Source: Saprospira grandis str. Lewin (GTDB taxonomy: Bacteria; Bacteroidota; Bacteroidia; Chitinophagales; Saprospiraceae). From it: a stretch of DNA of 64,000 nucleotides. The notes under the pieces were generated by a model. The model made no database searches and had not been told where the DNA came from. It saw only the letters and a list, made by a program, of their open reading frames with translations. The DNA lies in NCBI RefSeq assembly GCF_000250635.1, contig NC_016940.1, positions 3,906,501 to 3,970,500 on the forward strand. Reading direction: 5' to 3'. Of the stretch, positions 1-64,000 are shown one piece after another. Made by a program: the position numbers and the translations under genes. Positions within the stretch are counted from its first letter, which is position 1, and each line of letters starts with the position of its first letter.

Positions 1-249
1 AAGGGTGGCGCAAAGCGCCTGGCCGTAGGCCAAATGGCCTAGCGATGTGCAGCAGTGGCCGTTAGGCCAGACCGAGGCCGAAGGCCGAAGGGCCGAGCAG
101 ACCTGCGAGCTGCGAAACGTAGCGCCGAGGAGCGAAGCGAGGCGGAGGCCCCAAAACAGCAGCGAGCTGGGAAACGACAACAAGGTCTTTAGACCGCAGT
201 TCGACGACCGAAGGGAGTAACCGCCGCAACTTTGCTGCGGAGGCCCCCA
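1..249 (-). repeat. Modular GC-rich repeat, copy 1 (reverse)
   Basis: Reverse orientation: TGGCCTAGCGATG block, CAGACC block, GGGCCGAGCAGACC block, then GGAGGCCCC ending beside the next gene. The last part (about 160-249) repeats the GCGAGCTG-to-GGCCCC segment a second time, a nested duplication also seen in the copy at 24329. The small ORF on this stretch is repeat-derived. Confidence 0.9.
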
Positions 250-330
250 AAAAAAAGCTTTAAAAAAAGGCCCTGGTCGAAACCAGGACCCACACTGACA
301 CTGACAATTGAAATGATAGCTGCTTGGGGA

Positions 331-1608
331 CTAATCAAGCAACAGGAAAGGTAGGGCGCTAGTCTGTTCTCCCTGACGAATTTGGAGAATATACTGCCCG
401 GCAGAAAATTGGGCGCTGGGCAATTCTAGCTGCTGCAAACCTTGCTGCAAGTTGTACTGCTTGGACCAAATATTTTGGCCAAGGGTATTATAAATCTGAA
501 TTTCGTAAGTTGCATTTTGAGTAGGCTCTAGCAAAAGCTGGATATTTTGCTGGCGGGCAGGTTGGGGAAACAACTTGATGCCCTTTACTGCGGCATTGGG
601 CGCTTGGAAAATAGAAAGGGGGCCAAGATTTTCCTTTTGTAGGCGGCTAACGCCCGTAGAAGAACCCTCAAAGTCGATAAACTGGACCTTCCAGATATTC
701 TGGTCGCTAGTTCTGAAGAAATAGACCAAATCGCTAGAGACGCCCCAGCCGGAAGAAAAATCATAGCTTTTCCAGTCGTGGCCAACAATCGTGAGGGGCT
801 CCGTGGCAAAGCTATCTTGGTAGCTGCTCGCCTGAACTTGGCTAGGCGTAACGCCAGCGGCCTCGGCTACTTCTAGATCTTTATGGGCCAAAACGCCAGT
901 GACGCCATAGGCCATTTGGCCACCTTGGCCATCATCGATGAGCGTGCCGTATCTCGTGAACAGCAGGTCCCAACCGCCATTGAGCTCGGCTGTTTGTAGA
1001 GTAGAGGCCGAATCGATAGAATAATAGGCGAGGGTTTGGCCGCTGTGGTCGGCTTTATTGACTTGAGTTTGGACCAGATTGCTACCGTCTAAATCGGCAT
1101 AGCGGAAATAATAACTGCCAGAAGCCAAAGAATCGATCATCAGTTTTTTGTAGCTGCCATCGCTAAGTTCTAGCACAAATACCTTATCGCCAACAATTTG
1201 GTGGTTGCTCATTTGGTAGCTGCCCCAGCCATAATCAAAAGCAGAGCTATTGCTAGCCGTATTAAAAGCCCCTTCCGACCAATTTTGTTCGGGATTAGAG
1301 AGCTCTTGGACCAAATCCGTACTAGGGTCTATGGTCGTGGCAAAATCAGTAGTACTACTTAGGTGTAGCTTTACGGCTGTGCCGCCCAAACTAGCGCCTT
1401 CATTGACAAAAATGCCGGCATCTTGTTGGCCAAAAACCGAAAAGGCAAACTGCCAATTGGCATGAGGCAGCTCTTGCGTTTGGCCATCAGAAAGGCGGTA
1501 ATAACTGGCCTCTTGATAGCTTGGGCCTACAGAAACAGTTTCTACGGTCTGTGCAAACAGACTAGTTGCGCCCAAAAGGGCTGAAAAAAGGAGGTTGAAT
1601 TTTTTCAT
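331..1608 (-). CDS. HmuY-like secreted protein with T9SS type A sorting domain
   Basis: A 425-residue secreted protein. Residues 1-19 are a signal peptide ending LFAQ. Two segments around residues 38-60 and 210-245 carry the pattern of the HmuY heme-binding family: a W-x-F-A-F or WDLLFTRY core followed by a VTGVLA-type stretch. The last ~80 residues (from about IKLFPQPA) are a type IX secretion C-terminal sorting domain, so export across the outer membrane and surface anchoring or release are expected. HmuY homologues bind heme; I see no clear axial-ligand signature, so heme binding is inferred from family only. Transcription is probably monocistronic from the promoter at 1655-1685. Confidence 0.75.
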   Translation of the reverse strand: MKKFNLLFSALLGATSLFAQTVETVSVGPSYQEASYYRLSDGQTQELPHANWQFAFSVFGQQDAGIFVNEGASLGGTAVKLHLSSTTDFATTIDPSTDLVQELSNPEQNWSEGAFNTASNSSAFDYGWGSYQMSNHQIVGDKVFVLELSDGSYKKLMIDSLASGSYYFRYADLDGSNLVQTQVNKADHSGQTLAYYSIDSASTLQTAELNGGWDLLFTRYGTLIDDGQGGQMAYGVTGVLAHKDLEVAEAAGVTPSQVQASSYQDSFATEPLTIVGHDWKSYDFSSGWGVSSDLVYFFRTSDQNIWKVQFIDFEGSSTGVSRLQKENLGPLSIFQAPNAAVKGIKLFPQPARQQNIQLLLEPTQNATYEIQIYNTLGQNIWSKQYNLQQGLQQLELPSAQFSAGQYILQIRQGEQTSALPFLLLD

Positions 1609-1654
1609 GGCGCTCTATTCTTATTTAGATTAATTACAGATAGCTGAACAGCTG

Positions 1655-1685
1655 CAAATGTAGGCGACCAGATTAAAAATCCAAA
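1655..1685 (-). promoter_or_regulatory. Bacteroidota promoter of the HmuY-like gene
   Basis: On the minus strand there is a -7 box TACATTTG (1662-1655) and a -33 box TTTG (1685-1682) separated by 19 nt. This is a full match to the Bacteroidota sigma consensus. The start codon is 47 nt downstream. Confidence 0.7.
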
Positions 1686-1782
1686 ATTTATTTAGATTTA
1701 ATTTAAATAAAACTAATTCCGCTATTTTAGTTTTTGTTTGAAGTTCTGAAAATAGCTGTATTTTGGGGAAAATATAAGTTGC

Positions 1783-3000
1783 ATGGAAAATTTGAAATTG
1801 GGTTTGCGGGCCAATGCCTATCAGTTTGCTTTATTGGTATTTGTCAATGCGTTGGTGGGGGCATTATTGGGGTTGGAGCGTTCTGTTTTTGGGTCTTATG
1901 TAGAGGCTTGTTTTGGAATTTTGGCGGAGGAAGCTTTATTCTACTTTATTATGGCTTTTGGTTTGGCCAAGGCCACGGCCAATTATTTTGCGGGTTTATT
2001 GATGCAATTGTGGGGGCGCAAGCGGGTCTTGTTATTGGGTTGGGCTTTGGCCTTGCCGATTCCCTTTCTTTTTGCTTTTTCGCCAGCTTGGGAGCTGATT
2101 GTTTTTGCCAATTTATTGTTGGGGGCCAATCAGGGTTTTGCTTGGAGCAGCACGGTGGTCATGAAAATTGATTTGGCGGGGGCCAAGGATCGGGGATTGG
2201 CGATGGGCATCAATGAGTCGGCGGGTTATTTGTCCTTGGCCTTATCGGCTTATGCCACGGCGGCCTATTTGGGGCCATTAAATGATCTTTTATTTTGGGG
2301 CGCCTTAGTTTTTGTGCTTTTGGGCTTGGGCTTATCGGCGGTTTTTGTTCGAGAAACAGCGGCTTATGCGCTTTTAGAGCAAGCAACTTCTCCTCCCTTG
2401 AGTGGAGAAGAGGAGGCGGCCTCGGCTTGGGCGACCTTTAAGAAGGTGAGTTTTTTGGAGGCTAGTTTGAGTTCGGTCACTTTTGCGGGTTGGGTCAATA
2501 ACCTCAATGACGGCATGATTTGGGGCTTGTTGCCGATCTTATTATTGGAGCATGATTTATTGCCTAATGAAATAGGCTGGGTCACGGCTCTTTATCCAGC
2601 TGTTTGGGGCTTGGGCCAATTGGCCACAGGCAAACAAGCGGATAAAATGCTGACCAAAGAACTCATTCGCAGAGGGATGTATATGCAGGCTTTTGCTATT
2701 TTGGGCTTTGCTTACAGTTCTGATTTTCTAAGTTTTATGCTTTCTAGTTTTTTCTTGGGTTTGGGAACGGCCTTGGTGTATCCTAGTTTTTTGGTGGCGA
2801 TTAGTTGGTTGAGTCCTGTACAAAAGCGGGCAGAATACATTGGGATTTTTCGCTTGTGGAGAGATTTGGGCTATTTGTTTGGGGCGCTTTTTTCGGCTCT
2901 GCTCTGGTATTTCTTTGGCCTGACGGCTTGTTTTTATGGCATTTCGGCCCTGACCTTTTTTGCTGCCCTAATTGTACAAGTCAGAATGCGGATGATTTAG
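1783..3000 (+). CDS. MFS transporter
   Basis: A 405-residue polytopic inner-membrane protein of the major facilitator superfamily. It has about 12 hydrophobic helices in two halves split by a hydrophilic loop (around residues 195-215, SPPLSGEEEAAS). The MFS loop 2-3 motif is visible as LLMQLWGRKRVLLLG (G-x-x-x-x-R-x-G-R/K-type), with a weaker counterpart in the second half (LATGKQADKML). Substrate is not predictable. Transcribed away from the HmuY-like gene. A possible promoter, TTTG at 1737-1740 and TATTTTGG at 1759-1766 with one mismatch, lies just upstream. Confidence 0.85.
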   Translation: MENLKLGLRANAYQFALLVFVNALVGALLGLERSVFGSYVEACFGILAEEALFYFIMAFGLAKATANYFAGLLMQLWGRKRVLLLGWALALPIPFLFAFSPAWELIVFANLLLGANQGFAWSSTVVMKIDLAGAKDRGLAMGINESAGYLSLALSAYATAAYLGPLNDLLFWGALVFVLLGLGLSAVFVRETAAYALLEQATSPPLSGEEEAASAWATFKKVSFLEASLSSVTFAGWVNNLNDGMIWGLLPILLLEHDLLPNEIGWVTALYPAVWGLGQLATGKQADKMLTKELIRRGMYMQAFAILGFAYSSDFLSFMLSSFFLGLGTALVYPSFLVAISWLSPVQKRAEYIGIFRLWRDLGYLFGALFSALLWYFFGLTACFYGISALTFFAALIVQVRMRMI

Positions 3001-3104
3001 TTTTCTTTTGTTTATCAGTGCTTTAGCTTTGTTTTGTCTTAGGTTTTTAGGGGCTTTTTTGGACCAAATCGAAAATTAAATTTTCGGCCGCCTTTTTATT
3101 TCCT

Positions 3105-3112
3105 TATCTTTG
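3105..3112 (+). promoter_or_regulatory. -7 promoter box for cmk
   Basis: TATCTTTG matches the Bacteroidota -7 consensus TAnnTTTG. It lies 49 nt before the cmk start. The -33 position holds TTTT (3081-3084, 20-nt spacer) instead of TTTG. Confidence 0.55.
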
Positions 3113-3161
3113 TGAGCGAATTCTTAGTTTCATTTTCAAACAGTCAGAGAATCGCAGCCTT

Positions 3162-3875
3162 ATGCCTAGCCAAAAAATTATTATTGCTCTAGATGGTTTT
3201 GCCGCTTGTGGAAAAAGCACCCTTGCTAAATCCTTGGCCAAAAAATTAAATTACATCTATGTAGATACTGGGGCAATGTATCGTGCCGTAACCCTCTATT
3301 TTCTCCAAGAAAAAATCTCCCTAGAAGATGAGCAAGCGATTGCTCAGGCTTTGGATAATATTCGGATAGATTTCCGACATAGAGCCGGAGCCAACCATTG
3401 CTTCCTCAATGGCGAAGATGTAGAAGAGGAAATCCGTAAAATGCATGTCTCTAAATGGGTGAGCCCCGTAGCCGCGATCTCCGCTGTTCGCCGCTTTTTG
3501 GTCAAACAACAACAAGCCATGGGCCGCTTCAAAGGATTAGTGATGGATGGCCGCGATATTGGCACCGTTGTTTTTCCCGAAGCCGAACTCAAGTTATTCA
3601 TGACCGCTAGCTATGAGGTCCGTAGCCAACGCCGCCTAGCCGAATTGCAAGCCAAGGGACTTAGCGCTTCTCTAGCAGAGGTTCGTGAAAACCTCATGGA
3701 AAGAGATCAGATTGACTCTAGCCGAGAGGATAGCCCCCTACGCAAAGCCGATGATGCCATTACTATTGATAATAGCGAGTTGAGCATGAATGAACAATTA
3801 GATTTGGCCCTCGATTTGGCCCAAAAAGCCATCGAAAAAAAAAAGTGCTCAGTTAGTGCAACTGTTCTAGTCTAA
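3162..3875 (+). CDS. cmk: Cytidylate kinase
   Basis: (d)CMP kinase, 237 residues, which phosphorylates CMP and dCMP with ATP in pyrimidine nucleotide supply. Visible motifs: P-loop GFAACGKST (residues 12-20), DTGAMYRAV nucleoside-binding segment, MDGRDIGTVVFP, and the arginine-rich lid region RDQIDSSREDSPLRKADDA. Length is slightly above the usual 220-230 because of a short lysine-rich tail. Has its own -7 box upstream and a strong terminator downstream, so it is probably a single-gene unit. Confidence 0.96.
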   Translation: MPSQKIIIALDGFAACGKSTLAKSLAKKLNYIYVDTGAMYRAVTLYFLQEKISLEDEQAIAQALDNIRIDFRHRAGANHCFLNGEDVEEEIRKMHVSKWVSPVAAISAVRRFLVKQQQAMGRFKGLVMDGRDIGTVVFPEAELKLFMTASYEVRSQRRLAELQAKGLSASLAEVRENLMERDQIDSSREDSPLRKADDAITIDNSELSMNEQLDLALDLAQKAIEKKKCSVSATVLV

Positions 3876-3909
3876 TAGATCCTTTGTGACTGCACCTACA
3901 AACAATATA

Positions 3910-3948
3910 AAAAAGCTATCCTAGATTTGTCGGGATAGCTTTTTTTTA
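3910..3948 (+). terminator. Terminator after cmk
   Basis: Inverted repeat AAAAGCTATCC / GGATAGCTTTT with a short loop, followed by a T run. Confidence 0.85.
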
Positions 3949-4081
3949 TATACCCCTCCAAGCAAAATCATTTTTTATTCACTATAAGCTAGCTTGTCCT
4001 CATTTTATTTTTATATGAGAACAATCTAGAGCAAAATTAAAATTTTATTTTGTAAAAGGGGGCTTGCACAACTCTATAACT

Positions 4082-4813
4082 ATGAAAACTTTAGGAGCCT
4101 CTCGCTTACTTTTTATTTTGGCTTTTCTCGTTTTGGGGCAGTCTATTTGGGCGCAGAGTGACAGGACTTCGGTTCGCCCAGTGAACAATTGGTTTAATTT
4201 TCAAGTTGGTGGCCAAGCTGGTAAAGGCAAATGGACCGCCGAGCTGCAAATCCGCCGAGAAGACTGGGTCGAAAACTGGGATGCCCTCATGTTGGCTGGT
4301 TTTTATCATTATCCACTGAGCAAAAATATTCAACTTTCTGGGGTTTTTACCTTTCGCCAAACTTATCCCGGTGGGGGCATTCCTCGGCCGGTTAGAGAAT
4401 ATCGTCCCTGGGCTCAGCTAAAAATTAAGCAGCCTTTGGGCAAGGGCTTTAAGTTGGTGCATCGTTACCGCTATGAGCATCAAATTAAGGAAAAATGGGC
4501 CTTTGAAGGGACCGAATGGCATCAAAACGACTGGAATTACACCCCTCGTTTTCGCTATTTGCTCAAGCTAGCCTACCGCCTGCCCAACTCGCCCCTGGGT
4601 TTTGCCGCCTATGAAGAGGTCTATATCAAGGCCAATAATCATCATGCACAATGGCATTTTATGCGCAACCGTTTGTATGCTGGAGCCACTTACGACTTAG
4701 AAAAATTCTCTTTTCAATTGGGCTATCTTCATCAGCTAGATTATTTCCCTCAGGATGAACGCGCAAATATTATGTATCCCATCCTGTTTTTCCAAACAGT
4801 AGCTAAGATTTAA
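4082..4813 (+). CDS. DUF2490 outer-membrane protein
   Basis: Predicted 243-residue outer-membrane protein of the DUF2490 family. I chose the ATG at 4082: it begins MKTLGASRLLF and gives a clean signal peptide ending SIWAQ, whereas the upstream TTG adds six unlikely residues. After the signal it has alternating amphipathic strands rich in Tyr/Arg (RYRYEHQ, WNYTPRFRYLLKLAYRL) and ends with an aromatic strand, consistent with a small beta barrel. The family has no established function. No partner gene is evident. Confidence 0.8.
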   Translation: MKTLGASRLLFILAFLVLGQSIWAQSDRTSVRPVNNWFNFQVGGQAGKGKWTAELQIRREDWVENWDALMLAGFYHYPLSKNIQLSGVFTFRQTYPGGGIPRPVREYRPWAQLKIKQPLGKGFKLVHRYRYEHQIKEKWAFEGTEWHQNDWNYTPRFRYLLKLAYRLPNSPLGFAAYEEVYIKANNHHAQWHFMRNRLYAGATYDLEKFSFQLGYLHQLDYFPQDERANIMYPILFFQTVAKI

Positions 4814-4840
4814 TAAAAAGTAGTTAGATCTATTTATTTT

Positions 4841-4990
4841 GGGGCCCGCGGCCGCCTTGGCAAAGCCAAGGCGGCCGCCGCTATGCTGCGCCGCTCGCAG
4901 GTCTGCTCGGCCCTTCGTTTTTTTTCGCTTTGCTCAAAAAAACTTGGTCTGGCCTACGGCCACGGCTGCGCAGCGCTGGGCCGCTCAGCT
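4841..4990 (+). repeat. Modular GC-rich repeat, copy 2 (forward)
   Basis: Forward orientation: GGGGCCC, palindromic cassette built on GGCCGCCTTGGC, GCTCGCAGGTCTGCTCGGCCC, a TTTTTTTCGCTTTGCTCAAAAA-type cassette, GGTCTGGCC, GCGCTGGGCC. Starts 28 bp after the DUF2490 stop codon. Confidence 0.9.
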
Positions 4991-5040
4991 GTTTTTTTTC
5001 TTTGGGCTGCTTTCTTCGGCGGTTAGTCAGTTTTGGGCCC

Positions 5041-5198
5041 ATGGGCTGAAGCCCATGCTTGTGGGGCTATGCAAACTAGCGGGCTAAAGCCCTTGTTTGC
5101 TGTTTATTACAACTCATTATGGGCCGATGGTTGAAACCATCGGCCCATATTATTGCCTTTGGTATGGCCTCTTTTGTTGTTGTAGGTTTCAACCTACA
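5041..5198 (+). repeat. Cluster of REP-like palindromes
   Basis: Four perfect palindromes in 160 bp: ATGGGCTGAAGCCCAT (5041-5056), GGGCTAAAGCCC (5081-5092), a 30-bp palindrome centred on GGTTGAAACC (5119-5148), and TGTAGGTTTCAACCTACA (5181-5198). The last two recur as a pair at 10740-10818 and, mutated, at 63659-63738. The overlapping ORF start at 5097 is an artefact of this block. Confidence 0.8.
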
Positions 5199-5285
5199 GG
5201 TATATATATCCATCCTACAGGCCCGAAGGGCCGCAGGCTTATAAAAGGAATTAGAGCGTTTGCTAATCCGTACTATTATAAACGA

Positions 5286-5645
5286 ATGATGAGAAAAATA
5301 CGAAAAAAGAAAATAATGGATGATCGATCGTTTTTAATGCAAGGCGAAATAAAATTTGTGAAAAAATTTAACGACACTCTTAGACTAAAAGATAGAGCTA
5401 GAGTAGTAATTTACAATCCATATTATTTGGATGGTCATGTTTCAATATATTTGATATTCAAAACTGAAGTAAAAACCTTCAAATTAAATACTATTGAAAT
5501 AGTTGAATTTATAGTGCCATTTATCGGAGTATTCAAAGAGCCAATTCAACCAAATAGTGTTTTTAGCGTTGGGACAGGTTTCGAAAACTTTGGGGAATTG
5601 AAATATTTAACTACAATTGGTTTATGGGAAGATAGTATTTGCTAA
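5286..5645 (+). CDS. Hypothetical protein
   Basis: Open frame of 119 residues counted from the ATG at 5286 (MMRKIRKKKIMDD); an ATG at 5316 is an alternative. The longer frame from 5097 runs through palindromic repeats and is unlikely to be coding there. The protein is basic at its N-terminus, then rich in Val/Ile/Phe/Lys with probable beta strands. There is no signal peptide, membrane segment or family I recognise. Base composition is AT-rich compared with the core genes. It sits between two modular repeats in an accessory zone. Confidence 0.5.
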   Translation: MMRKIRKKKIMDDRSFLMQGEIKFVKKFNDTLRLKDRARVVIYNPYYLDGHVSIYLIFKTEVKTFKLNTIEIVEFIVPFIGVFKEPIQPNSVFSVGTGFENFGELKYLTTIGLWEDSIC

Positions 5646-6369
5646 AGCGTTGCTGCTTGCTACTACTGCGCCGTCTATTTTGTCGCCATTCTCATCAAAA
5701 ATAGGCTTAGAGGCGGTCTCGCAGTCGTGCAGCTACTTGTTCGCAATATCTGCTCCGCTGCCCTTGTAGTGAGGCCCTGCGCAAAAAACAAGTTTTTGCT
5801 TGCTCTGCGGCTTTGCCGCCTGCCATTCATCGCCTAGGGACAAGCCCCCAGGCTAACCCCATGGAGTCAGCCCTAAAGGGCCTCAACTGCTTATATAGCG
5901 GGCCTTGCTCATCTGTTTTTGGAGAGAAGGGCCATATCCAAAGGCCCTCTTTAGAGGGCTGTCTAAAAAAAGCTAGCCTAGGGGCTTGTCCCTAGGCGCA
6001 GGAAAGGGCAGACAGAAAATTTTAATATTAGTCCCTCAACTTTTTCTTGGAATTTTTAAAAAAGGAGAAAGAAAGCGTCTTTTAGTGCTTAGTCAGTTTT
6101 GGGGCCCATGGGCTAAAGCCCTTGTTTACTGATGAAGCCTAGTGGAACAGAAAATCCCCTCGAAGGAGGGGATGACGATTTTTTCAATAGCCTAGGGCCT
6201 TGGTCCTAGGGTTCCTATGAAATTTATGGGGGAGAAAAAAAACAAAATCAAACTACAGAAGAAAAAACAACCCTGTTCAAAGCGGTAGAGGATTTTAATC
6301 CTCTCCGCACTATAGATGTAGAATGGGATTGTTGTATGGCTGTGGGTTTCAACCTACAGCCACAGCTAG
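5646..6369. other. Gene-free accessory stretch
   Basis: Contains a decayed forward-type fragment of the modular repeat (about 5768-5835: GAGGCCCTGCG, GCGGCTTTGCCGCC, CATCGCC), the 168-bp inverted-repeat element at 5831-5998, palindrome GGGCTAAAGCCC (near 6110), hairpin AATCCCCTCGAAGGAGGGGAT (about 6151-6170), CCTAGGGCC...TCCTAGGG (6190-6211), and a GTGGGTTTCAACCTACAGCC palindrome near 6343. No convincing gene. Confidence 0.7.
5831..5998 (+). repeat. 168-bp inverted-repeat (MITE-like) element, copy A
   Basis: Bounded by inverted ends CGCCTAGGGACAAGCCCC and GGGGCTTGTCCCTAGGCG. Internally it carries ATGGAGTCAGCCCTAAAGGG, a CCTTGCTCA block, and the hairpin GGCCCTCTTTAGAGGGC. A near-identical copy lies in the opposite orientation at 43504-43669 and a truncated one at 11511-11563. 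No coding capacity. Confidence 0.85.
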
Positions 6370-6507
6370 CAGGCCCGAAGGGCCGCAGGCCTAGGGGCCT
6401 GAAAGGGTGGCCGTTAGGCCAGACCGAAGCCCGAAGGGCTGAAGGGCCGAGCAGACCTGCGAGCCCTGCAAGGGCCCGGCCGCCGCAGGCGGCAGGCCCC
6501 AAAAAAG
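6370..6507 (-). repeat. Modular GC-rich repeat, copy 3 (reverse)
   Basis: Reverse copy: GGCCTAGGGGCCTGAAAGGG, GGCCAGACC, GGGCCGAGCAGACCTGCGAG, GGCCGCCGCAGGCGGC, GGCCCC. Closely resembles the copy at 11805, including the upstream CAGCCACAGCTAGCAGG. Ends 86 bp before a lipoprotein gene. Confidence 0.88.
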
Positions 6508-6586
6508 TATCCTTGTGTAGAGATATCGTAAGGATTAAATTCCTTAATTTAGGAGATTTGTTACTTAAAAGGCTGCGGACCATTTT

Positions 6587-7270
6587 ATGCAAAAAATTAG
6601 TTTTATTTATTTGGGGGCTATTAGCTTGCTAGCACTCTATTGTATTCTTTCTTGTAAGAAGAAATACCCTAAAGATCGATTTTATTTGAAAAAAGTAACT
6701 ATTCGAGTAGTTGACTATCTTGGTAAAGACAGTATGGGCTGCGCTATCATAGATAGTTATTTGAATGAGAGGAAAAATGACTCCTGCGGTATAGCCGTTA
6801 GGTTTTATAAAAGGTTTTATTCTGATTCAACCAATGGCACTTATATAGTTATTGGGTATCAGTCAAAAGGTTTTTATGGAACAGAAGAAAAAATTCATAA
6901 GATATCATTACAAACGTTGTTTGATCAAAACTCTATAGATAGCTTCCTTGTAGGAAATGAAAACTTCAGTTTTGTCAATATAGAAAAAGCTGTAAACACT
7001 TCTCATACTATAGAGAGTTATCCTTGCGGCACCAATAGTTGTTCTTGTTTAGGGACAGAAGTGTTTTCAAGTTTAACTGATTTCAAAAGGAACTATAATT
7101 CTAATTCTAAGAAAACTTGGAAAGGCCTCTTGGGCAGTGAAGTTTACTTTTGGATGCCTAAGGCTGAGTTTAAAAAGCTACTAGCTGATACCCATAGTAC
7201 GAAAATTGAATTACGTATTGAAATGGAGGATGGCCGGGCTTTGGGCGCGAATACTGAAGTGAAAAACTAG
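6587..7270 (+). CDS. Hypothetical lipoprotein
   Basis: Protein of 227 residues with a hydrophobic N-terminus ending in a lipobox (CILSC, Cys23) followed by KKK, so it is probably a lipoprotein. The rest is polar with several Cys (PCGTNSCSCLG around residues 147-157) and repeated beta-type segments. I do not recognise the family. Composition is clearly AT-richer than flanking core genes, which suggests a recently acquired or fast-evolving gene. Followed 88 bp later by another orphan lipoprotein in the same direction. Confidence 0.6.
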   Translation: MQKISFIYLGAISLLALYCILSCKKKYPKDRFYLKKVTIRVVDYLGKDSMGCAIIDSYLNERKNDSCGIAVRFYKRFYSDSTNGTYIVIGYQSKGFYGTEEKIHKISLQTLFDQNSIDSFLVGNENFSFVNIEKAVNTSHTIESYPCGTNSCSCLGTEVFSSLTDFKRNYNSNSKKTWKGLLGSEVYFWMPKAEFKKLLADTHSTKIELRIEMEDGRALGANTEVKN

Positions 7271-7357
7271 TGGGCGTTAGTTTTACGAATAAGGGAAACA
7301 CAGAGCCTAGAAGGCAGGCCCCAAAAAATAGAATTGTTCAGGACAAGACAAAAAAAT

Positions 7358-7795
7358 ATGAAGTATACCTTACTTATTGTATTTGTATTTTTGTTAAGCT
7401 GTAAAAGCAGTAGGCGATTAGAAGTTTACAATAGTGATGTTATGTCTGATGAAGTGCTTTGCATAGAGAAGTTGCTAGTGGTTTCTGCATCCTTAAAGTC
7501 TACGGCAATCCTTTATGTTTATCCTGAATCGACAACTGTTACTGTTAGTAATGGAAAACGAGAGATAAAAGGGGCAAAAATCGCTTTAGATGGGCTTAAA
7601 TTTGGCCTGATGGCTTATGAATTAGACAGAAAAAGGGACAAGCAAATATGGGTATCAGATAGCATTCATACTAGTAATTTTATTGTAGACTATAGATATG
7701 GCTTTGTTTCTTTAAGCCATGATACTTCAGCTATACGGAGGCAAGAGTGTTCATGGGTTTTAAATTACCGTAACTCTATGCCTTATTTTAGATGA
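7358..7795 (+). CDS. Hypothetical lipoprotein
   Basis: From the ATG at 7358 it encodes 145 residues starting MKYTLLIVFVFLLSC, a short signal with lipobox LLSC and acceptor Cys15. The ORF could extend upstream to 7334, but that would bury the signal peptide. The mature part (SSRRLEVYNSD...) has no recognised domain. AT-rich like its neighbour; the two may be co-transcribed. Function unknown. Confidence 0.6.
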   Translation: MKYTLLIVFVFLLSCKSSRRLEVYNSDVMSDEVLCIEKLLVVSASLKSTAILYVYPESTTVTVSNGKREIKGAKIALDGLKFGLMAYELDRKRDKQIWVSDSIHTSNFIVDYRYGFVSLSHDTSAIRRQECSWVLNYRNSMPYFR

Positions 7796-7904
7796 GGGCT
7801 TCTAGCTGTAGGGGGATATATCCGTCCTACACCCAAAAAAAGAAAAATCTATAGGCAGCAACCTTTTTCTAAAGCTGGGCATCTAACTAAAAAATGACAG
7901 CTAG

Positions 7905-8417
7905 ATGAACCTAATAATTAAATGCCTAAGCCTTATTCTCCTCTCTACTTCTTTAGGGTTTGCCCAAGCCATAGATAGTACAAATTGCTGGCAGCAAAGA
8001 GGGCTGCCGCCAAGGCTAAGCATAGAACAAACTCCAAAAAAGGATAGGGTGCTGACTATTGCCGAGGAAATGCCCTACCTATTGATTGATAGTTGTGCCG
8101 GAACATATAGCAAAGCCCAAAGAGCAGCCGGCAATCGTCTCCTACTGAAGTTGATGGCCAAGGAAATGAGCAAAAATCTTCCACCCAATAGGGTAGAGGA
8201 AAGCTTCTCGACAGTTTATCTTCAGTTTGTTGTTGATCAAGCAGGTGAATTAAGCCAAATACAAGCTATTTATCCCCCAGGAAGAAGAAAGACGCCCTTG
8301 CTGGAAAAAGCAGCTATTCAAGCCCTAAAAGAACTAGACAAAGAATATCTCTGGCAGCCCGCTAAACATAAAGGAAAAGTAGTCGCCTGTCGGTTGATTT
8401 TGCCTGTGCGAATATAG
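7905..8417 (+). CDS. Secreted protein with TonB C-terminal-like domain
   Basis: A 170-residue protein with signal peptide (cleavage after GFAQA). Residues ~100-170 match the TonB C-terminal fold: VYLQFVVDQAGELSQIQ, a central EKAAIQALKEL helix, and W-QPAKHKGKVVACRLILPVRI. Unlike classical TonB it lacks a proline-rich spacer and an uncleaved anchor, so it is probably a periplasmic or lipid-free relative. Similar domains occur in the pair at 59814 and 60466. A strong bidirectional terminator follows. Confidence 0.7.
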   Translation: MNLIIKCLSLILLSTSLGFAQAIDSTNCWQQRGLPPRLSIEQTPKKDRVLTIAEEMPYLLIDSCAGTYSKAQRAAGNRLLLKLMAKEMSKNLPPNRVEESFSTVYLQFVVDQAGELSQIQAIYPPGRRKTPLLEKAAIQALKELDKEYLWQPAKHKGKVVACRLILPVRI

Positions 8418-8430
8418 CTTTCTAGAAAAC

Positions 8431-8469
8431 AAAAAAAAGAGTTACCGATTAAATCAGTAACTCTTTTTT
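8431..8469. terminator. Bidirectional terminator
   Basis: AAAAAAGAGTTAC / GTAACTCTTTTTT hairpin with A and T flanks. It serves the TonB-C-like gene on plus and tRNA-Val on minus. Confidence 0.85.
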
Positions 8470-8473
8470 GTAG

Positions 8474-8548
8474 TGGGCGAAGAGGGATTCGAACCCCCGA
8501 CCCTCTGGGTGTAAACCAGATGCTCTGAACCAACTGAGCTATTCGCCC
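8474..8548 (-). tRNA. tRNA-Val (UAC)
   Basis: Read on the minus strand: acceptor GGGCGAA pairs with TTCGCCC, D arm GCTC-AGTTGGTTCA-GAGC, anticodon stem TCTGG/CCAGA with loop TTTACAC giving anticodon TAC, T arm GGGGG-TTCGAAT-CCCTC, discriminator A. The CCA end is not encoded. The anticodon reads valine codons GUA and, probably, other GUN codons. Confidence 0.95.
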
Positions 8549-8580
8549 TTATTTTGTGTTGCTTTCCGTTGAATGCATTG

Positions 8581-8611
8581 CAAATATACGGCAAGATTTT
8601 AAATCTCCAAA
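8581..8611 (-). promoter_or_regulatory. Promoter of tRNA-Val
   Basis: Minus-strand -7 box TATATTTG (8588-8581) and -33 box TTTG (8611-8608), separated by 19 nt. This is the same geometry as the promoter at 1655-1685. Confidence 0.7.
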
Positions 8612-8704
8612 TCTTTTTTTCTAGAAAAGTTCCCTGATAATGCTTAGTCTGAGCTAACTCTAAGATTATCAGGGAGAAACTTTTTTAATTTTTTTTCAAG
8701 AAAA

Positions 8705-10483
8705 TTATTCTTCAATCTTAATGTAGCGGACCGAGAAGTAGCTGCTCTTATAAATGGCGGCCAACTGACATTGCTCGCTATTATAGGCTAAGCGAAGCCG
8801 ATAAGCCAATTGATCCCCTTTATAGATCTCTCCAGCCCGATCGGTACTCGACCAAAAATGGCAATAATGGCCTTCTTGCCAGAGCAGTTTGCGCTCCAAT
8901 TTATACTCTCCGCAGGCTAGGGCCGCAAACTGACGGCTGTCTAGCCCTTTTTTATTGACCCAGCTCGTTTTGGCCTTTAGGGCCGAGCTTTTATGATCTA
9001 CCATGACCAATAGGGCCTCCCAATCACTTTTATTGGGCAAGCGCCAACCGGCAGGACAGTTCTTGACGGCCTGCTCCCAACTGTATAGCTGTCCACCATC
9101 GGCCAAACTAGAGGGCATGCTGTCCGCTAAAGCCAAGGCATAGTTGCGCCCCATCCAATTTTGTTTCCCAATCTTAATCAGAGGATACTTTTGCCCATCT
9201 TTAGGGTCGGTCCAATAAGAGGCTGTTTTTTCTGTAGCAAGCTCTGGCTGGGGGAGAGGCTCCTCTGCTTTTGGCGGTTCCTCCACTTTGGGCTCCTCTG
9301 TTTTTGGCTCTTCCACTTTGGGCTCCTCCACTTTGGGCTCCTCTGTTTTTGGCTTTTCCTCTTTTTCTACCTCTGCTGAGCGGCTGGGACCAACAGGCGT
9401 TCCACTACTAGCGGCCGCTTTCTGAGAAAGGGTCAATTGGCCATGCTCATAAAACATGGCTTGGGCCGAAGGCGGTAAATTTTGAAAATCGACCTGGGCC
9501 GAAGCTAAGGCAAAGGCTTCGGCAGGGGTGGTGCCGTTAAAGATGGCCATATAAAAAGCCTCAGAAAATAAAATGGCCTGCTGATCAGAAAGGGCGTTAT
9601 TGGTCCCAATAACATAGGGAATATATTGCGCAATTACTTTGGCCTGCGCCTCAGAGTAACAAGCATTGAGGAAAACGCAATCAATGTATTTTTGAAAGAG
9701 GCGAAAGAGTTGGGCCAAACTTGGTCCGTCTGCTAATTCTGATTCTCCAGACGCGCCATAAAAGAGTAGGCCGTCTTCTCCACTTCCATGGCCAGAAAAA
9801 TGGACAAAGCGAGGTTTTTCTTGCAAAAGGGTCTCTAAAAGGGCCTTTTTCTGAATGTCTAAAGACAATTCCACTTCAAAATTATCGCGATAATCAGAGC
9901 GGCGAAGTGCATTTTTAATGGCATTGATCTCAATATTGAGGTCCAAGGCCTGCGTATTTTTAGGGTTGGCCGTCAGCAAAAGCAATTTTTGTTGCTGCCC
10001 AGCGGCTGTAGGTGCATTGCTGCGTTGCTGCTCAATATAGGTCACGCCCAATTCTACCCCTTCCACGGCTCTTTTCCAGGCCTCTGCAGTAGAGGACCAG
10101 CTAGGATCTAAGACGGGCAGGGCTGTTTTTTGCCCATTGGGCATCGGAAAAACGGGATAATCCGCATAGGGTTTATGGCTATAATCGCAGGCCTCCAACA
10201 AAATGGGTTGCACCCAATACTCTCGGCGTTTCTGTGCTTTTCGGGCCAGCAATTGGGCCAAAGGAGCGGCCTCCAATTGGGCATCTTCCAAATAGGCGGG
10301 AGAAAGCAATAAGATCAAAATATTAACAGCCAAGTCTTTCTCTTCATAGGCCTCAAAGGGGTTTTCTTCCTGCTCCCCCACAATCTGAATTTGTCCGCTA
10401 GCCTTTAAAGGAGCCAAAAACTGCTCTAAAGTTGCCTGATGCTCCCGCTGCCTATCCACGGCCAAAATCTGTACGTTTACCAT
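8705..10483 (-). CDS. TIR-like / CHAT caspase-like protease / FISUMP protein
   Basis: A 592-residue multidomain protein without signal peptide. Residues 1-147: alpha/beta domain with ILILLLSPAYLE and VQPILLEACDY strands, similar in layout to bacterial TIR-type domains; a catalytic Glu is not obvious. Residues ~164-350: CHAT (caspase-like) domain with the catalytic dyad visible as His232 in FVHFSGHG and Cys275 in FLNACYS. Residues ~370-410: KTEEP/KVEEP repeat linker. Residues ~420-592: FISUMP domain (DGQKYPLIKIGKQNWMGRNY, CPAGWRLPNKSDW, FWSSTD, SVRYIK). CHAT proteases act in regulated proteolysis and bacterial immunity. The C-terminal domain may recognise a target. Partners are not apparent in the neighbourhood. 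Confidence 0.75.
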   Translation of the reverse strand: MVNVQILAVDRQREHQATLEQFLAPLKASGQIQIVGEQEENPFEAYEEKDLAVNILILLLSPAYLEDAQLEAAPLAQLLARKAQKRREYWVQPILLEACDYSHKPYADYPVFPMPNGQKTALPVLDPSWSSTAEAWKRAVEGVELGVTYIEQQRSNAPTAAGQQQKLLLLTANPKNTQALDLNIEINAIKNALRRSDYRDNFEVELSLDIQKKALLETLLQEKPRFVHFSGHGSGEDGLLFYGASGESELADGPSLAQLFRLFQKYIDCVFLNACYSEAQAKVIAQYIPYVIGTNNALSDQQAILFSEAFYMAIFNGTTPAEAFALASAQVDFQNLPPSAQAMFYEHGQLTLSQKAAASSGTPVGPSRSAEVEKEEKPKTEEPKVEEPKVEEPKTEEPKVEEPPKAEEPLPQPELATEKTASYWTDPKDGQKYPLIKIGKQNWMGRNYALALADSMPSSLADGGQLYSWEQAVKNCPAGWRLPNKSDWEALLVMVDHKSSALKAKTSWVNKKGLDSRQFAALACGEYKLERKLLWQEGHYCHFWSSTDRAGEIYKGDQLAYRLRLAYNSEQCQLAAIYKSSYFSVRYIKIEE

Positions 10484-10581
10484 AGTTTTTTCTGCGCTTA
10501 AAGTGTGCAGCGAAACTAAGGAATTTTTGTCATAATTTAAGCGGCTCCAGAAATCTAGTCTAAGCCTCTTGTTATTTCTTG

Positions 10582-10720
10582 TTTTTGGGGCCTCCGCAGC
10601 AAAGCTGCGGCGCTACGCTTCAGGGCTCGCAGGTCTGCTCGGCCCTGCGGCCTGACGGCCTTGGTCTGCGGCTTTGCCGCCCCCTTTCGCATCGCTAGGC
10701 CAGTCGCTTCGCTCCTTCTA
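10582..10720 (+). repeat. Modular GC-rich repeat, copy 4 (forward)
   Basis: Forward copy: GGGGCCTCCGCAGCAAAGCTG, GGCGCTACGC, GCTCGCAGGTCTGCTCGGCC, GGTCTGCGGCTTTGCCGCC, GCATCGCTAGGCC. Confidence 0.92.
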
Positions 10721-10739
10721 GACGCAGGAAATTAGTTTT

Positions 10740-10819
10740 GGGCCGATGGTTTCAACCTTCGGCCCATATTTATTGCGCTTAGCTTGGCCGCTTTTGTTGC
10801 TGTAGGTTTCAACCTACAG
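10740..10819 (+). repeat. Pair of REP-like palindromes
   Basis: Imperfect GGGCCGATGGTTTCAACC palindrome (10740-10767) followed by perfect TGTAGGTTTCAACCTACA (10801-10818). Same order and spacing as at 5119-5198. Confidence 0.75.
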
Positions 10820-10850
10820 GTGTATATACTATATATTTATGGGCTAATGT

Positions 10851-11490
10851 CTAGCAAAACTCCTTGCTAGCCGTTCTGAACTCTACGATATAGCTTGTCA
10901 AAGTCATTGAATACAGTCACTAAACTGTTCTGTATAGGTCCCTCTACTGCATAAGAGTCGTCCTGAACTCCATGGCATAGCCTATAAAACTCTAGAATAT
11001 AGGTTATGGAACTCCTTGTTTGTGCTTTTTTACTGCAAGCTAGTCCTTAGTCAACTGCAAATTAAGGGGACCAAAGGCTAGACTTGCAGTTGGTGGACTA
11101 GACTAGCGGAGTTATATAACCTCAGCTTTTCTATAATGAACCTCAAGCGTAGGTAAAGCGACCTCACCTAAGCAGTATCATAAGGTCTATTATAGGTAAA
11201 AGAACCGCAGCTAAGGACTTGCTCTAGCCCTAATTGGGGCTACTCGACCTCAAGCAATCAGTTGTGGACCTGCTCCTTGCAGTTTTGTACCTATAGAATG
11301 CAGTTCCAGACGTCTATAAAGCAGTAGGAGAGCCCTAATTTGGGTTACTCAACCTATATCTTGAGCTAAACAAGCGGCCTCTTCTGCTTCTTAAGCTAAA
11401 AAATGTGGTAGATAAGGACTATTTTGGGGTTCTTGGACCTAATTTATACCTTAGAGGACCCCTATTTTGGGCTTGTGCAACCTCTAGGCT
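10851..11490. repeat. Array with 21-22-nt period and a RACYY core
   Basis: About 625 bp without an ORF in which a five-base core (AACTC, AACTG, AACCT, GACCT or a near variant) recurs every 21-22 nt. Core starts include 10858, 10879, 10923, 10966, 10988, 11010, 11031, 11053, 11096, 11118, 11139, 11160, 11203, 11246, 11267, 11288, 11309, 11351, 11436, 11457 and 11481; most larger gaps are about twice the period. The 16-17-nt spacers differ, but some neighbours are complementary (CATAGCCTATA / TATAGGTTATG around 10988). Function unknown: protein-binding array, structured RNA or decayed iteron are possibilities. Confidence 0.6.
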
Positions 11491-11510
11491 TTGTCGCCTG
11501 CTATTCATCG

Positions 11511-11563
11511 CCTAGGGACAAGCCCCTAGGCTAATCCAATGGAGTCAGCCCTAAAGGGCTTGT
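11511..11563 (+). repeat. Truncated copy of the 168-bp inverted-repeat element
   Basis: CGCCTAGGGACAAGCCCCTA, GGCTAA and ATGGAGTCAGCCCTAAAGGG match the left third of the element at 5831. The preceding ~20 bp (GCCTGCTATTCAT) also match that copy's left flank, so flank and element were probably copied together. Confidence 0.75.
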
Positions 11564-11804
11564 TGTGGCCGTTTGGCCTTCGGCCATGGCGGCTTTGCCG
11601 CTATCTGCAGCCTAAAGGCCGCAGCCATTCTTGTTGGGCCTTGGTCTTTCTTGCCGCAGCGGCTTAAAAGCCCCTGCTTTGTTTGGGGGAAGGATATATT
11701 TGGTTTTCAGGTCCTGCGGCTTTTAAGCTGCAGGCCAATTGTTGCTGAGGAGCGGGCTCTGCTGTACCTAAATTGGCTGCTGGTTTCAACCTGCAGCCAC
11801 AGCT
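11564..11804. other. Gene-free GC-rich debris
   Basis: Short palindromic pieces such as GGCCTTCGGCC, GCGGCTTTGCCGC and GCAGCCTAAAGGC, plus a CTGGTTTCAACCTGCAGCC palindrome near 11780. They resemble loose cassettes of the modular repeat without its conserved core. No supported gene. Confidence 0.5.
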
Positions 11805-11957
11805 AGCAGGCGGCGAAGCCGCCGCAAAGGAGCGAAGCGACTTGGCCTAGGGGCCTGAAAGGGGGCCGCGCAGCGGCAGACCAAGGGCGAAGCCCGCAGG
11901 GCCGAGCAGACCTGCGAGCCCTGAAAGGGCCCGGCCGCCGCAGGCGGCAGGCCCTAA
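11805..11957 (-). repeat. Modular GC-rich repeat, copy 5 (reverse)
   Basis: Reverse copy: GGCGGCGAAGCCGCC cassette, GGCCTAGGGGCCTGAAAGGG, GCAGACC, GGGCCGAGCAGACCTGCGAG, GGCCGCCGCAGGCGGC, GGCCC. Ends 61 bp before the next gene. Confidence 0.88.
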
Positions 11958-12017
11958 AAAATCTAAATCCTCAATAGGAAGAACAAATAAAAAAGAATAA
12001 TATTAAGATATTTATAT

Positions 12018-12497
12018 ATGTATAAGTACGACGTATTTAAGGAAGTTTTAGGATCAGTAAAACGTTTGTCCATAACGGACTATAAGATTCTGTCTGAAGA
12101 AGAACTAGCCCCTATCTTAAGCCAGTTGCTAGATATATTTACACCTCTAAAGGAGTACGAATTCCCTTTATGGGAAAATGTGGTTAAGGGCGATTATTTT
12201 GGCATTAGAGATGCAGACAGTTGGATGTGGATGACTGATTTTCCGACAGAAGAGCCCTGTATTCTTATATTTGAGTATAGAGATGACAAGAGAGGCATTG
12301 AGTTTCAACGAATGGAAGATCTAGTAAATGTGCTAGGAGAGTCCTTTAATTTTGTATTTTATATCACCTCTAGAAAAATTGATTATATTCTTACTCAGAA
12401 TGATCATGATCATTTGATTGCTGCTGGTCGGGCAAAGCCTTGGTTAATAGATTACCTAGAGCAGCCCAGAAGAGCGACAGATGATTTTGTGGAGTAG
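12018..12497 (+). CDS. Hypothetical soluble protein
   Basis: A 159-residue acidic protein without signal peptide or membrane segment. Features: aromatic-rich WENVVKGDYFGIRDADSWMWM (about residues 53-73), IFEYRDD (residues 89-95) and a C-terminal FVFYITSRKIDYILTQNDHD segment. Size, acidity and this kind of ending resemble immunity-type or small accessory proteins, but I do not recognise a named family, and no toxin gene is adjacent. It is AT-richer than its surroundings and follows the accessory array, so it may belong to a mobile or variable locus. Confidence 0.55.
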   Translation: MYKYDVFKEVLGSVKRLSITDYKILSEEELAPILSQLLDIFTPLKEYEFPLWENVVKGDYFGIRDADSWMWMTDFPTEEPCILIFEYRDDKRGIEFQRMEDLVNVLGESFNFVFYITSRKIDYILTQNDHDHLIAAGRAKPWLIDYLEQPRRATDDFVE

Positions 12498-12511
12498 GGG
12501 ACTGCAGAGAC

Positions 12512-12545
12512 AAAAAAAGAGCGGGCAAATCTGCCCGCTCTTTTC
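12512..12545. terminator. Bidirectional terminator
   Basis: GAGCGGGCA / TGCCCGCTC hairpin flanked by A and T runs, between convergent genes. Confidence 0.88.
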
Positions 12546-12564
12546 TATTTATTCCCGCCAAAAG

Positions 12565-14709
12565 TTAGTTCAACTTATCTTCAATATACTGCAGTACCTT
12601 GCGCATCAAATGCACCCGATCCTTGCCACGCACATTATGCGGATGGCCTGGGTAAACAAAGTAATCTACCTGCTTTTCGGCTTCTACAAAGGCTTGAATA
12701 AGGCTGTGGTTATGTTGCAAAACGACCACATCATCTACACTGCCATGAATCAATAAGAGATCGCCCTGCAATTGATCTACATAATTATGGAGACGATTTT
12801 TGGCATAGCCTTCAGGGTTTTGCTCTGGACGATCCATATAGCGCTCGCCATACATCACCTCATAAAATTTCCAGTCGGTCACTGGGCCACCCGCTACACC
12901 AACACGGAAAACGCCTGGCTGACGAAGCATTAAAGAAGTGGTCATAAAGCCACCAAAGCTCCAACCATGCACTGCCATCCGATCGGCATCTACAAAGGCT
13001 TGTTGCTTGAGGTAATTCACCCCAACCAATTGGTCCTGCATTTCCACTTCGCCCAATTGGCGGTGGATGATGCTCTCAAAGTCAAAGCCTCGATTTGCCG
13101 AACCGCGATTGTCTAGGGTAAAGACCAAATAGCCTTTTTCGGCCTGCTGTTGCATCCAGAGCGAAGCGCCGCCCAACCAACTATTGGTCACCATTTGGGC
13201 ATGTGGACCGCCATAGACATAAACAATAACGGGATATTTTTTCTTCGGATCAAAGTCAGAGGGCTTAATCAAACGCGCCTGCAAATCAGTACCATCGGCA
13301 GCTTTGAGTGTGAGTAGCTCGGTGGTGCCTACCTTATAATCTTTCAAGGGATTTTCGGCCTTGATGAACTCCCGCTTTAGTTTTCCGTTTTTGGTCGAGA
13401 TCAATTGAGCGACATTAGGCGTGCTGATGTTGCTATATTCATCCAACAGCCATTTGCCATTGGGACTCAATTGGCAGTGGTGCTGCCCCTCTTCCTTAGT
13501 CAGTTGCATTTGCTTTTTGCCATTCAAAGAAAGCTTGTAGGCATACAAATTAAGACCAGAAGGGTCGGTACCCATACAAATGACCGATTTTCCGCTGCTG
13601 TCTAGGCCCAAAATTTCTTCTACTTCCCAATTTCCCTTGCTTACCGCATTGAGCAATTTGCCCGTTTCGGCCTCATAGCGATACAGATGCGTAAATCCAT
13701 CTCGCTCACTAGCCCAAAGAAATTCCTTGGGGTTGTTGGGCAAAAACCAAACGGCTTTTTCGGGCTCTACATAACGCTCATGCTTTTCCTCGAAAAGGGT
13801 TTTGATGAATTTGCCCGTTTTGGCCTCATAAACGTTCAAACGCATGGCATTTTGGTCGCGATTGATCTGCGCCAAATAGATTTTCTCACTTTTGGGCCCC
13901 CAACCCAAATTGGTCAAGTACTGATCGGCTTCATCACCCTCAATTTTGAGGTAAACGGTTTGTCCAGACGCTGGATCAAAAACGCCTACTCGAGCTTTTT
14001 CACTGGCTTGGCCCGCCATCGGGTACTTAATATTGCGCAATTTGGCGGGGGTGCTGCTAATATCGACCAAAGGATAATCAGATACCTCCGACTCATCTTT
14101 TTGGTAGAAGGCCAAATATTGCCCATTAGGCGACCAAAACAAGCCCTTGCTAATGCCAAATTCACTGCGGGCAATGGCTTGGCCCGATACAATTGCTGGA
14201 TTATTGAAACGAGTAACCGCCGTTTTTTCCTCCTGCTCCGTCGCCAAATAAATATTGTTGTCTATCGTATAAGCCAAACGGCCCGTCTCTTCATGAAAGG
14301 CCAGATTGGCGGCCTCCTGCGGATAAGCCACCCACTTTTTGCCTGTCTTGCTTTTGTAGTCGTAGCGGTAGTAGGCCTGCCCAAAAGAGAGGAAAATCTC
14401 TGTCTTAGACAAATAGCCAAAGTTGGCAATATAAGGGACCTGCTCACCAAAAGCCGCCTGCAAATCCTTGGTCGAAAACAAAGATTTTGGCGCCTTTTTG
14501 CCCTCATAATAAAATACTTCCTGATAACGAGGCCCCGATTGCGTAAAGCCCTTGCCGTCTTCCCGCCATTGCGCTACTCTCAAATGCTCTGGCCGAAATT
14601 TTCGCCATTGTTGCATCACGGCATCTTCCAAACTTAAACTTTTTTGCGCCTGCAAGCCCAAAGGAGCCAACAATAAAAAGGCACAAACTAGAATACTGAA
14701 TTTTTGCAT
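12565..14709 (-). CDS. Dipeptidyl peptidase IV-like S9 peptidase
   Basis: A 714-residue exported serine exopeptidase, prolyl oligopeptidase family S9B (DPP4 type), removing N-terminal dipeptides ending in Pro/Ala. Signal peptide 1-22 (ends LQAQ). Residues ~40-450 form the beta-propeller. The C-terminal alpha/beta hydrolase has nucleophile Ser584 in HGWSFGGF, Asp659 in HGSVDD, and a candidate His691 in GHPHNVRG. Length is typical of Bacteroidota DPP4. Periplasmic or surface peptide degradation fits a protein-feeding marine organism. Monocistronic: terminator at 12512 and a modular repeat just upstream. Confidence 0.93.
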   Translation of the reverse strand: MQKFSILVCAFLLLAPLGLQAQKSLSLEDAVMQQWRKFRPEHLRVAQWREDGKGFTQSGPRYQEVFYYEGKKAPKSLFSTKDLQAAFGEQVPYIANFGYLSKTEIFLSFGQAYYRYDYKSKTGKKWVAYPQEAANLAFHEETGRLAYTIDNNIYLATEQEEKTAVTRFNNPAIVSGQAIARSEFGISKGLFWSPNGQYLAFYQKDESEVSDYPLVDISSTPAKLRNIKYPMAGQASEKARVGVFDPASGQTVYLKIEGDEADQYLTNLGWGPKSEKIYLAQINRDQNAMRLNVYEAKTGKFIKTLFEEKHERYVEPEKAVWFLPNNPKEFLWASERDGFTHLYRYEAETGKLLNAVSKGNWEVEEILGLDSSGKSVICMGTDPSGLNLYAYKLSLNGKKQMQLTKEEGQHHCQLSPNGKWLLDEYSNISTPNVAQLISTKNGKLKREFIKAENPLKDYKVGTTELLTLKAADGTDLQARLIKPSDFDPKKKYPVIVYVYGGPHAQMVTNSWLGGASLWMQQQAEKGYLVFTLDNRGSANRGFDFESIIHRQLGEVEMQDQLVGVNYLKQQAFVDADRMAVHGWSFGGFMTTSLMLRQPGVFRVGVAGGPVTDWKFYEVMYGERYMDRPEQNPEGYAKNRLHNYVDQLQGDLLLIHGSVDDVVVLQHNHSLIQAFVEAEKQVDYFVYPGHPHNVRGKDRVHLMRKVLQYIEDKLN

Positions 14710-14740
14710 TGCTATTTATTATGATGATTAAATTTTTTTT

Positions 14741-14865
14741 GGGGCCTCCCGCCTTCGGCGGGCGCTACGTTTCGCAGCTCGCAGGTCTGCTCGGCCCTTC
14801 AGCGCCAAAGGCGCTTCGGTCTGCGGCTTCGCCGCACTGCTCCACATCGCTAGGCCAGGCCGAGC
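14741..14865 (+). repeat. Modular GC-rich repeat, copy 6 (forward)
   Basis: Forward copy: GGGGCCTCCCGCC-TTCGGCGGG cassette, GCGCTACG, GCTCGCAGGTCTGCTCGGCC, GCGCCAAAGGCGC cassette, GGTCTGCGG, ACATCGCTAGGCC. Lies 32 bp before the S9 peptidase start. The next ~200 bp to 15067 are AT-rich with no gene. Confidence 0.92.
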
Positions 14866-15067
14866 CCTAAAGATAAGGATTTCGCTTAGGCCTTTCGGGG
14901 CCAGCCAAAAGAGTACTCTAATTTAACAAAAAAGGCTTTTGCCCTTTATTTTATAAAATATTAAATTTTCTACCAACTATTTGCCCCCGACGATCGTTTT
15001 GTAAAAAAGAAAATGAACGAAGGGAATCGAAATAAAATTTCCCATTCCCTATAAAATTATATGCCCT

Positions 15068-15493
15068 ATGAAAAAGCTATACTTTATACTCAGCATCTTG
15101 GCCCTTCAGTTTATGTTTGTGGGGCAAATGGCCGCCCAGGCCCAAAAAACTTTGGTCCGCTCTATTGCCCTAGAAGGACGCACTGAACTCTTGGCTAGCC
15201 TGCCTGGCCAGGTAGAACTTCAGGTTTGGGACAAAGACTTTGCTCGACTACAAACTGTTGTAGCGGTAGAAAACTGCCAACAAGTAATTTTGGACCGTCT
15301 AGTGGCCGTAGGCCGCTACGAAATTGCCCTAGAAGATATGGGCACTGCCTACAAAATTATTATGCCCAAGGGCCAAAAGGTGGTTAAGCTCAAAGGCCAA
15401 GCCCTAGAGGAAGAAATGAGGTTTATTCTTTATATTCCTCAAAAGGTGGCTACTGAAATTGAAAACTTGGCCATGAATAACAGCGATCTCTAA
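15068..15493 (+). CDS. Small secreted protein, paralogue of the one at 27474
   Basis: A 141-residue protein with signal peptide (MKKLYFILS... cleaved near MAAQAQ). The mature part is predicted beta-rich. It aligns along most of its length with the product at 27474: TLVRS/TIVQT start, a central ..VLGRY or VAVGRYEI motif, an (I/L)YMPK or IIMPKGQK strand, and an EEE(I/M)R..I.YPQ/IPQ ending. No family name recognised. The layout resembles adhesin-type domains of the DUF2807/DUF4097 kind but I cannot assign it. Ends at a convergent terminator. Confidence 0.65.
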   Translation: MKKLYFILSILALQFMFVGQMAAQAQKTLVRSIALEGRTELLASLPGQVELQVWDKDFARLQTVVAVENCQQVILDRLVAVGRYEIALEDMGTAYKIIMPKGQKVVKLKGQALEEEMRFILYIPQKVATEIENLAMNNSDL

Positions 15494-15511
15494 ATTGCTA
15501 AAGGCTGGACG

Positions 15512-15550
15512 AAAAAAAAGAGAAAGGAGCTCCTCCTTTCTCTTTTTTTT
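15512..15550. terminator. Bidirectional terminator
   Basis: AAAAAAAAGAGAAAGGAGC / CTCCTTTCTCTTTTTTTT hairpin between convergent genes. Confidence 0.88.
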
Positions 15551-15564
15551 GCCTACATCTAGCC

Positions 15565-16020
15565 CTAAAACAACTTCCAAATCTCCTGAATATTTTCTGC
15601 CGTCTTTGCGCTGCAAATCAAAACGGGTTCTTGGGGCAAAGCCGCCAGCCGTTTGGCCAAAATATCTTCGGCCAGCAGGTCTTGTTTATTGGCCAAAAAA
15701 TAAAGTGGAATATCGGGATACTTCCGGCTCAAAAAAGTCAGATCTTTTTTTGCCTGCTCAAAAAGTTGGGGGCGGCTGAGGTCTACTACATAAACAATAT
15801 GCTTAGCATTGATGAAGCGAATGGGGGGGATTTTTTCTTGACCCACTTCTCCACCTAGGTCCACAAAAAAGTAATGAGCTTTTCCTCTTTTGTGCTCCAA
15901 AAATCGAGGACCAATTGTCGTATGATAACTGCTCTGAAAAGTATCTCCTACTAGCTGGGCCAAAATGCTACTTTTGCCTGCGGCAAAGCTACCTGTAAAT
16001 ATAATTTTACTGTTTTTCAT
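15565..16020 (-). CDS. Arf-like small Ras-superfamily GTPase
   Basis: Compact 151-residue GTPase counted from the ATG at 16020 (a GTG three bases upstream is possible). All nucleotide-binding motifs are present: G1 GSFAAGKS (10-17), G2 Thr in YHTTIGP (about 33-35), G3 DLGGE (54-58), G4 NKQD (111-114), G5 CSAKT (136-140). TIG in switch I, D-x-GG in switch II and NKQD are typical of the Arf/Sar branch rather than Ras. The usual Gln after GG is Glu here. There is no signal or lipidation motif. No GAP or roadblock partner is adjacent, so function (polarity, trafficking or motility control are known roles of bacterial relatives) is open. Confidence 0.85.
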   Translation of the reverse strand: MKNSKIIFTGSFAAGKSSILAQLVGDTFQSSYHTTIGPRFLEHKRGKAHYFFVDLGGEVGQEKIPPIRFINAKHIVYVVDLSRPQLFEQAKKDLTFLSRKYPDIPLYFLANKQDLLAEDILAKRLAALPQEPVLICSAKTAENIQEIWKLF

Positions 16021-16060
16021 CACAAAGGGTCTTTGGTTCTGTTTAGTCTAAGTCTGTATT

Positions 16061-16068
16061 CAAAAGTA
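16061..16068 (-). promoter_or_regulatory. -7 box of the small GTPase gene
   Basis: Minus-strand TACTTTTG matches TAnnTTTG, about 40 nt before the start. No clear -33 TTTG. Confidence 0.4.
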
Positions 16069-16201
16069 CGCAATAATCACTGCCTTTTGCCTAAATTTGC
16101 AACCTAATTGCAAGAAAGCTCGGTTTTTCTCCTTAGATTTAGCCGAATCTTATTTTTAGATAACACTAAAATAAATACTTCCTTATAAATCATTATACAT
16201 A

Positions 16202-17026
16202 ATGCACGAACATTTTTGGGCTGCTTTTGGCCTGACTGTATTGGCGGGTTTGTCTACAGGTATTGGTAGCGCTATTGCTTTTGTAGTAAAGGGGCGCAAT
16301 TTTAATTTTTTGACGGTTTCTATGGGTTTTGCGGCAGGAGTGATGCTCTATGTTTCCTTTATGGAGATTTTTCCGCATGCTTTGGCCCATTTGGACCACA
16401 GTCATAGTCGACATTGGGGCGTACTGGCTTTTTTTGGGGGGATGATCTTAGTGGCCCTAATTGATAAAATGATTCCGCATGAGGAGAACCCTCATGAGTT
16501 GATGACCGAAGCGGAGTTGGATGAGCAGGAGCCGGGACAATTGGAGCGGCAAAACAGCAAAAACGGTAAACTAATGCGCGTGGGCTTGCTCACGGCTTTG
16601 GCCTTGGCCCTACACAATTTTCCGGAGGGCATGGCTACTTTTGTAGCGGCATTAGAAGACCCCAGTTTGGGCTTAACCATTGGGTTGGCTATTGCCTTGC
16701 ACAATATTCCCGAGGGGATTGCGGTTTCTATGCCCGTTTATTATGCTACGGGCAGCAAGTCTAAGGCCTTTTGGTATTCCTTTTTGTCGGGGGTGGTAGA
16801 GCCCGTAGGCGCAATTCTTATTTTTGCCCTTTTTGGCAATGCTTTAGATGAAACGGTCATGTCTATTTTATTGGCTGGGGTAGCTGGAATTATGGTCTTT
16901 ATTTCTCTGGACCAATTGCTGCCTTCTGCTCGAGATTATGGGGCGCACCATTTGTCTATTTATGGAATGTTGGCCGGAATGGCCGTCATGGCGATTAGTC
17001 TGCTAATGTTGGGCCATGCGCACTAA
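16202..17026 (+). CDS. zupT: Zinc transporter ZupT (ZIP family)
   Basis: A 274-residue inner-membrane ZIP-family divalent metal importer. About eight transmembrane helices are visible. Metal-site motifs HNFPEG (about residue 138) and HNIPEG (about residue 167) in TM4/TM5 are diagnostic, with a His-rich loop LDHSHSRHWG and an acidic cytoplasmic loop (HEENPHELMTEAELDEQEPG). Length matches bacterial ZupT. Single gene ended by a strong terminator. Confidence 0.95.
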   Translation: MHEHFWAAFGLTVLAGLSTGIGSAIAFVVKGRNFNFLTVSMGFAAGVMLYVSFMEIFPHALAHLDHSHSRHWGVLAFFGGMILVALIDKMIPHEENPHELMTEAELDEQEPGQLERQNSKNGKLMRVGLLTALALALHNFPEGMATFVAALEDPSLGLTIGLAIALHNIPEGIAVSMPVYYATGSKSKAFWYSFLSGVVEPVGAILIFALFGNALDETVMSILLAGVAGIMVFISLDQLLPSARDYGAHHLSIYGMLAGMAVMAISLLMLGHAH

Positions 17027-17049
17027 TATCGTTTAGGCGCAAATAAGGG

Positions 17050-17085
17050 AAGGCTGCTGTGCATAAGCACAGCAGCCTTTTTTTC
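17050..17085 (+). terminator. Terminator after zupT
   Basis: AAGGCTGCTGTGC / GCACAGCAGCCTT stem followed by T7. Confidence 0.92.
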
Positions 17086-17086
17086 G

Positions 17087-17224
17087 AGCCCGAAAGGCCC
17101 AGCGCTGCGGAGTGGGTGGCCGAAGGCCAGACCGAGCAAAAAACTTGTTTTTTGCGAAGGGCCGAGCGAATAGCGAGCCCCGCAGCATAGCGGCGGCCGC
17201 CCATGGGCGGCCGCGGGCCCCAAA
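17087..17224 (-). repeat. Modular GC-rich repeat, copy 7 (reverse)
   Basis: Reverse copy: GGCCCAGCGCTGCGG, GGCCGAAGGCCAGACC, GCAAAAAACTTGTTTTTTGC cassette, GGGCCGAGCGAATAGCGAG, GCGGCCGCCCATGGGCGGCC, GGGCCCC. Ends 16-19 bp from the stop of the DUF4249 gene. Confidence 0.92.
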
Positions 17225-17239
17225 TCCTTCTTAAAAGAA

Positions 17240-18034
17240 TTATTGCGGCATTTCAATTTGGAGTTGGTGGCGGTGGATGATGCCAAAATAGCCCAAAATA
17301 CTAGGGTCGTCCCAATTGCCTTTGGGGTTGTAGGGCACGCTGGCCGAGGCGCCAGATTGGCTGACCTCCGAGACCTGTTCAAAGTAATCGTAATAGGCCT
17401 TATTGACCGAAATCAGTTGCAATTGGATGCTATCTTCAGGCTCGAAGGGTGGGCCAAAAAATGGCAAATCGAGATAATCGCCATCGCGGAGTTCGTCTTC
17501 AATGAGGATGTAATTATCTTCTATTTCGCCATTGGTCCAGACCTTCGTGCGGTAGTAATTGGCCGTATCGGCGGGGTCCTGAAAATGGTAATAGAGACGG
17601 TAGCCAATTTGGCCGCCAAAGGGAAAACTAAATTCCTCATAGCTCAGGCTATCGAGCAATACCGAGTTGGGGCAGGTGGCCGCGGCCGAAATTTGGCGGC
17701 CATCGGGCAGGCTAATGCTCATAAAGGCAGAATCACCGGCCTGAATTTGCAGACTATCGGCCCAATAGTAGCCATTATTATCGCTTTGGAAGCTATAATT
17801 TTGGCCATTGAGCGAAAGCGTAATGCTGGCCCCATTGACCATCTCAAAATCGTTACTTTGGTAAAAACCACCAGATTTAGAAAGGCGAACCTCCGCTCTT
17901 TGGGCATCGCTCAGGATATCTGCCTCCACAATGGTCTGCTGTGCGGACTCCTCCAAATCGAGGATAATAACATCTTGGCAGGCGGTAAAAGAAAGGGTCA
18001 AAAGGCATAAAAAGCAATATGATAAACTGCGCAT
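17240..18034 (-). CDS. DUF4249 lipoprotein, partner of TonB receptor
   Basis: A 264-residue lipoprotein. The ATG at 18034 was chosen because it starts MRSLSYCFLCLLTLSFTAC with a lipobox (LTAC, Cys19); the longer frame overlaps the upstream gene. The DUF4249 pattern is visible: QTIVEADILSD near the N-terminus, beta-rich Ig-like middle (GASITLSLNGQNY), and a C-terminal GYFGIIHRHQ segment. In Bacteroidota these lipoproteins are encoded directly after carboxypeptidase-regulatory-domain TonB receptors and probably assist substrate uptake. Start lies 4 bp after the receptor stop, so they form one operon. Confidence 0.85.
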   Translation of the reverse strand: MRSLSYCFLCLLTLSFTACQDVIILDLEESAQQTIVEADILSDAQRAEVRLSKSGGFYQSNDFEMVNGASITLSLNGQNYSFQSDNNGYYWADSLQIQAGDSAFMSISLPDGRQISAAATCPNSVLLDSLSYEEFSFPFGGQIGYRLYYHFQDPADTANYYRTKVWTNGEIEDNYILIEDELRDGDYLDLPFFGPPFEPEDSIQLQLISVNKAYYDYFEQVSEVSQSGASASVPYNPKGNWDDPSILGYFGIIHRHQLQIEMPQ

Positions 18035-18038
18035 AAGA

Positions 18039-20366
18039 TTAAAATTTGAAGTTCCAGCTAATAGAAGGGACAATGCCAAAGAGGGCTAGGCGAACGGCTT
18101 CGGTGCCTGTACCGGCCTCATTTTCTTGGAAAGAAATGCTGTAGGCATTTTTTCGGTTGTAGGCATTATAGACCGAAAAGTTGATATCAGAATACCATTT
18201 TTTGCTATCTCGGAAGACATAAGTGGCGCCAATATCTAGGCGATGATAATCGGGCATGCGGTCGCCATTTCGGCTAGAAAAGAGATTGACAATTTGGCCA
18301 TCCACCTCATATTTTCCAGAAGGGAAGGTAATGGCATCGCCAGTATAATAGACCCAAGCGGCCGAAATGGACCATTTTTTAGTAATATCATAGACCCCAA
18401 CGACAGAAATATCGTGGCGGCGGTCTTGTCGAGCCGAGAACCAGTTCCCATTATTGATATCGGCAAATTGGCGTTCTGATTTGGAGAGGGTATAAGACAC
18501 CCAACCCGTAAATTTGCCTTGTCGTTTGCGCAAAAAGACTTCCATACCGTAAGCTCGGCCCTGGCCAAAGACCAATTCGGCTTCTAGGTCTTCATTCAGA
18601 AAGGTTTCGGCCCCATCTTCATAATCTACCTGATTGCCTAACTGTTTGTAGTAACCTTCTACACTAAATTCCAGCTTATTATCGAGGAAATTTCGGAAAT
18701 AGCCCAGCGCAACTTGGTCGGCATACTGTGGCTTAATCAACTGGGTAGAAGGGGCCCAAATATCGGTGGGTGTGCCCGAGCTGGCATTAGACAAAATGTG
18801 CAGATATTGATAAATGCGGTTATAAGAGGCCTTAATCGAGCTCTTATCGTCTAGCAAATAAACCGCATTCACCCGAGGTTCTAGCCCAAAGTAAGTATTA
18901 AAAAACTCCCCAGAGCCATAGCTCACGCTATCAATGGCCTCATTGGCTTCATTGTAGGTTTTTACGGTAGTGGCGCCAATATTGGAAAAAGAAGTGAGGC
19001 GCAAACCGTAGTTCATGCTCAGTTTCTTATTGATTTTATGCTGATTGCTAATGTAGACTGCATTCTCTAGGGCATATTGTTGGGCCAATTTGGCCGAGCC
19101 CAAAACATCATCGGTCTCCGAATCAGTGGCCTCAAAGCTGCCCGGACGGAAGTGGTAGTAAAGCGACTGCCAGCCAAATTTGATGTTGTTATTGGGGTTG
19201 AGGTAGTAGCTATAATCTTGCTTGAGGTTGAGGTTGTTGATGCCCGCCGCCAAATCAATATCAAAGTTGTCGGTGCGCACGGCAAAGCCATAATCATACT
19301 CGCTATAGACAAAAGTGGTATTGGCAAAGAGCTTTTCATTAAAGAGGTGGTTCCAACGAAGCGTCAGGGTGGCATTTCCCCAATCTAAACCCGAACCATC
19401 AAAGCCAAAGACATCTCGGCCGAAATAGCCCGACAAATAGAGGCGGTCTTTTTGGCCCAATTTGTAGTTGGCCTTCAGGTTCAAATCGTAAAAATAAAGC
19501 GAGCCGCCATCAAAATCATCGGCCACCAACTGAAACATCAAATCGGCATAGGTGCGGCGGCCAGACACAATAAAAGAGCCTTTATCTTTTACGATTGGCC
19601 CCTCTAAGGTCAGCCGAGAAGAAATGAGGCCCAAACCTCCAGAGCCCGAAAACTTTTTACTGTTTCCGTTTTTCATATGTACATCCATAACCGAAGAGGC
19701 CCTTCCACCAAACTCAGCCGGCACGCCTCCTTTATACAATTTCACATCCTTGAGGGCATCCGAATTGAAGACCGAGAAAAAGCCCAAAAGGTGGGCCGCA
19801 TTATAAACCGGAGCTTCATCGAGCAAAATTAGGTTCTGGTCTGCATTTCCCCCACGCACAAAAAAACCACTGCCGCCCTCGCTACTGGGGCTCACTCCAG
19901 GCATCAACTGAAGGGTTTTGACAATATCTTGCTCGCCAAAAATAACGGGTACTTTTTTGGCCTCTTTCATATCCAAGGAAAGCACGCTCATATCGGTACT
20001 TTTCACGTTCTCATCGGTCCGCTCATCGGTTACGACAACCGCATCTACGGTGGTCGATTCTGGCAAAAGCTCGATGTCTTTAACCAAATCCGCCTGCAAA
20101 TCAATGGTGTCCAAAATAGTCTGATAACCCACATAAGAATAGGAAACCACATATTGCCCCTTGGGCAAACTCAGGGCATAATAGCCGTACTCATTGGTGC
20201 TCACGCCCATGGCCTCGGCAGGAATGGCCACATTGGCAAATAACAGTTCTTCTCCAGTTTCGGCATCTCGAAGATAGCCCGATAAACTGACTTTTTCCTG
20301 GCTCCAAAGCGGATTGCTAAAACAGAACAACAGGAGGACTAGGCCCAAATAAGGCAGGGATTGCAT
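18039..20366 (-). CDS. TonB-dependent outer-membrane receptor with carboxypeptidase-like N-domain
   Basis: A 775-residue outer-membrane transporter. Signal peptide ends LWSQ (about residue 22). Residues ~25-110 are a carboxypeptidase-regulatory-like beta sandwich (VSLSGYLRDAETGEELLFAN). Residues ~120-230 form the plug (QDIVKTLQLMPGVSPSSEGG, FFVRGGNADQNLILLDEAP). The remainder is a 22-strand barrel of alternating aromatic strands ending SWNFKF. The TonB box is not unambiguous. Substrate unknown. First gene of an operon with the DUF4249 lipoprotein. Confidence 0.93.
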   Translation of the reverse strand: MQSLPYLGLVLLLFCFSNPLWSQEKVSLSGYLRDAETGEELLFANVAIPAEAMGVSTNEYGYYALSLPKGQYVVSYSYVGYQTILDTIDLQADLVKDIELLPESTTVDAVVVTDERTDENVKSTDMSVLSLDMKEAKKVPVIFGEQDIVKTLQLMPGVSPSSEGGSGFFVRGGNADQNLILLDEAPVYNAAHLLGFFSVFNSDALKDVKLYKGGVPAEFGGRASSVMDVHMKNGNSKKFSGSGGLGLISSRLTLEGPIVKDKGSFIVSGRRTYADLMFQLVADDFDGGSLYFYDLNLKANYKLGQKDRLYLSGYFGRDVFGFDGSGLDWGNATLTLRWNHLFNEKLFANTTFVYSEYDYGFAVRTDNFDIDLAAGINNLNLKQDYSYYLNPNNNIKFGWQSLYYHFRPGSFEATDSETDDVLGSAKLAQQYALENAVYISNQHKINKKLSMNYGLRLTSFSNIGATTVKTYNEANEAIDSVSYGSGEFFNTYFGLEPRVNAVYLLDDKSSIKASYNRIYQYLHILSNASSGTPTDIWAPSTQLIKPQYADQVALGYFRNFLDNKLEFSVEGYYKQLGNQVDYEDGAETFLNEDLEAELVFGQGRAYGMEVFLRKRQGKFTGWVSYTLSKSERQFADINNGNWFSARQDRRHDISVVGVYDITKKWSISAAWVYYTGDAITFPSGKYEVDGQIVNLFSSRNGDRMPDYHRLDIGATYVFRDSKKWYSDINFSVYNAYNRKNAYSISFQENEAGTGTEAVRLALFGIVPSISWNFKF

Positions 20367-20520
20367 GCTGTAATAATTTTGATGGTGAAATCTTGGGGTG
20401 ATTACTATCTGCTAAACGCAAGTTAAATCAAAAGGGCCAAAATAATTTCAGCCTTATCGAACTTCTTCATGGCTTTTTAGTCTAAGCGCTCTTTTTTATA
20501 GACGAATTTAATAAAGATTT

Positions 20521-20665
20521 GGGGCCCGCGGCCAGCAAGCTGGCCGCCGCTACGTTGCGCAGCTCGCTGTTCGCTCGGCCCTTCGCAAAAAAACAAGTTT
20601 TTTGCTCGGTCTGGCCTTCGGCCACTGCTGCACATCGCTGGGCCTGCGGGCCTTCGGCCCTGCAA
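20521..20665 (+). repeat. Modular GC-rich repeat, copy 8 (forward)
   Basis: Forward copy: GGGGCCCGCGGCC, AGCAAGCT cassette, GCTCGCTGTTCGCTCGGCCC, poly-A/poly-T cassette GCAAAAAAACAAGTTTTTTGC, GGTCTGGCC, CACATCGCTGGGCC. Confidence 0.92.
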
Positions 20666-20676
20666 AACCGCAGATA

Positions 20677-22704
20677 TTATTCTCCCCACTTATAATCGCC
20701 CAAAAGAACTTGCTCTATATAGTAGTAGCCCGCTTGGCTTTTTCCCGAATGCGGATAAAGCAGCCAGTCTTGGCCCGCCGCAGTACGATAATAGAGCCGG
20801 GCCGATGGAGTCGGCTGTTTTAGGGCCAGCTCGGCCGGAACGCTAGCTCCTTTTATCCGTCCTCTGATTTGCCAGTAGGCTTCGCCCTCAGCTGCTGGAT
20901 AATAGGCCAAATGCAATTGCTCGGCAGCTAAACAAGGCCGCTTAAAACGAAAGTCTTTTATTTGGAGCAAGCTCAGCTCTTTCTTTTGACTGTTCCAATC
21001 TTCAAAAAATTGCTCAAAACGAGCCTGCACCAAACTTTGATCAGGGTTGATCCAAGCATAAACCACTGGGGCCGCTAGCTTTTTCCAATGGAACTGTTGT
21101 TTCTTTTCGCTAAGCAGAATTTCACGATCTACATATTCGCCATTGGCCAAAAATAATCGAACTTTCAGCGGAAGCTTTTCATAGAGGCTATCTCTTCCTA
21201 TAAGCTGCTGCTCAATACTCAGCTGGATGCTATTGGCCCCAATTTCTTCCTCCACAATATGCAAACTGGGCCAACCTGCTTGCCACAACCAATTTTTGAA
21301 AAAAGGCTGCATATCTTGCCCAAGTTCTTTGCTCAAAAACTGGCAAAACTCTTCGGTCGATAAGTTTTTGTAGGCAAAGCTATCCATAACAGCCTGCATC
21401 CCTTGCCGAAACAGACTGTCGCCCAAATAATGTCTTAAGTTATGGGCCACCAAACTCCCTTTTTTATAGACATGGCTGCCATAAGTATGCGCCCAAGGCA
21501 CCGCCGCCACTGGCCGATGCCCCCCCTCTCGCTTAGGCGCCTGATACAAACTGATGGCTAGGTTTTTTTGCAAAATGGGCAAGGCTTCTTTTCGTCCATA
21601 ACAGGCTTCCTTAAACAGAAACTCGCAATAGCTGGCAAAGCCTTCGTTAATCCACATATCTTCGGCCTTGGCGCAGGTGACCAAATTGCCCCACCAATGA
21701 TGAGAAAGCTCATGGGCCATCAAACGCTCTTGTTTCAAACTGCCGTCTACCGCATAGAGGGGGTAGGCAATCAAACTAGCGTGCTCCATGGCCCCAGCCT
21801 CAAAGGGAACCATGCAAAAACCCACTTTGGACCAGCGGTAGGGACCAAACCAATACTCAAAAGCCGAAAGCGCCTGCGGCAAATGAATAAGAGAGGCCAC
21901 CGCTTTTTGACTGTCTTTTTTTGGAACGACTAACGCAATGGGTATAGTTGAATTTATACCCGCAAAAGCTTGGGTTATATCGCTATAGTTAGCCACGGCA
22001 ATGGCCGCCAAATAGCTAGGGATAGCTTCTTTTTGTTCCCAACTTCTTTTCCTTAATCCATTGGTTAATAGACGGTCCTCCACCAAAAGGCCATTGGCGT
22101 ATCCCGCAAGACTGTCTTTGGTTATTAACGAAATATAATAAGTTGATTTATCTTGAAAGTTATCGACGCAGGGAAACCAAATTCGCCCATAATTATGGGG
22201 GTTATCGGCAAAGCCCACGCCCATATTGTAGGCAAATCCTTGCTCAAAGTAAAAGCCGCCCCAGCTTTTGTCTTCTTGGGGCGCTCCTTCATACCGTACT
22301 TCTACCTCAATGGGTTGTTTTAGGCTGTATTTTTTGGGCAAGCGAATGAGCAAGAGGGGGTCATTATGGGTAAAAGAGCGTTTTTTACCATTCACCTTTA
22401 CCTTTTGGACCTTGAGTCCCTGTAGGTCCAGTTCTATTTCTTTTAGGCCTTTTCGTAAAAGTTGAATGCGCAAAAGGGCCTTGCCTTTCAAAAATCGTTT
22501 GTTAGGGTCCAAAAGCTCCAACTCCAAGGCATAGGAGAGTACATCCATATCTTTTAGTCGATGCAAACTCGATTTTTGGAAAGCCTGGCCATCCCAGCCT
22601 TTTTTCCAGGCGGCTTCTTTCAGCGCTTGGCAATCTGGACAATGTTGGGCGGTTAGCGAAAGGGCCAAGAGCCCAAAGAAGAGAGGCAAAATTTTTTTAA
22701 TCAT
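20677..22704 (-). CDS. M1 family aminopeptidase
   Basis: Exported zinc aminopeptidase of 675 residues. Signal peptide 1-19 (ends LTAQ). The M1 exopeptidase motif GAMEH is at 304-308, and the gluzincin motif HELSHHWW at 331-338 supplies zinc ligands His331 and His335, catalytic Glu332, and Glu354 in WINEGFASY as third ligand. The N-terminal beta domain and a C-terminal helical region follow the usual M1 layout; it is shorter than four-domain enzymes. Likely role is peptide trimming in the periplasm. Promoter not evident. Confidence 0.93.
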   Translation of the reverse strand: MIKKILPLFFGLLALSLTAQHCPDCQALKEAAWKKGWDGQAFQKSSLHRLKDMDVLSYALELELLDPNKRFLKGKALLRIQLLRKGLKEIELDLQGLKVQKVKVNGKKRSFTHNDPLLLIRLPKKYSLKQPIEVEVRYEGAPQEDKSWGGFYFEQGFAYNMGVGFADNPHNYGRIWFPCVDNFQDKSTYYISLITKDSLAGYANGLLVEDRLLTNGLRKRSWEQKEAIPSYLAAIAVANYSDITQAFAGINSTIPIALVVPKKDSQKAVASLIHLPQALSAFEYWFGPYRWSKVGFCMVPFEAGAMEHASLIAYPLYAVDGSLKQERLMAHELSHHWWGNLVTCAKAEDMWINEGFASYCEFLFKEACYGRKEALPILQKNLAISLYQAPKREGGHRPVAAVPWAHTYGSHVYKKGSLVAHNLRHYLGDSLFRQGMQAVMDSFAYKNLSTEEFCQFLSKELGQDMQPFFKNWLWQAGWPSLHIVEEEIGANSIQLSIEQQLIGRDSLYEKLPLKVRLFLANGEYVDREILLSEKKQQFHWKKLAAPVVYAWINPDQSLVQARFEQFFEDWNSQKKELSLLQIKDFRFKRPCLAAEQLHLAYYPAAEGEAYWQIRGRIKGASVPAELALKQPTPSARLYYRTAAGQDWLLYPHSGKSQAGYYYIEQVLLGDYKWGE

Positions 22705-22816
22705 TTTTCAATTTTTTTTGGTCTATTAAGCAGCAGTTTTTTAGAAGGGCTCGTTTTAAAGGAAAGAAATTACAGCAAACTGTTCGCACAATTTCTGAAA
22801 TAAAGGCAAAATAATA

Positions 22817-22850
22817 AAAGTGGCTCTGGGCAAGAGGGCCACTTTTTTTT
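22817..22850. terminator. Hairpin, possible terminator
   Basis: AAGTGGC...GGCCACTT stem with T8 on the plus side and a short T run on minus. No plus-strand gene ends here. Confidence 0.55.
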
Positions 22851-22855
22851 ATGAC

Positions 22856-22891
22856 AAAAAGACCCAATTGCTGCGGCAATTGGGTCTTTTT
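22856..22891 (-). terminator. Terminator of the malic enzyme gene
   Basis: AAAAAGACCCAATTGC / GCAATTGGGTCTTTTT perfect stem with a TGCG loop, 25 bp after the malic enzyme stop. Confidence 0.9.
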
Positions 22892-22915
22892 CATTTAGGC
22901 AAAAAGCTATACAGC

Positions 22916-24127
22916 TTAGCCATTGTATCCGGTCATCTCATCGGGTAGGCCCATTTCGGCTAGGGCGGCTTCCTTAACGGCTTTGGCCACCTTATAGGCA
23001 ACCACCTCATTGAGGGCTGGAGGAATAATCATATCGCGGGTGGGCGGATGCACACAGTCGGCAATGGCATAGGCAGCGGCCAACTTCATTTTGGGAGAAA
23101 TGACCTTGGCGCGAGCATCTAGGGCTCCACGGAAAATACCGGGAAAACCAAGTACATTATTGACTTGGTTGGGGAGGTCCGAGCGACCTGTACCTACTAC
23201 GGCAGCCCCACCTTTATAGGCTTCCTCGGGCATAATTTCGGGAGTTGGGTTGGCCAAGGCAAAGATAATAGGATCTTTAGCCATGGTTCTGATATCATCG
23301 GCAGTGAGGATATTGCCCACACTTACGCCAATAAATACATCGGCTCCCACAATGGCATCTTTAATAGAGCCCGATTTGTTGTTGGGGTTGGTATAGCCCA
23401 AAGTAGCTTGCTTAGAGCTATTGAGGTTATCTCTATCGCGGCTAATAATCCCCTTACTATCGCAAAGAATAATTTCTTTGACGGGGATACAGGCCGTATT
23501 ATTTTCATTATCGATACAGCGCAAAAGGCGAGCGATAGCTACTCCAGCGGCGCCAGCACCGTTAATGACTACAGACAATTCCTCTAGGGGTTTGCCCACC
23601 AATTTGGCGGCATTGATTAGGGCGCCCAAAACGACAATGGCTGTACCATGCTGATCGTCATGAAAAACGGGAATGCCCAAATCTTGTAGGCGTTCTTCGA
23701 CCTCAAAGCTGCGCGGAGCGGCAATATCTTCTAGGTTGATGCCACCAAAAACGGGAGCGATTCGGCGGACAGTTTCCACGATTTCATCTACATCTTGGGT
23801 ATTGAGGCAAATGGGGAAAGCGTTGATATGGCCAAATTGGCGAAAGAGCATCGCCTTACCTTCCATAACGGGGATAGAAGCCTCTGCGCCAATGTTTCCA
23901 AGGCCCAAAACAGCAGATCCATCAGAAACGATGGCTACGGTATTACTCTTTAGGGTATATTCCCAAACTTTCTCGGGATCTTTGGCAATTTCGATACATG
24001 GGGCGGCTACTCCGGGAGAGTAGACCAAAGAAAGGTGCTCACTGGTGCGCACATCCATTTGATTGCGGATGCCAATTTTTCCTTTCAGTAAGCTGTGAAG
24101 TTTCAGCGATTCTTCTGAATAATTCAT
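22916..24127 (-). CDS. NAD(P)-dependent malic enzyme
   Basis: A 403-residue cytoplasmic enzyme that oxidatively decarboxylates malate to pyruvate, linking the TCA cycle to gluconeogenic and anabolic supply. Visible: LVYSPGVAAPC with catalytic Tyr36, EGKAMLFRQF with catalytic Lys91, metal-binding GGINLEDIAAPRSFEVE, and the Rossmann motif NGAGAAGVAIARLL. The phosphotransacetylase-like C-terminal extension of MaeB-type enzymes is missing, so this is the short form. Cofactor preference cannot be decided by eye. Confidence 0.93.
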   Translation of the reverse strand: MNYSEESLKLHSLLKGKIGIRNQMDVRTSEHLSLVYSPGVAAPCIEIAKDPEKVWEYTLKSNTVAIVSDGSAVLGLGNIGAEASIPVMEGKAMLFRQFGHINAFPICLNTQDVDEIVETVRRIAPVFGGINLEDIAAPRSFEVEERLQDLGIPVFHDDQHGTAIVVLGALINAAKLVGKPLEELSVVINGAGAAGVAIARLLRCIDNENNTACIPVKEIILCDSKGIISRDRDNLNSSKQATLGYTNPNNKSGSIKDAIVGADVFIGVSVGNILTADDIRTMAKDPIIFALANPTPEIMPEEAYKGGAAVVGTGRSDLPNQVNNVLGFPGIFRGALDARAKVISPKMKLAAAYAIADCVHPPTRDMIIPPALNEVVAYKVAKAVKEAALAEMGLPDEMTGYNG

Positions 24128-24328
24128 GAATAAACTAGCTTTTATTGTCCCAAAATAGGGTGTTGATGGTGTTGTTTAGTTGATGGCTTCGCTATCAACT
24201 GCTTAGCTACGAACGCTTGTTCGCAGAGAGCTAAGTTAAACTTATATTTTGGCAATAGTAGTTTTTTTGATTTTTTTCTGACTTTTTGGGCCCTAGCTTC
24301 TCCTTGGACCAAACTATTTTTGGAGGGG
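24128..24328. other. Leader region of the malic enzyme gene with two hairpins
   Basis: Two adjacent inverted repeats lie 50-110 bp upstream of the start: AGTTGAT...ATCAACT (24178-24200) and CTTAGCT...AGCTAAG with inner CGAAC/GTTCG (24202-24235). They could be a structured 5' leader or operator. No gene. Confidence 0.45.
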
Positions 24329-24565
24329 ACAGGGCCGAAGGCCCGCAGGCCTAGCGATGGGGAGCAGTGCGGCGAAGCCGCAGACCGAGCCGCTGAAAGC
24401 GGCGAAGGGCCGAGCAGCCCTGCGAGCTGCGGACCGTAGCGCCGCAGCTTTGCTGCGGAGGCCCCAAAACATCAGCGAGCTGCGGACCGACAACAAGAAC
24501 TTTAGTTCGTCTTCGACGACCAAAGGGAGTAACCGCCAACGACCGAAGGGAGGCGGAGGCCCCAA
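24329..24565 (-). repeat. Modular GC-rich repeat, copy 9 (reverse, extended)
   Basis: Reverse copy with GCGGCGAAGCCGC and GCCGCTGAAAGCGGC cassettes. After a first GGAGGCCCC end at about 24465 a second module (ATCAGCGAGCTGCGG ... GGAGGCCCC) is appended, as in the copy at 1-249. Confidence 0.9.
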
Positions 24566-24569
24566 AACA

Positions 24570-25592
24570 TCATCTTCGGTCGGTAATCAGTTCTACTTGT
24601 CCGATAAAATCTTCTAGTTGAATTTTGCCGGTATAGCTCATGGCGGATTGCAGGTAGCTGCCCAAATTGAAGAGAAAATCGGGCAGTTGGTATTGCACTT
24701 TTTGGAGGCTTCGGCGGCCTTCTACGGCTCTTCTTCCGATTAGGCCTTGTTGGGCGGAGGCGGGGCGGCTGTGCAGGGCCTTATATTCTTTGTAGAGGGG
24801 CAGGCCTAGGCGGAAGGCCAGTTTGGCCAAATTTTGAGAGAGGGGAATTTGTTTGAAGAGATAGCTTTGGCCGGCGGATTCTAGGGCTTGATTGATGAGG
24901 CTGCCCATCATGACATAATCGGCTCCGCAGGCGAGGGCCATAATGGCATTGGCATAGGATCCGATGCCACCATCGGCAATAATTTTGGGCGCTTTGGGCA
25001 GTTGTTGGGCCAATTTTCGGCTTTCGATAATGAGGGAGGCCAGCGGATAATGCACGCCAGTAAAGCTGCTGGTGCTACAGTTTCGGCCGCCGCCAATGCC
25101 TAGGCGCAGATAATCGACACCGGTTTCGGCTAGGCGCTCGAAGGTGCGGGGGTGGCCAATATTTCCGGCCATCAGCAGCATTTGTTCGCCATATTCTTTT
25201 TTGGCGGCTAGGCAGAGTTCATAGACTCGTTGGAGGTGGCCATTGGCGGTATCAATAAGGATGGCATGTTGTCGGTTGAGTTTTTTGCCGAGCACCAAAA
25301 ACTCCTTATTAAACTCTTCGAGGTCCATGGCCAGAAAAAGTTGGCCCTTATACTGCTTTTGGAGGTCAAAAAAGTTGGGCGGCAAATTTTGGTAGCGGGG
25401 AAAGCAGACATTGAGGCCCTGTTCTAGAAAAAACTGATAATTTTGCTCGGCGACCACCGTGGACATAGGGGCGGCAAAAAACGGCAACTGGCCAGAAGCA
25501 TAATGGGGAATGCAGTCTGTTCGGCTGTTTAGATGGGCCTCTAAAGCGGGTAAGATCATGAGATCGTCGTAGTGGTAAGCAGTTTTAATCAT
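24570..25592 (-). CDS. GMP reductase-like IMPDH/GMPR family protein
   Basis: Cytoplasmic TIM-barrel protein of 340 residues from the ATG at 25592 (the TTG 27 nt upstream is less likely). The active-site loop GIGGGRNCSTS carries a Cys (residue 172) at the position of the catalytic Cys of IMPDH/GMPR, followed by TGVHYP. Further motifs are IADGGIGSY (phosphate site) and ADYVMMGSL. Lacking CBS domains and being short, it is nearer to GMP reductase (GMP to IMP with NADPH) than to IMP dehydrogenase. The loop deviates from the usual GPGS-CTTR form, so substrate is uncertain. Confidence 0.8.
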   Translation of the reverse strand: MIKTAYHYDDLMILPALEAHLNSRTDCIPHYASGQLPFFAAPMSTVVAEQNYQFFLEQGLNVCFPRYQNLPPNFFDLQKQYKGQLFLAMDLEEFNKEFLVLGKKLNRQHAILIDTANGHLQRVYELCLAAKKEYGEQMLLMAGNIGHPRTFERLAETGVDYLRLGIGGGRNCSTSSFTGVHYPLASLIIESRKLAQQLPKAPKIIADGGIGSYANAIMALACGADYVMMGSLINQALESAGQSYLFKQIPLSQNLAKLAFRLGLPLYKEYKALHSRPASAQQGLIGRRAVEGRRSLQKVQYQLPDFLFNLGSYLQSAMSYTGKIQLEDFIGQVELITDRR

Positions 25593-25676
25593 ATCGTTTT
25601 CTGGGGCTATTTTGGGCAAAGAAAAAGGCGCTAAGCCTTTTGCCTACCGCCTCTTAAAGAGAAGAGATAGCGCAAC

Positions 25677-26420
25677 TTAGAAATAAATCTTGGTTTGGGG
25701 CAGGGCGGTTTTTATGGTCTCTATATCTTCAAGGGGCAGTTCATTATCGCTAAGGTCGAGCACCTTGAGCTGCTTGAGGGCCAGCAGGCCTTCGGGAATG
25801 CTATGCAGTTGGTTTTCGTTGAGGTAGAGCTCTTCGAGCTGCTGAAAATTGGCCAAATTACTCGGGAGGCTTTGCAAATTGCACCAGGCCAAATTGAGCG
25901 TTTTGAGCTGTTTGCATTGGTCTAAGGCCGACAGACTTTCTACGGACAGGCGATGATTACCCTCCAAACTGAGCCACTCTAGCTGCTGAAGCTGTCCAAA
26001 ATCTTGGGGCAGTTGCTCAATTTGAATGCGATGAATAAACAGGCGGCGCAAATTTTTAAGCTCCCGAAGCTCGGGCCAGATTTCCTGTATAGAAAGGGCT
26101 GGATTTTGCCCCAAATCGAGCTCTTCTAGCTTTTGTAGTTTTCTAAAGGTGGGCGGCAAATGCTCTAGGTTGTTATGGCCCAAATACAAAATGCGCAGCT
26201 CCTGCAATTCAGCAATGGCCTGAGGCAGCTGGCTATAGTCTAGTTTATAATAAAGATCTAGTTTCTTCACCTGATCGGCCTGCTTGAGGGCCGTCATCAA
26301 AGACTCAAAGGTCTGAAAATCATGGGCAGTTTGCTCTTTGCCTCCAACAAAGCCAAATTCTTGGGCCTTTAGGGCCGAGAAGAAAGCAGAACAAAGAAGA
26401 AAACCGAAAAGTAGTCGCAT
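25677..26420 (-). CDS. Secreted leucine-rich repeat protein
   Basis: A 247-residue protein from the ATG at 26420, which gives signal peptide MRLLFGFLLCSAFFSALKAQ. About seven LRRs of 23-25 residues follow (LRILYLGHNNLEHLPPTF, LEELDLGQNPALS, LKTLNLAWCNLQSLP, LEELYLNENQLHSIP, LKVLDLSDNELP). Such repeats make curved binding surfaces; the partner is unknown. A much larger cytoplasmic LRR protein is at 51975. Confidence 0.85.
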   Translation of the reverse strand: MRLLFGFLLCSAFFSALKAQEFGFVGGKEQTAHDFQTFESLMTALKQADQVKKLDLYYKLDYSQLPQAIAELQELRILYLGHNNLEHLPPTFRKLQKLEELDLGQNPALSIQEIWPELRELKNLRRLFIHRIQIEQLPQDFGQLQQLEWLSLEGNHRLSVESLSALDQCKQLKTLNLAWCNLQSLPSNLANFQQLEELYLNENQLHSIPEGLLALKQLKVLDLSDNELPLEDIETIKTALPQTKIYF

Positions 26421-26647
26421 CTGGAAAAAATGAAAAAAAATGTTAAAAAAGCGTTTCATTGGGCCAGCTTTCTGCCTGACCTTAGCTAAATTTACAAAAA
26501 ACTACTAGGGCGAAAAGCCCCAGCTAGCTCTGGGCTTAGCTTTTGGCTGGGCTTAAAATTTAGCTAAACCGCAAATGCCCTATCTACCGCCCTTTTCTAT
26601 TGGATCTAGCCCACTAGATTTAATCTAAACTTAACAAGCCTTTCGCT

Positions 26648-27184
26648 ATGCTTTTTAGATTCTTCCTCCTTTTTCCGCTCTTTAGCTTAGGGCTGTCTTG
26701 CTACTTTTGCTGGGATTATTTGGCCCAATGGACCGGCGAGCTCATTAGCCTACAAATCTGGGGTATCCTGCTTTTTCTCCTCTTCCAACTTCCCCTGATG
26801 TTTTGGGCCTTCCGCCAACGCAAAAGAGAAAAGCTCAGCGCAGCTCAGGCCAATTGGAGCTATTGTTTGGGCATTTTGCATCTGCTGCCCCTGCTGCTTT
26901 ATGGGAGCTGGGCCTTGCAAAGAACGGATTATATTTATTTGGTCCTACTAAATAATGGAACCGAAAAACTCGAGAATCTACAATTGGAGGGCTGTAGCCA
27001 AAACCAATTGCCTAGCTTGGCCGCTGGCGATAAACAGGCGGTCTGGATCCAAATCGAAACGGATTGCCATCTTCAGCTGTATTTCAATTGGGCCGGCCAA
27101 AGCAAGGATAGCCTATTGCTTGTACCTTACACTACTAGAGGACTGGGCGAGCGCCTAGATATTTCCATCAGCCCAAGTTTCTAA
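26648..27184 (+). CDS. Hypothetical membrane protein
   Basis: Protein of 178 residues with three hydrophobic helices in the first ~100 residues (1-24, 34-58 followed by RQRKREK, and about 75-92). A ~75-residue C-terminal domain follows, predicted periplasmic and beta-rich, with two Cys (GCSQNQ and ETDCHLQ) that could form a disulfide. No recognised family. Transcribed divergently from the LRR gene. Confidence 0.6.
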   Translation: MLFRFFLLFPLFSLGLSCYFCWDYLAQWTGELISLQIWGILLFLLFQLPLMFWAFRQRKREKLSAAQANWSYCLGILHLLPLLLYGSWALQRTDYIYLVLLNNGTEKLENLQLEGCSQNQLPSLAAGDKQAVWIQIETDCHLQLYFNWAGQSKDSLLLVPYTTRGLGERLDISISPSF

Positions 27185-27207
27185 GCCCTTTCTTTTTTCT
27201 TTTTTTT

Positions 27208-27336
27208 GGGGCCCGCGGCCGGCTCGGCTTCGCCTCGGTCGGCCGCCGCTATGCTGCGCCGCTCGCAGGTCTGCTCGGCCCTGCGTCGCTTCGCTCCTGG
27301 GTCTGGCCTGCGGCCACGGCTGCGCAGCGCTGGGCC
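27208..27336 (+). repeat. Modular GC-rich repeat, copy 10 (forward)
   Basis: Forward copy: GGGGCCCGCGGCC, GGCTTCGCC cassette, GCTCGCAGGTCTGCTCGGCC, GCGTCGCTTCGCTCC, GGTCTGGCC, GCGCAGCGCTGGGCC. Begins 24 bp after a stop codon. Confidence 0.92.
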
Positions 27337-27473
27337 AATTCCCGCCTAGCCCCTAATTATCTTTTTTATTTAAACTTAGTCTAAAGAGTAACTTATTTGG
27401 ACCAACTTACGTATTATATATAGACGGTTAAGCTGTCACAAACCCCATTTTTTAATTTCAAATTTCCCCAATC

Positions 27474-27866
27474 ATGAAAAACTTTTTAATTTACTTTATG
27501 GCCCTGCTCTTTCCCATATATTTATTTGGGCAAAATGAGCGCACCATCGTACAAACCTTTATCGATCCTTATGATCAGTTAGAGGTACAAACAGATTACA
27601 CCCTAGAGGCCGAAGCTTGGCGAGAGGATTATATCCGCCTTTATACCTATGTAAAAGTAGGAGAGGAGCATGGCAATGTGCTCAAAAAGCTATTGGTTTT
27701 GGGCCGCTACGATTGGCAGATTAAGGGCCAAACGCTTTATATGCCAAAAATTGATAAACAGGTATTGCTCAATAACAGCCTTGTAGAAGAGGAGATCCGA
27801 ATTAAGATCAACTATCCACAAAATATGCAATTGCTGTTGCCCGATAAGGGGCAGGGCGCCTTCTAA
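27474..27866 (+). CDS. Small secreted protein, paralogue of the one at 15068
   Basis: A 130-residue protein with signal peptide (ending LFGQ). The beta-rich mature part shares order and key positions with the product at 15068 (TIVQTF, LEVQTDYTLEAEAW, VLGRYDWQI, LYMPK, EEEIRIKINYPQN). Paralogous origin is seen directly; function is unknown. It probably acts in the periplasm or at the surface. Ends at a strong terminator shared with the convergent phasin-like gene. Confidence 0.65.
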   Translation: MKNFLIYFMALLFPIYLFGQNERTIVQTFIDPYDQLEVQTDYTLEAEAWREDYIRLYTYVKVGEEHGNVLKKLLVLGRYDWQIKGQTLYMPKIDKQVLLNNSLVEEEIRIKINYPQNMQLLLPDKGQGAF

Positions 27867-27870
27867 AGCA

Positions 27871-27906
27871 AAAGGGCTATCGGAAAAATCCGATAGCCCT
27901 TCTTTT
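27871..27906. terminator. Bidirectional terminator
   Basis: AAGGGCTATCGGA / TCCGATAGCCCTT perfect stem. Confidence 0.88.
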
Positions 27907-27925
27907 ATATTTTGCAAATTGCAGC

Positions 27926-28291
27926 TTACTGCTCTTTGTCTTCTTCTGTTTTTGCTTTGGCTGCCTTGCGCTGAGCCTCTAGCTCTTTGGCCAACAAACC
28001 TAGTTTTACTTCTAATGATTTGACTCGACGTTCTAGCTTTTCATAAGCATCGCCTTGGGGCAAATTCAATTTGGCCAAAACGCCATCAATCATATTTCTA
28101 AATCGTCCCTCGTAGTTTTCTCGGCTATATTCCGTATTCTTCACTACATCTTCTACTACCTTTTTTCCTTCTTCCTCAGATAGTTTTCCCTTAGATACTA
28201 GCTCATCAACTACATTTTGCAAACGCTCGGTGGTGCTCGCTACAATCCCTACGGCAGTGTAGAGGGTTTTGCGGACAATTTTCTCCATCAT
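27926..28291 (-). CDS. Phasin-like coiled-coil protein
   Basis: A 121-residue protein with the layout of small phasin-family proteins: amphipathic start TLYTAVGIVASTTERLQNVVDELVSKGKLSEEEGKKVVED (about residues 9-48), then a C-terminal heptad coiled coil (EKLERRVKSLEVKLGLLAKELEAQ) and a charged tail. Two ATG codons in tandem open the gene. Phasins coat polyhydroxyalkanoate granules or act as membrane-associated chaperones. No PHA synthase is in the window, so the granule role is not supported locally. Confidence 0.65.
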   Translation of the reverse strand: MMEKIVRKTLYTAVGIVASTTERLQNVVDELVSKGKLSEEEGKKVVEDVVKNTEYSRENYEGRFRNMIDGVLAKLNLPQGDAYEKLERRVKSLEVKLGLLAKELEAQRKAAKAKTEEDKEQ

Positions 28292-28315
28292 AACAAATTA
28301 AACTCTAATAGTAAA

Positions 28316-28342
28316 TAAAAAGGGCCAACCGAAGCTGGCCCC
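28316..28342 (-). terminator. Terminator between the phasin-like genes
   Basis: Minus-strand GGGCCA...TGGCCC hairpin followed by T5, after the upstream phasin-like gene. Confidence 0.7.
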
Positions 28343-28368
28343 ACTGATTTTTGGTGATGCAGCTGTTG

Positions 28369-28785
28369 TTATACACGCTCGCTGCTCTCGCATTCCTCCG
28401 CCAATTCGGTATTGGCTTTTACTAGTTCGCTTAGGCGCTCTTCTAGGCGCTCAATGCGCTTTTCGATGCGCTCATGCTCATCGCCTTTGATGAAGTTGAA
28501 CCGCTCAATAGCATTTTCTACTAGTTTGCGCAAACGGCCCTCTAGTTCTTCTAGGCGGTTATGAGCTTGGCCAGGCTGAGCCTCATCGGCAACAGCTTCC
28601 CCCTCTACAACTTCGCTTTCCCCTTCTTGGGGAGCTGCAGGAGCTTCCTGGTCCATAACTTCTTGCTCTTCTTGGTATTGTTTGCCTTTTTCTACAAGGT
28701 CATCAACAATGTCTTTGACCTTTTCGGTGGTGACAACGGCCAGACCAAGACCCGCTTGCATGGCCTTTTTAAATAGATCGTTCAT
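28369..28785 (-). CDS. Phasin-like coiled-coil protein
   Basis: A 138-residue protein related in layout to its downstream neighbour: AMQAGLGLAVVTTEKVKDIVDDLVEKGKQ at the start, then a very acidic linker (about residues 38-75, Glu/Ala/Pro-rich), then a coiled coil (LEELEGRLRKLVENAIERF, RIEKRIERLEERLSELV). The linker is the main difference. First of the pair, with its own -7 box upstream. Family assignment rests on pattern only. Confidence 0.65.
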   Translation of the reverse strand: MNDLFKKAMQAGLGLAVVTTEKVKDIVDDLVEKGKQYQEEQEVMDQEAPAAPQEGESEVVEGEAVADEAQPGQAHNRLEELEGRLRKLVENAIERFNFIKGDEHERIEKRIERLEERLSELVKANTELAEECESSERV

Positions 28786-28843
28786 AGGATTAGAATTTGA
28801 CTTGATTTTTGGTGATTGTCCAGCTTTTTTACTGCTGACAGTA

Positions 28844-28851
28844 CAAAGGTA
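28844..28851 (-). promoter_or_regulatory. -7 box of the phasin-like pair
   Basis: Minus-strand TACCTTTG matches TAnnTTTG, 58 nt before the start codon. No clear -33 TTTG. Confidence 0.5.
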
Positions 28852-29060
28852 TTATAAAAATTCTACAATTCTAAACCCGATTTCTCAACTTTCGGCTAAA
28901 AATAGAAATTAGGCATTTTGTTGAAAGTTTTTTAGTTAAATCTATTTTTAAGATTTTTATTTTGTTTTTAGGGCCTTGTTTTGGGTTTAATTAAAAATCA
29001 ACTGTCTAGATAAATTAGGGCCATATTTTAAGTCTTTTTAACAGTTTATGGAGCGCTAAA
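28852..29060. other. AT-rich gene-free stretch
   Basis: Very AT-rich, with no ORF, repeat or hairpin that I can support. Confidence 0.6.
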
Positions 29061-29098
29061 AGAGAGGGCGAAGCGCAAATTTGCGCTTCGCCCTCTCT
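29061..29098 (-). terminator. Perfect palindrome downstream of the TolC gene
   Basis: A 38-bp perfect palindrome (half AGAGAGGGCGAAGCGCAAA) starts 19 bp after the TolC stop; the T run is short. Terminator or 3' stabilising hairpin. Confidence 0.75.
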
Positions 29099-29117
29099 CT
29101 TTGCCCTAAATCATGAT

Positions 29118-30443
29118 TTAGCGTAAGAGTTGCCCTGAAAGCAAGAGCAGGTCAAATTCTGTTTGTTTGGCGCTCAAGAAGGCATTTTGCACATTATTAT
29201 AGGCATTGATATAGTTGATCTGAATGGTCCGGTAGTCAAAGAAATTGAGGGTATTGGCTTTAAAGCGCTCGCTGGCAATCTCTAGGTTTCGGCTAGAGTT
29301 GGCCAATAATTGCTGGCTAAGTGCATAAGTCTGTCGTTGATTTTCATAGAGGGCTAGGACCGTTTTTAGGTTTTGGCCCAGCTGCTGTTCCAACTGAAGA
29401 ATGCTCAAGCGGCTAATTTCTTGTCGAAGTTTGGCCAGTTCAATCGCTCTTCTTTGCTTACCGCCATTATATATGTTATAGCTGAGGTTGATATTGAGAG
29501 CGCCAGATAGGGTAGTTCCTCCCTGCCAATCGTCAGAAATTTGGGGTTGCTTACCATTGATTTGCGTTAGGTTGAGTTGTTCGCTAATATTGGCGCCCAA
29601 ACTTACCGTAGGCAAAAGGGCCGCCTCCTGAATAGAAATATCAATGGCTGAAGTTTGCTGGCGAATGCGTTCGCTGGCAATTTCTCGGTTACTTTGGAGG
29701 GCTACTTCTAGTAGGGAGTCAAAGGTATAAGTAGGGAGTTCATAGCTCAATTCTGTGGGCAGGACAATCTCCTTGGCCGAGGCCCAATCTTGGCCCATAG
29801 CCAGGGCTAGATTTTGCTGGGCATTTTCAAAAGTAGTGCGTTGGAGCATCCATTGAATAGAGTCGTTGAGGTAGGCATCTCGAATTTGGAGGAGGTCAAA
29901 TTCTGTGGCTTGGCCATATTCTCTACGGGCTTCAATATAGCTAATCTTATCTTGAGAAAGGGCCAAGAGCTCTTGCTGCGACTTCAGGCGCTCTTGTTGA
30001 ATTTGCGCATTGAAATAGGCCTTGGCCACCTGCTGGCTAATATTCTCCAAGCTCCGGTTGGCCTCTGATTTGGCCAGCTCTTCTTGTAGGCCCAAACGGT
30101 CTTTTGTTAGCCGAATGCGGCCGCCCTGATAAAGGGCCCACTGCAAATCTACCGCTGCAGTTCCGCCCGTTCCCAGCAACTGCGCCCCATTGAGGAAAGA
30201 GGTGGGGTTTTGTACATTGCTGTAGCTGTTGGCATTGCTCAGGCTAGCAGTAATTTGCGGATAGCGGCCTGCCTCACCCCAGTGATTCTGAACTTCAGCA
30301 ATTTTTTGGTTAGTGGCGGCAATTTTGGCCGTATAACTTTGCTCTAGCGCTTTTTGAATGGCATCTTCTAGACTTAAGACTTGCTGAGCCTCTAGGCCCA
30401 AAGCACTTATAAATACAAGCGCTGCAGTTAAATATACTTTCAC
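29118..30443 (-). CDS. TolC-family outer-membrane efflux protein
   Basis: A 441-residue exported protein. Signal peptide ends LEAQ (residue 19). Two internally homologous halves carry long alpha-helical stretches and short strands: LSLEDAIQKALEQSYTAKIA opens the first, FDSLLEVALQSNREIASERI the second, with PTVSLGANISEQL and NLSYNIYNGGKQRRAIELAK as strand regions. This is the type I secretion / efflux outer-membrane channel fold. No membrane-fusion or inner-membrane pump gene is adjacent, so the partner lies elsewhere. Confidence 0.92.
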   Translation of the reverse strand: MKVYLTAALVFISALGLEAQQVLSLEDAIQKALEQSYTAKIAATNQKIAEVQNHWGEAGRYPQITASLSNANSYSNVQNPTSFLNGAQLLGTGGTAAVDLQWALYQGGRIRLTKDRLGLQEELAKSEANRSLENISQQVAKAYFNAQIQQERLKSQQELLALSQDKISYIEARREYGQATEFDLLQIRDAYLNDSIQWMLQRTTFENAQQNLALAMGQDWASAKEIVLPTELSYELPTYTFDSLLEVALQSNREIASERIRQQTSAIDISIQEAALLPTVSLGANISEQLNLTQINGKQPQISDDWQGGTTLSGALNINLSYNIYNGGKQRRAIELAKLRQEISRLSILQLEQQLGQNLKTVLALYENQRQTYALSQQLLANSSRNLEIASERFKANTLNFFDYRTIQINYINAYNNVQNAFLSAKQTEFDLLLLSGQLLR

Positions 30444-30523
30444 GTTTAATGAGTTCGTAATGACGAAATAGGCCTTTGGCCTTTTAATGAGTTCACAAAA
30501 AAACTAAGTTAGTAGTTAGAAAA

Positions 30524-30531
30524 CAAATGTA
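30524..30531 (-). promoter_or_regulatory. -7 box of the TolC-family gene
   Basis: Minus-strand TACATTTG, the consensus TAnnTTTG, 80 nt before the start codon. -33 not clear. The rest of 30444-30619 shows nothing else. Confidence 0.45.
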
Positions 30532-30619
30532 CTGACATCTAGTTGGACTTAAGAAAGCATTAAAAATAGGAATGGGCCAATTCGCTCGCAGAACTGCCGC
30601 TTTTTATCGACTCTTGAGC

Positions 30620-30794
30620 GAGCGAAGCGAGCCGCCCGCTGGCCGAAGGCCAGTTTTTATGGCCTAGCGATGTGCAGCAGTGACCCAAAGGGCCAGACCA
30701 AGCAAAATGAGCAAAGCGAATTTTTGCGCAGGGCCGAGCGAACAGCGAGCTGCGGAACGTAGCGCCGACGAGCGAAGCGAGGCGGAGGCCCCAA
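30620..30794 (-). repeat. Modular GC-rich repeat, copy 11 (reverse)
   Basis: Reverse copy: GCTGGCCGAAGGCCAG, TGGCCTAGCGATGTGCAGCA, GGCCAGACC, AAATGAGCAAAGCGAATTTTT cassette, GGGCCGAGCGAACAGCGAG, GGAGGCCCC. Confidence 0.92.
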
Positions 30795-30865
30795 AAAAAC
30801 CGTAAAAAAAGCCTTAATCTTAGGGCAATCTTTGGGAAGCTTGTATTTTTGGCCAAAATGACAAA

Positions 30866-32083
30866 ATGAAAGTATATATAGTTGGCGGCGGGGCTGCTGG
30901 TTTTTTTTCGGCCATACAGATTGCAGAAAACTGCCCAGAGGCGGAGGTGCATATTTTGGAGGCGGGGCAGCGTTTTTTACAAAAAGTAAAGATTTCTGGG
31001 GGCGGGCGTTGTAATTTGACGCATGCTTGCTGGACGCCCAAGGAGCTGGTGAAGCATTATCCTAGAGGCGAAAAAGCTTTGCTGGGGCCTTTTCATCGCT
31101 TTGCTTGTGGCGATACGATGGATTGGTTTGAGAAGCGGGGCGTGCCGCTAAAAATTGAAAAGGATGGTCGGGTTTTTCCCCAATCGAATAGCTCGCAATC
31201 TATTGTAGATTGCTTGATGCAGGCGGCCGAGGCGGCTGGGGTGCAATTGCATTTGCAGCAGCGAGTAAGCCAAATTAAGCCTTTGGAAGAAGGCGGATAT
31301 TTTTTAGCGACCAAAGGCGGGGCCGAGTACAAGGCCGATAAATTAGTTTTGGCTGCGGGCAGTAGTGCTCCAATTTGGGCAGTTTTGGCCGAAATGGGGC
31401 TGAATATCGTTCCGGCGGTGCCCTCTCTGTTTACCTTTAACTCCAAAGATTTTCGCCTCAAGGGCTTGCCGGGGCTATCGGTCCCTCAAGCCGAGGTAGA
31501 AGTATTGGGTCAAAAGAATTTGAAGGCTCGTGGTCCGCTTTTGATTACCCATTGGGGCTTGAGTGGTCCTGGTATTCTTCGCCTATCGGCTTGGGGCGCA
31601 AGAAAGTTGTTTGATCTAGATTACCGCTTTAATTTGCGGGTAAATTGGCTGGGCTGGGAGCGCCAAACCCTAGCCGAAGAATTGCAATTGCTCAAAAAGG
31701 ATTGGGCCAAAAAACAACTGAGCAAAACGAGTCCCTTTAGCGAAATTCCGAACCGTCTTTGGCGGCGCTTGCTCTATGCGGCAGGGATTAAGGAAGATAA
31801 AAGCTGGGCCAATTTGTCGAAAAAAGAACTCTTGGGCCTAGAAGAAGAGCTAACGGCCTGCGAAATAAAAGTAGTGGGCAAATCGACCTTCAAAGATGAG
31901 TTTGTTACTGCTGGAGGTGTTGATTTGGACCAAATGAATTTTAAAACCTTTGAGACCAAAGCCTTTAAGGGCCTTTATATCGCTGGCGAATTGCTCAATA
32001 TTGATGCAATTACGGGTGGCTTTAATTTTCAGGCGGCTTGGACGGGCGGTTGGAGCATTGGCCAAGATTTTCTTCCTAAATAA
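30866..32083 (+). CDS. HI0933-family NAD(P)/FAD-dependent oxidoreductase
   Basis: A 405-residue flavoprotein of the HI0933/YhiN type. N-terminal dinucleotide-binding motif VGGGAAGFFSAI (6-17), family motif GGGRCNLTH (near residue 50), middle GSSAPIWAVLAEMG, and C-terminal FAD motif GLYIAGELLNIDAITGGFNF. Reaction unknown; some relatives have been described as aminoacetone oxidases. A TATTTTTG box at 30844-30851 lies 15 nt before the start. First gene of a tight three-gene cluster. Confidence 0.9.
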   Translation: MKVYIVGGGAAGFFSAIQIAENCPEAEVHILEAGQRFLQKVKISGGGRCNLTHACWTPKELVKHYPRGEKALLGPFHRFACGDTMDWFEKRGVPLKIEKDGRVFPQSNSSQSIVDCLMQAAEAAGVQLHLQQRVSQIKPLEEGGYFLATKGGAEYKADKLVLAAGSSAPIWAVLAEMGLNIVPAVPSLFTFNSKDFRLKGLPGLSVPQAEVEVLGQKNLKARGPLLITHWGLSGPGILRLSAWGARKLFDLDYRFNLRVNWLGWERQTLAEELQLLKKDWAKKQLSKTSPFSEIPNRLWRRLLYAAGIKEDKSWANLSKKELLGLEEELTACEIKVVGKSTFKDEFVTAGGVDLDQMNFKTFETKAFKGLYIAGELLNIDAITGGFNFQAAWTGGWSIGQDFLPK

Positions 32084-32095
32084 ATAAGATTTCTT

Positions 32096-33232
32096 ATGCG
32101 CATATTTTTTTCGCTTCTTTTTTTCTGCCTGTTTTCGAGCTTGAGTTTTGCGGCTCGCCCTCTTTCGGAATCAGCCAAATTTAGCCTAATCACTTGCTCG
32201 CCTGGAACAGAGCTCTACAACTGTTTTGGGCATTCGGCCTTGCATTTGAGCGATCCCGCTAATGGCATCGAGCTGGTCTATAATTATGGGACCTTTGATT
32301 TTGATACGCCTAATTTTGGTCTAAAATTCATTCAGGGGAAATTGGAGTACGCCCTGAGTCGGGCCCCTTTTGGTCCCTTCATACAAACCTATGTCTACGA
32401 GGAAAGGGGCGTTTATGAGCAAGAAATTTTGCTTTCGGCAGAAAAAAAGCAGGCCTTATTTGATGCCCTAGAAGCGCGCTTCAATTCTCCGGACCGCTAT
32501 TATATGTACGACTTTTTTTATGATAATTGCGCTACGCAAATCCGTGATCTGGGCCAGCTCCTTTATGCCGAAGAATTTATCTTGCCTCAGGCCGATAGCA
32601 GCCGCTCTTTCCGAAGCTATTTGGCGGAGTATACGGCTCCCTCTCCTTGGCTAGATTTGGGCATTAAGGTCATTTTGGGCCGAGGAGCCGACAAATGTCC
32701 TTCGGTGAGCGAACAAATGTTTTTACCCGATTATCTGGCCCAACATCTTACGAATAGTCAAACGCCAGCGGGCCCATTTTTGGGCGAGAAAAAAGAGTTG
32801 CTGCCTTGGCCCGCAGCGCATCAAGAAAGCATCAAGGACCATTATCCTTTTTTGCTTTTTACGCTTTTGGCGGCTTTGTTTTTTGCCATTGCCTTTGTTT
32901 TTCCCAATTATGCCTATGTTGCCGACCGTTTGCTGCTGGCGGTAGTGGGCTTGGCGGGCGCTTTTCTCTGCTTTATGTGGTGGGGCACCGATCATGCGGC
33001 CACCCAATGGAATCTCAATATTTTGTGGCTCTCGCCGCTCTATTTGCCCTTGCTTTTTGGCCTGAAAAAAGTGAAGACGAATAAATTTTTTGCCCTCCTT
33101 CACGGCCTCTTGCTCCTGAGCTATCTTTTGGCTTTGCTCAATTGGTTAATCGCTTGGCAGGCTTATCCTTTATCTTTGTTGCCAATTTTTGCTTACCTTA
33201 GTTACCGCTTATATGTTTATAAATGGGCTTAA
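32096..33232 (+). CDS. DUF4105 membrane protein
   Basis: A 378-residue protein with signal peptide (ends SFAARP, about residue 20). Residues ~25-190 are the DUF4105 domain: LITCSPGTELYNCFGHSALH, YNYGTFDFDTPNFG, FFYDNCATQIRD. Invariant Cys/His residues there (SPG..YNCFGHSAL, YDNCAT) resemble an NlpC/P60-like hydrolase, an inference only. The last ~120 residues form four to five transmembrane helices. Starts 12 bp after the flavoprotein stop. Confidence 0.82.
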   Translation: MRIFFSLLFFCLFSSLSFAARPLSESAKFSLITCSPGTELYNCFGHSALHLSDPANGIELVYNYGTFDFDTPNFGLKFIQGKLEYALSRAPFGPFIQTYVYEERGVYEQEILLSAEKKQALFDALEARFNSPDRYYMYDFFYDNCATQIRDLGQLLYAEEFILPQADSSRSFRSYLAEYTAPSPWLDLGIKVILGRGADKCPSVSEQMFLPDYLAQHLTNSQTPAGPFLGEKKELLPWPAAHQESIKDHYPFLLFTLLAALFFAIAFVFPNYAYVADRLLLAVVGLAGAFLCFMWWGTDHAATQWNLNILWLSPLYLPLLFGLKKVKTNKFFALLHGLLLLSYLLALLNWLIAWQAYPLSLLPIFAYLSYRLYVYKWA

Positions 33233-33253
33233 TTTGCCCCTCAAAATATCGCC

Positions 33254-34225
33254 ATGAGTAAAGAACTAAAAATCGGCAGTTTTAATCTGCTCAATCTACA
33301 GTTGCCCGAGCGGCCCTATTATAACCGTAGCTACACCTACGAAGAGTTTGAGAAAAAGCAGGCTTGGATTAGCCACCAACTCAATAGCATGAAGGCCGAT
33401 ATTATTGGCTTTCAGGAGGTGTTCTCGGAAGAGGCCCTAAAAACGGTCATCCGCTCGAATCCCTATTATCGAGACTATCATATTGTGATGAGTGATCGCA
33501 AGGGCGGTTCTCCCGCCGTGGCTATTGCTAGCCGCTATCCAATTAAGGATTATGAAGTGATCCGGGAGTTTCCCGAGCAGTTGGAGGTAGACGGTTTGTT
33601 GATTCCTTTCAAGGAGTTTTCTCGCCCTTTGCTCAAATGCCAAATTGAATATGCTGATGGCCAAGATTTTCATGTGGTAGTGGCCCACCTTAAGTCGAAA
33701 CGCCCCATGCTAGAAGATGGTGAGGACCGAGACGATCCCTTGGCGCAGGCCAAAGGCCAAGCCCGCGCCTTGCTCTTGCGGGCGGCAGAGTCGGCAGCTG
33801 TACGCACGGTTTTGATGGAGGTTTTGGAAAACCGAGATTCGCCGGTGGTGGTGATTGGCGACCTCAACGATACGCATACTTCTGTGACCACCCGAATTAT
33901 TTCTGGCGAGGCGCCTTTCCGCTATTTGCCCATGCACAAGAAGCGCAAAATTTGGGATGTTTTGCTTTATCATGCCAAAGATATTCAGGCCCGAAATTCT
34001 TATACCGATACCTATTATACGCATTTGCACAATGGGCATCATGAGGCTTTGGACCATATTATGGTCAGCCAGGAGCTGGTCCGAGAGAACCCCAATCACA
34101 TCGGCCGAGTGACGATGGTCCGCACCTTTAATGACCATTTATTGGATGAAACGATCTCGGAGGAACGCATTCCCAATTGGCAGTCTGACCATGCTCAGGT
34201 GGTGGTGCATATTGAAATGCGCTAG
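33254..34225 (+). CDS. Endonuclease/exonuclease/phosphatase-family protein
   Basis: A 323-residue metal-dependent phosphoesterase. All family motifs are present: SFNLLNLQ, GFQEVF (metal-binding Glu), VVVAHLKSKR, IGDLNDTHTS (catalytic Asp/Asn), LDHIMVS and the terminal QSDHAQVVVHI (catalytic His). No signal peptide, so cytoplasmic. Substrate (DNA, lipid head group or other phosphodiester) cannot be told. Third gene of the cluster, 21 bp after the DUF4105 gene, and ended by a terminator. Confidence 0.88.
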   Translation: MSKELKIGSFNLLNLQLPERPYYNRSYTYEEFEKKQAWISHQLNSMKADIIGFQEVFSEEALKTVIRSNPYYRDYHIVMSDRKGGSPAVAIASRYPIKDYEVIREFPEQLEVDGLLIPFKEFSRPLLKCQIEYADGQDFHVVVAHLKSKRPMLEDGEDRDDPLAQAKGQARALLLRAAESAAVRTVLMEVLENRDSPVVVIGDLNDTHTSVTTRIISGEAPFRYLPMHKKRKIWDVLLYHAKDIQARNSYTDTYYTHLHNGHHEALDHIMVSQELVRENPNHIGRVTMVRTFNDHLLDETISEERIPNWQSDHAQVVVHIEMR

Positions 34226-34246
34226 TTAACGGAATAGCGCTATAAG

Positions 34247-34288
34247 AAAGGGACGAACTAGAAACTGCTCTAGTTGGTCCCTTTTTTA
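34247..34288 (+). terminator. Terminator of the three-gene cluster
   Basis: AAGGGAC-AACTAGA / TCTAGTT-GGTCCCTT stem with T run. Confidence 0.85.
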
Positions 34289-34298
34289 TTGTTTTTTT

Positions 34299-34420
34299 GG
34301 GGCCTCCGCAGCAAAGCTGCGGCGCTACGCTTTGGGGCTCGCAGGTCTGCTCGGCCCTGCGCCAGCAAGCTGGCTTGGTCTGGCCCTTCGGGCCACCCCG
34401 CCGCATCGCTAGGCCAAATG
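34299..34420 (+). repeat. Modular GC-rich repeat, copy 12 (forward)
   Basis: Forward copy: GGGGCCTCCGCAGCAAAGCT, GCGCTACGC, GCTCGCAGGTCTGCTCGGCC, GCCAGCAAGCTGGC cassette, GGTCTGGCC, GCATCGCTAGGCC. Very similar in its first half to copy 4. Confidence 0.93.
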
Positions 34421-34457
34421 GAAGTCCTGCGCTTCGGCCATAGCGGCTTTACCGCTT

Positions 34458-35366
34458 TTAATCCGCGGCAATTTCTAGCAACTCCCAAACGATAATGCTA
34501 CGATCATCGGAGGCCGAGAGCAGGAGTTGATCATTGGCCCAAAGCAGGGCATTAACCGAGTTGATATGGCCACCACGGGGGGCATCGATCACCTTGAGCA
34601 GTCTAAAATCGGGTAGAGACCATATTTTGAGGGTTTTGTCTCGGCTGGCGCTGGCCAGATAGCGGCCATTGGGCGAAATAGCCAGGTCATTTACCGTAAA
34701 TAGGTGAGCGGCATGGCTGGGAATTTCTTCTTTTTCCTTTTTGGTCCAGACTCTAAAAAAGGCATCTCGGCCAGCAGAGAGCAGATAATTGGGCGTTTGG
34801 GCCAGACAAAAAATAGAGGACTGATGGGCTTGGGGAATTTCCTTTTGGAGGCTAAAATCTTGGGCATCGAGAAAAAAGAGGTGGCCTTGGCTACCTGCGG
34901 CCACCAAAGTAGATTGATCTGTTGTGAGTAAGAGTGCCCTTAGGCTTTTATGGCTGAGTTTCCAGCTAGCTTCTGGCCGAAACTTAGGGATAGACCAGCG
35001 AGAGAGTTGTCCATCTGCCCCAGCGCTAAGAAAAGAAGAGTTGGACCAAGGGAGCAAGGCAAAGACGCCCTTATCATGTCCTCTTCTTTGTTGGAGCAAC
35101 TGTTTATTGGGATAGTCGATAAGATGGATATCTCCATGTTGGTCGCCTAAAAGGATACGATCTTCTTGGAGCAGGGCCATAGAAAAGATGGGTGCATCTA
35201 GTTGGGCCAAAACTTGGCCATCGCCTAGGGGAGAGAGGGGCCATTGGACCAGATAGCCATCGCCAGCGGCGGAGAAAACGCTTTGTTTATCGGGGGCCAA
35301 TAAAAGAGAATAAATGGCTCCTTTATGGCCGAGCAATTGCTTTTTGCGAATGAGTTCTATGGGCAT
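34458..35366 (-). CDS. WD40 repeat protein
   Basis: A 302-residue cytoplasmic protein made of about seven WD40 repeats forming one beta-propeller (GHKGAIYSLLLAPDKQSVFSA, GHDKGVFALLPW, HQSSIFCLAQTPNYLLSAGRD, HLFTVNDLAISPNGRYLAS, INSVNALLWANDQLLLSAS). No enzymatic domain, so a protein-interaction scaffold is likely. Partner unknown. Alone between two modular repeats. Confidence 0.88.
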   Translation of the reverse strand: MPIELIRKKQLLGHKGAIYSLLLAPDKQSVFSAAGDGYLVQWPLSPLGDGQVLAQLDAPIFSMALLQEDRILLGDQHGDIHLIDYPNKQLLQQRRGHDKGVFALLPWSNSSFLSAGADGQLSRWSIPKFRPEASWKLSHKSLRALLLTTDQSTLVAAGSQGHLFFLDAQDFSLQKEIPQAHQSSIFCLAQTPNYLLSAGRDAFFRVWTKKEKEEIPSHAAHLFTVNDLAISPNGRYLASASRDKTLKIWSLPDFRLLKVIDAPRGGHINSVNALLWANDQLLLSASDDRSIIVWELLEIAAD

Positions 35367-35423
35367 AACTGAGTAGATGAATCATCAATAGATTAGCTGG
35401 AAAGAGTGGGCTAGGGGCGGGCT

Positions 35424-35549
35424 TGGCCCAGCGCTGCGCAGCCGTGGCCCGCAGGGCCAGACCCAAGCCGCCGCAGGCGGCTGCAGGGCCGAGCAGACCT
35501 GCGAGCGGCGCAGCATAGCGGCGGCCAGCAAAGCTGGCCGCGGGCCCCA
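35424..35549 (-). repeat. Modular GC-rich repeat, copy 13 (reverse)
   Basis: Reverse copy: GGCCCAGCGCTGCGCAGCC, GGCCAGACCC, GCCGCCGCAGGCGGC, GGGCCGAGCAGACCTGCGAG, GGCCAGCAAAGCTGGCC, GGGCCCC. Ends 14 bp from a stop codon. Confidence 0.93.
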
Positions 35550-35562
35550 AAAAATAAAAAGT

Positions 35563-36585
35563 CTAGTTACAATTTTCTACACATTGTCCAGACTTATCAA
35601 TGTAAATCCATTTGTTTTCGCCTTGGCGCATCACCTTAGCCTTGCCGCCTCTGAAGGGGCCAGCAAACATAAATTGGTAAGGGATGACGACCTCTCCTTT
35701 GGGGTTGATATAGCCCCATTTTGCGTCCTCGATCGCCACATTGGCCAGGCCTTCATTGAAGGGGAGTTCGAGGGGGTTGGGTTGGAAAAAGTTGACATTG
35801 AAGAACTTAGGTGCGATAACGATCTCTCCCTTTGTATTGAGAAAGCCCCATTTGCCTTCATAGACAAAGCCGAGCAGGCCTTGGCCCACGGGCGTGATCA
35901 CATCATAAATGGGTTCGATGAGGATATTGCCATTGACATCGAGAATGCCGTGACGTCCTTTTTGTTCATCATAGTACATAATAGTGCCTTCAGAAACGGC
36001 GCCCAGGGCCATATAGGCGCAGGGAATAGTGAGTTGCCCCTCCTTATTGATTAGGCCATATTTGCCATCTTTGGCCACCACGGCATAGCCCTCATTGTAG
36101 CCTAGAAACTCATCGTATAATTCAGGATCTTTGGCGCTATTGGCCCCACAATTTACCTTTTGCAGGCTGAGATCGCCGATAAAATCCTTGGTATTTCGGT
36201 TAATAATTTTGAGGCTATTGCCTTGGAAGGACCAAGTTTCATATTGGGTTTCTTTTTCATTGGTTCGGCGTTTAGATTGGCAAATAACCTCCACATCATA
36301 ATTTCCATCCTTCATCTTTTTGCCTTGGATATCGAGTTGGAAACGATCATTGAATTGTTGGTTGATGCGGTAGCCCGAACCCGAAATTCGGTCTGCAGAA
36401 ACGGCAATATTCAATCTTTCTTCCCAATTTTTTTCAATGCTGTGGTAGCAGCCCTCTTTTGCGCTCTGAGGCTGATTGCTGCTAGCTTCTGTGCTATTTT
36501 CTCCCGCTGTATTTTGAGGGTTAGAACAGGCTGTTATACAAAAAAAAGCAATTAAGTAGACGAAAAGGTGGCATCTAAGATTCAT
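35563..36585 (-). CDS. WG-repeat lipoprotein
   Basis: A 340-residue lipoprotein with a lipobox ITAC (Cys20). Residues ~50-165 form a first domain without a recognised name. Residues ~170-335 carry five WG repeats (DGKYGLINKEGQLTIP, KGRHGILDVNGNILIEP, EGKWGFLNTKGEIVIAP, DAKWGYINPKGEVVIP, ENKWIYIDKSG). WG repeats are short beta units of unclear function in surface and periplasmic proteins. Divergent from the DUF4836 pair. Confidence 0.85.
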   Translation of the reverse strand: MNLRCHLFVYLIAFFCITACSNPQNTAGENSTEASSNQPQSAKEGCYHSIEKNWEERLNIAVSADRISGSGYRINQQFNDRFQLDIQGKKMKDGNYDVEVICQSKRRTNEKETQYETWSFQGNSLKIINRNTKDFIGDLSLQKVNCGANSAKDPELYDEFLGYNEGYAVVAKDGKYGLINKEGQLTIPCAYMALGAVSEGTIMYYDEQKGRHGILDVNGNILIEPIYDVITPVGQGLLGFVYEGKWGFLNTKGEIVIAPKFFNVNFFQPNPLELPFNEGLANVAIEDAKWGYINPKGEVVIPYQFMFAGPFRGGKAKVMRQGENKWIYIDKSGQCVENCN

Positions 36586-36692
36586 TTTCTATATGTTTGT
36601 AACAGTTACATAAGTGGGGGATACGTAAGCCCCGTTATTTTTTATCTAAAGAGGTATGCTAGCTATCTCTTTACACCTCAATATTATTTATA

Positions 36693-38186
36693 ATGAAACA
36701 GCAATTATCGTTAATTTTTTTGGCATTTACCCTTGGAATCTTTGTTATTTCTTGTGGTGGTGGAAAACTTCAGCAGGATAGCTTGGCGCGTATTTCGGCC
36801 TCGGAGAAAGTCGTTTTTTCTCTAAACTGGCAGGGCTTGATGAGCAAGCTAGATGAGGACTTTCTGATGAAAGCGGGCAAAGGGAAGAGCAAAACAGAGG
36901 AGTTTATAAAAACGCTAAGAACGAAGCCAGAGCGCATTGGTTTTGCTAAGGGGCAGCCTGCTTATGGTTATATTTCTTTGCCTGAGGGGCTGCAGCTTTG
37001 GACCCTGATAATTCCCTTGGCCAAGGTGGAGAAATTGAAAGCCTATATTGAAGATAGCGATCGTTTTTCGCTAAAGAAAAAGGAGGGCTACCATTTATTG
37101 GAGAGCAGTGAGCCGCTAAATTATGCAGTAGGCTTTGACGAGGACCATCTTGTGCTTTCTTGGGGGGCTTTGTCTAAGTTGAATGCACATCTAAAGCAGT
37201 TTTTTGAGCAAAAGCCAGCCAACAGCATGGCCGATAATGAGAGTTTGAAAAAACTCTTCTCTAAAGGCGATGATGTTAAGCTTTGGTTGAGCAGTAAGGG
37301 CGTTTATGAGAGCTGGGAAGATAGTCCAAGCATGCAAGATGACCTCATGATTTTAGGGCTTTTGGGGGTGACTTCTGAGGAGTTTGCAGACAACAGTTTG
37401 GGCATCAGTCTAAACTTTGATCAAGGCCAACTAGCGGCTCAGCTAGGAGGCGACTACAGTGAAAAGCTAGAGCAGCTTTTTGGGCCAGTATTTAATGAGG
37501 GCATTGGCGAAGGTTTTCGGAAGTTTATTCCCGCCAAGGACTATGCTGGGGGCATTGCCCTTTCTACGGACAGTGAGCAACTGAGTAAGTATTTAGCCGC
37601 AAGAGATCTTCGTCCTCTTATTGATGAATTTTTAGCGGGAACCAGTATTAGCGGGGCCAACTTATTGGAGGCCATGACGGGGAATGTCGCCTGGCTTTCT
37701 TATGAGATTGAGGAAGCCTTTGTAGACAAGCTTCCGAGCTCTCTACTCATTATAGAGTTTAAGGATAAGGCGCATTTAGATAAGTTGGTGGACCAACTTG
37801 CTACGAACAACTTTTTGGTTGAGCGAGATCAGCACTTTATCAAGGCTCAGTATTCTTGGTTTCTGGATGTTATGCTAATTCAGCATGATAACTACCTGAT
37901 CATTACCAACTATTTCTTTTTGGGTACCGCTATTAACGAGGGGCTGTCAAATAGCGAGCTCTTACCTAAAAAGCAGTATAAAAAATTGACTCAGGGAGCC
38001 TTGGCGCTAGACATTGTAAACGTCAAGCCCTATTTGGATATATTTAAAGCCAATAATAGTTCGGCCGTATCTAAGGCTATTGAGCGCATTAGCTTCTCGG
38101 CCCAAGGCCGCCAAATGGAGCTTTTGCTTTTGGCAAAAGATAAAAAAACAAATGCTTTAGAACAGTTGATGAATCAAGTCAACTAA
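36693..38186 (+). CDS. DUF4836 lipoprotein (tandem paralogue 1)
   Basis: A 497-residue lipoprotein (FVISC, Cys21) followed by the GGGK start and the DUF4836 signature RISASEKVVFSLNWQGLM. It aligns throughout with the next gene: PEGLQLWTLIIPLAK, GFDEDHLVLSWGALSK, KLFSKGDDVKLWLSSKG, FRKFIPAKDYAGGIALS. The family is Bacteroidota-typical and of unknown function. Ends with its own terminator. Confidence 0.82.
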   Translation: MKQQLSLIFLAFTLGIFVISCGGGKLQQDSLARISASEKVVFSLNWQGLMSKLDEDFLMKAGKGKSKTEEFIKTLRTKPERIGFAKGQPAYGYISLPEGLQLWTLIIPLAKVEKLKAYIEDSDRFSLKKKEGYHLLESSEPLNYAVGFDEDHLVLSWGALSKLNAHLKQFFEQKPANSMADNESLKKLFSKGDDVKLWLSSKGVYESWEDSPSMQDDLMILGLLGVTSEEFADNSLGISLNFDQGQLAAQLGGDYSEKLEQLFGPVFNEGIGEGFRKFIPAKDYAGGIALSTDSEQLSKYLAARDLRPLIDEFLAGTSISGANLLEAMTGNVAWLSYEIEEAFVDKLPSSLLIIEFKDKAHLDKLVDQLATNNFLVERDQHFIKAQYSWFLDVMLIQHDNYLIITNYFFLGTAINEGLSNSELLPKKQYKKLTQGALALDIVNVKPYLDIFKANNSSAVSKAIERISFSAQGRQMELLLLAKDKKTNALEQLMNQVN

Positions 38187-38191
38187 TTCCG

Positions 38192-38225
38192 AAGGTGGGC
38201 TGCATTTAGCAGCCCGCCTTTTTTG
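38192..38225 (+). terminator. Terminator after first DUF4836 gene
   Basis: AAGGTGGGCTGC / GCAGCCCGCCTT hairpin plus T run. Confidence 0.88.
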
Positions 38226-38263
38226 TTTGCTATAAAATGAGGGAAGATATCCGTCAACTTCCC

Positions 38264-38271
38264 TATCTTTG
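38264..38271 (+). promoter_or_regulatory. -7 box of second DUF4836 gene
   Basis: TATCTTTG, 76 nt before the start; with the terminator just upstream it suggests independent expression of the second paralogue. Confidence 0.5.
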
Positions 38272-38347
38272 AGGGGCAAAAGGGGGATCCCCCATATCTT
38301 ATCTTCAGAAGTTCGAGCAGAACTTTTAAACCTCAATACTAATCATT

Positions 38348-39877
38348 ATGAAACAACCACTATCTTTATTTGTTTTGGCCTTTACCCTTGGCTTTTTTGT
38401 TATTTCTTGCGGAGGCGGTAAAGTGGACCAAGACAGCCTAAGCCGAATTCCGGCCTCAGAAAATGCTGTGTTTTCTGTAAACTGGAAACAGCTTTTAGAC
38501 AAGGCTGGGCCAGATCAGCTTTTGGCTTCGATTGAAAAGTCTAAGGCTGAATCTGAGGAGGAAGATGCTCAAATTCTCAAAGAGTTGATTCAGGACCCCG
38601 CTTCTAAGGGCTTGGATATTAAGAAAAGTGCTTATGGCTACCTTTCTCTAGATGGAGAAGACCCTATGGGGACCCTGATGCTGCCTATTGCTAATGCAAA
38701 GAAATTTGAAGAATTTGTGGCGGCCAGCAAAACACTATCTACAGAAAAAAAAGAGGGCTATACCATCCTCAATTCAACAAAATCTAAAGGCGACAAAGAT
38801 GTTGCTGTCGGTTTTGATGGGGCTTTTCTAGTGGTTTGTTGGGGGGAAGGCGATTTGTCTACTCGCCTAGCTAACTTTTTTGGAAGCAAGCCCGAAAAAT
38901 CTATGGCCAATAATGCCGACCTCAAAAGTTTGTTGAGCAAAGGCAATGATATCAATCTTTGGGTGAATAGTACTGGCCTTTATGATATGGCCAAAAAAGA
39001 CCCTAGTAATCAACAGGCTGTAATGGGCCTGGCTTTTGTCGGCCTAGATAGCAAAAAACTAGATGATAACAACATTGGCATGAGCATGAACTTTGAAAAT
39101 GGTAAAATGGTCATGAACGCCAAGGGGAACTTCAATGAAAAGCTAGAAAAAGAGTTTGGGAAACTTTTTGCCAAAGGAGTGAGCAAGGATTTCCGTCAGT
39201 TTATTCCCAAAACAGATTACATTGGTGCAGTGGCTCTTTCTTTGGATACAGAGGAGCTATACAACTATTTAGAGGGCCGTGGATTGAGCGCTATGGCGGA
39301 TATGCAAATGGCCAAAATGGGCCTAAATACTAAGGAGATTCTGGGCGGCTTGACTGGAAACATTGTAGTGGCTTCTTATGAAAATAAAGGCAGTAACTTC
39401 CGTGAGCTTCCTTCTCTAACCATTGTAGAGCTTAAGGATCAGGCTATTATTGATAAACTAATGCAACTGGCCAAAAAGAATGGTTTGCCTTTGACCAAAA
39501 AAGACAACCGCATCTACTCAGAGAATATGCCTGAGGCAGGCACGCTTTTGCTCAAAGATAATTTTGCCATTTTCTCTAACAGTACTGCCCTATTAGAGCA
39601 AGTAGAAAAAGGTTTGGCTAGTGGCGACCAAATCGAGTCTGCTAAATTTAAAAAGCTTAGTGAAGGCTGGATGGCTGTCGACTTCAGCGATTTTCAACAG
39701 TATGCAAACTTTATGAATGCTCAACGCAACCCATTTGGAAGTAGCCAAAATGATACAGAACTGCTAAAGAGTGCTAGTATTAGCGCTAAAGGTAGCGATA
39801 TCGAGTACGTGATGCAGGCCAAAGATCAAAAAACCAATATTCTTAAACAGCTAATGGAAAAAGGGGCCAACCAATAA
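38348..39877 (+). CDS. DUF4836 lipoprotein (tandem paralogue 2)
   Basis: A 509-residue lipoprotein (FVISC, Cys21), a clear tandem duplicate of the preceding gene; the first ~40 residues are nearly the same. Shared blocks include the RIPASENAVFSVNWKQLL signature, LKSLLSKGNDINLWVNSTG, FRQFIPKTDYIGAVALS, and a terminal ILKQLMEKG. It is more Lys-rich and less diverged-looking than the first copy. Function unknown; outer-membrane or periplasmic lipoprotein. Confidence 0.83.
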   Translation: MKQPLSLFVLAFTLGFFVISCGGGKVDQDSLSRIPASENAVFSVNWKQLLDKAGPDQLLASIEKSKAESEEEDAQILKELIQDPASKGLDIKKSAYGYLSLDGEDPMGTLMLPIANAKKFEEFVAASKTLSTEKKEGYTILNSTKSKGDKDVAVGFDGAFLVVCWGEGDLSTRLANFFGSKPEKSMANNADLKSLLSKGNDINLWVNSTGLYDMAKKDPSNQQAVMGLAFVGLDSKKLDDNNIGMSMNFENGKMVMNAKGNFNEKLEKEFGKLFAKGVSKDFRQFIPKTDYIGAVALSLDTEELYNYLEGRGLSAMADMQMAKMGLNTKEILGGLTGNIVVASYENKGSNFRELPSLTIVELKDQAIIDKLMQLAKKNGLPLTKKDNRIYSENMPEAGTLLLKDNFAIFSNSTALLEQVEKGLASGDQIESAKFKKLSEGWMAVDFSDFQQYANFMNAQRNPFGSSQNDTELLKSASISAKGSDIEYVMQAKDQKTNILKQLMEKGANQ

Positions 39878-39897
39878 AGGCTTTCTTTTTCTGCTAG

Positions 39898-39930
39898 AGG
39901 CGGGCCTGCAATTGCAGGCCCGCCTTTTTG
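39898..39930 (+). terminator. Terminator after second DUF4836 gene
   Basis: Perfect palindrome AGGCGGGCCTGCA / TGCAGGCCCGCCT followed by T5. Confidence 0.92.
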
Positions 39931-39968
39931 TTTGCCCAAAAAGAACTACAGATCTCCAACAACTTCTT

Positions 39969-39976
39969 TATCTTTG
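39969..39976 (+). promoter_or_regulatory. -7 box of the flippase-dut operon
   Basis: TATCTTTG, 20 nt before the TTG start at 39996. This argues against the longer ORF that begins at 39912 inside the terminator. Confidence 0.55.
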
Positions 39977-39995
39977 GCCCTCAAATCATAGCAAA

Positions 39996-41507
39996 TTGAG
40001 TGTACTAAAAAAATTAGCGGGCCAAACAGTAATCTATGGCCTGAGTAGCATCCTGAGCCGCCTTTTGTCCTTTGTCATCCTTACCCCTTATCTAACCTAC
40101 AAGTTTGAGCGGGTCGATTTTGCCATCCAAACAGACCTTTATGTTTGGGCGGCCTTTCTTTTGGTCCTGCTCACGCACCGCATGGAAACCGCCCTTTTTC
40201 GCTTTGGGGCCAAGGCTGAAAATAGAAATCAGGTGTTTCGAACAGCCGCCTTTTCGGTCCTTTTTCATACAAGCATTATCTTGGGCAGTTTAGCGCTTCT
40301 GGGACCAAGCTTGGCCCATTGGCTGGCTTATCCAGAATTTACGCATTATGTCTACCTCATGCTGGGTATTATTGGTTTTGATGCCCTGATGGCCCTGCCT
40401 TTTGCCCGTTTGCGCCTGGCGGGAAAAGCCATTCCCTTTGCGGCCCTGAAGATTTTAAATCTCTTGATTTATCTGGGCGCCTTGCTTTTCTTTCTGGAAC
40501 TTGGCCCCAGCTTGGCCCAGTCGGGCAGCCTAGGCTCTGCCTATTGGTTTGACCCCAATTTGGGGATTGGCTATTTGTTTGTCGCCAATTTATTGGCCAA
40601 TCTGATCTGTTTTCTCTTCCTTTTGCCCCAGTACCGCTTTTTGCTGCAAAAGCCCAAGGGACAGCCTTATTTTGATCCCCAACTTTGGCAAAAAATGATG
40701 CGCTACGCGCTGCCCTTAATCTTTGCGGGTTTTGCCAGCATGATTAACGAACTGGCTGACCGAAGTTTGCTTAAGGTCCTATTGCCAGGGACCATAGAGG
40801 AGCGCTTGGCCCAAATGGGGGTCTATTCTGCCGCCTATAAGCTGGCCGTTTTTATGAATCTCTTTACTCAAGCCTTTAATTATGCCGCCGAGCCTTTCTT
40901 TTTTAGACAGGCGGCAGCCAAACAAGATAAAGCCATCTATGCTCAGGTGGCCCGCTTGTTTACTTTGGTGGGCGCGCTGGCCTTTGTGGGCTTGGTCTGT
41001 TTTATGGACCTCATTCAGTACTTTTTGGGCCAAGATTTTAGAGAGGGGATTGGGGTGGTGCCCATCCTGCTTATGGCCAATCTCTTTTTGGGCCTCTATT
41101 ACAATTTTGCCATCTGGTTCAAACTCTCTGATCGTACGCAATATGGGGCTTATATTGCCGTTTTGGGTGCGGGAATTACGCTTACACTCAACTTTTTACT
41201 CATTCCCATTTTGGGCTATTGGGCCTCGGCTTGGGCCACTTTGGCCTGCTATTTTGCCATGAGCATGACCGCCTATTTTTTGGGCCAAAAGCACTACCCA
41301 ATTCCCTATCCCCTGCAAAGCATCTTTTTTTATATCTTTGCAGCCCTCGGCAGCGTTTGTCTATTTTGGGGACTTCAGGCCTATGTTTTGCCCATTGGCC
41401 CCATCCAATACATTTTTTCGGCCCTTTGCTGCCTTTTGTTCTTGGGCCTCGTCTTCTTAAAGGATCGGCGCTGGCTGTTGTCTATCTTCCGACCCAAATC
41501 TGCCTAA
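39996..41507 (+). CDS. Polysaccharide flippase (MOP/Wzx-like)
   Basis: Inner-membrane protein of 503 residues with 12-14 hydrophobic helices, of the MOP superfamily oligosaccharide flippases. The start is taken as TTG at 39996, giving (M)SVLKKLAGQTVIYGLSSILSR, a family-typical opening with the amphipathic KKLAGQT segment; an upstream ATG would place the start inside the preceding terminator. Probably moves lipid-linked sugars across the inner membrane. dut follows 3 bp after its stop, so they are co-transcribed. Confidence 0.85.
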   Translation: MSVLKKLAGQTVIYGLSSILSRLLSFVILTPYLTYKFERVDFAIQTDLYVWAAFLLVLLTHRMETALFRFGAKAENRNQVFRTAAFSVLFHTSIILGSLALLGPSLAHWLAYPEFTHYVYLMLGIIGFDALMALPFARLRLAGKAIPFAALKILNLLIYLGALLFFLELGPSLAQSGSLGSAYWFDPNLGIGYLFVANLLANLICFLFLLPQYRFLLQKPKGQPYFDPQLWQKMMRYALPLIFAGFASMINELADRSLLKVLLPGTIEERLAQMGVYSAAYKLAVFMNLFTQAFNYAAEPFFFRQAAAKQDKAIYAQVARLFTLVGALAFVGLVCFMDLIQYFLGQDFREGIGVVPILLMANLFLGLYYNFAIWFKLSDRTQYGAYIAVLGAGITLTLNFLLIPILGYWASAWATLACYFAMSMTAYFLGQKHYPIPYPLQSIFFYIFAALGSVCLFWGLQAYVLPIGPIQYIFSALCCLLFLGLVFLKDRRWLLSIFRPKSA

Positions 41508-41510
41508 CTT

Positions 41511-41945
41511 ATGCAAGTAAAAATTATCAATCGCTCAAATTTTCCTTTGCCTAGCTACAAAACCTTGGGTAGCGCAGGCATGGACCTCCGAGCCAATATC
41601 GAAACGCCCATCCGCCTAGGCAGCCTAGAGCGGACTGTAGTGCCTACGGGCTTGTTTATAGAATTGCCCCAAGGCTATGAGGCCCAAGTGCGCCCCCGCT
41701 CTGGTTTGGCCCTCAAAAAAGGCCTTTCTGTTCCCAATGCTCCAGGCACCATTGATAGCGATTATCGCGGAGAAATTGGCGTTATCCTTGTCAATTTATC
41801 CAAGGAGGAAATTGAAATTGCCCCCGGCGAACGCATTGCCCAGTTGGTGGTGGCCGCCTACCAAAAAATTAGCTGGCAAGCCGTAGAAAGCCTTGAGCAA
41901 AGCGAAAGAGGTACAGGCGGTTTTGGTAGCACAGGCCGCCAATAA
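41511..41945 (+). CDS. dut: dUTP diphosphatase
   Basis: A 144-residue homotrimeric dUTPase, hydrolysing dUTP to dUMP. All five motifs are visible: GSAGMDLRA (motif 1), [11 protein letters not shown] (2), [17 protein letters not shown] (3), [10 protein letters not shown] (4) and [10 protein letters not shown] (5, the C-terminal lid). Length is normal. Second gene of an operon with the flippase, 3 bp downstream. Confidence 0.97.
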
Positions 41946-42005
41946 ATACTTTTTAGTTCCCTGAAAAACTTACTATATTAGGCCGAAAATTTTTATGTTT
42001 TTTTT

Positions 42006-42120
42006 GGGGCCCGCGGGCTTCGCCCGCCGCTACGCTCCGCAGCTCGCAAGCCTGCTCGGCCCTTCGGCCTGCGGCCTCGGTCTGCCGCTTCGCGGCACTG
42101 CTGCGCATCGCTGGGCCAGC
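42006..42120 (+). repeat. Modular GC-rich repeat, copy 14 (forward)
   Basis: Forward copy: GGGGCCCGCGGGCTTCGCCC, GCCGCTACGC, GCTCGCAAGCCTGCTCGGCCC, GGTCTGCCGCTTCGCGGC, GCATCGCTGGGCC. Confidence 0.92.
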
Positions 42121-42226
42121 TCAACCATATAGCGCGCTTTTGGCCGTTCGGCTCCGGCCGCTGGCCCAATATAACGCCCTTTCATCATCTTCAATTGATC
42201 TATTCTAGGAAATAAATTAAGCAAAA

Positions 42227-43231
42227 ATGAAACTCATTATACCCATGGCGGGAAGAGGAACCCGCCTGCGTCCCCACTCAATTACTGTCCCTAAACCTTT
42301 GGTTGCTGTAGCCGGAAAGCCTATTGTGGCCCGCTTGGTAGAAGATTTGGCCAAAGCTTGCCCAGAACCCATTGACGAAATTGCGTTCATTATTGGCGAT
42401 TTTGGCGAGCAGGTAGAAGAGGATCTCAAAGCTCTCGCCCAAAGCCTTGGCGCTAAGGGAAGTATTTATCAGCAAACAGAAAAGTTGGGCACCGCTCACG
42501 CTATTCTCTGCGCCAAAGAAAGTTTGCAAGGTCCAGTTATTGTCGCTTTTGCCGATACGCTCTTCCAATCGAATTTTAAACTGAATATGGAAGAAGATGG
42601 CCTGATTTGGGTCAAAAAAGTAGCTGATCCCTCTGCTTATGGCGTAGTGAAATTGGACCAAGAAGGCTATGTAACCGACTTTGTCGAGAAGCCCAGCACT
42701 TTCGTTTCTGATTTGGCCATTGTAGGTATTTACTATTTCCAAAGTGCCGAAAACTTAGAGAAGGAACTCCAATATTTAGTAGATAACAACATTATGGACC
42801 GAGGCGAGTATCAATTGACCAATGCCTTGGAAAATATGAAAACTAAGGGCCTCAAGTTTTCTACTAGCCGCATTGATGAGTGGTTGGATTGTGGCAACAA
42901 AAAAGCTGTAGTTCATGCTAATCAGCGGGTATTAGAGATTAAGGAGGATGCGGCCCAAATTGCTAGCGATTTGCAGCAATCTAATAGCGTAGTGATTCCC
43001 CCTTGTTTTATTGGTGAGGGCGTTGTTTTGGAAAATGCGGTAGTTGGTCCACATGCTTCTATTGGCAAGGGCAGCCTTATCCGCAATTCTATTGTCCAAA
43101 ATAGCTTGATTCAAGAAAACTCACAGGTGGAAGATGCTGTTTTGAGAGATACGATGCTAGGCGCATATGTAAAATATAAGGGCCAAGCACAAGCTTTGAG
43201 CTTGGGCGATTACTCAGAATATAGCTGCTAA
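42227..43231 (+). CDS. Sugar-phosphate nucleotidyltransferase
   Basis: A 334-residue enzyme of the glucose-1-phosphate thymidylyl/uridylyltransferase type, making NDP-sugars. N-terminal nucleotide-binding signature MAGRGTRLRPHSITVPKPL (7-25), then VAFADTLF (metal Asp region), AYGVVKLD, FVEKPS and EWLDCGNK. The last ~90 residues are a left-handed beta-helix built of hexapeptides (IGEGVVLENAVVGPHASIGKG). Base and sugar specificity are not decided. Likely supplies polysaccharide synthesis. Strong terminator follows. Confidence 0.88.
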   Translation: MKLIIPMAGRGTRLRPHSITVPKPLVAVAGKPIVARLVEDLAKACPEPIDEIAFIIGDFGEQVEEDLKALAQSLGAKGSIYQQTEKLGTAHAILCAKESLQGPVIVAFADTLFQSNFKLNMEEDGLIWVKKVADPSAYGVVKLDQEGYVTDFVEKPSTFVSDLAIVGIYYFQSAENLEKELQYLVDNNIMDRGEYQLTNALENMKTKGLKFSTSRIDEWLDCGNKKAVVHANQRVLEIKEDAAQIASDLQQSNSVVIPPCFIGEGVVLENAVVGPHASIGKGSLIRNSIVQNSLIQENSQVEDAVLRDTMLGAYVKYKGQAQALSLGDYSEYSC

Positions 43232-43251
43232 GCCAGCTATTTGGTCCAAAG

Positions 43252-43290
43252 AAAAGGGCGCTTGTCTGTTCACAGACAAGCGCCCTTTTT
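43252..43290 (+). terminator. Terminator after nucleotidyltransferase gene
   Basis: AAGGGCGCTTGTCTGT / ACAGACAAGCGCCCTT near-perfect stem plus T run. Confidence 0.93.
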
Positions 43291-43318
43291 GCGTTCAGGC
43301 GGTTAGTTTAGTTTTGCC

Positions 43319-43452
43319 CGCTGGCCGCAGGCCAGTTTTTTTGGCCTAGCGATGTGCAGCAGTGGCCGCAGGCCAGACCAAGGCCGTTAGGCCGCAGGGC
43401 CGAGCGAACAGCGAGCTGCGGAACGTAGCGCCTGCCGTAGGCAGGAGGCCCA
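43319..43452 (-). repeat. Modular GC-rich repeat, copy 15 (reverse)
   Basis: Reverse copy: GCTGGCCGCAGGCCAG, TGGCCTAGCGATGTGCAGCA, GGCCAGACC, GGGCCGAGCGAACAGCGAG, GCCTGCCGTAGGCAGG cassette, GGCCC. Confidence 0.92.
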
Positions 43453-43503
43453 AAAAAAAAGAAATTATAAGGCTGTTTAAAGTTTTGTGTTTCCCCTTTC
43501 TGC

Positions 43504-43669
43504 TGCCTAGGGACAAGCCCCTAGGCTAGCTTTTCAGACAGCCCTCTAAAGAGGGCCTTTGGATAAGGTCCTTCTCTGCTATAACGACTGAGCAAGGTCT
43601 TGTATATAAACCTTTTAAGCCCTTTAGGGCTGACTCCATTTAATTAGCCTGGGGGCTTGTCCCTAGGCG
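43504..43669 (-). repeat. 168-bp inverted-repeat (MITE-like) element, copy B
   Basis: Reverse complement of copy A at 5831. Same ends (GCCTAGGGACAAGCCCC and its inverse) and same internal blocks: AGGGCTGACTCCAT, TGAGCAAGG, GCCCTCTAAAGAGGGC. The central ~50 bp differ most. The remaining gap to oxyR (43670-43741) shows nothing else. Confidence 0.88.
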
Positions 43670-43741
43670 ACTATTGGCAGCTAAAACCCCAAATTTTATT
43701 CAGGTACACAAAATCTTGAACAGTCTCAAAATTATAGCCCC

Positions 43742-44686
43742 TTACTCAGGCATAGTAATGCGCATTTCATTATTCTTATACTGCTGGCTCTTGAGCAGGG
43801 GCTTCACCAATTCCTTGATTTCCTTATGCAAAACTTCCATCAAGCGCAATTTCGCATAGGGCCGATAAAAAGCCAAACTAATTTCCCGAACAGGAACGGG
43901 CCGCTCAAAATAAGCCAAACGCTGCTGCCGCTCTTCAGAAAGTTGCTGGAGATAAAGCTCCGGAACCAAAGTGAGTCCCCCCATTTGGTCCACCAAAGGC
44001 AATAAACAATCAAAAGAGTTGGCCCCCAGTTTTAAGTTGGGCCAAGGACTAGCCTTTTGCCGCAACTGACAAAGATCCAACATCTGATCCCGCAAACAAT
44101 TGCCCTCTTCCAATAGCCAAAGCGGCCGCTCCAACAAAATATCTGGAGTCGTATAGCGCTTAATCTGCTCCTCCGCACTGCCATAAACCAAAAGCAATTC
44201 ATAATAGAGCACCCAATCCTCTATACTGCTATCCTTCAATGGCGTACTCAAAATGGCCAAATCTAATTCGCCCCGCTTGAGGGCCTCGGTCAAACTAGCC
44301 GTGGGCGCCTCGATAACCTCTAGCTCTACCTCTGGATACTTGAGCAAAAAAGGCTGCAGAAAAATAGGCAGCAAACTACTACTAATGGTCGGAATAATCC
44401 CCAAACGTAGCTGTCCCGCCACTTTTTGCTTAACATTTCGAGCCAAATCATAAAAATTATCCGTCTCCGATAAAATACGCCTAGCCGCCATAATCAACTC
44501 CTTGCCGCAGTCCGTTGTGACCAAAGGCTGCGTCTTGCGGTCAAATATCATGACCCCCAATTCCTTCTCTAATTTCCCAATCATGCTGCTCAAAGTGGCC
44601 TGACTCAAATCCAATTCCTCCGCCGCCTTGCTAAATTGCTTGTGCCGATCTACGGCAATGATGTATCGTAGCTGCTGTAATTTCAT
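43742..44686 (-). CDS. oxyR: Hydrogen-peroxide-sensing LysR regulator OxyR
   Basis: A 314-residue LysR-type activator, start at ATG 44686 (MKLQQLRYIIAV). N-terminal winged helix 1-60 (FSKAAEELDLSQATLSSMIGK). The redox pair is clear: Cys197 and Cys206 in EEGNCLRDQMLDLC, the same nine-residue spacing and sequence context as C199/C208 of E. coli OxyR; peroxide converts them to a disulfide and switches DNA binding. Divergent from a peroxiredoxin gene across a duplicated promoter region, the classical target arrangement. Confidence 0.93.
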   Translation of the reverse strand: MKLQQLRYIIAVDRHKQFSKAAEELDLSQATLSSMIGKLEKELGVMIFDRKTQPLVTTDCGKELIMAARRILSETDNFYDLARNVKQKVAGQLRLGIIPTISSSLLPIFLQPFLLKYPEVELEVIEAPTASLTEALKRGELDLAILSTPLKDSSIEDWVLYYELLLVYGSAEEQIKRYTTPDILLERPLWLLEEGNCLRDQMLDLCQLRQKASPWPNLKLGANSFDCLLPLVDQMGGLTLVPELYLQQLSEERQQRLAYFERPVPVREISLAFYRPYAKLRLMEVLHKEIKELVKPLLKSQQYKNNEMRITMPE

Positions 44687-44690
44687 ACTA

Positions 44691-44776
44691 TTAGTTTTTG
44701 TTATACCGCCTATAGTTTTTATCATTTTTAGTTATAGTTATCTTGCCTTATCTTTGTATCAACAAGGACGGAAAGC
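44691..44776 (+). promoter_or_regulatory. OxyR/peroxiredoxin regulatory repeat, unit 1
   Basis: An 86-bp unit containing TTATAGTTATC and a -7 box TATCTTTG at 44749-44756. It is repeated with few changes 106 bp downstream. The unit begins just before the oxyR start codon, so it may also hold the oxyR promoter or an autoregulatory operator. Confidence 0.75.
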
Positions 44777-44796
44777 CATAGGCCAAAAGATAGTTA

Positions 44797-44882
44797 TTAG
44801 TTTTTATTATACAGCCTATAAATTTTATCATTTTTAGTTATAGTTATCTTGCCTTATCTTTGTATCAACAAGGACGGAAAGC
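44797..44882 (+). promoter_or_regulatory. OxyR/peroxiredoxin regulatory repeat, unit 2
   Basis: Second 86-bp unit. The last ~56 bp are identical to unit 1, ending AACAAGGACGGAAAGC, with -7 box TATCTTTG at 44855-44862. The few differences lie in the first 30 bp. It probably drives the peroxiredoxin gene with a ~140-nt leader (44870-45006, otherwise featureless). Confidence 0.75.
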
Positions 44883-45006
44883 TAAAGGATAATTCGTTAA
44901 TTATTTATTATAGCTAATAGATTTTCTTCTTGTCCAGATTTAGTTCTTATTTTTTGTTCCTAGAACAAATTTAATTTATACAACTTATCAAATAAAAATA
45001 CCAATT

Positions 45007-45666
45007 ATGGAAAATCCCACTGAAGTAAACTTCAACCCTATGCCTCGCATCGGCGACCAAGCACCCGATTTTGTAGCACAAACTACTACCGGCCCCATGA
45101 AATTCTCTGAGTATGCAGAGGGCAAATGGATCGTTCTCTTTTCTCACCCCGCCGATTTTACACCCGTTTGTACCACTGAAATGAGTGGCTTCGCTATCCG
45201 CCAAGACGAGTTTAAAGCTCTAAATACCGAGCTCGTTGGCCTAAGCATCGATAGCCTTCACGCTCACCTCGCTTGGGTAAATAATGTACGCAACAACACT
45301 GGCGTTTACCTCAATTTCCCCATCATCGCCGATATCGACATGAAGGTCTCTAAGCTCTACGGTATGCTTCAGCCCAATGAAAGCGAAACCGCTGCCGTAC
45401 GCGCCGTTTTCTTCATCGATCCTAGCAAAAAAATTCGCCTAGTTATGTATTACCCACTCAATGTGGGCCGCAATATGGACGAAATTCTCCGCGCACTAGA
45501 AGCCCTACAGGTTTCTGACGAACATAAGGTGGCTATGCCTCTAGACTGGCGCAAAGGCGATAAGGTGATCGTTCCTCCACCCAAAACTTTGGCCGAAATG
45601 GACGCTCGCATCGCCGATACTTCTTGCGAAAAAGTAGATTTCTACCTCGCTAAGAAGTCTCTCTAA
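45007..45666 (+). CDS. Peroxiredoxin (Prx6/AhpC-type)
   Basis: A 219-residue cytoplasmic thiol peroxidase reducing hydrogen peroxide and organic peroxides. Peroxidatic Cys55 lies in FSHPADFTPVCTTE, with the conserved Arg in AAVRAVFFIDP. The length and the C-terminal arm (KVIVPPP) are those of the Prx6 branch. A further Cys207 in ADTSCEKVDFYL could act as resolving Cys. Its position opposite oxyR and the duplicated promoter suggest induction by peroxide stress. Confidence 0.93.
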   Translation: MENPTEVNFNPMPRIGDQAPDFVAQTTTGPMKFSEYAEGKWIVLFSHPADFTPVCTTEMSGFAIRQDEFKALNTELVGLSIDSLHAHLAWVNNVRNNTGVYLNFPIIADIDMKVSKLYGMLQPNESETAAVRAVFFIDPSKKIRLVMYYPLNVGRNMDEILRALEALQVSDEHKVAMPLDWRKGDKVIVPPPKTLAEMDARIADTSCEKVDFYLAKKSL

Positions 45667-45679
45667 GAGATTATTTTTT

Positions 45680-45825
45680 AGGGGCTGCCCCAGCCTTCGG
45701 CTGGGTCGCTCCCCTCTGGGCTCGCTCTTTGCTCGGCCCATCGCCAGCAAGCTGGCTTGGTCTGGCCCTTCGGGCCACCCGCCGGGCAGCTCAGCCTGCG
45801 GCCCTTCGGGCCTGCAAAACGCAGC
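45680..45825 (+). repeat. Modular GC-rich repeat, copy 16 (forward)
   Basis: Forward copy of the GGGGCTGCCCC subtype: CAGCCTTCGGCTG cassette, GGCTCGCTCTTTGCTCGGCC, GCCAGCAAGCTGGC, GGTCTGGCCC. The distal end is divergent. Begins 14 bp after a stop codon. Confidence 0.85.
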
Positions 45826-45894
45826 AGACCAAATTTGTCACTCCAATTATTTTTTCCCAAACCAGAGGAGCCGATCCTCCCAATATTCCGAACT

Positions 45895-47280
45895 ATGTTT
45901 TTTAAGCACATTTATGATAAAAGCTTAGCTCAAGCTAGCTATATGATCGCTTGTCAAAAAGCAGGCGTGGCCGCCGTAATCGATCCTAAACGGGATGTAG
46001 ATACTTATCTAGATATTGCCAAGCAAGAGGGCTTTACGATTACGCATATCCTAGAAACACATATTCATGCAGACTTTTTGGCCGGTAGCCGAGAATTGGC
46101 CGAACTAACTGGAGCCAAAATGTATCTCTCCGCTGAAGGTGGCGAGGGCTGGGAATATGAGTTTCCGCATGAAGGCTTAAAAGATGGTGACGAATTTTGG
46201 TTGGGGAACCTCAAGTTTGAGGTTTGGCATACGCCTGGCCATACCCCAGAAAGTATCAGCTTCTTACTCAGCGATACGCCCGCAACGGAAGAACCCGTTA
46301 TGCTCTTTACTGGAGATTTTGTCTTTGTTGGCGATATCGGACGACCCGATTTGTTGGAAAAAGCCGCAGGGATCAAAGGTACTCAAGATGAAGGGGCCAA
46401 GCAAATGCTGGCTTCTGTCCGCCGATTCAAAGAATTGCCCGATTTTATTCAGCTTTGGCCCGGCCATGGCGCCGGCTCTGCCTGTGGTAAGGCCCTTGGT
46501 GCCGTACCTAGCAGTACTGTAGGCTATGAGAAAATCCGCAACTGGGCCTGCCAATTAGCCGATGACGATAAAGCATTTACCGATTATCTGCTAGAGGACC
46601 AACCCGAGCCGCCAAAGTATTTTGCCAAAATGAAGTTGCTCAATAGAGTAGAACGCCCTCTATTAACCCAATTGGCCCCCGCTCAAGAACTCGATTGGCA
46701 GACCGTAGCCACCGCTATGCAAGCGGGCATCCCTCTAATTGATGCGCGCCCCAGAACGCAGGTCGAAAAAGAGGGCTTTATTCCCGGCACGCTAAATATT
46801 CAGCATAATAATGCCTTTTCTACTTGGGCCGGCTGGTTCCTGGATTATGATAAGGACTTTATGCTTTTGGCCGCCGAGGACCAAATCGATGAGCTCCGCC
46901 GAAAACTTATGCGCATCGGCCTAGATAATTTCAAAGGATTTTTGCCTGCTACTGCGGCCTATCCGGAAGCCTTGCATCAACCCGATATTATTGAGCTAGC
47001 AGAAGTAAAAGCGCTAAAAGGAAAGTATCGTATTTTTGATATTCGCTCAGCCAAAGAATACAAAGAGGGCCATATTGAAGGCGCAGAACATTTCTTTTTG
47101 GGCAAACTTTATGAACTAGCCAAAGATGTAGACCGCAATGAAGCCATTATTCTACACTGTCAGGGCGGAGATCGTGCGGCTATTGGCTACAGTATTTTGG
47201 TCCAAATGGGCTTTAAGAATATTAAAAACTTTAGTGGCGGAATTAAGGCCTGGACGGCTGCAAAAGAACCCTTGGTTTAG
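45895..47280 (+). CDS. CstB-like MBL-fold/rhodanese persulfide-metabolising protein
   Basis: A 461-residue protein counted from ATG 45895 (MFFKHIYDKSLAQ); upstream sequence is modular repeat. N-terminal metallo-beta-lactamase fold with iron ligands His56, His58 and Asp60 in THIHADF, His116 in TPGHTPES, Asp141 in TGDFVF and His191 in PGHGAGSACGKALG. Residues ~265-350 form a rhodanese-like domain lacking an active-site Cys; ~365-460 a second rhodanese with Cys422 in LHCQGGDRA. This order matches CstB/Blh-type persulfide dioxygenase-sulfurtransferases, so it probably oxidises persulfides to sulfite or thiosulfate. The usual H-x-H-x-D-H is DF here. Confidence 0.88.
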   Translation: MFFKHIYDKSLAQASYMIACQKAGVAAVIDPKRDVDTYLDIAKQEGFTITHILETHIHADFLAGSRELAELTGAKMYLSAEGGEGWEYEFPHEGLKDGDEFWLGNLKFEVWHTPGHTPESISFLLSDTPATEEPVMLFTGDFVFVGDIGRPDLLEKAAGIKGTQDEGAKQMLASVRRFKELPDFIQLWPGHGAGSACGKALGAVPSSTVGYEKIRNWACQLADDDKAFTDYLLEDQPEPPKYFAKMKLLNRVERPLLTQLAPAQELDWQTVATAMQAGIPLIDARPRTQVEKEGFIPGTLNIQHNNAFSTWAGWFLDYDKDFMLLAAEDQIDELRRKLMRIGLDNFKGFLPATAAYPEALHQPDIIELAEVKALKGKYRIFDIRSAKEYKEGHIEGAEHFFLGKLYELAKDVDRNEAIILHCQGGDRAAIGYSILVQMGFKNIKNFSGGIKAWTAAKEPLV

Positions 47281-47324
47281 TGTATTAGTTATAGCAAGAG
47301 GACAATACATTAGTTGTCAAGCAG

Positions 47325-47354
47325 GGAGGAGCGAGAAATCGCTCCTCCTTTTTT
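47325..47354 (+). terminator. Terminator after the MBL-rhodanese gene
   Basis: GGAGGAGCGA-GAAA-TCGCTCCTCC with T6. Confidence 0.9.
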
Positions 47355-47360
47355 GGTCCA

Positions 47361-47508
47361 GCTGGCCCAGCGCTGCGCAGCGGTGGCCGAAGGCCAGACC
47401 GAGCAAAATGAGCGTTAGCGAAGTTTTGTGAAGGGCCGAGCAGACCTGCGAGCCGCGCAGCATAGCGGCGGCCGACCTAGCCGAAGGCTAGCCGGCCGCG
47501 GGCCCCAA
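47361..47508 (-). repeat. Modular GC-rich repeat, copy 17 (reverse)
   Basis: Reverse copy: GGCCCAGCGCTGCGCAGC, GGCCAGACC, AAAATGAGCGTTAGCGAAG cassette, GGGCCGAGCAGACCTGCGAG, TAGCCGAAGGCTA cassette, GGGCCCC. Ends 9 bp from a stop codon. Confidence 0.93.
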
Positions 47509-47515
47509 AAGCTAG

Positions 47516-49090
47516 TTATTTTCGGTAAACTCCTTCTGCATCAGCATCTCGTCGCCAGCGAAAGATCACCGACAAAATTAGAATTAAGCCAATGCCCCCA
47601 GCAAAAATGCTGGCCAAAAAAAGTAGGGCATTTCCCATGGTTTTTTCGGCTAAATAGAGCGGTTGATCGATACCAATTTGGACAAAAGCGGCCCAAAAAA
47701 TGGGGTGGGCAGCTATGCTATTTTTATTGGCCGAAAGGTATTTTAATTTGGCCCTTTGCAAGGCACTGCTTTTATCGGCCCCGGCCGCAATTTGTCGGTA
47801 ATAATCCTCCATAAGGATAGCCGTGCTCTCGTCATTTACCTGCCAAAGACTAACAAGAGCCGCAGGAGTGCCAGCATACATAAAGGCCCTAGCCAAAGAG
47901 GCCGTTGCATTTCCTTCTTGGAAGCGGCCTACGGCTGTTTCGCAGGCAGAAAGGACCACCAAATCGGCAGAAATGGGCAAATTCATAATTTCATTGGCCA
48001 TCAGCAGATTGTCTTCCTCCTTTTGAGGCAGATTAGAAAAAGCGAGCCCAGATCGCAGCGGCTCTGCTTTATCCTGAATTCCGTGCATAGCCAAATGAAT
48101 CACGGCATAACGTTTAATGTTAGCCTTAAAATTAGCTTCGCTGGCTAGGCTATCTAGTAAAAAACGGCCCTCAAACTGCCGAGCGAGTCGCCCAATTTCT
48201 AGGCGTGTTTTGGGCAAACTTTCTAGTTTTCGGCCTTGCCCTTCTGTGTAAGAGCCTGCAATAGCCAGCATTTGGCCGCCTTTTTTGGGGCGGTCTTTCT
48301 GTTGTTCTAAAAACAGGCTACTGCTATAGTGGTAAAAAATGGCTTTATCTTTTATCAAATAGGGCAGATCGCCAAAGCGCTTTTTGCCTGCTGGCCGATT
48401 GAGCAGCACCTCAAAAGGAAGTTGTAATAAGGGACCATCAGGAATAATCAGTAGTTTTTTGTTGCTAGGCAGCAAGCTGCTCAAGGGAGCCAAAAGCCGC
48501 TCGTACAAAGCCGAAGATTGCTGGACAAAAGGGCCAACTAGCTCTGGCTCGCCTAGTTCTAGTTGTTTGGGGGCGCTTAATTGTTGCCTAAATTGCGCTA
48601 GCTCTTCCTCCAATTGATCAGAAGCTAAGCCCAAGCGGAGAAACTGCGCGGTTTCTTGGTCCACATAAAAAACATAAACCATAAAATTGCCCCAGAAATA
48701 CTCTAGGCAAGCTGTATTAGCGGGCAAATTGGCCTGCAAATCAGCTAAAGAATACTGCCGCAAACTATCCGATAGTTGGGCCAAGGCTTGCTGCTTAAAC
48801 ATAGCTCGGTCTCGAATCCGTTTATACTGCTGGATCCAGCTATATTTTTGCGCATGGCTCTGAGGAGACAAAAGTCCTCTTTCTAGATATAGAGCGGCTT
48901 CTTGAAGCAAACTCTCTTGCTTTTCTGCCGATAAAGAGGACCAATTTTCTTCTAAATGCTCAAAAAGGCGATCAATCTGCAGCAAAGAAAAGCTATCTAC
49001 AGTAGCTAGGCTAGCTGTAGGAACCGGTTGTGCCCAAGACAACTTAAGGGCACAGCAACAGAAGAGGCTCAAGATTAGGATTCTAAACAT
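47516..49090 (-). CDS. Membrane-anchored CHAT-domain protease
   Basis: A 524-residue protein. Signal peptide 1-20 (ends LSWA). Residues ~25-115 are alpha-helical, TPR-like. Residues ~115-470 form a CHAT domain of the larger TPR-CHAT type, with LLIIPDGPLLQLPFEVL, catalytic His336 in IHLAMHG, Cys383 in VVLSACETAVG, and GTPAALVSLWQV. A transmembrane helix at about 486-510 is followed by RWRRDADAEG, so the catalytic part faces the periplasm and the tail is cytoplasmic. No obvious target gene is adjacent. Confidence 0.86.
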   Translation of the reverse strand: MFRILILSLFCCCALKLSWAQPVPTASLATVDSFSLLQIDRLFEHLEENWSSLSAEKQESLLQEAALYLERGLLSPQSHAQKYSWIQQYKRIRDRAMFKQQALAQLSDSLRQYSLADLQANLPANTACLEYFWGNFMVYVFYVDQETAQFLRLGLASDQLEEELAQFRQQLSAPKQLELGEPELVGPFVQQSSALYERLLAPLSSLLPSNKKLLIIPDGPLLQLPFEVLLNRPAGKKRFGDLPYLIKDKAIFYHYSSSLFLEQQKDRPKKGGQMLAIAGSYTEGQGRKLESLPKTRLEIGRLARQFEGRFLLDSLASEANFKANIKRYAVIHLAMHGIQDKAEPLRSGLAFSNLPQKEEDNLLMANEIMNLPISADLVVLSACETAVGRFQEGNATASLARAFMYAGTPAALVSLWQVNDESTAILMEDYYRQIAAGADKSSALQRAKLKYLSANKNSIAAHPIFWAAFVQIGIDQPLYLAEKTMGNALLFLASIFAGGIGLILILSVIFRWRRDADAEGVYRK

Positions 49091-49190
49091 TTTGGGCTAA
49101 ATTTATAGAGTGGGGACTCCCAAGATACATAATGCCCAATTGTTCTAAAAACGAAGCCTTAACTTATTATTTATATCTTTCTGTTTTTTT

Positions 49191-49340
49191 GGGGCTGCCC
49201 CTCGCTTCGCTCGGGTCGGGCTGTGTCCTGGCTCGCAGGTCTGCTCGGCCCTGCAGTTTTTTCGCTGCGCTCAAAAACTTGGGTCTGCGGCTTCGCCGCC
49301 CCAGTTTCCATCCCTCAGCCGTTGCAGGCTTCGCCTGCCT
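49191..49340 (+). repeat. Modular GC-rich repeat, copy 18 (forward)
   Basis: Forward copy, GGGGCTGCCCC subtype: TCGCTTCGCTCGGG, GGCTCGCAGGTCTGCTCGG, TTTTTTCGCTGCGCTCAAAA cassette, GGTCTGCGGCTTCGCCGCC, CCATCCCTCAGCC. Almost the same as copy 20. Confidence 0.88.
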
Positions 49341-49353
49341 AGGGGGCAGCAGA

Positions 49354-50358
49354 CTAGCGGCCGTGCATTTTATTGAGCAAAATATTGTCTGCGGTCCAAG
49401 CTAACTGCCCTTCAAATTTGGACCTTCGTTTGGGGCAGTCTTTTTTGCTGCAAAGGGGGCAAGAGCTGGGGCGGCAGGCATCTAAATGTACAAAAAGCTC
49501 TACAGGCGAAGATAATTTTTCGCGCAAGAGTTGTTCTAATGCTTCTACTTCATCATGCCCTTCTCGGATATCAAAGTACCAAGGCACCGAGAGGTGACAG
49601 TCGATATGCAGGTCGCTCCCATACTTAATGATGCGCAGGTTGTGCACGTCAATCCAGTTTTCTTTTCGGTTATCTTGTAAATCTTGTACAATTTTATGGA
49701 CCAGCTCATAATCTAGCTCATCCATAATACCCGCCAAAGATTTTCGGATAATATGATAGCCCGTATAGGCAATGAGCCCCCCAAATAGAATCGCCACTAT
49801 ATTATCGGCTAACCGAATCCAATATCCCTCTGCCGATTGATATTGCAAAATCATGATGAGGATAAGGCCAAAAATAAGCCCCAAAGTGGAATAAGCATCT
49901 GATTTTAGGTGCTGTCCGCTAGCAATCAGCGCAAGAGAATGTGTCTTTTTACCTTGTTTTTCGGCCAGATGGCCCAAAAAATAGTTAACCGCCCCAGCAA
50001 AGGCCGTAATATATAGCCCCAAGTCAATAGGGCGCAGCTCATAGTCTCCAGCAAAAAGACGGTAGCCAGCTTGACCAATAATCAATAGGCCAGCAAAAAC
50101 AATAAGGCTGCCCTCGGCACCAGCAGAAATAAACTCTATTTTTCCATGCCCATAAGGATGATTTTCATCTTTGGGGCGGGCAGCCAGAATGAGGCTGTAC
50201 AGCCCCAGCGCCCCCGCCACCACATTGATAATACTCTCCAAGGCATCGGTTAAGATACTACTCGAGTTAGTATAAAAGTAGGCGATAAACTTGGCGGCTA
50301 AAAGCAAAGCCCCCAAGAGGACCGCCCAAGCCTGTAGGCGAATATTCTGCTGGTCCAA
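49354..50358 (-). CDS. Cation diffusion facilitator transporter
   Basis: A 334-residue inner-membrane proton/metal antiporter of the CDF family. About six helices; transport-site TM2 reads SILTDALESIINV (D and two further polar ligands), and TM5 carries SDAYSTLG. HPYGHGKIEFISAGAEG is the family signature. The C-terminal cytoplasmic domain has HNLRIIKYGSDLHIDCHLSV, and the tail has a Cys cluster (CRPSSCPLCSKKDCPKR) that may bind metal. The start codon is TTG at 50358; no in-frame ATG fits. Begins 6 bp after the DEAD-helicase stop, so co-transcribed. Confidence 0.9.
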   Translation of the reverse strand: MDQQNIRLQAWAVLLGALLLAAKFIAYFYTNSSSILTDALESIINVVAGALGLYSLILAARPKDENHPYGHGKIEFISAGAEGSLIVFAGLLIIGQAGYRLFAGDYELRPIDLGLYITAFAGAVNYFLGHLAEKQGKKTHSLALIASGQHLKSDAYSTLGLIFGLILIMILQYQSAEGYWIRLADNIVAILFGGLIAYTGYHIIRKSLAGIMDELDYELVHKIVQDLQDNRKENWIDVHNLRIIKYGSDLHIDCHLSVPWYFDIREGHDEVEALEQLLREKLSSPVELFVHLDACRPSSCPLCSKKDCPKRRSKFEGQLAWTADNILLNKMHGR

Positions 50359-50364
50359 AATACA

Positions 50365-51747
50365 TTACTTTTTGTGGCGATTGCGCTTAGAGGTGGTTTT
50401 CTTCTTGGGCGTAGTTTTTTGAATATAGCTTTTGGCTTTTCCATTAAACTGCCGCTTGCGTTTGCTGCTTTTTTGTTTTTGCTTCTGCTTGTAATCCTTT
50501 TTTTCATGAAAAGCCCCCTGAAAGTTGGGATCTTCCTTTCTCTTTTGGTGGTCAATTTCCTTGGCAATCTCTTGCTTTTCGGCAAAAGGGGTTTCCGGAA
50601 TCTCCAAATTGGCCGGTAAGTCATAAACGGGAATGGCCATTCGGATTTTCTTCTGGATTTTCTGAATGTGATATTGCTCGGCCGCTTGGGCAAAGCTAAT
50701 GGCTGTTCCTGTGCGGAAAGCTCGGCCAGTGCGCCCAATGCGGTGGACATAGTCCTCATGTAGGCGGGGCACTTCAAAGTTAATGACATGGCTCACTTCG
50801 GGAATATCAATTCCTCGGGCCATGACATCGGTACTGACCAGAATGCGCAGCAAACCTTCTTTAAATTCCTTAAAGGCATTGATTCGGCTATTTTGGCCCT
50901 TATTGGAGTGAATAAGGCGCATTTCACCTTCTAGTCGAGCGTGCTGTAGGGCTTCAAAGACCTTGTTGGCGCTACGTTTAGAGCGGACAAAAATGATGAC
51001 GCGATCAAAGCCCTCTTCTTTTTGGAAAAGGTGGACCAAAAGATTGAGTTTTGTTCCAAAATTGGGCGTATAATAGAGCCGTTGTTCTACGGTTTCTACG
51101 GGGGTGGCTTCTGGGGTAATTTCTACTTTATGGGGAAAATCCATAAAGTTCCAGCTGAGCTCTTCCACTTCTGGCGAGAAGGTGGCCGAAAAAAGCAAAT
51201 TTTGCTTTTTTCTGGGCAAGAGGTCCAAAAGGGTATTGATTTGAGGGCGGAAGCCCATATCGAGCATGCGGTCGGCCTCATCTAGGATCAGAATTTCTAC
51301 TTTTCTGAGGTCCAAATTCATTCTTTCGTAGAGTTCGAAGAGGCGGCGGGGGGTACAGACCACCATGTCTGTACCTGCTTCTAGTTGTTTGGCTTGTTTT
51401 TGCCAGCCCACGCCGCCATAAAGGCCCACCATTTTAATATCGGTGTATTTGGCTAGCTCTTGTTGCTGTTCCAAAACTTGCAAAACCAATTCTTTGGTAG
51501 GCACCATAATAATGGCCCGAATAAAATCAGGCTGATGATATTGCAGTTTTTGCAAAGAAGGCAGGAGGTAAGCCGCTGTTTTTCCGGTTCCCGTTTGGGC
51601 AATGCCAATGAGGTGTTGGCCTCCACGAATGAGCGGAATTGCTTTTTCTTGGATGCCGGTGGGTTGTTCAAAGCCTAGATCTTCTAGGGCCTTAATATAT
51701 TGAGGAGAAAGGCCAAGTGGGCCAAAATTTTCTTTAGTAATAGACAT
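50365..51747 (-). CDS. DEAD-box RNA helicase (RhlE-like)
   Basis: A 460-residue ATP-dependent RNA helicase. Motifs in order: Q-motif FEQPTGIQ, I AQTGTGKTA, Ia PTKELV, II DEAD (LDEADRMLDMGF), III SATFS, IV IIFVRSKRSA, V ARGIDIPEV, VI HRIGRTGR. The C-terminal ~80 residues are a Lys/Arg/Gln-rich tail (KQKQKSSKRKRQ, KKKTTSKRNRHKK) likely binding RNA. Ribosome assembly or cold adaptation are typical roles. First gene of an operon with the CDF transporter. Confidence 0.95.
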   Translation of the reverse strand: MSITKENFGPLGLSPQYIKALEDLGFEQPTGIQEKAIPLIRGGQHLIGIAQTGTGKTAAYLLPSLQKLQYHQPDFIRAIIMVPTKELVLQVLEQQQELAKYTDIKMVGLYGGVGWQKQAKQLEAGTDMVVCTPRRLFELYERMNLDLRKVEILILDEADRMLDMGFRPQINTLLDLLPRKKQNLLFSATFSPEVEELSWNFMDFPHKVEITPEATPVETVEQRLYYTPNFGTKLNLLVHLFQKEEGFDRVIIFVRSKRSANKVFEALQHARLEGEMRLIHSNKGQNSRINAFKEFKEGLLRILVSTDVMARGIDIPEVSHVINFEVPRLHEDYVHRIGRTGRAFRTGTAISFAQAAEQYHIQKIQKKIRMAIPVYDLPANLEIPETPFAEKQEIAKEIDHQKRKEDPNFQGAFHEKKDYKQKQKQKSSKRKRQFNGKAKSYIQKTTPKKKTTSKRNRHKK

Positions 51748-51815
51748 AAATCTGTAGTTAGTGAGCTAGCCTTGGGCCTTTAGGCCCCTTTTTGCCCTTT
51801 AGGGCTATTTGTCGA

Positions 51816-51946
51816 GCCGGCCTAGCGATGCGGAAGGGGGCGGCGAAGCCGCAGACCCAACAAAATGAGCGAAGCGAATTTTGTGCAGGGCCGAGCAGGC
51901 TTGCGAGCCCTGTAGCGTAGCGCCGCAGCTTGCTGCGGAGGCCCCC
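51816..51946 (-). repeat. Modular GC-rich repeat, copy 19 (reverse)
   Basis: Reverse copy: CGGCCTAGCGATGCGG, GGCGGCGAAGCCGCAGACC, AAAATGAGCGAAGCGAATTTT cassette, GGGCCGAGCAGGCTTGCGAG, CCGCAGCTTGCTGCGG, AGGCCCC. Confidence 0.92.
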
Positions 51947-51974
51947 TAAAAAAAGAATGCAAAGCTACAAGAAG

Positions 51975-53954
51975 TTAACGAAATACAGCAATCTCTACCC
52001 CTTTTTGATGTAGCTTTCTAAACATAGGCTCCTGTTTTAATACATAATCAAGACTATAGGAGATATAATTATGGCTGAGATAAATTATCTTTAGTTTGGG
52101 GAATTGAAGAATTTCTTGAGGAACTTCCTGAAGCGTTTGAATTTTTAAATCCTGATCGGGGAAGAGCGCTGCTGGCGGTTTCATTGGTGGTGTATAGCTA
52201 ATGACCAATTCTTCTAAATTTTGGAAATGGACAATTGATTTAGGGACGGCCAGGTCAAAATTATTTCCTGAAATATCCAGCCTTTCCACTTGCGTCCAAG
52301 AAAGCATATGTTCGGGGATCTCGCTAAGTCCTAAGTCGAGCAGATGGAGGGTGTTTTTGGCTAGATCATCTGCAAAAAAGGCATCCATCCATTCAGGGTC
52401 ATTGGATTGAACCACCTTTAGGGCCCCTAGACCTGTACGTTTATAGAATGCTTCCAAAAGGCTCTTGATTTCGAGTTCATTAGGTGCTGCATTGATATAT
52501 CGATCAATGGTATGGGCAAACTGCAGTTCAGGGAACTGTTCGCTAAAGAGTTTCCAGCGTTTTTTGACCACCGTACTAAAGGAACGAGGGCTGATGCGCT
52601 CTATTTGCTTGAGGGTTAATTGTTTGATTTTCTTGTCTTTGTTGGTTTTGTAGAGCACAAATAAAGTAGTGCGGAGCTCAGTAGGGCAGCCGCCTTGTTC
52701 CAGCATATAGAGTCCTAGGCGAACCATTTCTGGATCTTCGCTGAGCAGCAACTCCTTCAAGTTGTCTAGCTCTTGGCTAGGCGCTTCTTTGAGGTAGGCC
52801 TCTCCTTTTGGTTCGAGGAGCTGCAGCAGGCTTTTTTCGCTTAGGATTTTAATTTGGGGGTATTTGGTGAGCGGATCGCCCTTAATTTTGGGCAGGTCGC
52901 CAAGGACTAAAAGTTGGGTTGTGGCGGTAATTTTATTTTTGGGAATCAACTCTAGCTCCTTAAGTTGTTCTTTGAGCTCTCGTTTATTGCTTTTAAACTT
53001 TCCTTTGAGCACAATTTCGGCTCCTGCTTTTAGCTCGGGCAAGTTTTCTTGAATGCGTTTTTCGAGCTCGGTAAAAATTTTATCTCTAAAGTTGCTCAAG
53101 GGCAAATCAAGCAGTTCAATGAGTTCATTGCTAGACAACTTAGGCAGTTCTTTTTCTGGCTGCTTCAAATAACTGATGCAATCTTGCAGAAAATCAACTT
53201 TATAATGATTCTTTTTGGCGGCATTAAAGAGGGGAACAAAATCTTGGAAAAAGGGAGAGGCCTTATCCGATTTATAGCCTCTTTTAAAGTTCTCTAGGGC
53301 TGGAAACTGCAGTAGCAGTTCGGCTTGATCCATCAGCGCCATATCGTGCAAAGATAGCTTGCGCAAATTGGGCAATTGGAGCAAAGGGCTATTTTTGTCT
53401 ACTTTTAGCTTGGCCGAAGGGGCCGAAAATTCTTCTAGGGAAGTTAATTTAGAAAAGTTTTTGCCTAAACGTCTCAAGCTATAAAAATAAAGAATATGTA
53501 GCTCTTTCAGTTGAGAAAGCTTGGAAATACTATCTGGAAGTTGCGGGGTATCTTTCCAACGACAGGCTTGTAGATCCAATCTTTCGAGTTTAGAAAGTTG
53601 GCCAAAAAAGCTAAAATCTGTTTTTCTGTCAAACTGTTGCCCAGACAAACGGAGCTCGACCAAATTGGGGAAAAGATAGGGCAGTTGCGGCAGGAGCTTA
53701 GGCGAATGGGTTTCTAAATAAAGCCGCTTGATTGTAGGCATGGGCTGCGGATCTCGGCCCTCCCATTCAAAATCTTTGGGGAGTTCACTGAGCCTGAGCT
53801 CATGGATTTGAAGAGCAAAAAAAGATTTTGGAAAACGGTTGAGGTTGAGTAGGGGAGGAACATCAAAAAATAGCGATTTTTCTTGCTGCACTTGGGCAAT
53901 TTCGTCGGCAATCATCTTGCGCTCCAGCTTCTCTTCCTCTATATAATGCTTCAT
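51975..53954 (-). CDS. Large leucine-rich repeat protein
   Basis: A 659-residue protein without signal peptide. Two LRR blocks, residues ~45-245 (IKRLYLETHSPKLLPQLP, LVELRLSGQQF, LERLDLQACRW, LKELHILYFYSLRRLG, LRKLSLHD) and ~540-650 (NTLHLLDLGLSEIPEHML, VERLDISGNNFD, LEELVISYTPP, LKIIYLSHNYIS), flank a helical Lys/Glu/Leu-rich middle that contains a possible VLGDLPKIKGDPLTKYPQI segment. The middle is not recognised. Third gene of the group with the globin-STAS and OmpA genes, but with its own possible promoter. Confidence 0.78.
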   Translation of the reverse strand: MKHYIEEEKLERKMIADEIAQVQQEKSLFFDVPPLLNLNRFPKSFFALQIHELRLSELPKDFEWEGRDPQPMPTIKRLYLETHSPKLLPQLPYLFPNLVELRLSGQQFDRKTDFSFFGQLSKLERLDLQACRWKDTPQLPDSISKLSQLKELHILYFYSLRRLGKNFSKLTSLEEFSAPSAKLKVDKNSPLLQLPNLRKLSLHDMALMDQAELLLQFPALENFKRGYKSDKASPFFQDFVPLFNAAKKNHYKVDFLQDCISYLKQPEKELPKLSSNELIELLDLPLSNFRDKIFTELEKRIQENLPELKAGAEIVLKGKFKSNKRELKEQLKELELIPKNKITATTQLLVLGDLPKIKGDPLTKYPQIKILSEKSLLQLLEPKGEAYLKEAPSQELDNLKELLLSEDPEMVRLGLYMLEQGGCPTELRTTLFVLYKTNKDKKIKQLTLKQIERISPRSFSTVVKKRWKLFSEQFPELQFAHTIDRYINAAPNELEIKSLLEAFYKRTGLGALKVVQSNDPEWMDAFFADDLAKNTLHLLDLGLSEIPEHMLSWTQVERLDISGNNFDLAVPKSIVHFQNLEELVISYTPPMKPPAALFPDQDLKIQTLQEVPQEILQFPKLKIIYLSHNYISYSLDYVLKQEPMFRKLHQKGVEIAVFR

Positions 53955-53970
53955 TTTCTATATTTTGACG

Positions 53971-53978
53971 CAAAAATA
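53971..53978 (-). promoter_or_regulatory. -7 box of the large LRR gene
   Basis: Minus-strand TATTTTTG, matching TAnnTTTG, 16 nt before the start codon. No -33 seen. Confidence 0.35.
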
Positions 53979-54012
53979 CAGTTTTTGAGGAAGAGAAGGG
54001 CCTTAAAGTGCT

Positions 54013-55038
54013 TTAATTAACCCAAGAAAAAACAACACGTCTATTTTCTTGGGCAGATTTACCCTTAACAGCTTGGCTTTCTCCAAAACCTTTGTAGCTA
54101 AGTCGATCTTTAGTAATACCTTCTTGAATTAGATAATCATAAACTGCTTTGGCTCTCTCCTGAGAAAGACGCAAATTACTCGCTTCGCTCCCTTCTGTAT
54201 CGGTATGGCCAGCAATATTTAACTTTAGCTCGGGCCATTTTTGTAATAAGAGAATCAATTTCTGTAGCTCTTTTTTGCTATGAGGCCGTAAACTTGCCTT
54301 TTTATAGTCAAAAGCAATTGGAGAGAGGATGATTTCTGGACGGCTACTATCTGATAGGGAGCGAAGAGAAACATCATCAATGAGGTAATAAGCCATCGCT
54401 TTTTCTCCAGGAAATGGCGGAAGCCGTTCTAATTTATTCTGGGAAGCAAAATAACCAATGATCAAAGTTTGAGCGGAATGATCAGCTATAAATTCTTGAC
54501 TGTAAAGTTGCCAGTTTTCCGCTTGCATGACTTCTTCAAATACAAATTGAGGACTAATTCCTTCAAGTTTTCCATGCTGTTGTTGAACAAAAAGGCTGTC
54601 ACTGAAAGCAAGCCCCAATCCATGACTATAATATGCAGCCGACTTTTTTTTGCATACCCAAAAACTAAAACGATAACGTTCTCCCTTTTTTAAAGCTTGT
54701 TGAAGCTGGATTTGTACATATTCCCGCTCCTCAGAATTTTCATCATAGATCTTTAAGCCGAGCATATTATTTCCACTCTGGGGCAAGTCAATATAACTTA
54801 ATTCACTCAGGGCAAACTTTAGCTTTTTAAGCTTTTTTTTAGATCGCAACCAAAGGTCTGGGCTAGCTAAATTAGGCGACTGCCAAGCCGCTAAATCGGT
54901 TCGGAAGTTTTGCGGACCGCCATAACCCAAAGGTTCTGCTTGACGGTAATTTTCAAAGCTCGGGTTGGGGATAAGCTCCAGGCCTTGAGCCTGCAGAAAA
55001 CAAGGTATTAAATAGAGGAGGGGGATAAACTTTTTCAT
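54013..55038 (-). CDS. OmpA-family protein
   Basis: A 341-residue exported protein. Signal peptide ends FLQAQ (residue 18). Residues ~20-215 look like a jelly-roll, carbohydrate-binding-type domain (LIPNPSFENYRQ, followed by YVQIQLQQALKKGERYRFSFWV), as in other Bacteroidota proteins opening with N-P-S-F-E. Residues ~225-341 are an OmpA peptidoglycan-binding domain: FDYKKASLRPHSKKEL, LNIAGHTDTEGSEASNLRLS, RAKAVYDYLI, GFGES, ENRRVVF. It probably links the outer membrane or surface glycans to peptidoglycan. Starts 13 bp after the globin-STAS gene. Confidence 0.88.
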   Translation of the reverse strand: MKKFIPLLYLIPCFLQAQGLELIPNPSFENYRQAEPLGYGGPQNFRTDLAAWQSPNLASPDLWLRSKKKLKKLKFALSELSYIDLPQSGNNMLGLKIYDENSEEREYVQIQLQQALKKGERYRFSFWVCKKKSAAYYSHGLGLAFSDSLFVQQQHGKLEGISPQFVFEEVMQAENWQLYSQEFIADHSAQTLIIGYFASQNKLERLPPFPGEKAMAYYLIDDVSLRSLSDSSRPEIILSPIAFDYKKASLRPHSKKELQKLILLLQKWPELKLNIAGHTDTEGSEASNLRLSQERAKAVYDYLIQEGITKDRLSYKGFGESQAVKGKSAQENRRVVFSWVN

Positions 55039-55051
55039 GGGGAAGAGGGGA

Positions 55052-55918
55052 TTAAATCGCCAATTCTTGCAAATTGACCAATTTTAAGTTTCTAAAAGCG
55101 TAGGCTTTATTTAAAGCATCTTTCATACTACTTTGGCCATCAATTTCTTTAAGTCGAATGTCTAGCTCCAATAAGGTTTGGGCCATAATTGGGCTGATGC
55201 CCGAAACCAAGGCCTTGCAGCCCATCAGTTGCACAGCTTTGAGCAATTGCAACAAGCCCTTGGCCTCTTCCAATTGTAAATGATGCAAGCCTTTGATATC
55301 TAAAATAAACACCTTAGCCGATACTTCTGAAACTTTATGCAGGGCTTGTCGACTCACTTCCTTGAGCCGCTTTTTGTGCAAAATACCCACCAAAGGCAAA
55401 AATAAAATATCGTCCCAAATTTGAGAAAGTGGTGCCGCCAGACGCAGATTTTCCTCTTCCAAAACTGCTTCCTTTCGCTGGTTGTAGCTATCTACAATGA
55501 TGGCGATTTCCTGCTCGATACGCATATGAAAAGCCTCTAAAAGATCAAAATCTTCTAGCTTCAGTGTTCTAAAAACTTCTCGAAAGAGATGGCCAAATAA
55601 AACCATGCCCTCAAAATAAAATTTGAGGGGCAAACCAATGCGCGCATGCACCAAACCAATATTTTTTCGCCTTTCCTGATAGGCTTCATCAAAGTCTAAG
55701 GTCCAGAAGTCGGTCCAATAACTTTCATGTAAGGCTTTGAGATGTTTGATTTGCTGCTCGGAGCTAAAAAAATGCTTAAACTCTGACTGGCTCAGCATCC
55801 GATCATAAAATTCATCTATAATCTGGGGAAGTTGGCCAAGCATCAAATCGGCATAGCTATGTAAAATCATATCGTCAGCTAAAATTTGTTCTTGACTTAA
55901 AACTTTAAGGGGCTGCAT
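55052..55918 (-). CDS. Globin-coupled STAS (RsbR-like) sensor
   Basis: A 288-residue cytoplasmic protein. Residues ~10-150 are a sensor globin: SYWTDFW, then RRKNIGLVHARIGLPLKFYFEGM, where His91 is the expected proximal heme ligand. Residues ~160-285 form a STAS domain (SQIWDDILFLPLVGIL, FILDIKGLHHLQLEEAKG, GCKALVSGISPIMAQTLLEL) of the RsbR stressosome type. The Thr expected in the D-I-T-G...V-D-T site is Leu216, whereas the second Thr (T248 in AQTLLEL) is kept. It may sense oxygen or NO. No RsbS/RsbT genes are nearby. Confidence 0.85.
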   Translation of the reverse strand: MQPLKVLSQEQILADDMILHSYADLMLGQLPQIIDEFYDRMLSQSEFKHFFSSEQQIKHLKALHESYWTDFWTLDFDEAYQERRKNIGLVHARIGLPLKFYFEGMVLFGHLFREVFRTLKLEDFDLLEAFHMRIEQEIAIIVDSYNQRKEAVLEEENLRLAAPLSQIWDDILFLPLVGILHKKRLKEVSRQALHKVSEVSAKVFILDIKGLHHLQLEEAKGLLQLLKAVQLMGCKALVSGISPIMAQTLLELDIRLKEIDGQSSMKDALNKAYAFRNLKLVNLQELAI

Positions 55919-55940
55919 CTTATAGGTTCTTGTTCTGCTC

Positions 55941-55948
55941 CAAATGTA
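55941..55948 (-). promoter_or_regulatory. -7 box of globin-STAS operon
   Basis: Minus-strand TACATTTG, 22 nt before the start codon. -33 not clear. Confidence 0.45.
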
Positions 55949-56039
55949 CGGAAAATATATAGATGTCTTTATATTATAAAAAAAACTTTTTAAGAAAAGG
56001 ATAATCCTCTTTTGTCACAAAAAATAGTTATTATTTTTT

Positions 56040-56170
56040 GGGGCTGCCCCTGCGGCCCTTTGGGCCTTGGGTCGGGCTGTGTCGTGGCTCGCAGGTCTGC
56101 TCGGCCCTGCAGTTTTTTCGCTGCGCTCAAAAACTTGGGTCTGCGGCTGCGCCGCACCACTTTCCATCCC
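56040..56170 (+). repeat. Modular GC-rich repeat, copy 20 (forward)
   Basis: Forward copy, GGGGCTGCCCC subtype: GCGGCCCTTTGGGCC, GGCTCGCAGGTCTGCTCGG, TTTTTTCGCTGCGCTCAAAA cassette, GGTCTGCGGCTGCGCCGC, CCATCCCTCATCC. The following 150 bp to the next gene show nothing else. Confidence 0.88.
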
Positions 56171-56320
56171 TCATCCGCTCATCGGTTTTCTTTGCGCTAG
56201 CATTTTGCTTCGGCAAGAAAAACAGCGGCTTTATTGCTTAGCTTAACTTTTTTGTTTATTATTGAGTTGTAGCCAGCTCACTGGCTTTTTTATCCTCATA
56301 CAACCTTAAAACATAGTAAT

Positions 56321-56812
56321 ATGCCCGGGCTATTTCAATTGAAAGAAAAAATCTGGAGTTTTGGAGGCAATTATGTCATTCGAGACCAAAATGAAGAACC
56401 TGTTTATGCGGTCAAGGGAAAAGTTTTCTCTTGGGGCAAAGACCTTTCTTTTCAGGACTACAATACTGGCCAAGAGCTGTTTCGCATCAAGCAAATTTTG
56501 ATGAGCTTTATGCCGCGCTTTGAAATTTTGAAAGATGGGGCTTCGGTGGCGGAAATCCGCAAGGAGTTTCAGTGGTTTGGCCAAAAGTTTACCCTAGATG
56601 TGCCTGGCCCAAATGATTATACGATTGATGGCTCTTTTTGGCAAAGAGAATTTGAATTTCGCCGAGCTTCGGGCCTTTCTGCTAGAGTGTCTAAAGAGTT
56701 TTGGAATTGGACCGATACTTATGGCATTGAAATTTATGAGGGTGATGAGGCTTTTATCTTGGCCACCGCTATTGTTATTGATTTGGTGCTGTTTGAAAAG
56801 AAATCAAACTAA
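56321..56812 (+). CDS. LURP-one-related protein (tandem copy 1)
   Basis: A 163-residue protein of the LURP-one-related (Tubby-like, DUF567) family: FQLKEKIWSFGGNYVIRDQ, VYAVKGKVFSWGKDLSFQDY, a central VAEIRKEFQWFGQKFTLDV and WTDTYGIEIYEGDEAFILATAIVIDLVL. These fold as a 12-strand barrel around a central hydrophobic helix (the last ~20 residues here) and may bind lipid or membrane. No signal peptide. Followed 6 bp later by a paralogue. Confidence 0.85.
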   Translation: MPGLFQLKEKIWSFGGNYVIRDQNEEPVYAVKGKVFSWGKDLSFQDYNTGQELFRIKQILMSFMPRFEILKDGASVAEIRKEFQWFGQKFTLDVPGPNDYTIDGSFWQREFEFRRASGLSARVSKEFWNWTDTYGIEIYEGDEAFILATAIVIDLVLFEKKSN

Positions 56813-56818
56813 GTAGTC

Positions 56819-57310
56819 ATGTCAAAGCGCTTTCAGCTCAAGGAAAAAGCTTGGAGTCTAGATAGTAGTTATCTAATCCGAGATGAGCTAGACCAAATTA
56901 TTTATTTGGTAGACGGGAAGTTTTTTTCTTGGGGTAAAGACCTATCTTTTCGAGATTATAAAACAGGACAAGAGTTATTTCAAATTAAAAGACGGCTTTT
57001 TTGCCTGTTGCCTCAGTTTGAAATAAAACATAAGGGAGAAGTCATTGCTGAATTACGTAAGCAGTTTTACCTTTGGGGACATCGCTTTAGTTTAAGGTTT
57101 TCAGGAGGGTCAAATTACCAAGTTGAGGCTGGCTTTTGGTCCAGAAACTTTGTTGTTAGTGCAAATGAAAAACAATTAGCAAAATTGTCTAAAAAGTTTT
57201 GGGCATGGACGGATACTTATAGCGTCGAAATCTATGAAGGAGACGAACAACTAATTTTGGCTGCTGCGGTCATTCTTGATTGTGTTTTATTTAATCATGG
57301 TTCAGATTAG
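56819..57310 (+). CDS. LURP-one-related protein (tandem copy 2)
   Basis: A 163-residue tandem paralogue, the same length and motif order as the preceding gene: FQLKEKAWSLDSSYLIRDEL, VDGKFFSWGKDLSFRDYKTG, VIAELRKQFYLWGHRFSL, FWAWTDTYSVEIYEGDEQLI and a hydrophobic terminal helix. Codon use is more AT-rich than in copy 1, suggesting the duplicates have diverged for some time. Co-transcribed with copy 1. Confidence 0.85.
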   Translation: MSKRFQLKEKAWSLDSSYLIRDELDQIIYLVDGKFFSWGKDLSFRDYKTGQELFQIKRRLFCLLPQFEIKHKGEVIAELRKQFYLWGHRFSLRFSGGSNYQVEAGFWSRNFVVSANEKQLAKLSKKFWAWTDTYSVEIYEGDEQLILAAAVILDCVLFNHGSD

Positions 57311-57328
57311 ACAAAAAAAGAGCGGCTT

Positions 57329-57474
57329 TGGCCCAGCGCTGCGCAGCGGTGGCCCGAAGGGCCAGACCCAGTTTTTTTGAGCGTAGCGAAAAAAAACGCA
57401 GGGCCGAGCGAATAGCGAGCCGCGTAGCATAGCGGCGGCCGACCTAGCCGAAGGCTAGCCGGCCGCGGGCCCCA
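57329..57474 (-). repeat. Modular GC-rich repeat, copy 21 (reverse)
   Basis: Reverse copy: GGCCCAGCGCTGCGCAGC, GGCCAGACCC, TTTTTTTGAGCGTAGCGAAA cassette, GGGCCGAGCGAATAGCGAG, TAGCCGAAGGCTA cassette (as in copy 17), GGGCCCC. Confidence 0.93.
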
Positions 57475-57503
57475 AAACATAAAAAATCTCAAAAAAAGAG
57501 ATC

Positions 57504-57538
57504 AAAAAAAAGCCAGTAGAAAAAATCTACTGGCTTTT
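57504..57538 (-). terminator. Terminator of the speE-peroxidase operon
   Basis: AAAAGCCAGTAGA / TCTACTGGCTTTT hairpin; on minus it is followed by a T run, 7 bp after the stop. Confidence 0.88.
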
Positions 57539-57544
57539 GTCGTT

Positions 57545-58162
57545 TTATTTGCTGGCTTTGAGCACCGCCAACAAAACTTCGGGGGCCAAACGCACTTTAT
57601 AATTAGGATTGATGTAAGAAAACTGAACTTCTCCTTTTTTATTGAGGACAAAAACAGCAGGCGCAGGCAATTGATAGTGTGTTTCTCCAGAGCTTTTTTC
57701 TAAATCGATGCCAAAAGCTTTATAGCGCTTTCTGGTTTTATCGTCTACCTTAAAGGCTAAGCCCAGTTGTTGGGCATACTCCATTTTACTGTCAGAAAAA
57801 AGCTGATACTTGAGCTCTTCTTTATCAATGCTTTTCTTGAGATTTTCTGGAAGATCAGGAGAGACGGCGACAACTTGGAAGCCCAGCTCTTTTATTTGGT
57901 CTTCAATTTCTTGCAATCCACTAAGTTGTTTATTGCAGTAGGGGCACCAACTTCCGCGGTAAAAGACCAAAACAGTCTTTTCTTTTTTGATCAATTTCTG
58001 AACATCTACAGATTCTCCATCTGTATTTTGCAGGCTTCCTTCAGGAATAGTTTCGCCAATAAGGATCGGACAAATTTCATTGGCTGCGGTGGGAACATTT
58101 TCGTTTTGGGCAAAAGAAAGACTGGCCCAAAAAAGGAACAAAAAAACAAATAACTTTTTCAT
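57545..58162 (-). CDS. Exported AhpC/TSA-type thiol peroxidase-like protein
   Basis: A 205-residue thioredoxin-fold protein with signal peptide (ends LSFAQ). The active site FYRGSWCPYCNKQL is a CxxC in the peroxiredoxin-like (AhpC/TSA) context, with FQVVAVSPD and the family cis-Pro region QLPAPAVFVLNKKGE. It probably reduces peroxides or protein disulfides in the periplasm. Lies 24 bp after the spermidine synthase stop and is probably co-transcribed with it. Confidence 0.85.
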   Translation of the reverse strand: MKKLFVFLFLFWASLSFAQNENVPTAANEICPILIGETIPEGSLQNTDGESVDVQKLIKKEKTVLVFYRGSWCPYCNKQLSGLQEIEDQIKELGFQVVAVSPDLPENLKKSIDKEELKYQLFSDSKMEYAQQLGLAFKVDDKTRKRYKAFGIDLEKSSGETHYQLPAPAVFVLNKKGEVQFSYINPNYKVRLAPEVLLAVLKASK

Positions 58163-58186
58163 AGGAGAGGGTTGTTGTTGATGAAG

Positions 58187-59725
58187 TTAATACCAGTCCC
58201 AATTTCCTTTGCGGTAATAACTGCTAAGTACAGGATCATGAATTCGGTTGATTTCAATTTCTGTTGTATCTATGGGAATTACTGGTTTACCGAATGAAGT
58301 AATATGCAAAAGTGCATCTTTGTTTAGCCATTTTGTAGGGATCTGCTCAAGATTAACATTTCTTAAAGCTTTGAGAAAACCTTCTTGGGGCAAATCTTTG
58401 GCGCCGAGTGTCCAGCCCCATTGCCCTAGTGTAAGTACTTGATTATGAATTTGTAAACTGCTAAATCCCGCTTCTTTTACTGTTTTGTCAATGCAAGCAA
58501 AAGCCTTGCTGGCATAATAAGGGCTGCCCGATTGAATAGAAATGAGTCCGCCTGGCCTTAACTGTTTATAACACATTTTATAAAATTCATAAGAGTATAA
58601 ACGGCCCAACTCAATACTTTTGGGGTCTGGAAAATCGCAATAAATCAAATCGTAAAAATCTAAGGTCTTTTCCATATACTGAAACGCATCGCCATTGAGA
58701 ATTTCTACTCGAGGATCTAGCAAGGCGCTGTCATTCATAGTTAAAAAAATGGGGTTGGTTTTGGCCAGCTCGGTCACTTTGGGGTCTAAATCAACCAACA
58801 TAATTTTTTCAATGCTGGGATATTTGAGTAATTCTCGAACCACGCAGCCATCGCCACCGCCTAAAACTAAAGCCGTTTTGGGATCGGGATGCAAACTGGC
58901 GATAGGATGGACCATAGGTTCATGATACATCCATTCATCTAAGGTAGAAAGTTGCTGGTTGCCATTGATATAAAACCAATGATTGCCCTTCCATTCGGTA
59001 ATAACCAGTTTTTGATACTTAGATTGATGCTGGAAAATGACTTTATCTTTATAACGTTTCTGTTCGCCAAAAAGAATAATAGGTTCTGCCGCAAAAAAAC
59101 CAGCCAAAAGCACTAAACCTACGGCAAAAGCCCCAATTTTAAAGGCCAATTTATGCGCTTTGGGAAAAAGTTGGCCCAAAAAGACCAATAATAAAAGCGC
59201 TACGCCAAAATTGACAGCCCCCAAAACAAAAGGCGTATAGGTAAGGCCCAAATAGGGAAGGCCCACAAAAGCAAAAAATAATCCGCCAATCAAACTGCCG
59301 TAGTAATCGTTTTCCATTACCGCAGAAACATTTACCCGCAACTCCTGATAAGCATCATTGAGCCGAACCACCAAAGGAATTTCCATCCCAATCAATAAAC
59401 CAATCAGAATACAAAAGCTATAAATAAAAACGCCAGTGTATTCCATATAAGCCGTGGCCGTATAGGTAAATAAAGCCGAAAAGGCCACCAAAAGGGAAAG
59501 CGTAAACTCAATAATGACAAAACTGCTCAGCAAATTCTTTTCAAAATACTTGGAAATCCTACTGCCCAAGCCCATAGAAAAAAGCATAACAGACAAGACA
59601 ATCGTAAACTGAAAAACAGAATTGCCCAAAAAATAAGTGGCCAAGGTGGCCAAAATGTATTCGGCCACAATACCCGAAAGACCAGTGGCAAAAAGAGATA
59701 ATTTGAGAATGTTGGATTTTAACAT
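58187..59725 (-). CDS. Membrane-fused spermidine synthase (polyamine aminopropyltransferase)
   Basis: A 512-residue protein: about seven transmembrane helices in residues 1-215, then a spermidine-synthase Rossmann domain from about 235. Motifs: NGNQQLSTLDEWMYHEPMVHP, ALVLGGGDGCVVRELLKYP (nucleotide-type Gly loop), IMLVDLDPKV, and YDLIYCDFPDP with the catalytic Asp. It transfers an aminopropyl group from decarboxylated SAM to a diamine; the membrane half suggests coupling to transport or a membrane acceptor. First gene of an operon with the thiol peroxidase-like gene. Confidence 0.88.
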   Translation of the reverse strand: MLKSNILKLSLFATGLSGIVAEYILATLATYFLGNSVFQFTIVLSVMLFSMGLGSRISKYFEKNLLSSFVIIEFTLSLLVAFSALFTYTATAYMEYTGVFIYSFCILIGLLIGMEIPLVVRLNDAYQELRVNVSAVMENDYYGSLIGGLFFAFVGLPYLGLTYTPFVLGAVNFGVALLLLVFLGQLFPKAHKLAFKIGAFAVGLVLLAGFFAAEPIILFGEQKRYKDKVIFQHQSKYQKLVITEWKGNHWFYINGNQQLSTLDEWMYHEPMVHPIASLHPDPKTALVLGGGDGCVVRELLKYPSIEKIMLVDLDPKVTELAKTNPIFLTMNDSALLDPRVEILNGDAFQYMEKTLDFYDLIYCDFPDPKSIELGRLYSYEFYKMCYKQLRPGGLISIQSGSPYYASKAFACIDKTVKEAGFSSLQIHNQVLTLGQWGWTLGAKDLPQEGFLKALRNVNLEQIPTKWLNKDALLHITSFGKPVIPIDTTEIEINRIHDPVLSSYYRKGNWDWY

Positions 59726-59813
59726 GACAGCTTGAATAGGTCCATAAAAAAACTAGCCGCCCAAAATAGACAGCTAGTTGCAATTTTGCTAATTTTTAAA
59801 GGAGTTCGACCCG

Positions 59814-60383
59814 CTAATCTTTTTCTGACTTAAATCGAATCGGTACAACCATGCGCATCGAAACTTTTTTTCCGAATTCTTCTGCCGCTTCCCATTTTGC
59901 CGTTATGGCTACAACTTTTACGGCATTTAATGCAACTCCCTCTAAACCCAATCCTTCTTCGCCCATAAACCGAAGAAGTTCAATGTTTTCCATTTTTCCC
60001 TCAGCTGTTACCACAAATCGAATATAAGCTACCGAATTGATGTTTTTTCCCTTGGCCGCCTTAGGAAAAACAGTAGCAGCCGATAAATCTTTCATCAACG
60101 CTAGCTGCCCACAGGTTTTTCGCTCTTCTGGACTTTCATCTTCTGAACATTCTTCTGTAAGATAATAACAATATTTCGGCACATAATCTATAGTCGGAGC
60201 CGGTGCGGGTGGTGGCGGCGGTGGTGGCGGCGGCATGTCTTCTACAACTGGCGCTGGAGGAACTGGCGGCGGTGGCGGAATTAAAGTATCAACCTCCACA
60301 ATATATTGCGGAGCTCCCGCAGCTTGCGTAGCCTGAATTCCCCCTACAAAAAAGAGGAGCAAAAATAAATAGCGATAATACAT
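59814..60383 (-). CDS. TonB C-terminal-domain protein with proline-rich spacer (tandem copy 2)
   Basis: A 189-residue protein from ATG 60383 (MYYRYLFLLLFFVGG), the same start as its paralogue. A cleavable-looking signal (to about QATQAAG) precedes a Pro-rich spacer (runs of PPPPP and PAPAP), a CYYLTEECSEDES segment, and a C-terminal TonB-type domain (SVAYIRFVVTAEGKMENIEL, VSMRMVVPIRF). TonB-like energy transduction is possible, but ExbB/ExbD are not nearby. Duplicated together with its leader from the gene at 60466. Confidence 0.75.
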   Translation of the reverse strand: MYYRYLFLLLFFVGGIQATQAAGAPQYIVEVDTLIPPPPPVPPAPVVEDMPPPPPPPPPAPAPTIDYVPKYCYYLTEECSEDESPEERKTCGQLALMKDLSAATVFPKAAKGKNINSVAYIRFVVTAEGKMENIELLRFMGEEGLGLEGVALNAVKVVAITAKWEAAEEFGKKVSMRMVVPIRFKSEKD

Positions 60384-60465
60384 GAGCATATTTTTCAGAG
60401 GTGAAATAAAATCTTTGCCTAAAAGATGTTTGTATGAGTTTTTTGTTGGAAAATGGAGCAAAAAA

Positions 60466-61023
60466 TTAGTCCTGCTCCTCCAATTTAAATTTAATAGGGA
60501 CAACCATTTTCATCGGGATATATTCCCCCTTATGTTTTGTCGCTTTCCATTTTGCCGTTTTAGCTACGGTTTTTACTGCATTTAATGCAGCTTCTTCAAA
60601 GCCCATATTTTCTTCTCCTACTAATTTGGCCAACTCAATATTTTCCATTTTTCCCTCCACAGTTACCGTATAGCGAATGTAAACTGTTGCCTCCAAAGAT
60701 TTTTCTTTGGCCGTTTTAGGGTAAATAGTGGCCGCTGTTAAAACTTTATGTAAGGCAAGGTCAGCACATCTATTTTTTGACCAAAAATCATCATCGGGAC
60801 AATCATCAGAAAGATAATAGGGGTCCATGTAGTTTATTTCAAACCCACTATATTGATCTGCTGCAGCTGTTCTTGGCGGTGGCGGAGGTGGTGGCGGAGG
60901 AAAAGGAAGTGCTGTTTTCTCTTTTGTTTGCGGAACTAAAGTATCAGCCACTGCAATTGCCGCTAGCATACTATTAACTCCCCCCAGAAAAAAGAGGAAC
61001 AAAAATAAATAGCGATAATACAT
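60466..61023 (-). CDS. TonB C-terminal-domain protein with proline-rich spacer (tandem copy 1)
   Basis: A 185-residue paralogue of the next gene: MYYRYLFLFLFFLGG signal, short spacer with PFPPPPPPPPP, an acidic SDDCPDDDFW segment, and a TonB-type C-domain (ATVYIRYTVTVEGKMENIEL, YIPMKMVVPIKF). The ~70-nt leaders of both copies are also similar, so the duplication included the 5' region. Role uncertain, as for its neighbour. Confidence 0.75.
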   Translation of the reverse strand: MYYRYLFLFLFFLGGVNSMLAAIAVADTLVPQTKEKTALPFPPPPPPPPPRTAAADQYSGFEINYMDPYYLSDDCPDDDFWSKNRCADLALHKVLTAATIYPKTAKEKSLEATVYIRYTVTVEGKMENIELAKLVGEENMGFEEAALNAVKTVAKTAKWKATKHKGEYIPMKMVVPIKFKLEEQD

Positions 61024-61101
61024 GAGCTTGTTTTTCGGCGGTGAAATAAAAGCTTTATCTAAAAGATGTTTATATCAGCTCTTTTGGTGGAAAAACTACC
61101 C

Positions 61102-61140
61102 CAAAAAAAAGCGCGCAAAAAACTTTTGTTTTCTGCGCGC
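61102..61140 (-). terminator. Terminator of the TIR-like/SDR gene
   Basis: GCGCGCA...TGCGCGC hairpin, on minus followed by T8, 22 bp after the stop. Confidence 0.9.
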
Positions 61141-61162
61141 CTCTCTTTATTTCTCTAAAGTT

Positions 61163-63376
61163 TTACTCAAACTTTTTTCCAGAGCGATCAATAACGGCCG
61201 CACTAGCTTGCTGATTGGCAAAAAGAAGCAAATCTTGAATATTTACTCTTTCTGGGCGACTAGCCACAAAGAAAATAGTTTCCGCTACATCTTCGGCTCG
61301 CAAGGGCGTGAAATCATCATAAATTTTTGCTTTTTCTTCATCGCCATCAAAACGAACCAAAGCAAATTCAGTTTCTACATGCCCCGGATGAATAGCGGCT
61401 ACCCGAACGCCATAGCGATGCAAATCTAAACGCATTCCTTTGGTGAGCATATCTAAAGCGGCTTTTGTGGCGCAATAAACATTTCCGTCAGAATAAGCTT
61501 CTTTGCCTGCAATCGATCCGATGTTGATAATAAATCCTTTTTTATTTTGGACCATAATCGGACTGATCGCCCGGCTCAAGTAAAGTAATCCTTTCAGATT
61601 GGTATCAATCATTGTTTCCCAATCCTCAATTTTTCCCTCATGAATGGGGCCTCTACCTTTTGCCAAGCCCGCATTATTGATCAAAATATCAATGTTGCTC
61701 CAAGATTCGGGCAATTTGGCCAAGGCGGCATCAATTTCTTCTTTATTTCGAACATCAAAAGAAAGCGTTTGCACTTCTAACTGCTCAAAATTTTCACGTA
61801 ATTGCTCCGAAAGTTCTTCTAAACAGGCTGCTCGGCGACCAGTTAATACCAAACGGTAACCTGCGCGAGCAAATTGCCAAGCCGTAGCCCGACCAATACC
61901 AGAGGTTGCGCCCGTAATAAAAACAACTTCTTCTGCATGAGGTGAGCGCAAAATTTCTTCTTCCGATTCAGGCAGTTGTAATTCTTCGGCCAATGGTTTT
62001 TGTTCTTCTGGGCGAATCACTTTATACAACTGATCCAATTCTTCTGCCTGCAATTCGGGATTTAGCAAACAAGCTTGCAAATAATTTGCTCTGGCCGCTT
62101 CAATTTGTCCCTGTTTTGCCTGGCAATCGGCCAAAGCCAAATAAGCCAACTCATATTGCGGATCAATTTCTAAGGCCCGATGCAATAATTCATTCACTCT
62201 AAACAATGAGGCAAATCTTTTGCGCAAATGCAAAGCATACTCATAATAAAGCGCTGCCGATTCTTCATTGACAAAAATTGCTTTTTTATAATATTCTTGC
62301 GCCAATTGCTGCTCTTCTTCCTCAAAATGACGATCTAACAAACGCGCCAACCAAATCAAAGCGCGACCATTACTGGGATCCAACACTAAAATTCGTTCAT
62401 AAGCCAAACGGGCTACTTCATAATCCGCTTCTTCCGTTTCGGTTTCTGCAATGACAAAAAGCGCATCCAAAGAGCGAACTTCTGTCAAATATTCTTGGGC
62501 CGCTTCCAAATTTTCGTCTTCTAAAACTACTTTTTCGGTCGCCACTTCTTTTTCTTCCTCTTTTTCTAGAACGGTCGGAATTTCTTCCACTTTTTCCTCT
62601 TCTACAGCTTCCATGGGTTCTTTTTCCTCCGCTGTTTTTTCTTCCTCTTCGATTTCCTCAACAGAATTTTCTGCCTGCTCTTCTTCCGCTTCTTTTTCTT
62701 CTAGGGGCGTTTCTTCAGGGCTTTCCGCTTCCAAAATTTCTTCTTCGGCCCGAGATTCTACTTCTATTTCTGGAGCTTCTTCAATTTCTGCTTGCTCTTC
62801 TTCTGTTTCTTTTTCTTCGCTTTTTTGCAAAGCTGTAATATCGATTGCTTGCAAAAGGCGACTAAACTCGCTGGCTTCAAAGTCGGCCCAAGGACTAGGC
62901 GAAAGCGCATTGATTTTTCGCAAAAAGCTGCCAATATTTGTCGATAAACGTTTGGCAAAAAGTTTTTTCGCTTCAATTTCTTCTAATTCATCGGCTGCTG
63001 CTTCTCGGTTGGCTTTGCGCAGGCGAATCCATTCCTCATGCCAAAAATCTCGGTAGCGCATGAGTTCATGAATGGTTTTTGTCTGCGTGGGCGTTTCGAT
63101 AATTTGGCCGTTAACATCTTTTTGCCGACCATTTAAAATAATGGGCAAAATTCGCTCGGTTTCTAGCATCAGCGAGCTCAGCGCTTGCATGGCCAGATGA
63201 TCTTTTAAAAAGTTATCGCTAAGTAGCAGCAAAACTTTTTCTTCACTATTTTCTAGCTGCTGGGGGCTGGGGTTGGCCACTAACTGGACTTGGCTGCCAG
63301 CAAAAAAATGCTGCAAGCGTTGAAATTCTTCGCTGTTGGCCGCTACATATAATACAGGGAGTTGATATTGAGGCAT
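61163..63376 (-). CDS. TIR-like / acidic linker / TPR / SDR oxidoreductase fusion
   Basis: A 737-residue cytoplasmic protein of four parts. Residues 1-178: TIR-like alpha/beta domain (QLPVLYVAANSEEF, VLLLLSDNFLKDH, RILPIIL). Residues ~183-290: extremely Glu-rich linker. Residues ~293-445: about four TPRs (ADYEVARLAYERILVLDPSN, EIDPQYELAYLALADCQAKQ). Residues ~480-737: complete classical SDR domain with TGATSGIG (488-495), NNAG (567-570) and catalytic Asn593, Ser621, Tyr634 and Lys638. All SDR catalytic residues are present, so it should be an active NAD(P)-dependent dehydrogenase. The fusion is unusual and its substrate unknown. Confidence 0.82.
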   Translation of the reverse strand: MPQYQLPVLYVAANSEEFQRLQHFFAGSQVQLVANPSPQQLENSEEKVLLLLSDNFLKDHLAMQALSSLMLETERILPIILNGRQKDVNGQIIETPTQTKTIHELMRYRDFWHEEWIRLRKANREAAADELEEIEAKKLFAKRLSTNIGSFLRKINALSPSPWADFEASEFSRLLQAIDITALQKSEEKETEEEQAEIEEAPEIEVESRAEEEILEAESPEETPLEEKEAEEEQAENSVEEIEEEEKTAEEKEPMEAVEEEKVEEIPTVLEKEEEKEVATEKVVLEDENLEAAQEYLTEVRSLDALFVIAETETEEADYEVARLAYERILVLDPSNGRALIWLARLLDRHFEEEEQQLAQEYYKKAIFVNEESAALYYEYALHLRKRFASLFRVNELLHRALEIDPQYELAYLALADCQAKQGQIEAARANYLQACLLNPELQAEELDQLYKVIRPEEQKPLAEELQLPESEEEILRSPHAEEVVFITGATSGIGRATAWQFARAGYRLVLTGRRAACLEELSEQLRENFEQLEVQTLSFDVRNKEEIDAALAKLPESWSNIDILINNAGLAKGRGPIHEGKIEDWETMIDTNLKGLLYLSRAISPIMVQNKKGFIINIGSIAGKEAYSDGNVYCATKAALDMLTKGMRLDLHRYGVRVAAIHPGHVETEFALVRFDGDEEKAKIYDDFTPLRAEDVAETIFFVASRPERVNIQDLLLFANQQASAAVIDRSGKKFE

Positions 63377-63484
63377 AGTTTGACGTTATTTTTTTCCTTG
63401 GCCTAAAGTAAGGGCTTTTGAAAAGAAATGAAAGTTTAAAACTACAGAACTTTTCATTTTAGATAAAAATTAGAGCTATTTTTT

Positions 63485-63640
63485 GGGGCCTCCGCCTCCC
63501 TTCGGTCGTCGGCGCTACGCTTTGGGGCTCGCTGTTCGCTCGGCCCTGCGTTTTTTTCGCTGCGCTCAAAAAACTGGGTCTGGCCTGCGGCCACCCCGCC
63601 GCATCGCTAGGCCAGTCGCTTCGCTCCTTCTAGACGCAGA
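63485..63640 (+). repeat. Modular GC-rich repeat, copy 22 (forward)
   Basis: Forward copy: GGGGCCTCCGCC, GCGCTACGC, GCTCGCTGTTCGCTCGGCC, TTTTTTTCGCTGCGCTCAAA cassette, GGTCTGGCC, GCATCGCTAGGCC, CGCTTCGCTCCTTCTAGACG tail as in copy 4. Confidence 0.93.
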
Positions 63641-63658
63641 AATTTAGTTCTGCTAGTT

Positions 63659-63740
63659 ATGGGCCGATGGTTTTAACCATCGGCTCATTTTTTTGGATGT
63701 AGAATGGATTTCTTTTTTGCTGTGGGTTTTAACCCACTGG
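63659..63740 (+). repeat. Pair of REP-like palindromes
   Basis: GGGCCGATGGTTTTAACCATCGG-type palindrome (63661-63687) followed by GTGGGTTTTAACCCAC (63721-63736). This is a mutated version of the pair at 5119-5198, with compensating changes that keep the stems. Confidence 0.75.
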
Positions 63741-63913
63741 TCAAGAAAACCATCAAGAAAAATCCCCCTTTCAAATAGCGGCTTTCAATTAGCGATGGGG
63801 ATAAAAATTACATTGATTTTTCGGCCACTTTTTTTCTAAAAAATTATTAGTCAGTCTATTGACATTATTATTTTTTAGTCGTAACTTTAAAAACAACAAA
63901 AAAATGGCGCCCC

Positions 63914-64000
63914 ATGATGACTCTCGAACAAAAAATGCAGGATTATAAACTGACTAAGAAAATGCTCAAGGCTTTTTACGGCATTTCTTATCCCACTTTG
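63914..64000 (+). CDS. Start of a gene cut by the window edge
   Basis: ATG at 63914 opens a frame without stop to the window end (29 codons: MMTLEQKMQDYKLTKKMLKA, then FYGISYPTL). The preceding AT-rich ~170 bp show no other feature. Too short to assign. Confidence 0.45.
   Translation, partial: MMTLEQKMQDYKLTKKMLKAFYGISYPTL

Follow-up and report, generated by a model that had tools for sequence, protein, structure and literature searches.

What does a gene-free stretch of bacterial chromosome do when it repeats a short core every 21-22 nt? Such a stretch lies at positions 10851-11490 of the window, by which we mean the whole 64,000-nucleotide piece of DNA analysed here, taken from a 4.40-Mb genome (the source genome, G000) of Saprospira, marine, filamentous, gliding predators. 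The stretch was predicted to be free of genes and is so at the level of open reading frames of at least 80 aa, none of which lies between 10484 and 12017. Its neighbours are a CHAT/Fib_succ_major gene on the minus strand and a plus-strand gene with a sub-threshold DUF6756 match.

The original prediction described a RACYY core recurring at 21-22 nt, and the recurrence is real. Sixteen RACYY cores lie in 10851-11490, and 8 pairs of them stand 21 or 22 nt apart; the mean over 1000 dinucleotide shuffles is 0.128 pairs. None of the 1000 shuffles attained 8 pairs, either at these lags or at any neighbouring lag pair from 10 to 60. Fourier analysis gives a best core period of 21.35 nt with a power of 9.0 (shuffle maximum 6.94, 0/1000), and 14 of the 16 cores fall within 2.4 nt of a common phase, those at 11081 and 11216 being off phase. 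When all bases are analysed, the peak lies at 21.45 nt and is attained by 5 of 1000 shuffles. Likewise, in a scan of the 64 kb in 640-bp segments (step 160, only segments with at least 6 cores), the top three segments all overlap the element. Ten core positions had been listed beforehand; eight are RACYY and two are not (TACCT at 11288, GACGT at 11309), though both of these lie in in-phase units. The cores had also been expected to share one face of the DNA, and this is unlikely to hold: on DNA with a helical repeat of 10.5 bp, sites at the mean spacing of 21.35-21.73 nt would drift slowly round the helix.

RACYY covers only half of the true motif and runs two half-sites together. Stretches round 22 arrays from three genomes were used to train a position matrix, which defines a unit of about 20 nt, RRACSTAYMTNATGGRGTTY; both ends of the unit carry RAC, on opposite strands. 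Between unit positions, mutual information reflects mostly neighbouring-base effects, and no clear base-pair signal was found in it. The element in the window has the following parts, with matrix scores for the units:

10854 to 11484 (ends approximate), plus strand: whole element, a W-type array of 5' arm, motif-poor interior and 3' arm, delimited by copies and alignment
10857 to 10876, minus strand: 5' arm unit, score 12.4
10878 to 10897, minus strand: 5' arm unit, score 18.6
10922 to 10941, minus strand: 5' arm unit, preceded by one skipped slot, score 16.4
10944 to 10963, minus strand: 5' arm unit, score 16.5
10965 to 10984, minus strand: 5' arm unit, score 12.5, overlapping 22 nt (10976-10997) that are missing in the G001 and G002 copies
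10987 to 11006, minus strand: innermost recognisable unit of the 5' arm, score 19.1
11007 to 11265, no strand: interior, mostly under the unit threshold, from RACYY cores and the matrix
11159 to 11178, plus strand: weak unit within the interior, score 10.2
11266 to 11285, plus strand: 3' arm unit, score 13.8
11287 to 11306, plus strand: 3' arm unit, score 14.7
11308 to 11327, plus strand: 3' arm unit, score 14.6
11350 to 11369, plus strand: 3' arm unit, score 12.8
11413 to 11432, plus strand: 3' arm unit, score 13.8
11456 to 11475, plus strand: outermost unit of the 3' arm, score 14.1

The interior holds seven RACYY cores, five in phase (11010, 11118, 11139, 11160 and 11246) and the two off-phase ones. 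The units that flank it are 279 nt apart, or 13 x 21.46. Adjacent spacers had been noted as complementary, and such pairs are present (10976-10986 with 10998-11008, 91%; 10846-10857 with 10864-10875, 83%). They are not a conserved feature of the element, because the first pair sits in the 22-nt unit 10976-10997, which is missing from 3 of 5 aligned copies.

Other repeats surround the element. By eye, window positions 11510-11559 are part of a repeat of about 270 bp with CCTAGGGACAAGCCCCTAGG ends; it has more than 35 matches in the genome and adjoins the outer end of at least five arrays. GC-rich palindromic strings were seen by eye at window positions 10580-10760 and 11800-11960, and similar strings in a flanking sequence from a second genome (G219, hereafter WHT, assigned to the same species as G000) have matches at many intergenic sites in G000.

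The array is not unique. A blastn search of G000 with the window element returned one copy of 95% identity at 925 kb and partial ones at further loci, and a three-unit sequence model placed arrays at nine loci, near 883, 925, 1076, 2517, 2705, 2979, 3612, 3861 and 3917 kb; all 62 matches at E up to 0.1, among the best 150 of 653 candidates, lie in these nine. Copies of the window element itself are 95% identical in G000, 96% in WHT and 77-80% in G001 (Saprospira grandis DSM 2844) and G002. The usual plan puts minus-orientation units in the 5' arm and, after it, plus-orientation units in the 3' arm. In 15 of 22 arrays, G0_883k included, a distance of 22 or 43 nt separates the innermost units of the arms, and in 20 of 34 stretches the sequence where the arms meet resembles a palindrome of GGACGTCTATTTTGGGGTCC. 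Many 3' arms are expanded by 43-nt (21+22), 86-nt or 65/130-nt repeats. Arrays have 7-30 recognised units (12-30 in 26 of the 34 stretches), and several have outer ends in common. The W-type, with recognisable outer arms and a motif-poor interior, is represented by six close copies in four genomes, the window's included, and by two strongly diverged relatives in WHT. By a hand count of small numbers, which takes dnaA to lie near base 617 and assumes an opposite terminus, 7 of the 9 arrays of G000 point against the replication fork when read from the 5' to the 3' arm.

Among the genomes sampled, the array family is genus-specific. Arrays occur in 4 of 6 Saprospira genomes, and the two that lack them are drafts of 63% and 90% completeness. 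A unit-array sequence model with strict filters, scoring the best 26 candidates per listed genome, found arrays in G000 only among 198 sampled genomes of the order; one other genome had a weak match without an array. Two blastn queries against 40 relatives matched three genomes of one genus. The central-palindrome pattern was found in 16 stretches of genome contigs; the four on Saprospira grandis DSM 2844 carry arrays and the other 12 have 0-2 unit matches each. Phage and plasmid records gave no match to two queries. In viral contigs one pattern led to one stretch, by eye without an array, and a second pattern to none.

Spacing in the family is quantised. We counted distances below 300 nt between units scoring above 10 in 34 stretches of four genomes (two of them without unit matches); many of these arrays are related, so the counts that follow are not independent events. 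All 473 spacings between directly adjacent units of the same orientation (less than 42 nt) measure 21 (174) or 22 (299) nt. Longer same-orientation spacings number 55: 42-44 (31), 63-66 (7), 85-86 (6), 105 (4), 107 (3) and 148 nt (4). Forty-seven of them deviate from a multiple of 21.5 by at most 1.5 nt, and the remaining 8 (105 and 148 nt) miss one by 2.5 nt. The rule extends across the change of strand, where all 32 gaps lie within 1.5 nt of a multiple of 21.5: 22 (11), 43 (11), 65 (1), 172 (3), 215 (1), 258 (1), 278 (2) and 279 nt (2). A flip of 300 nt in G0_2979k (13.95 x 21.5) lies outside the counted range. We also considered whether a C at base 19 fixes the 21-nt spacing, which is only partly true: units with C go with a spacing of 21 nt in 128 cases and of 22 nt in 71, and units with other bases with 21 nt in 17 and with 22 nt in 186.

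The period outlives the sequence in the diverged W-family relatives. In eight W-family elements, two of them strongly diverged, RAC[CT][CTG] has period peaks at 20.9-21.4 nt. None of 500 shuffles attains the peak in seven elements, and 2 of 500 do in the eighth; when only RAC is required, the figure is 0 of 500 for four elements and 5-9 of 500 for the other four. Between five W-type copies, gaps of at least 5 nt inside the element measure 22, 21 and 21 nt. Against the diverged copies there are gaps of 20, 16 and 4 nt, and one diverged copy is about 26 nt net different; quantisation is therefore imperfect.

Individual bases of the unit change at very different rates. In 13 pairs of related arrays, pooled, positions A2, T5, T12 and T17 differ in 0-8% of comparisons and C3 and G16, which also belong to the core, in 8-16%, whereas position 10 differs in 23% (5' arm) and 52% (3' arm) and positions 19 and 20 in 13-35%. 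These rates lean toward a position-specific pattern, because units were picked by matrix score in one array per pair, and they are not independent, since the pairs are orthologous and in several cases paralogous, with arrays common to several pairs.

Whole arrays at orthologous loci, in contrast, are often no better conserved than their flanks. The fraction of differences in array against flanks is 0.044 against 0.103 and 0.033 for G0_2705k/G1_1218k, 0.299 against 0.148 (left, the alignable side) for G0_2517k/G2_2421k, and 0.331 against 0.218 and 0.079 for G0_2979k/G1_2797k. The W-type arrays of G000 and G002 are about 15% different. Unit totals of G000 and WHT differ by at least 3 at 5 of 7 loci, by one at 2979/2935 kb, and are equal at 3612/3546 kb; the arms count 2+5 against 2+15 units at 1076/1031 kb and 16+6 against 10+20 at 883/826 kb. 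Both W-type loci of G000 hold a diverged interior in WHT, and this interior is alike at the two loci, which suggests exchange between them. In these WHT elements (WHT_870k and WHT_3832k; L130 and L129) the interior carries AACTGGAGCTRAGGATAAA-like repeats at 21 and 42 nt, and by eye its reading frames give heptad-like peptides with stops, so it may be decayed coding sequence. Individual arrays are dispensable at strain level: the WHT W-type copy at 4051 kb is missing from the matching place in G000, and the WHT 3196-kb array has no match between the matching flanks in G000.

Inverted arms joined at a central palindrome could mean that the arrays act as RNA, either through a long hairpin in which the arms of the transcript pair or through units cut into small RNAs. 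On each strand, 17 of 22 arrays fold with an energy 2 sd or more below that of their dinucleotide shuffles (25 each), and the window element has z-scores of -6.4 and -5.4 on its two strands. Low energies on both strands are expected, because the arms are inverted repeats. Raw energy is lower on the plus strand, with its G-rich 3' arm, in 19 of 22 arrays, yet by z-score neither strand stands out. Mirror slots of the two arms have an identity of 0.549, against 0.529-0.586 at 12 other offsets, in the 14 of 22 arrays compared (set aside were the five W-type arrays plus G0_2979k and G2_2878k, with widely separated arms, and G0_883k, in which the arms join but form no central palindrome). Among 17 distinct copies of the central palindrome, from the 20 of 34 stretches above the score cut, we counted 39 one-sided changes (12 of them wobble), 2 two-sided and 0 compensatory changes. 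Changed pairs in the two diverged W-family rows survive no more frequently than shuffled pairs on either strand, the plus-strand values being 27/87 and 27/94 kept against 33.3 and 36.7 expected. RNAalifold, in an uncontrolled comparison of five and of eight sequences, reports many kept pairs, with a two-sided change in at least one sequence for 7 of 174 and 20 of 112. Rfam has no family in the element (two matches at chance level), and the only match in the window at gathering score is a tRNA. A hairpin of the two arms is thus unsupported by the mirror-register test, the central palindrome and the diverged rows. Moreover, the RRACSTAYMTNATGGRGTTY unit occurs in both orientations inside one element, which is readily understood of a DNA site but hard to square with a single-stranded RNA motif. 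Given these three failed pairing tests and the two orientations, we read the array as a signal at the level of DNA and regard a structured or processed noncoding RNA as unlikely.

The arrays look most like landing strips for a DNA-binding protein. We favour the reading, at a probability of about 0.45, that the element belongs to a BOX-like family of dispersed intergenic repeats in which the unit is a DNA-binding site and the array seats a cooperative protein filament. The original prediction pointed to an iteron-like or cooperative-binding array. That class is the best supported one (quantised spacing, a phase nearly kept over motif-poor gaps and changes of strand, some constrained core bases), with RACYY replaced by the dyad whose half-sites it had merged. 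We take the RAC...GTY dyad as a hint of a dimer, and the quantised spacing as a hint that neighbours are in contact. A dimeric protein encoded elsewhere would bind each unit and neighbouring dimers would touch, giving a continuous nucleoprotein filament on an array of 7-30 units; its purpose may be nucleoid organisation, titration of the protein or local regulation. A bolder version is doubtful: that the dimeric protein polymerises on some 9-10 dispersed, fast-evolving arrays in which spacing more than sequence is the kept signal, and so could organise or bridge the nucleoid. Against a DNA site stand the strain-level dispensability, the lack of overall excess conservation, the slow drift of the sites round the helix, the imperfect quantisation in diverged copies, and the fact that tandem duplication alone would give unit-sized length changes. 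Nor was a partner found. No gene family is common to all arrays within up to two open reading frames on each side of 22 arrays; neighbouring gene families are common to orthologous loci and once to two different loci (1076 and 2517 kb). Seven scanned proteins, four from the window and three beside other arrays, have no type in common.

The main and serious rival to a DNA site, and quite possibly the right answer, is a dispersed minisatellite, selfish or neutral, that has no host function and owes its spread and homogeneity to recombination and slippage. In its favour is the turnover between two strains, with totals as far apart as 7 and 17 units, interiors that differ at two orthologous loci, and presence or absence at WHT 4051k and 3196k. 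Arrays are, besides, often no better conserved than flanks. It also fits the long arms, which are homogenised 43-nt or 65/130-nt repeats, and one empty site where, by eye, a GCCGCC microhomology could account for a deletion. The A-(B)n-C plan is shared with the BOX elements of Streptococcus pneumoniae, whose boxB number varies and whose authors think a parasitic nature more likely (PMC3049150). Like BOX as described there, the Saprospira arrays are intergenic and dispersed (nine loci), with conserved outer parts, variable tandem modules between them and a length that varies among strains. The likeness is one of plan; the Saprospira module is a 21-22-nt unit with a strict period, usually inverted arms and position-specific rates of change, and the mirror slots, central palindrome and diverged rows reveal no conserved RNA secondary structure. 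Against this rival, some unit positions evolve far slower than others, which homogenisation of whole units does not predict; the period persists in diverged interiors; and by eye neither terminal inverted repeats nor a target-site duplication was seen. The same gap in terminal features weighs on a non-autonomous transposon remnant, in which clustered 21-22-bp transposase-binding sites of opposite orientation, as at Tn7- or Mu-like ends, would have joined into an element without cargo. Inverted arms of roughly 22-bp units, presence or absence between strains, and W-type copies with different neighbour genes in different genomes agree with such an origin. We consider it very unlikely, given that the one empty site has neither terminal inverted repeats nor a target-site duplication (by eye), that two loci are conserved across three genomes and others across two, and that 26 of 34 stretches have 12-30 recognised units, more than transposon ends are known to carry.

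We could find no described counterpart of these arrays, and among the listed titles and abstract openings on Saprospira and on repeats, with subscription journals mostly outside their scope, none gives an account of such arrays. In the iteron-type centromere sites parC/ParR, tubC/TubR and parS/omega, a helical complex of protein and DNA forms on short repeats, direct or inverted, set in rows (PMC5016525). The Saprospira arrays share with these centromere sites regularly spaced short repeats with a conserved core; the centromere sites treated there are plasmid-borne and mostly near partition genes, whereas here nine loci are chromosomal and no linked gene was found. Dual-repeat TIGR arrays were considered first because of their short alternating boxes. 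They lie next to a Nop-domain gene, and their unit of 36 nt contains two repeats of 8-12 nt, with spacers of mostly 9 nt (PMC12045711). Both systems alternate short conserved boxes with variable stretches. The Saprospira arrays differ in having one 20-nt unit per 21-22 nt (period about 21.5 nt) rather than two alternating 8-12-nt repeats, arms of opposite orientation and no Nop match in G000, and a TIGR-Tas array is not supported. Among 7 genomes, G000-G004 have no match to the Nop domain PF01798, and the single one, in G026, falls short of the cut-off; this model could miss a divergent Tas.

If the arrays are binding sites, a filamentous predatory genus carries a dispersed set of DNA sites coded by their spacing, which stay in phase even as they change in sequence, length and position within one species. 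They would then offer a natural experiment in which the effects of spacing and of sequence on cooperative DNA binding can be told apart, and a bait with which to fish directly for the protein. If they are only selfish, they form a clear repeat family with an unusually strict period. Elsewhere in the window, a lone high-scoring unit (19.9) at 35688-35707 lies inside the span of a 340-aa minus-strand open reading frame, perhaps by chance, and positions 44689-44925 hold about two copies of a 106-bp tandem repeat.
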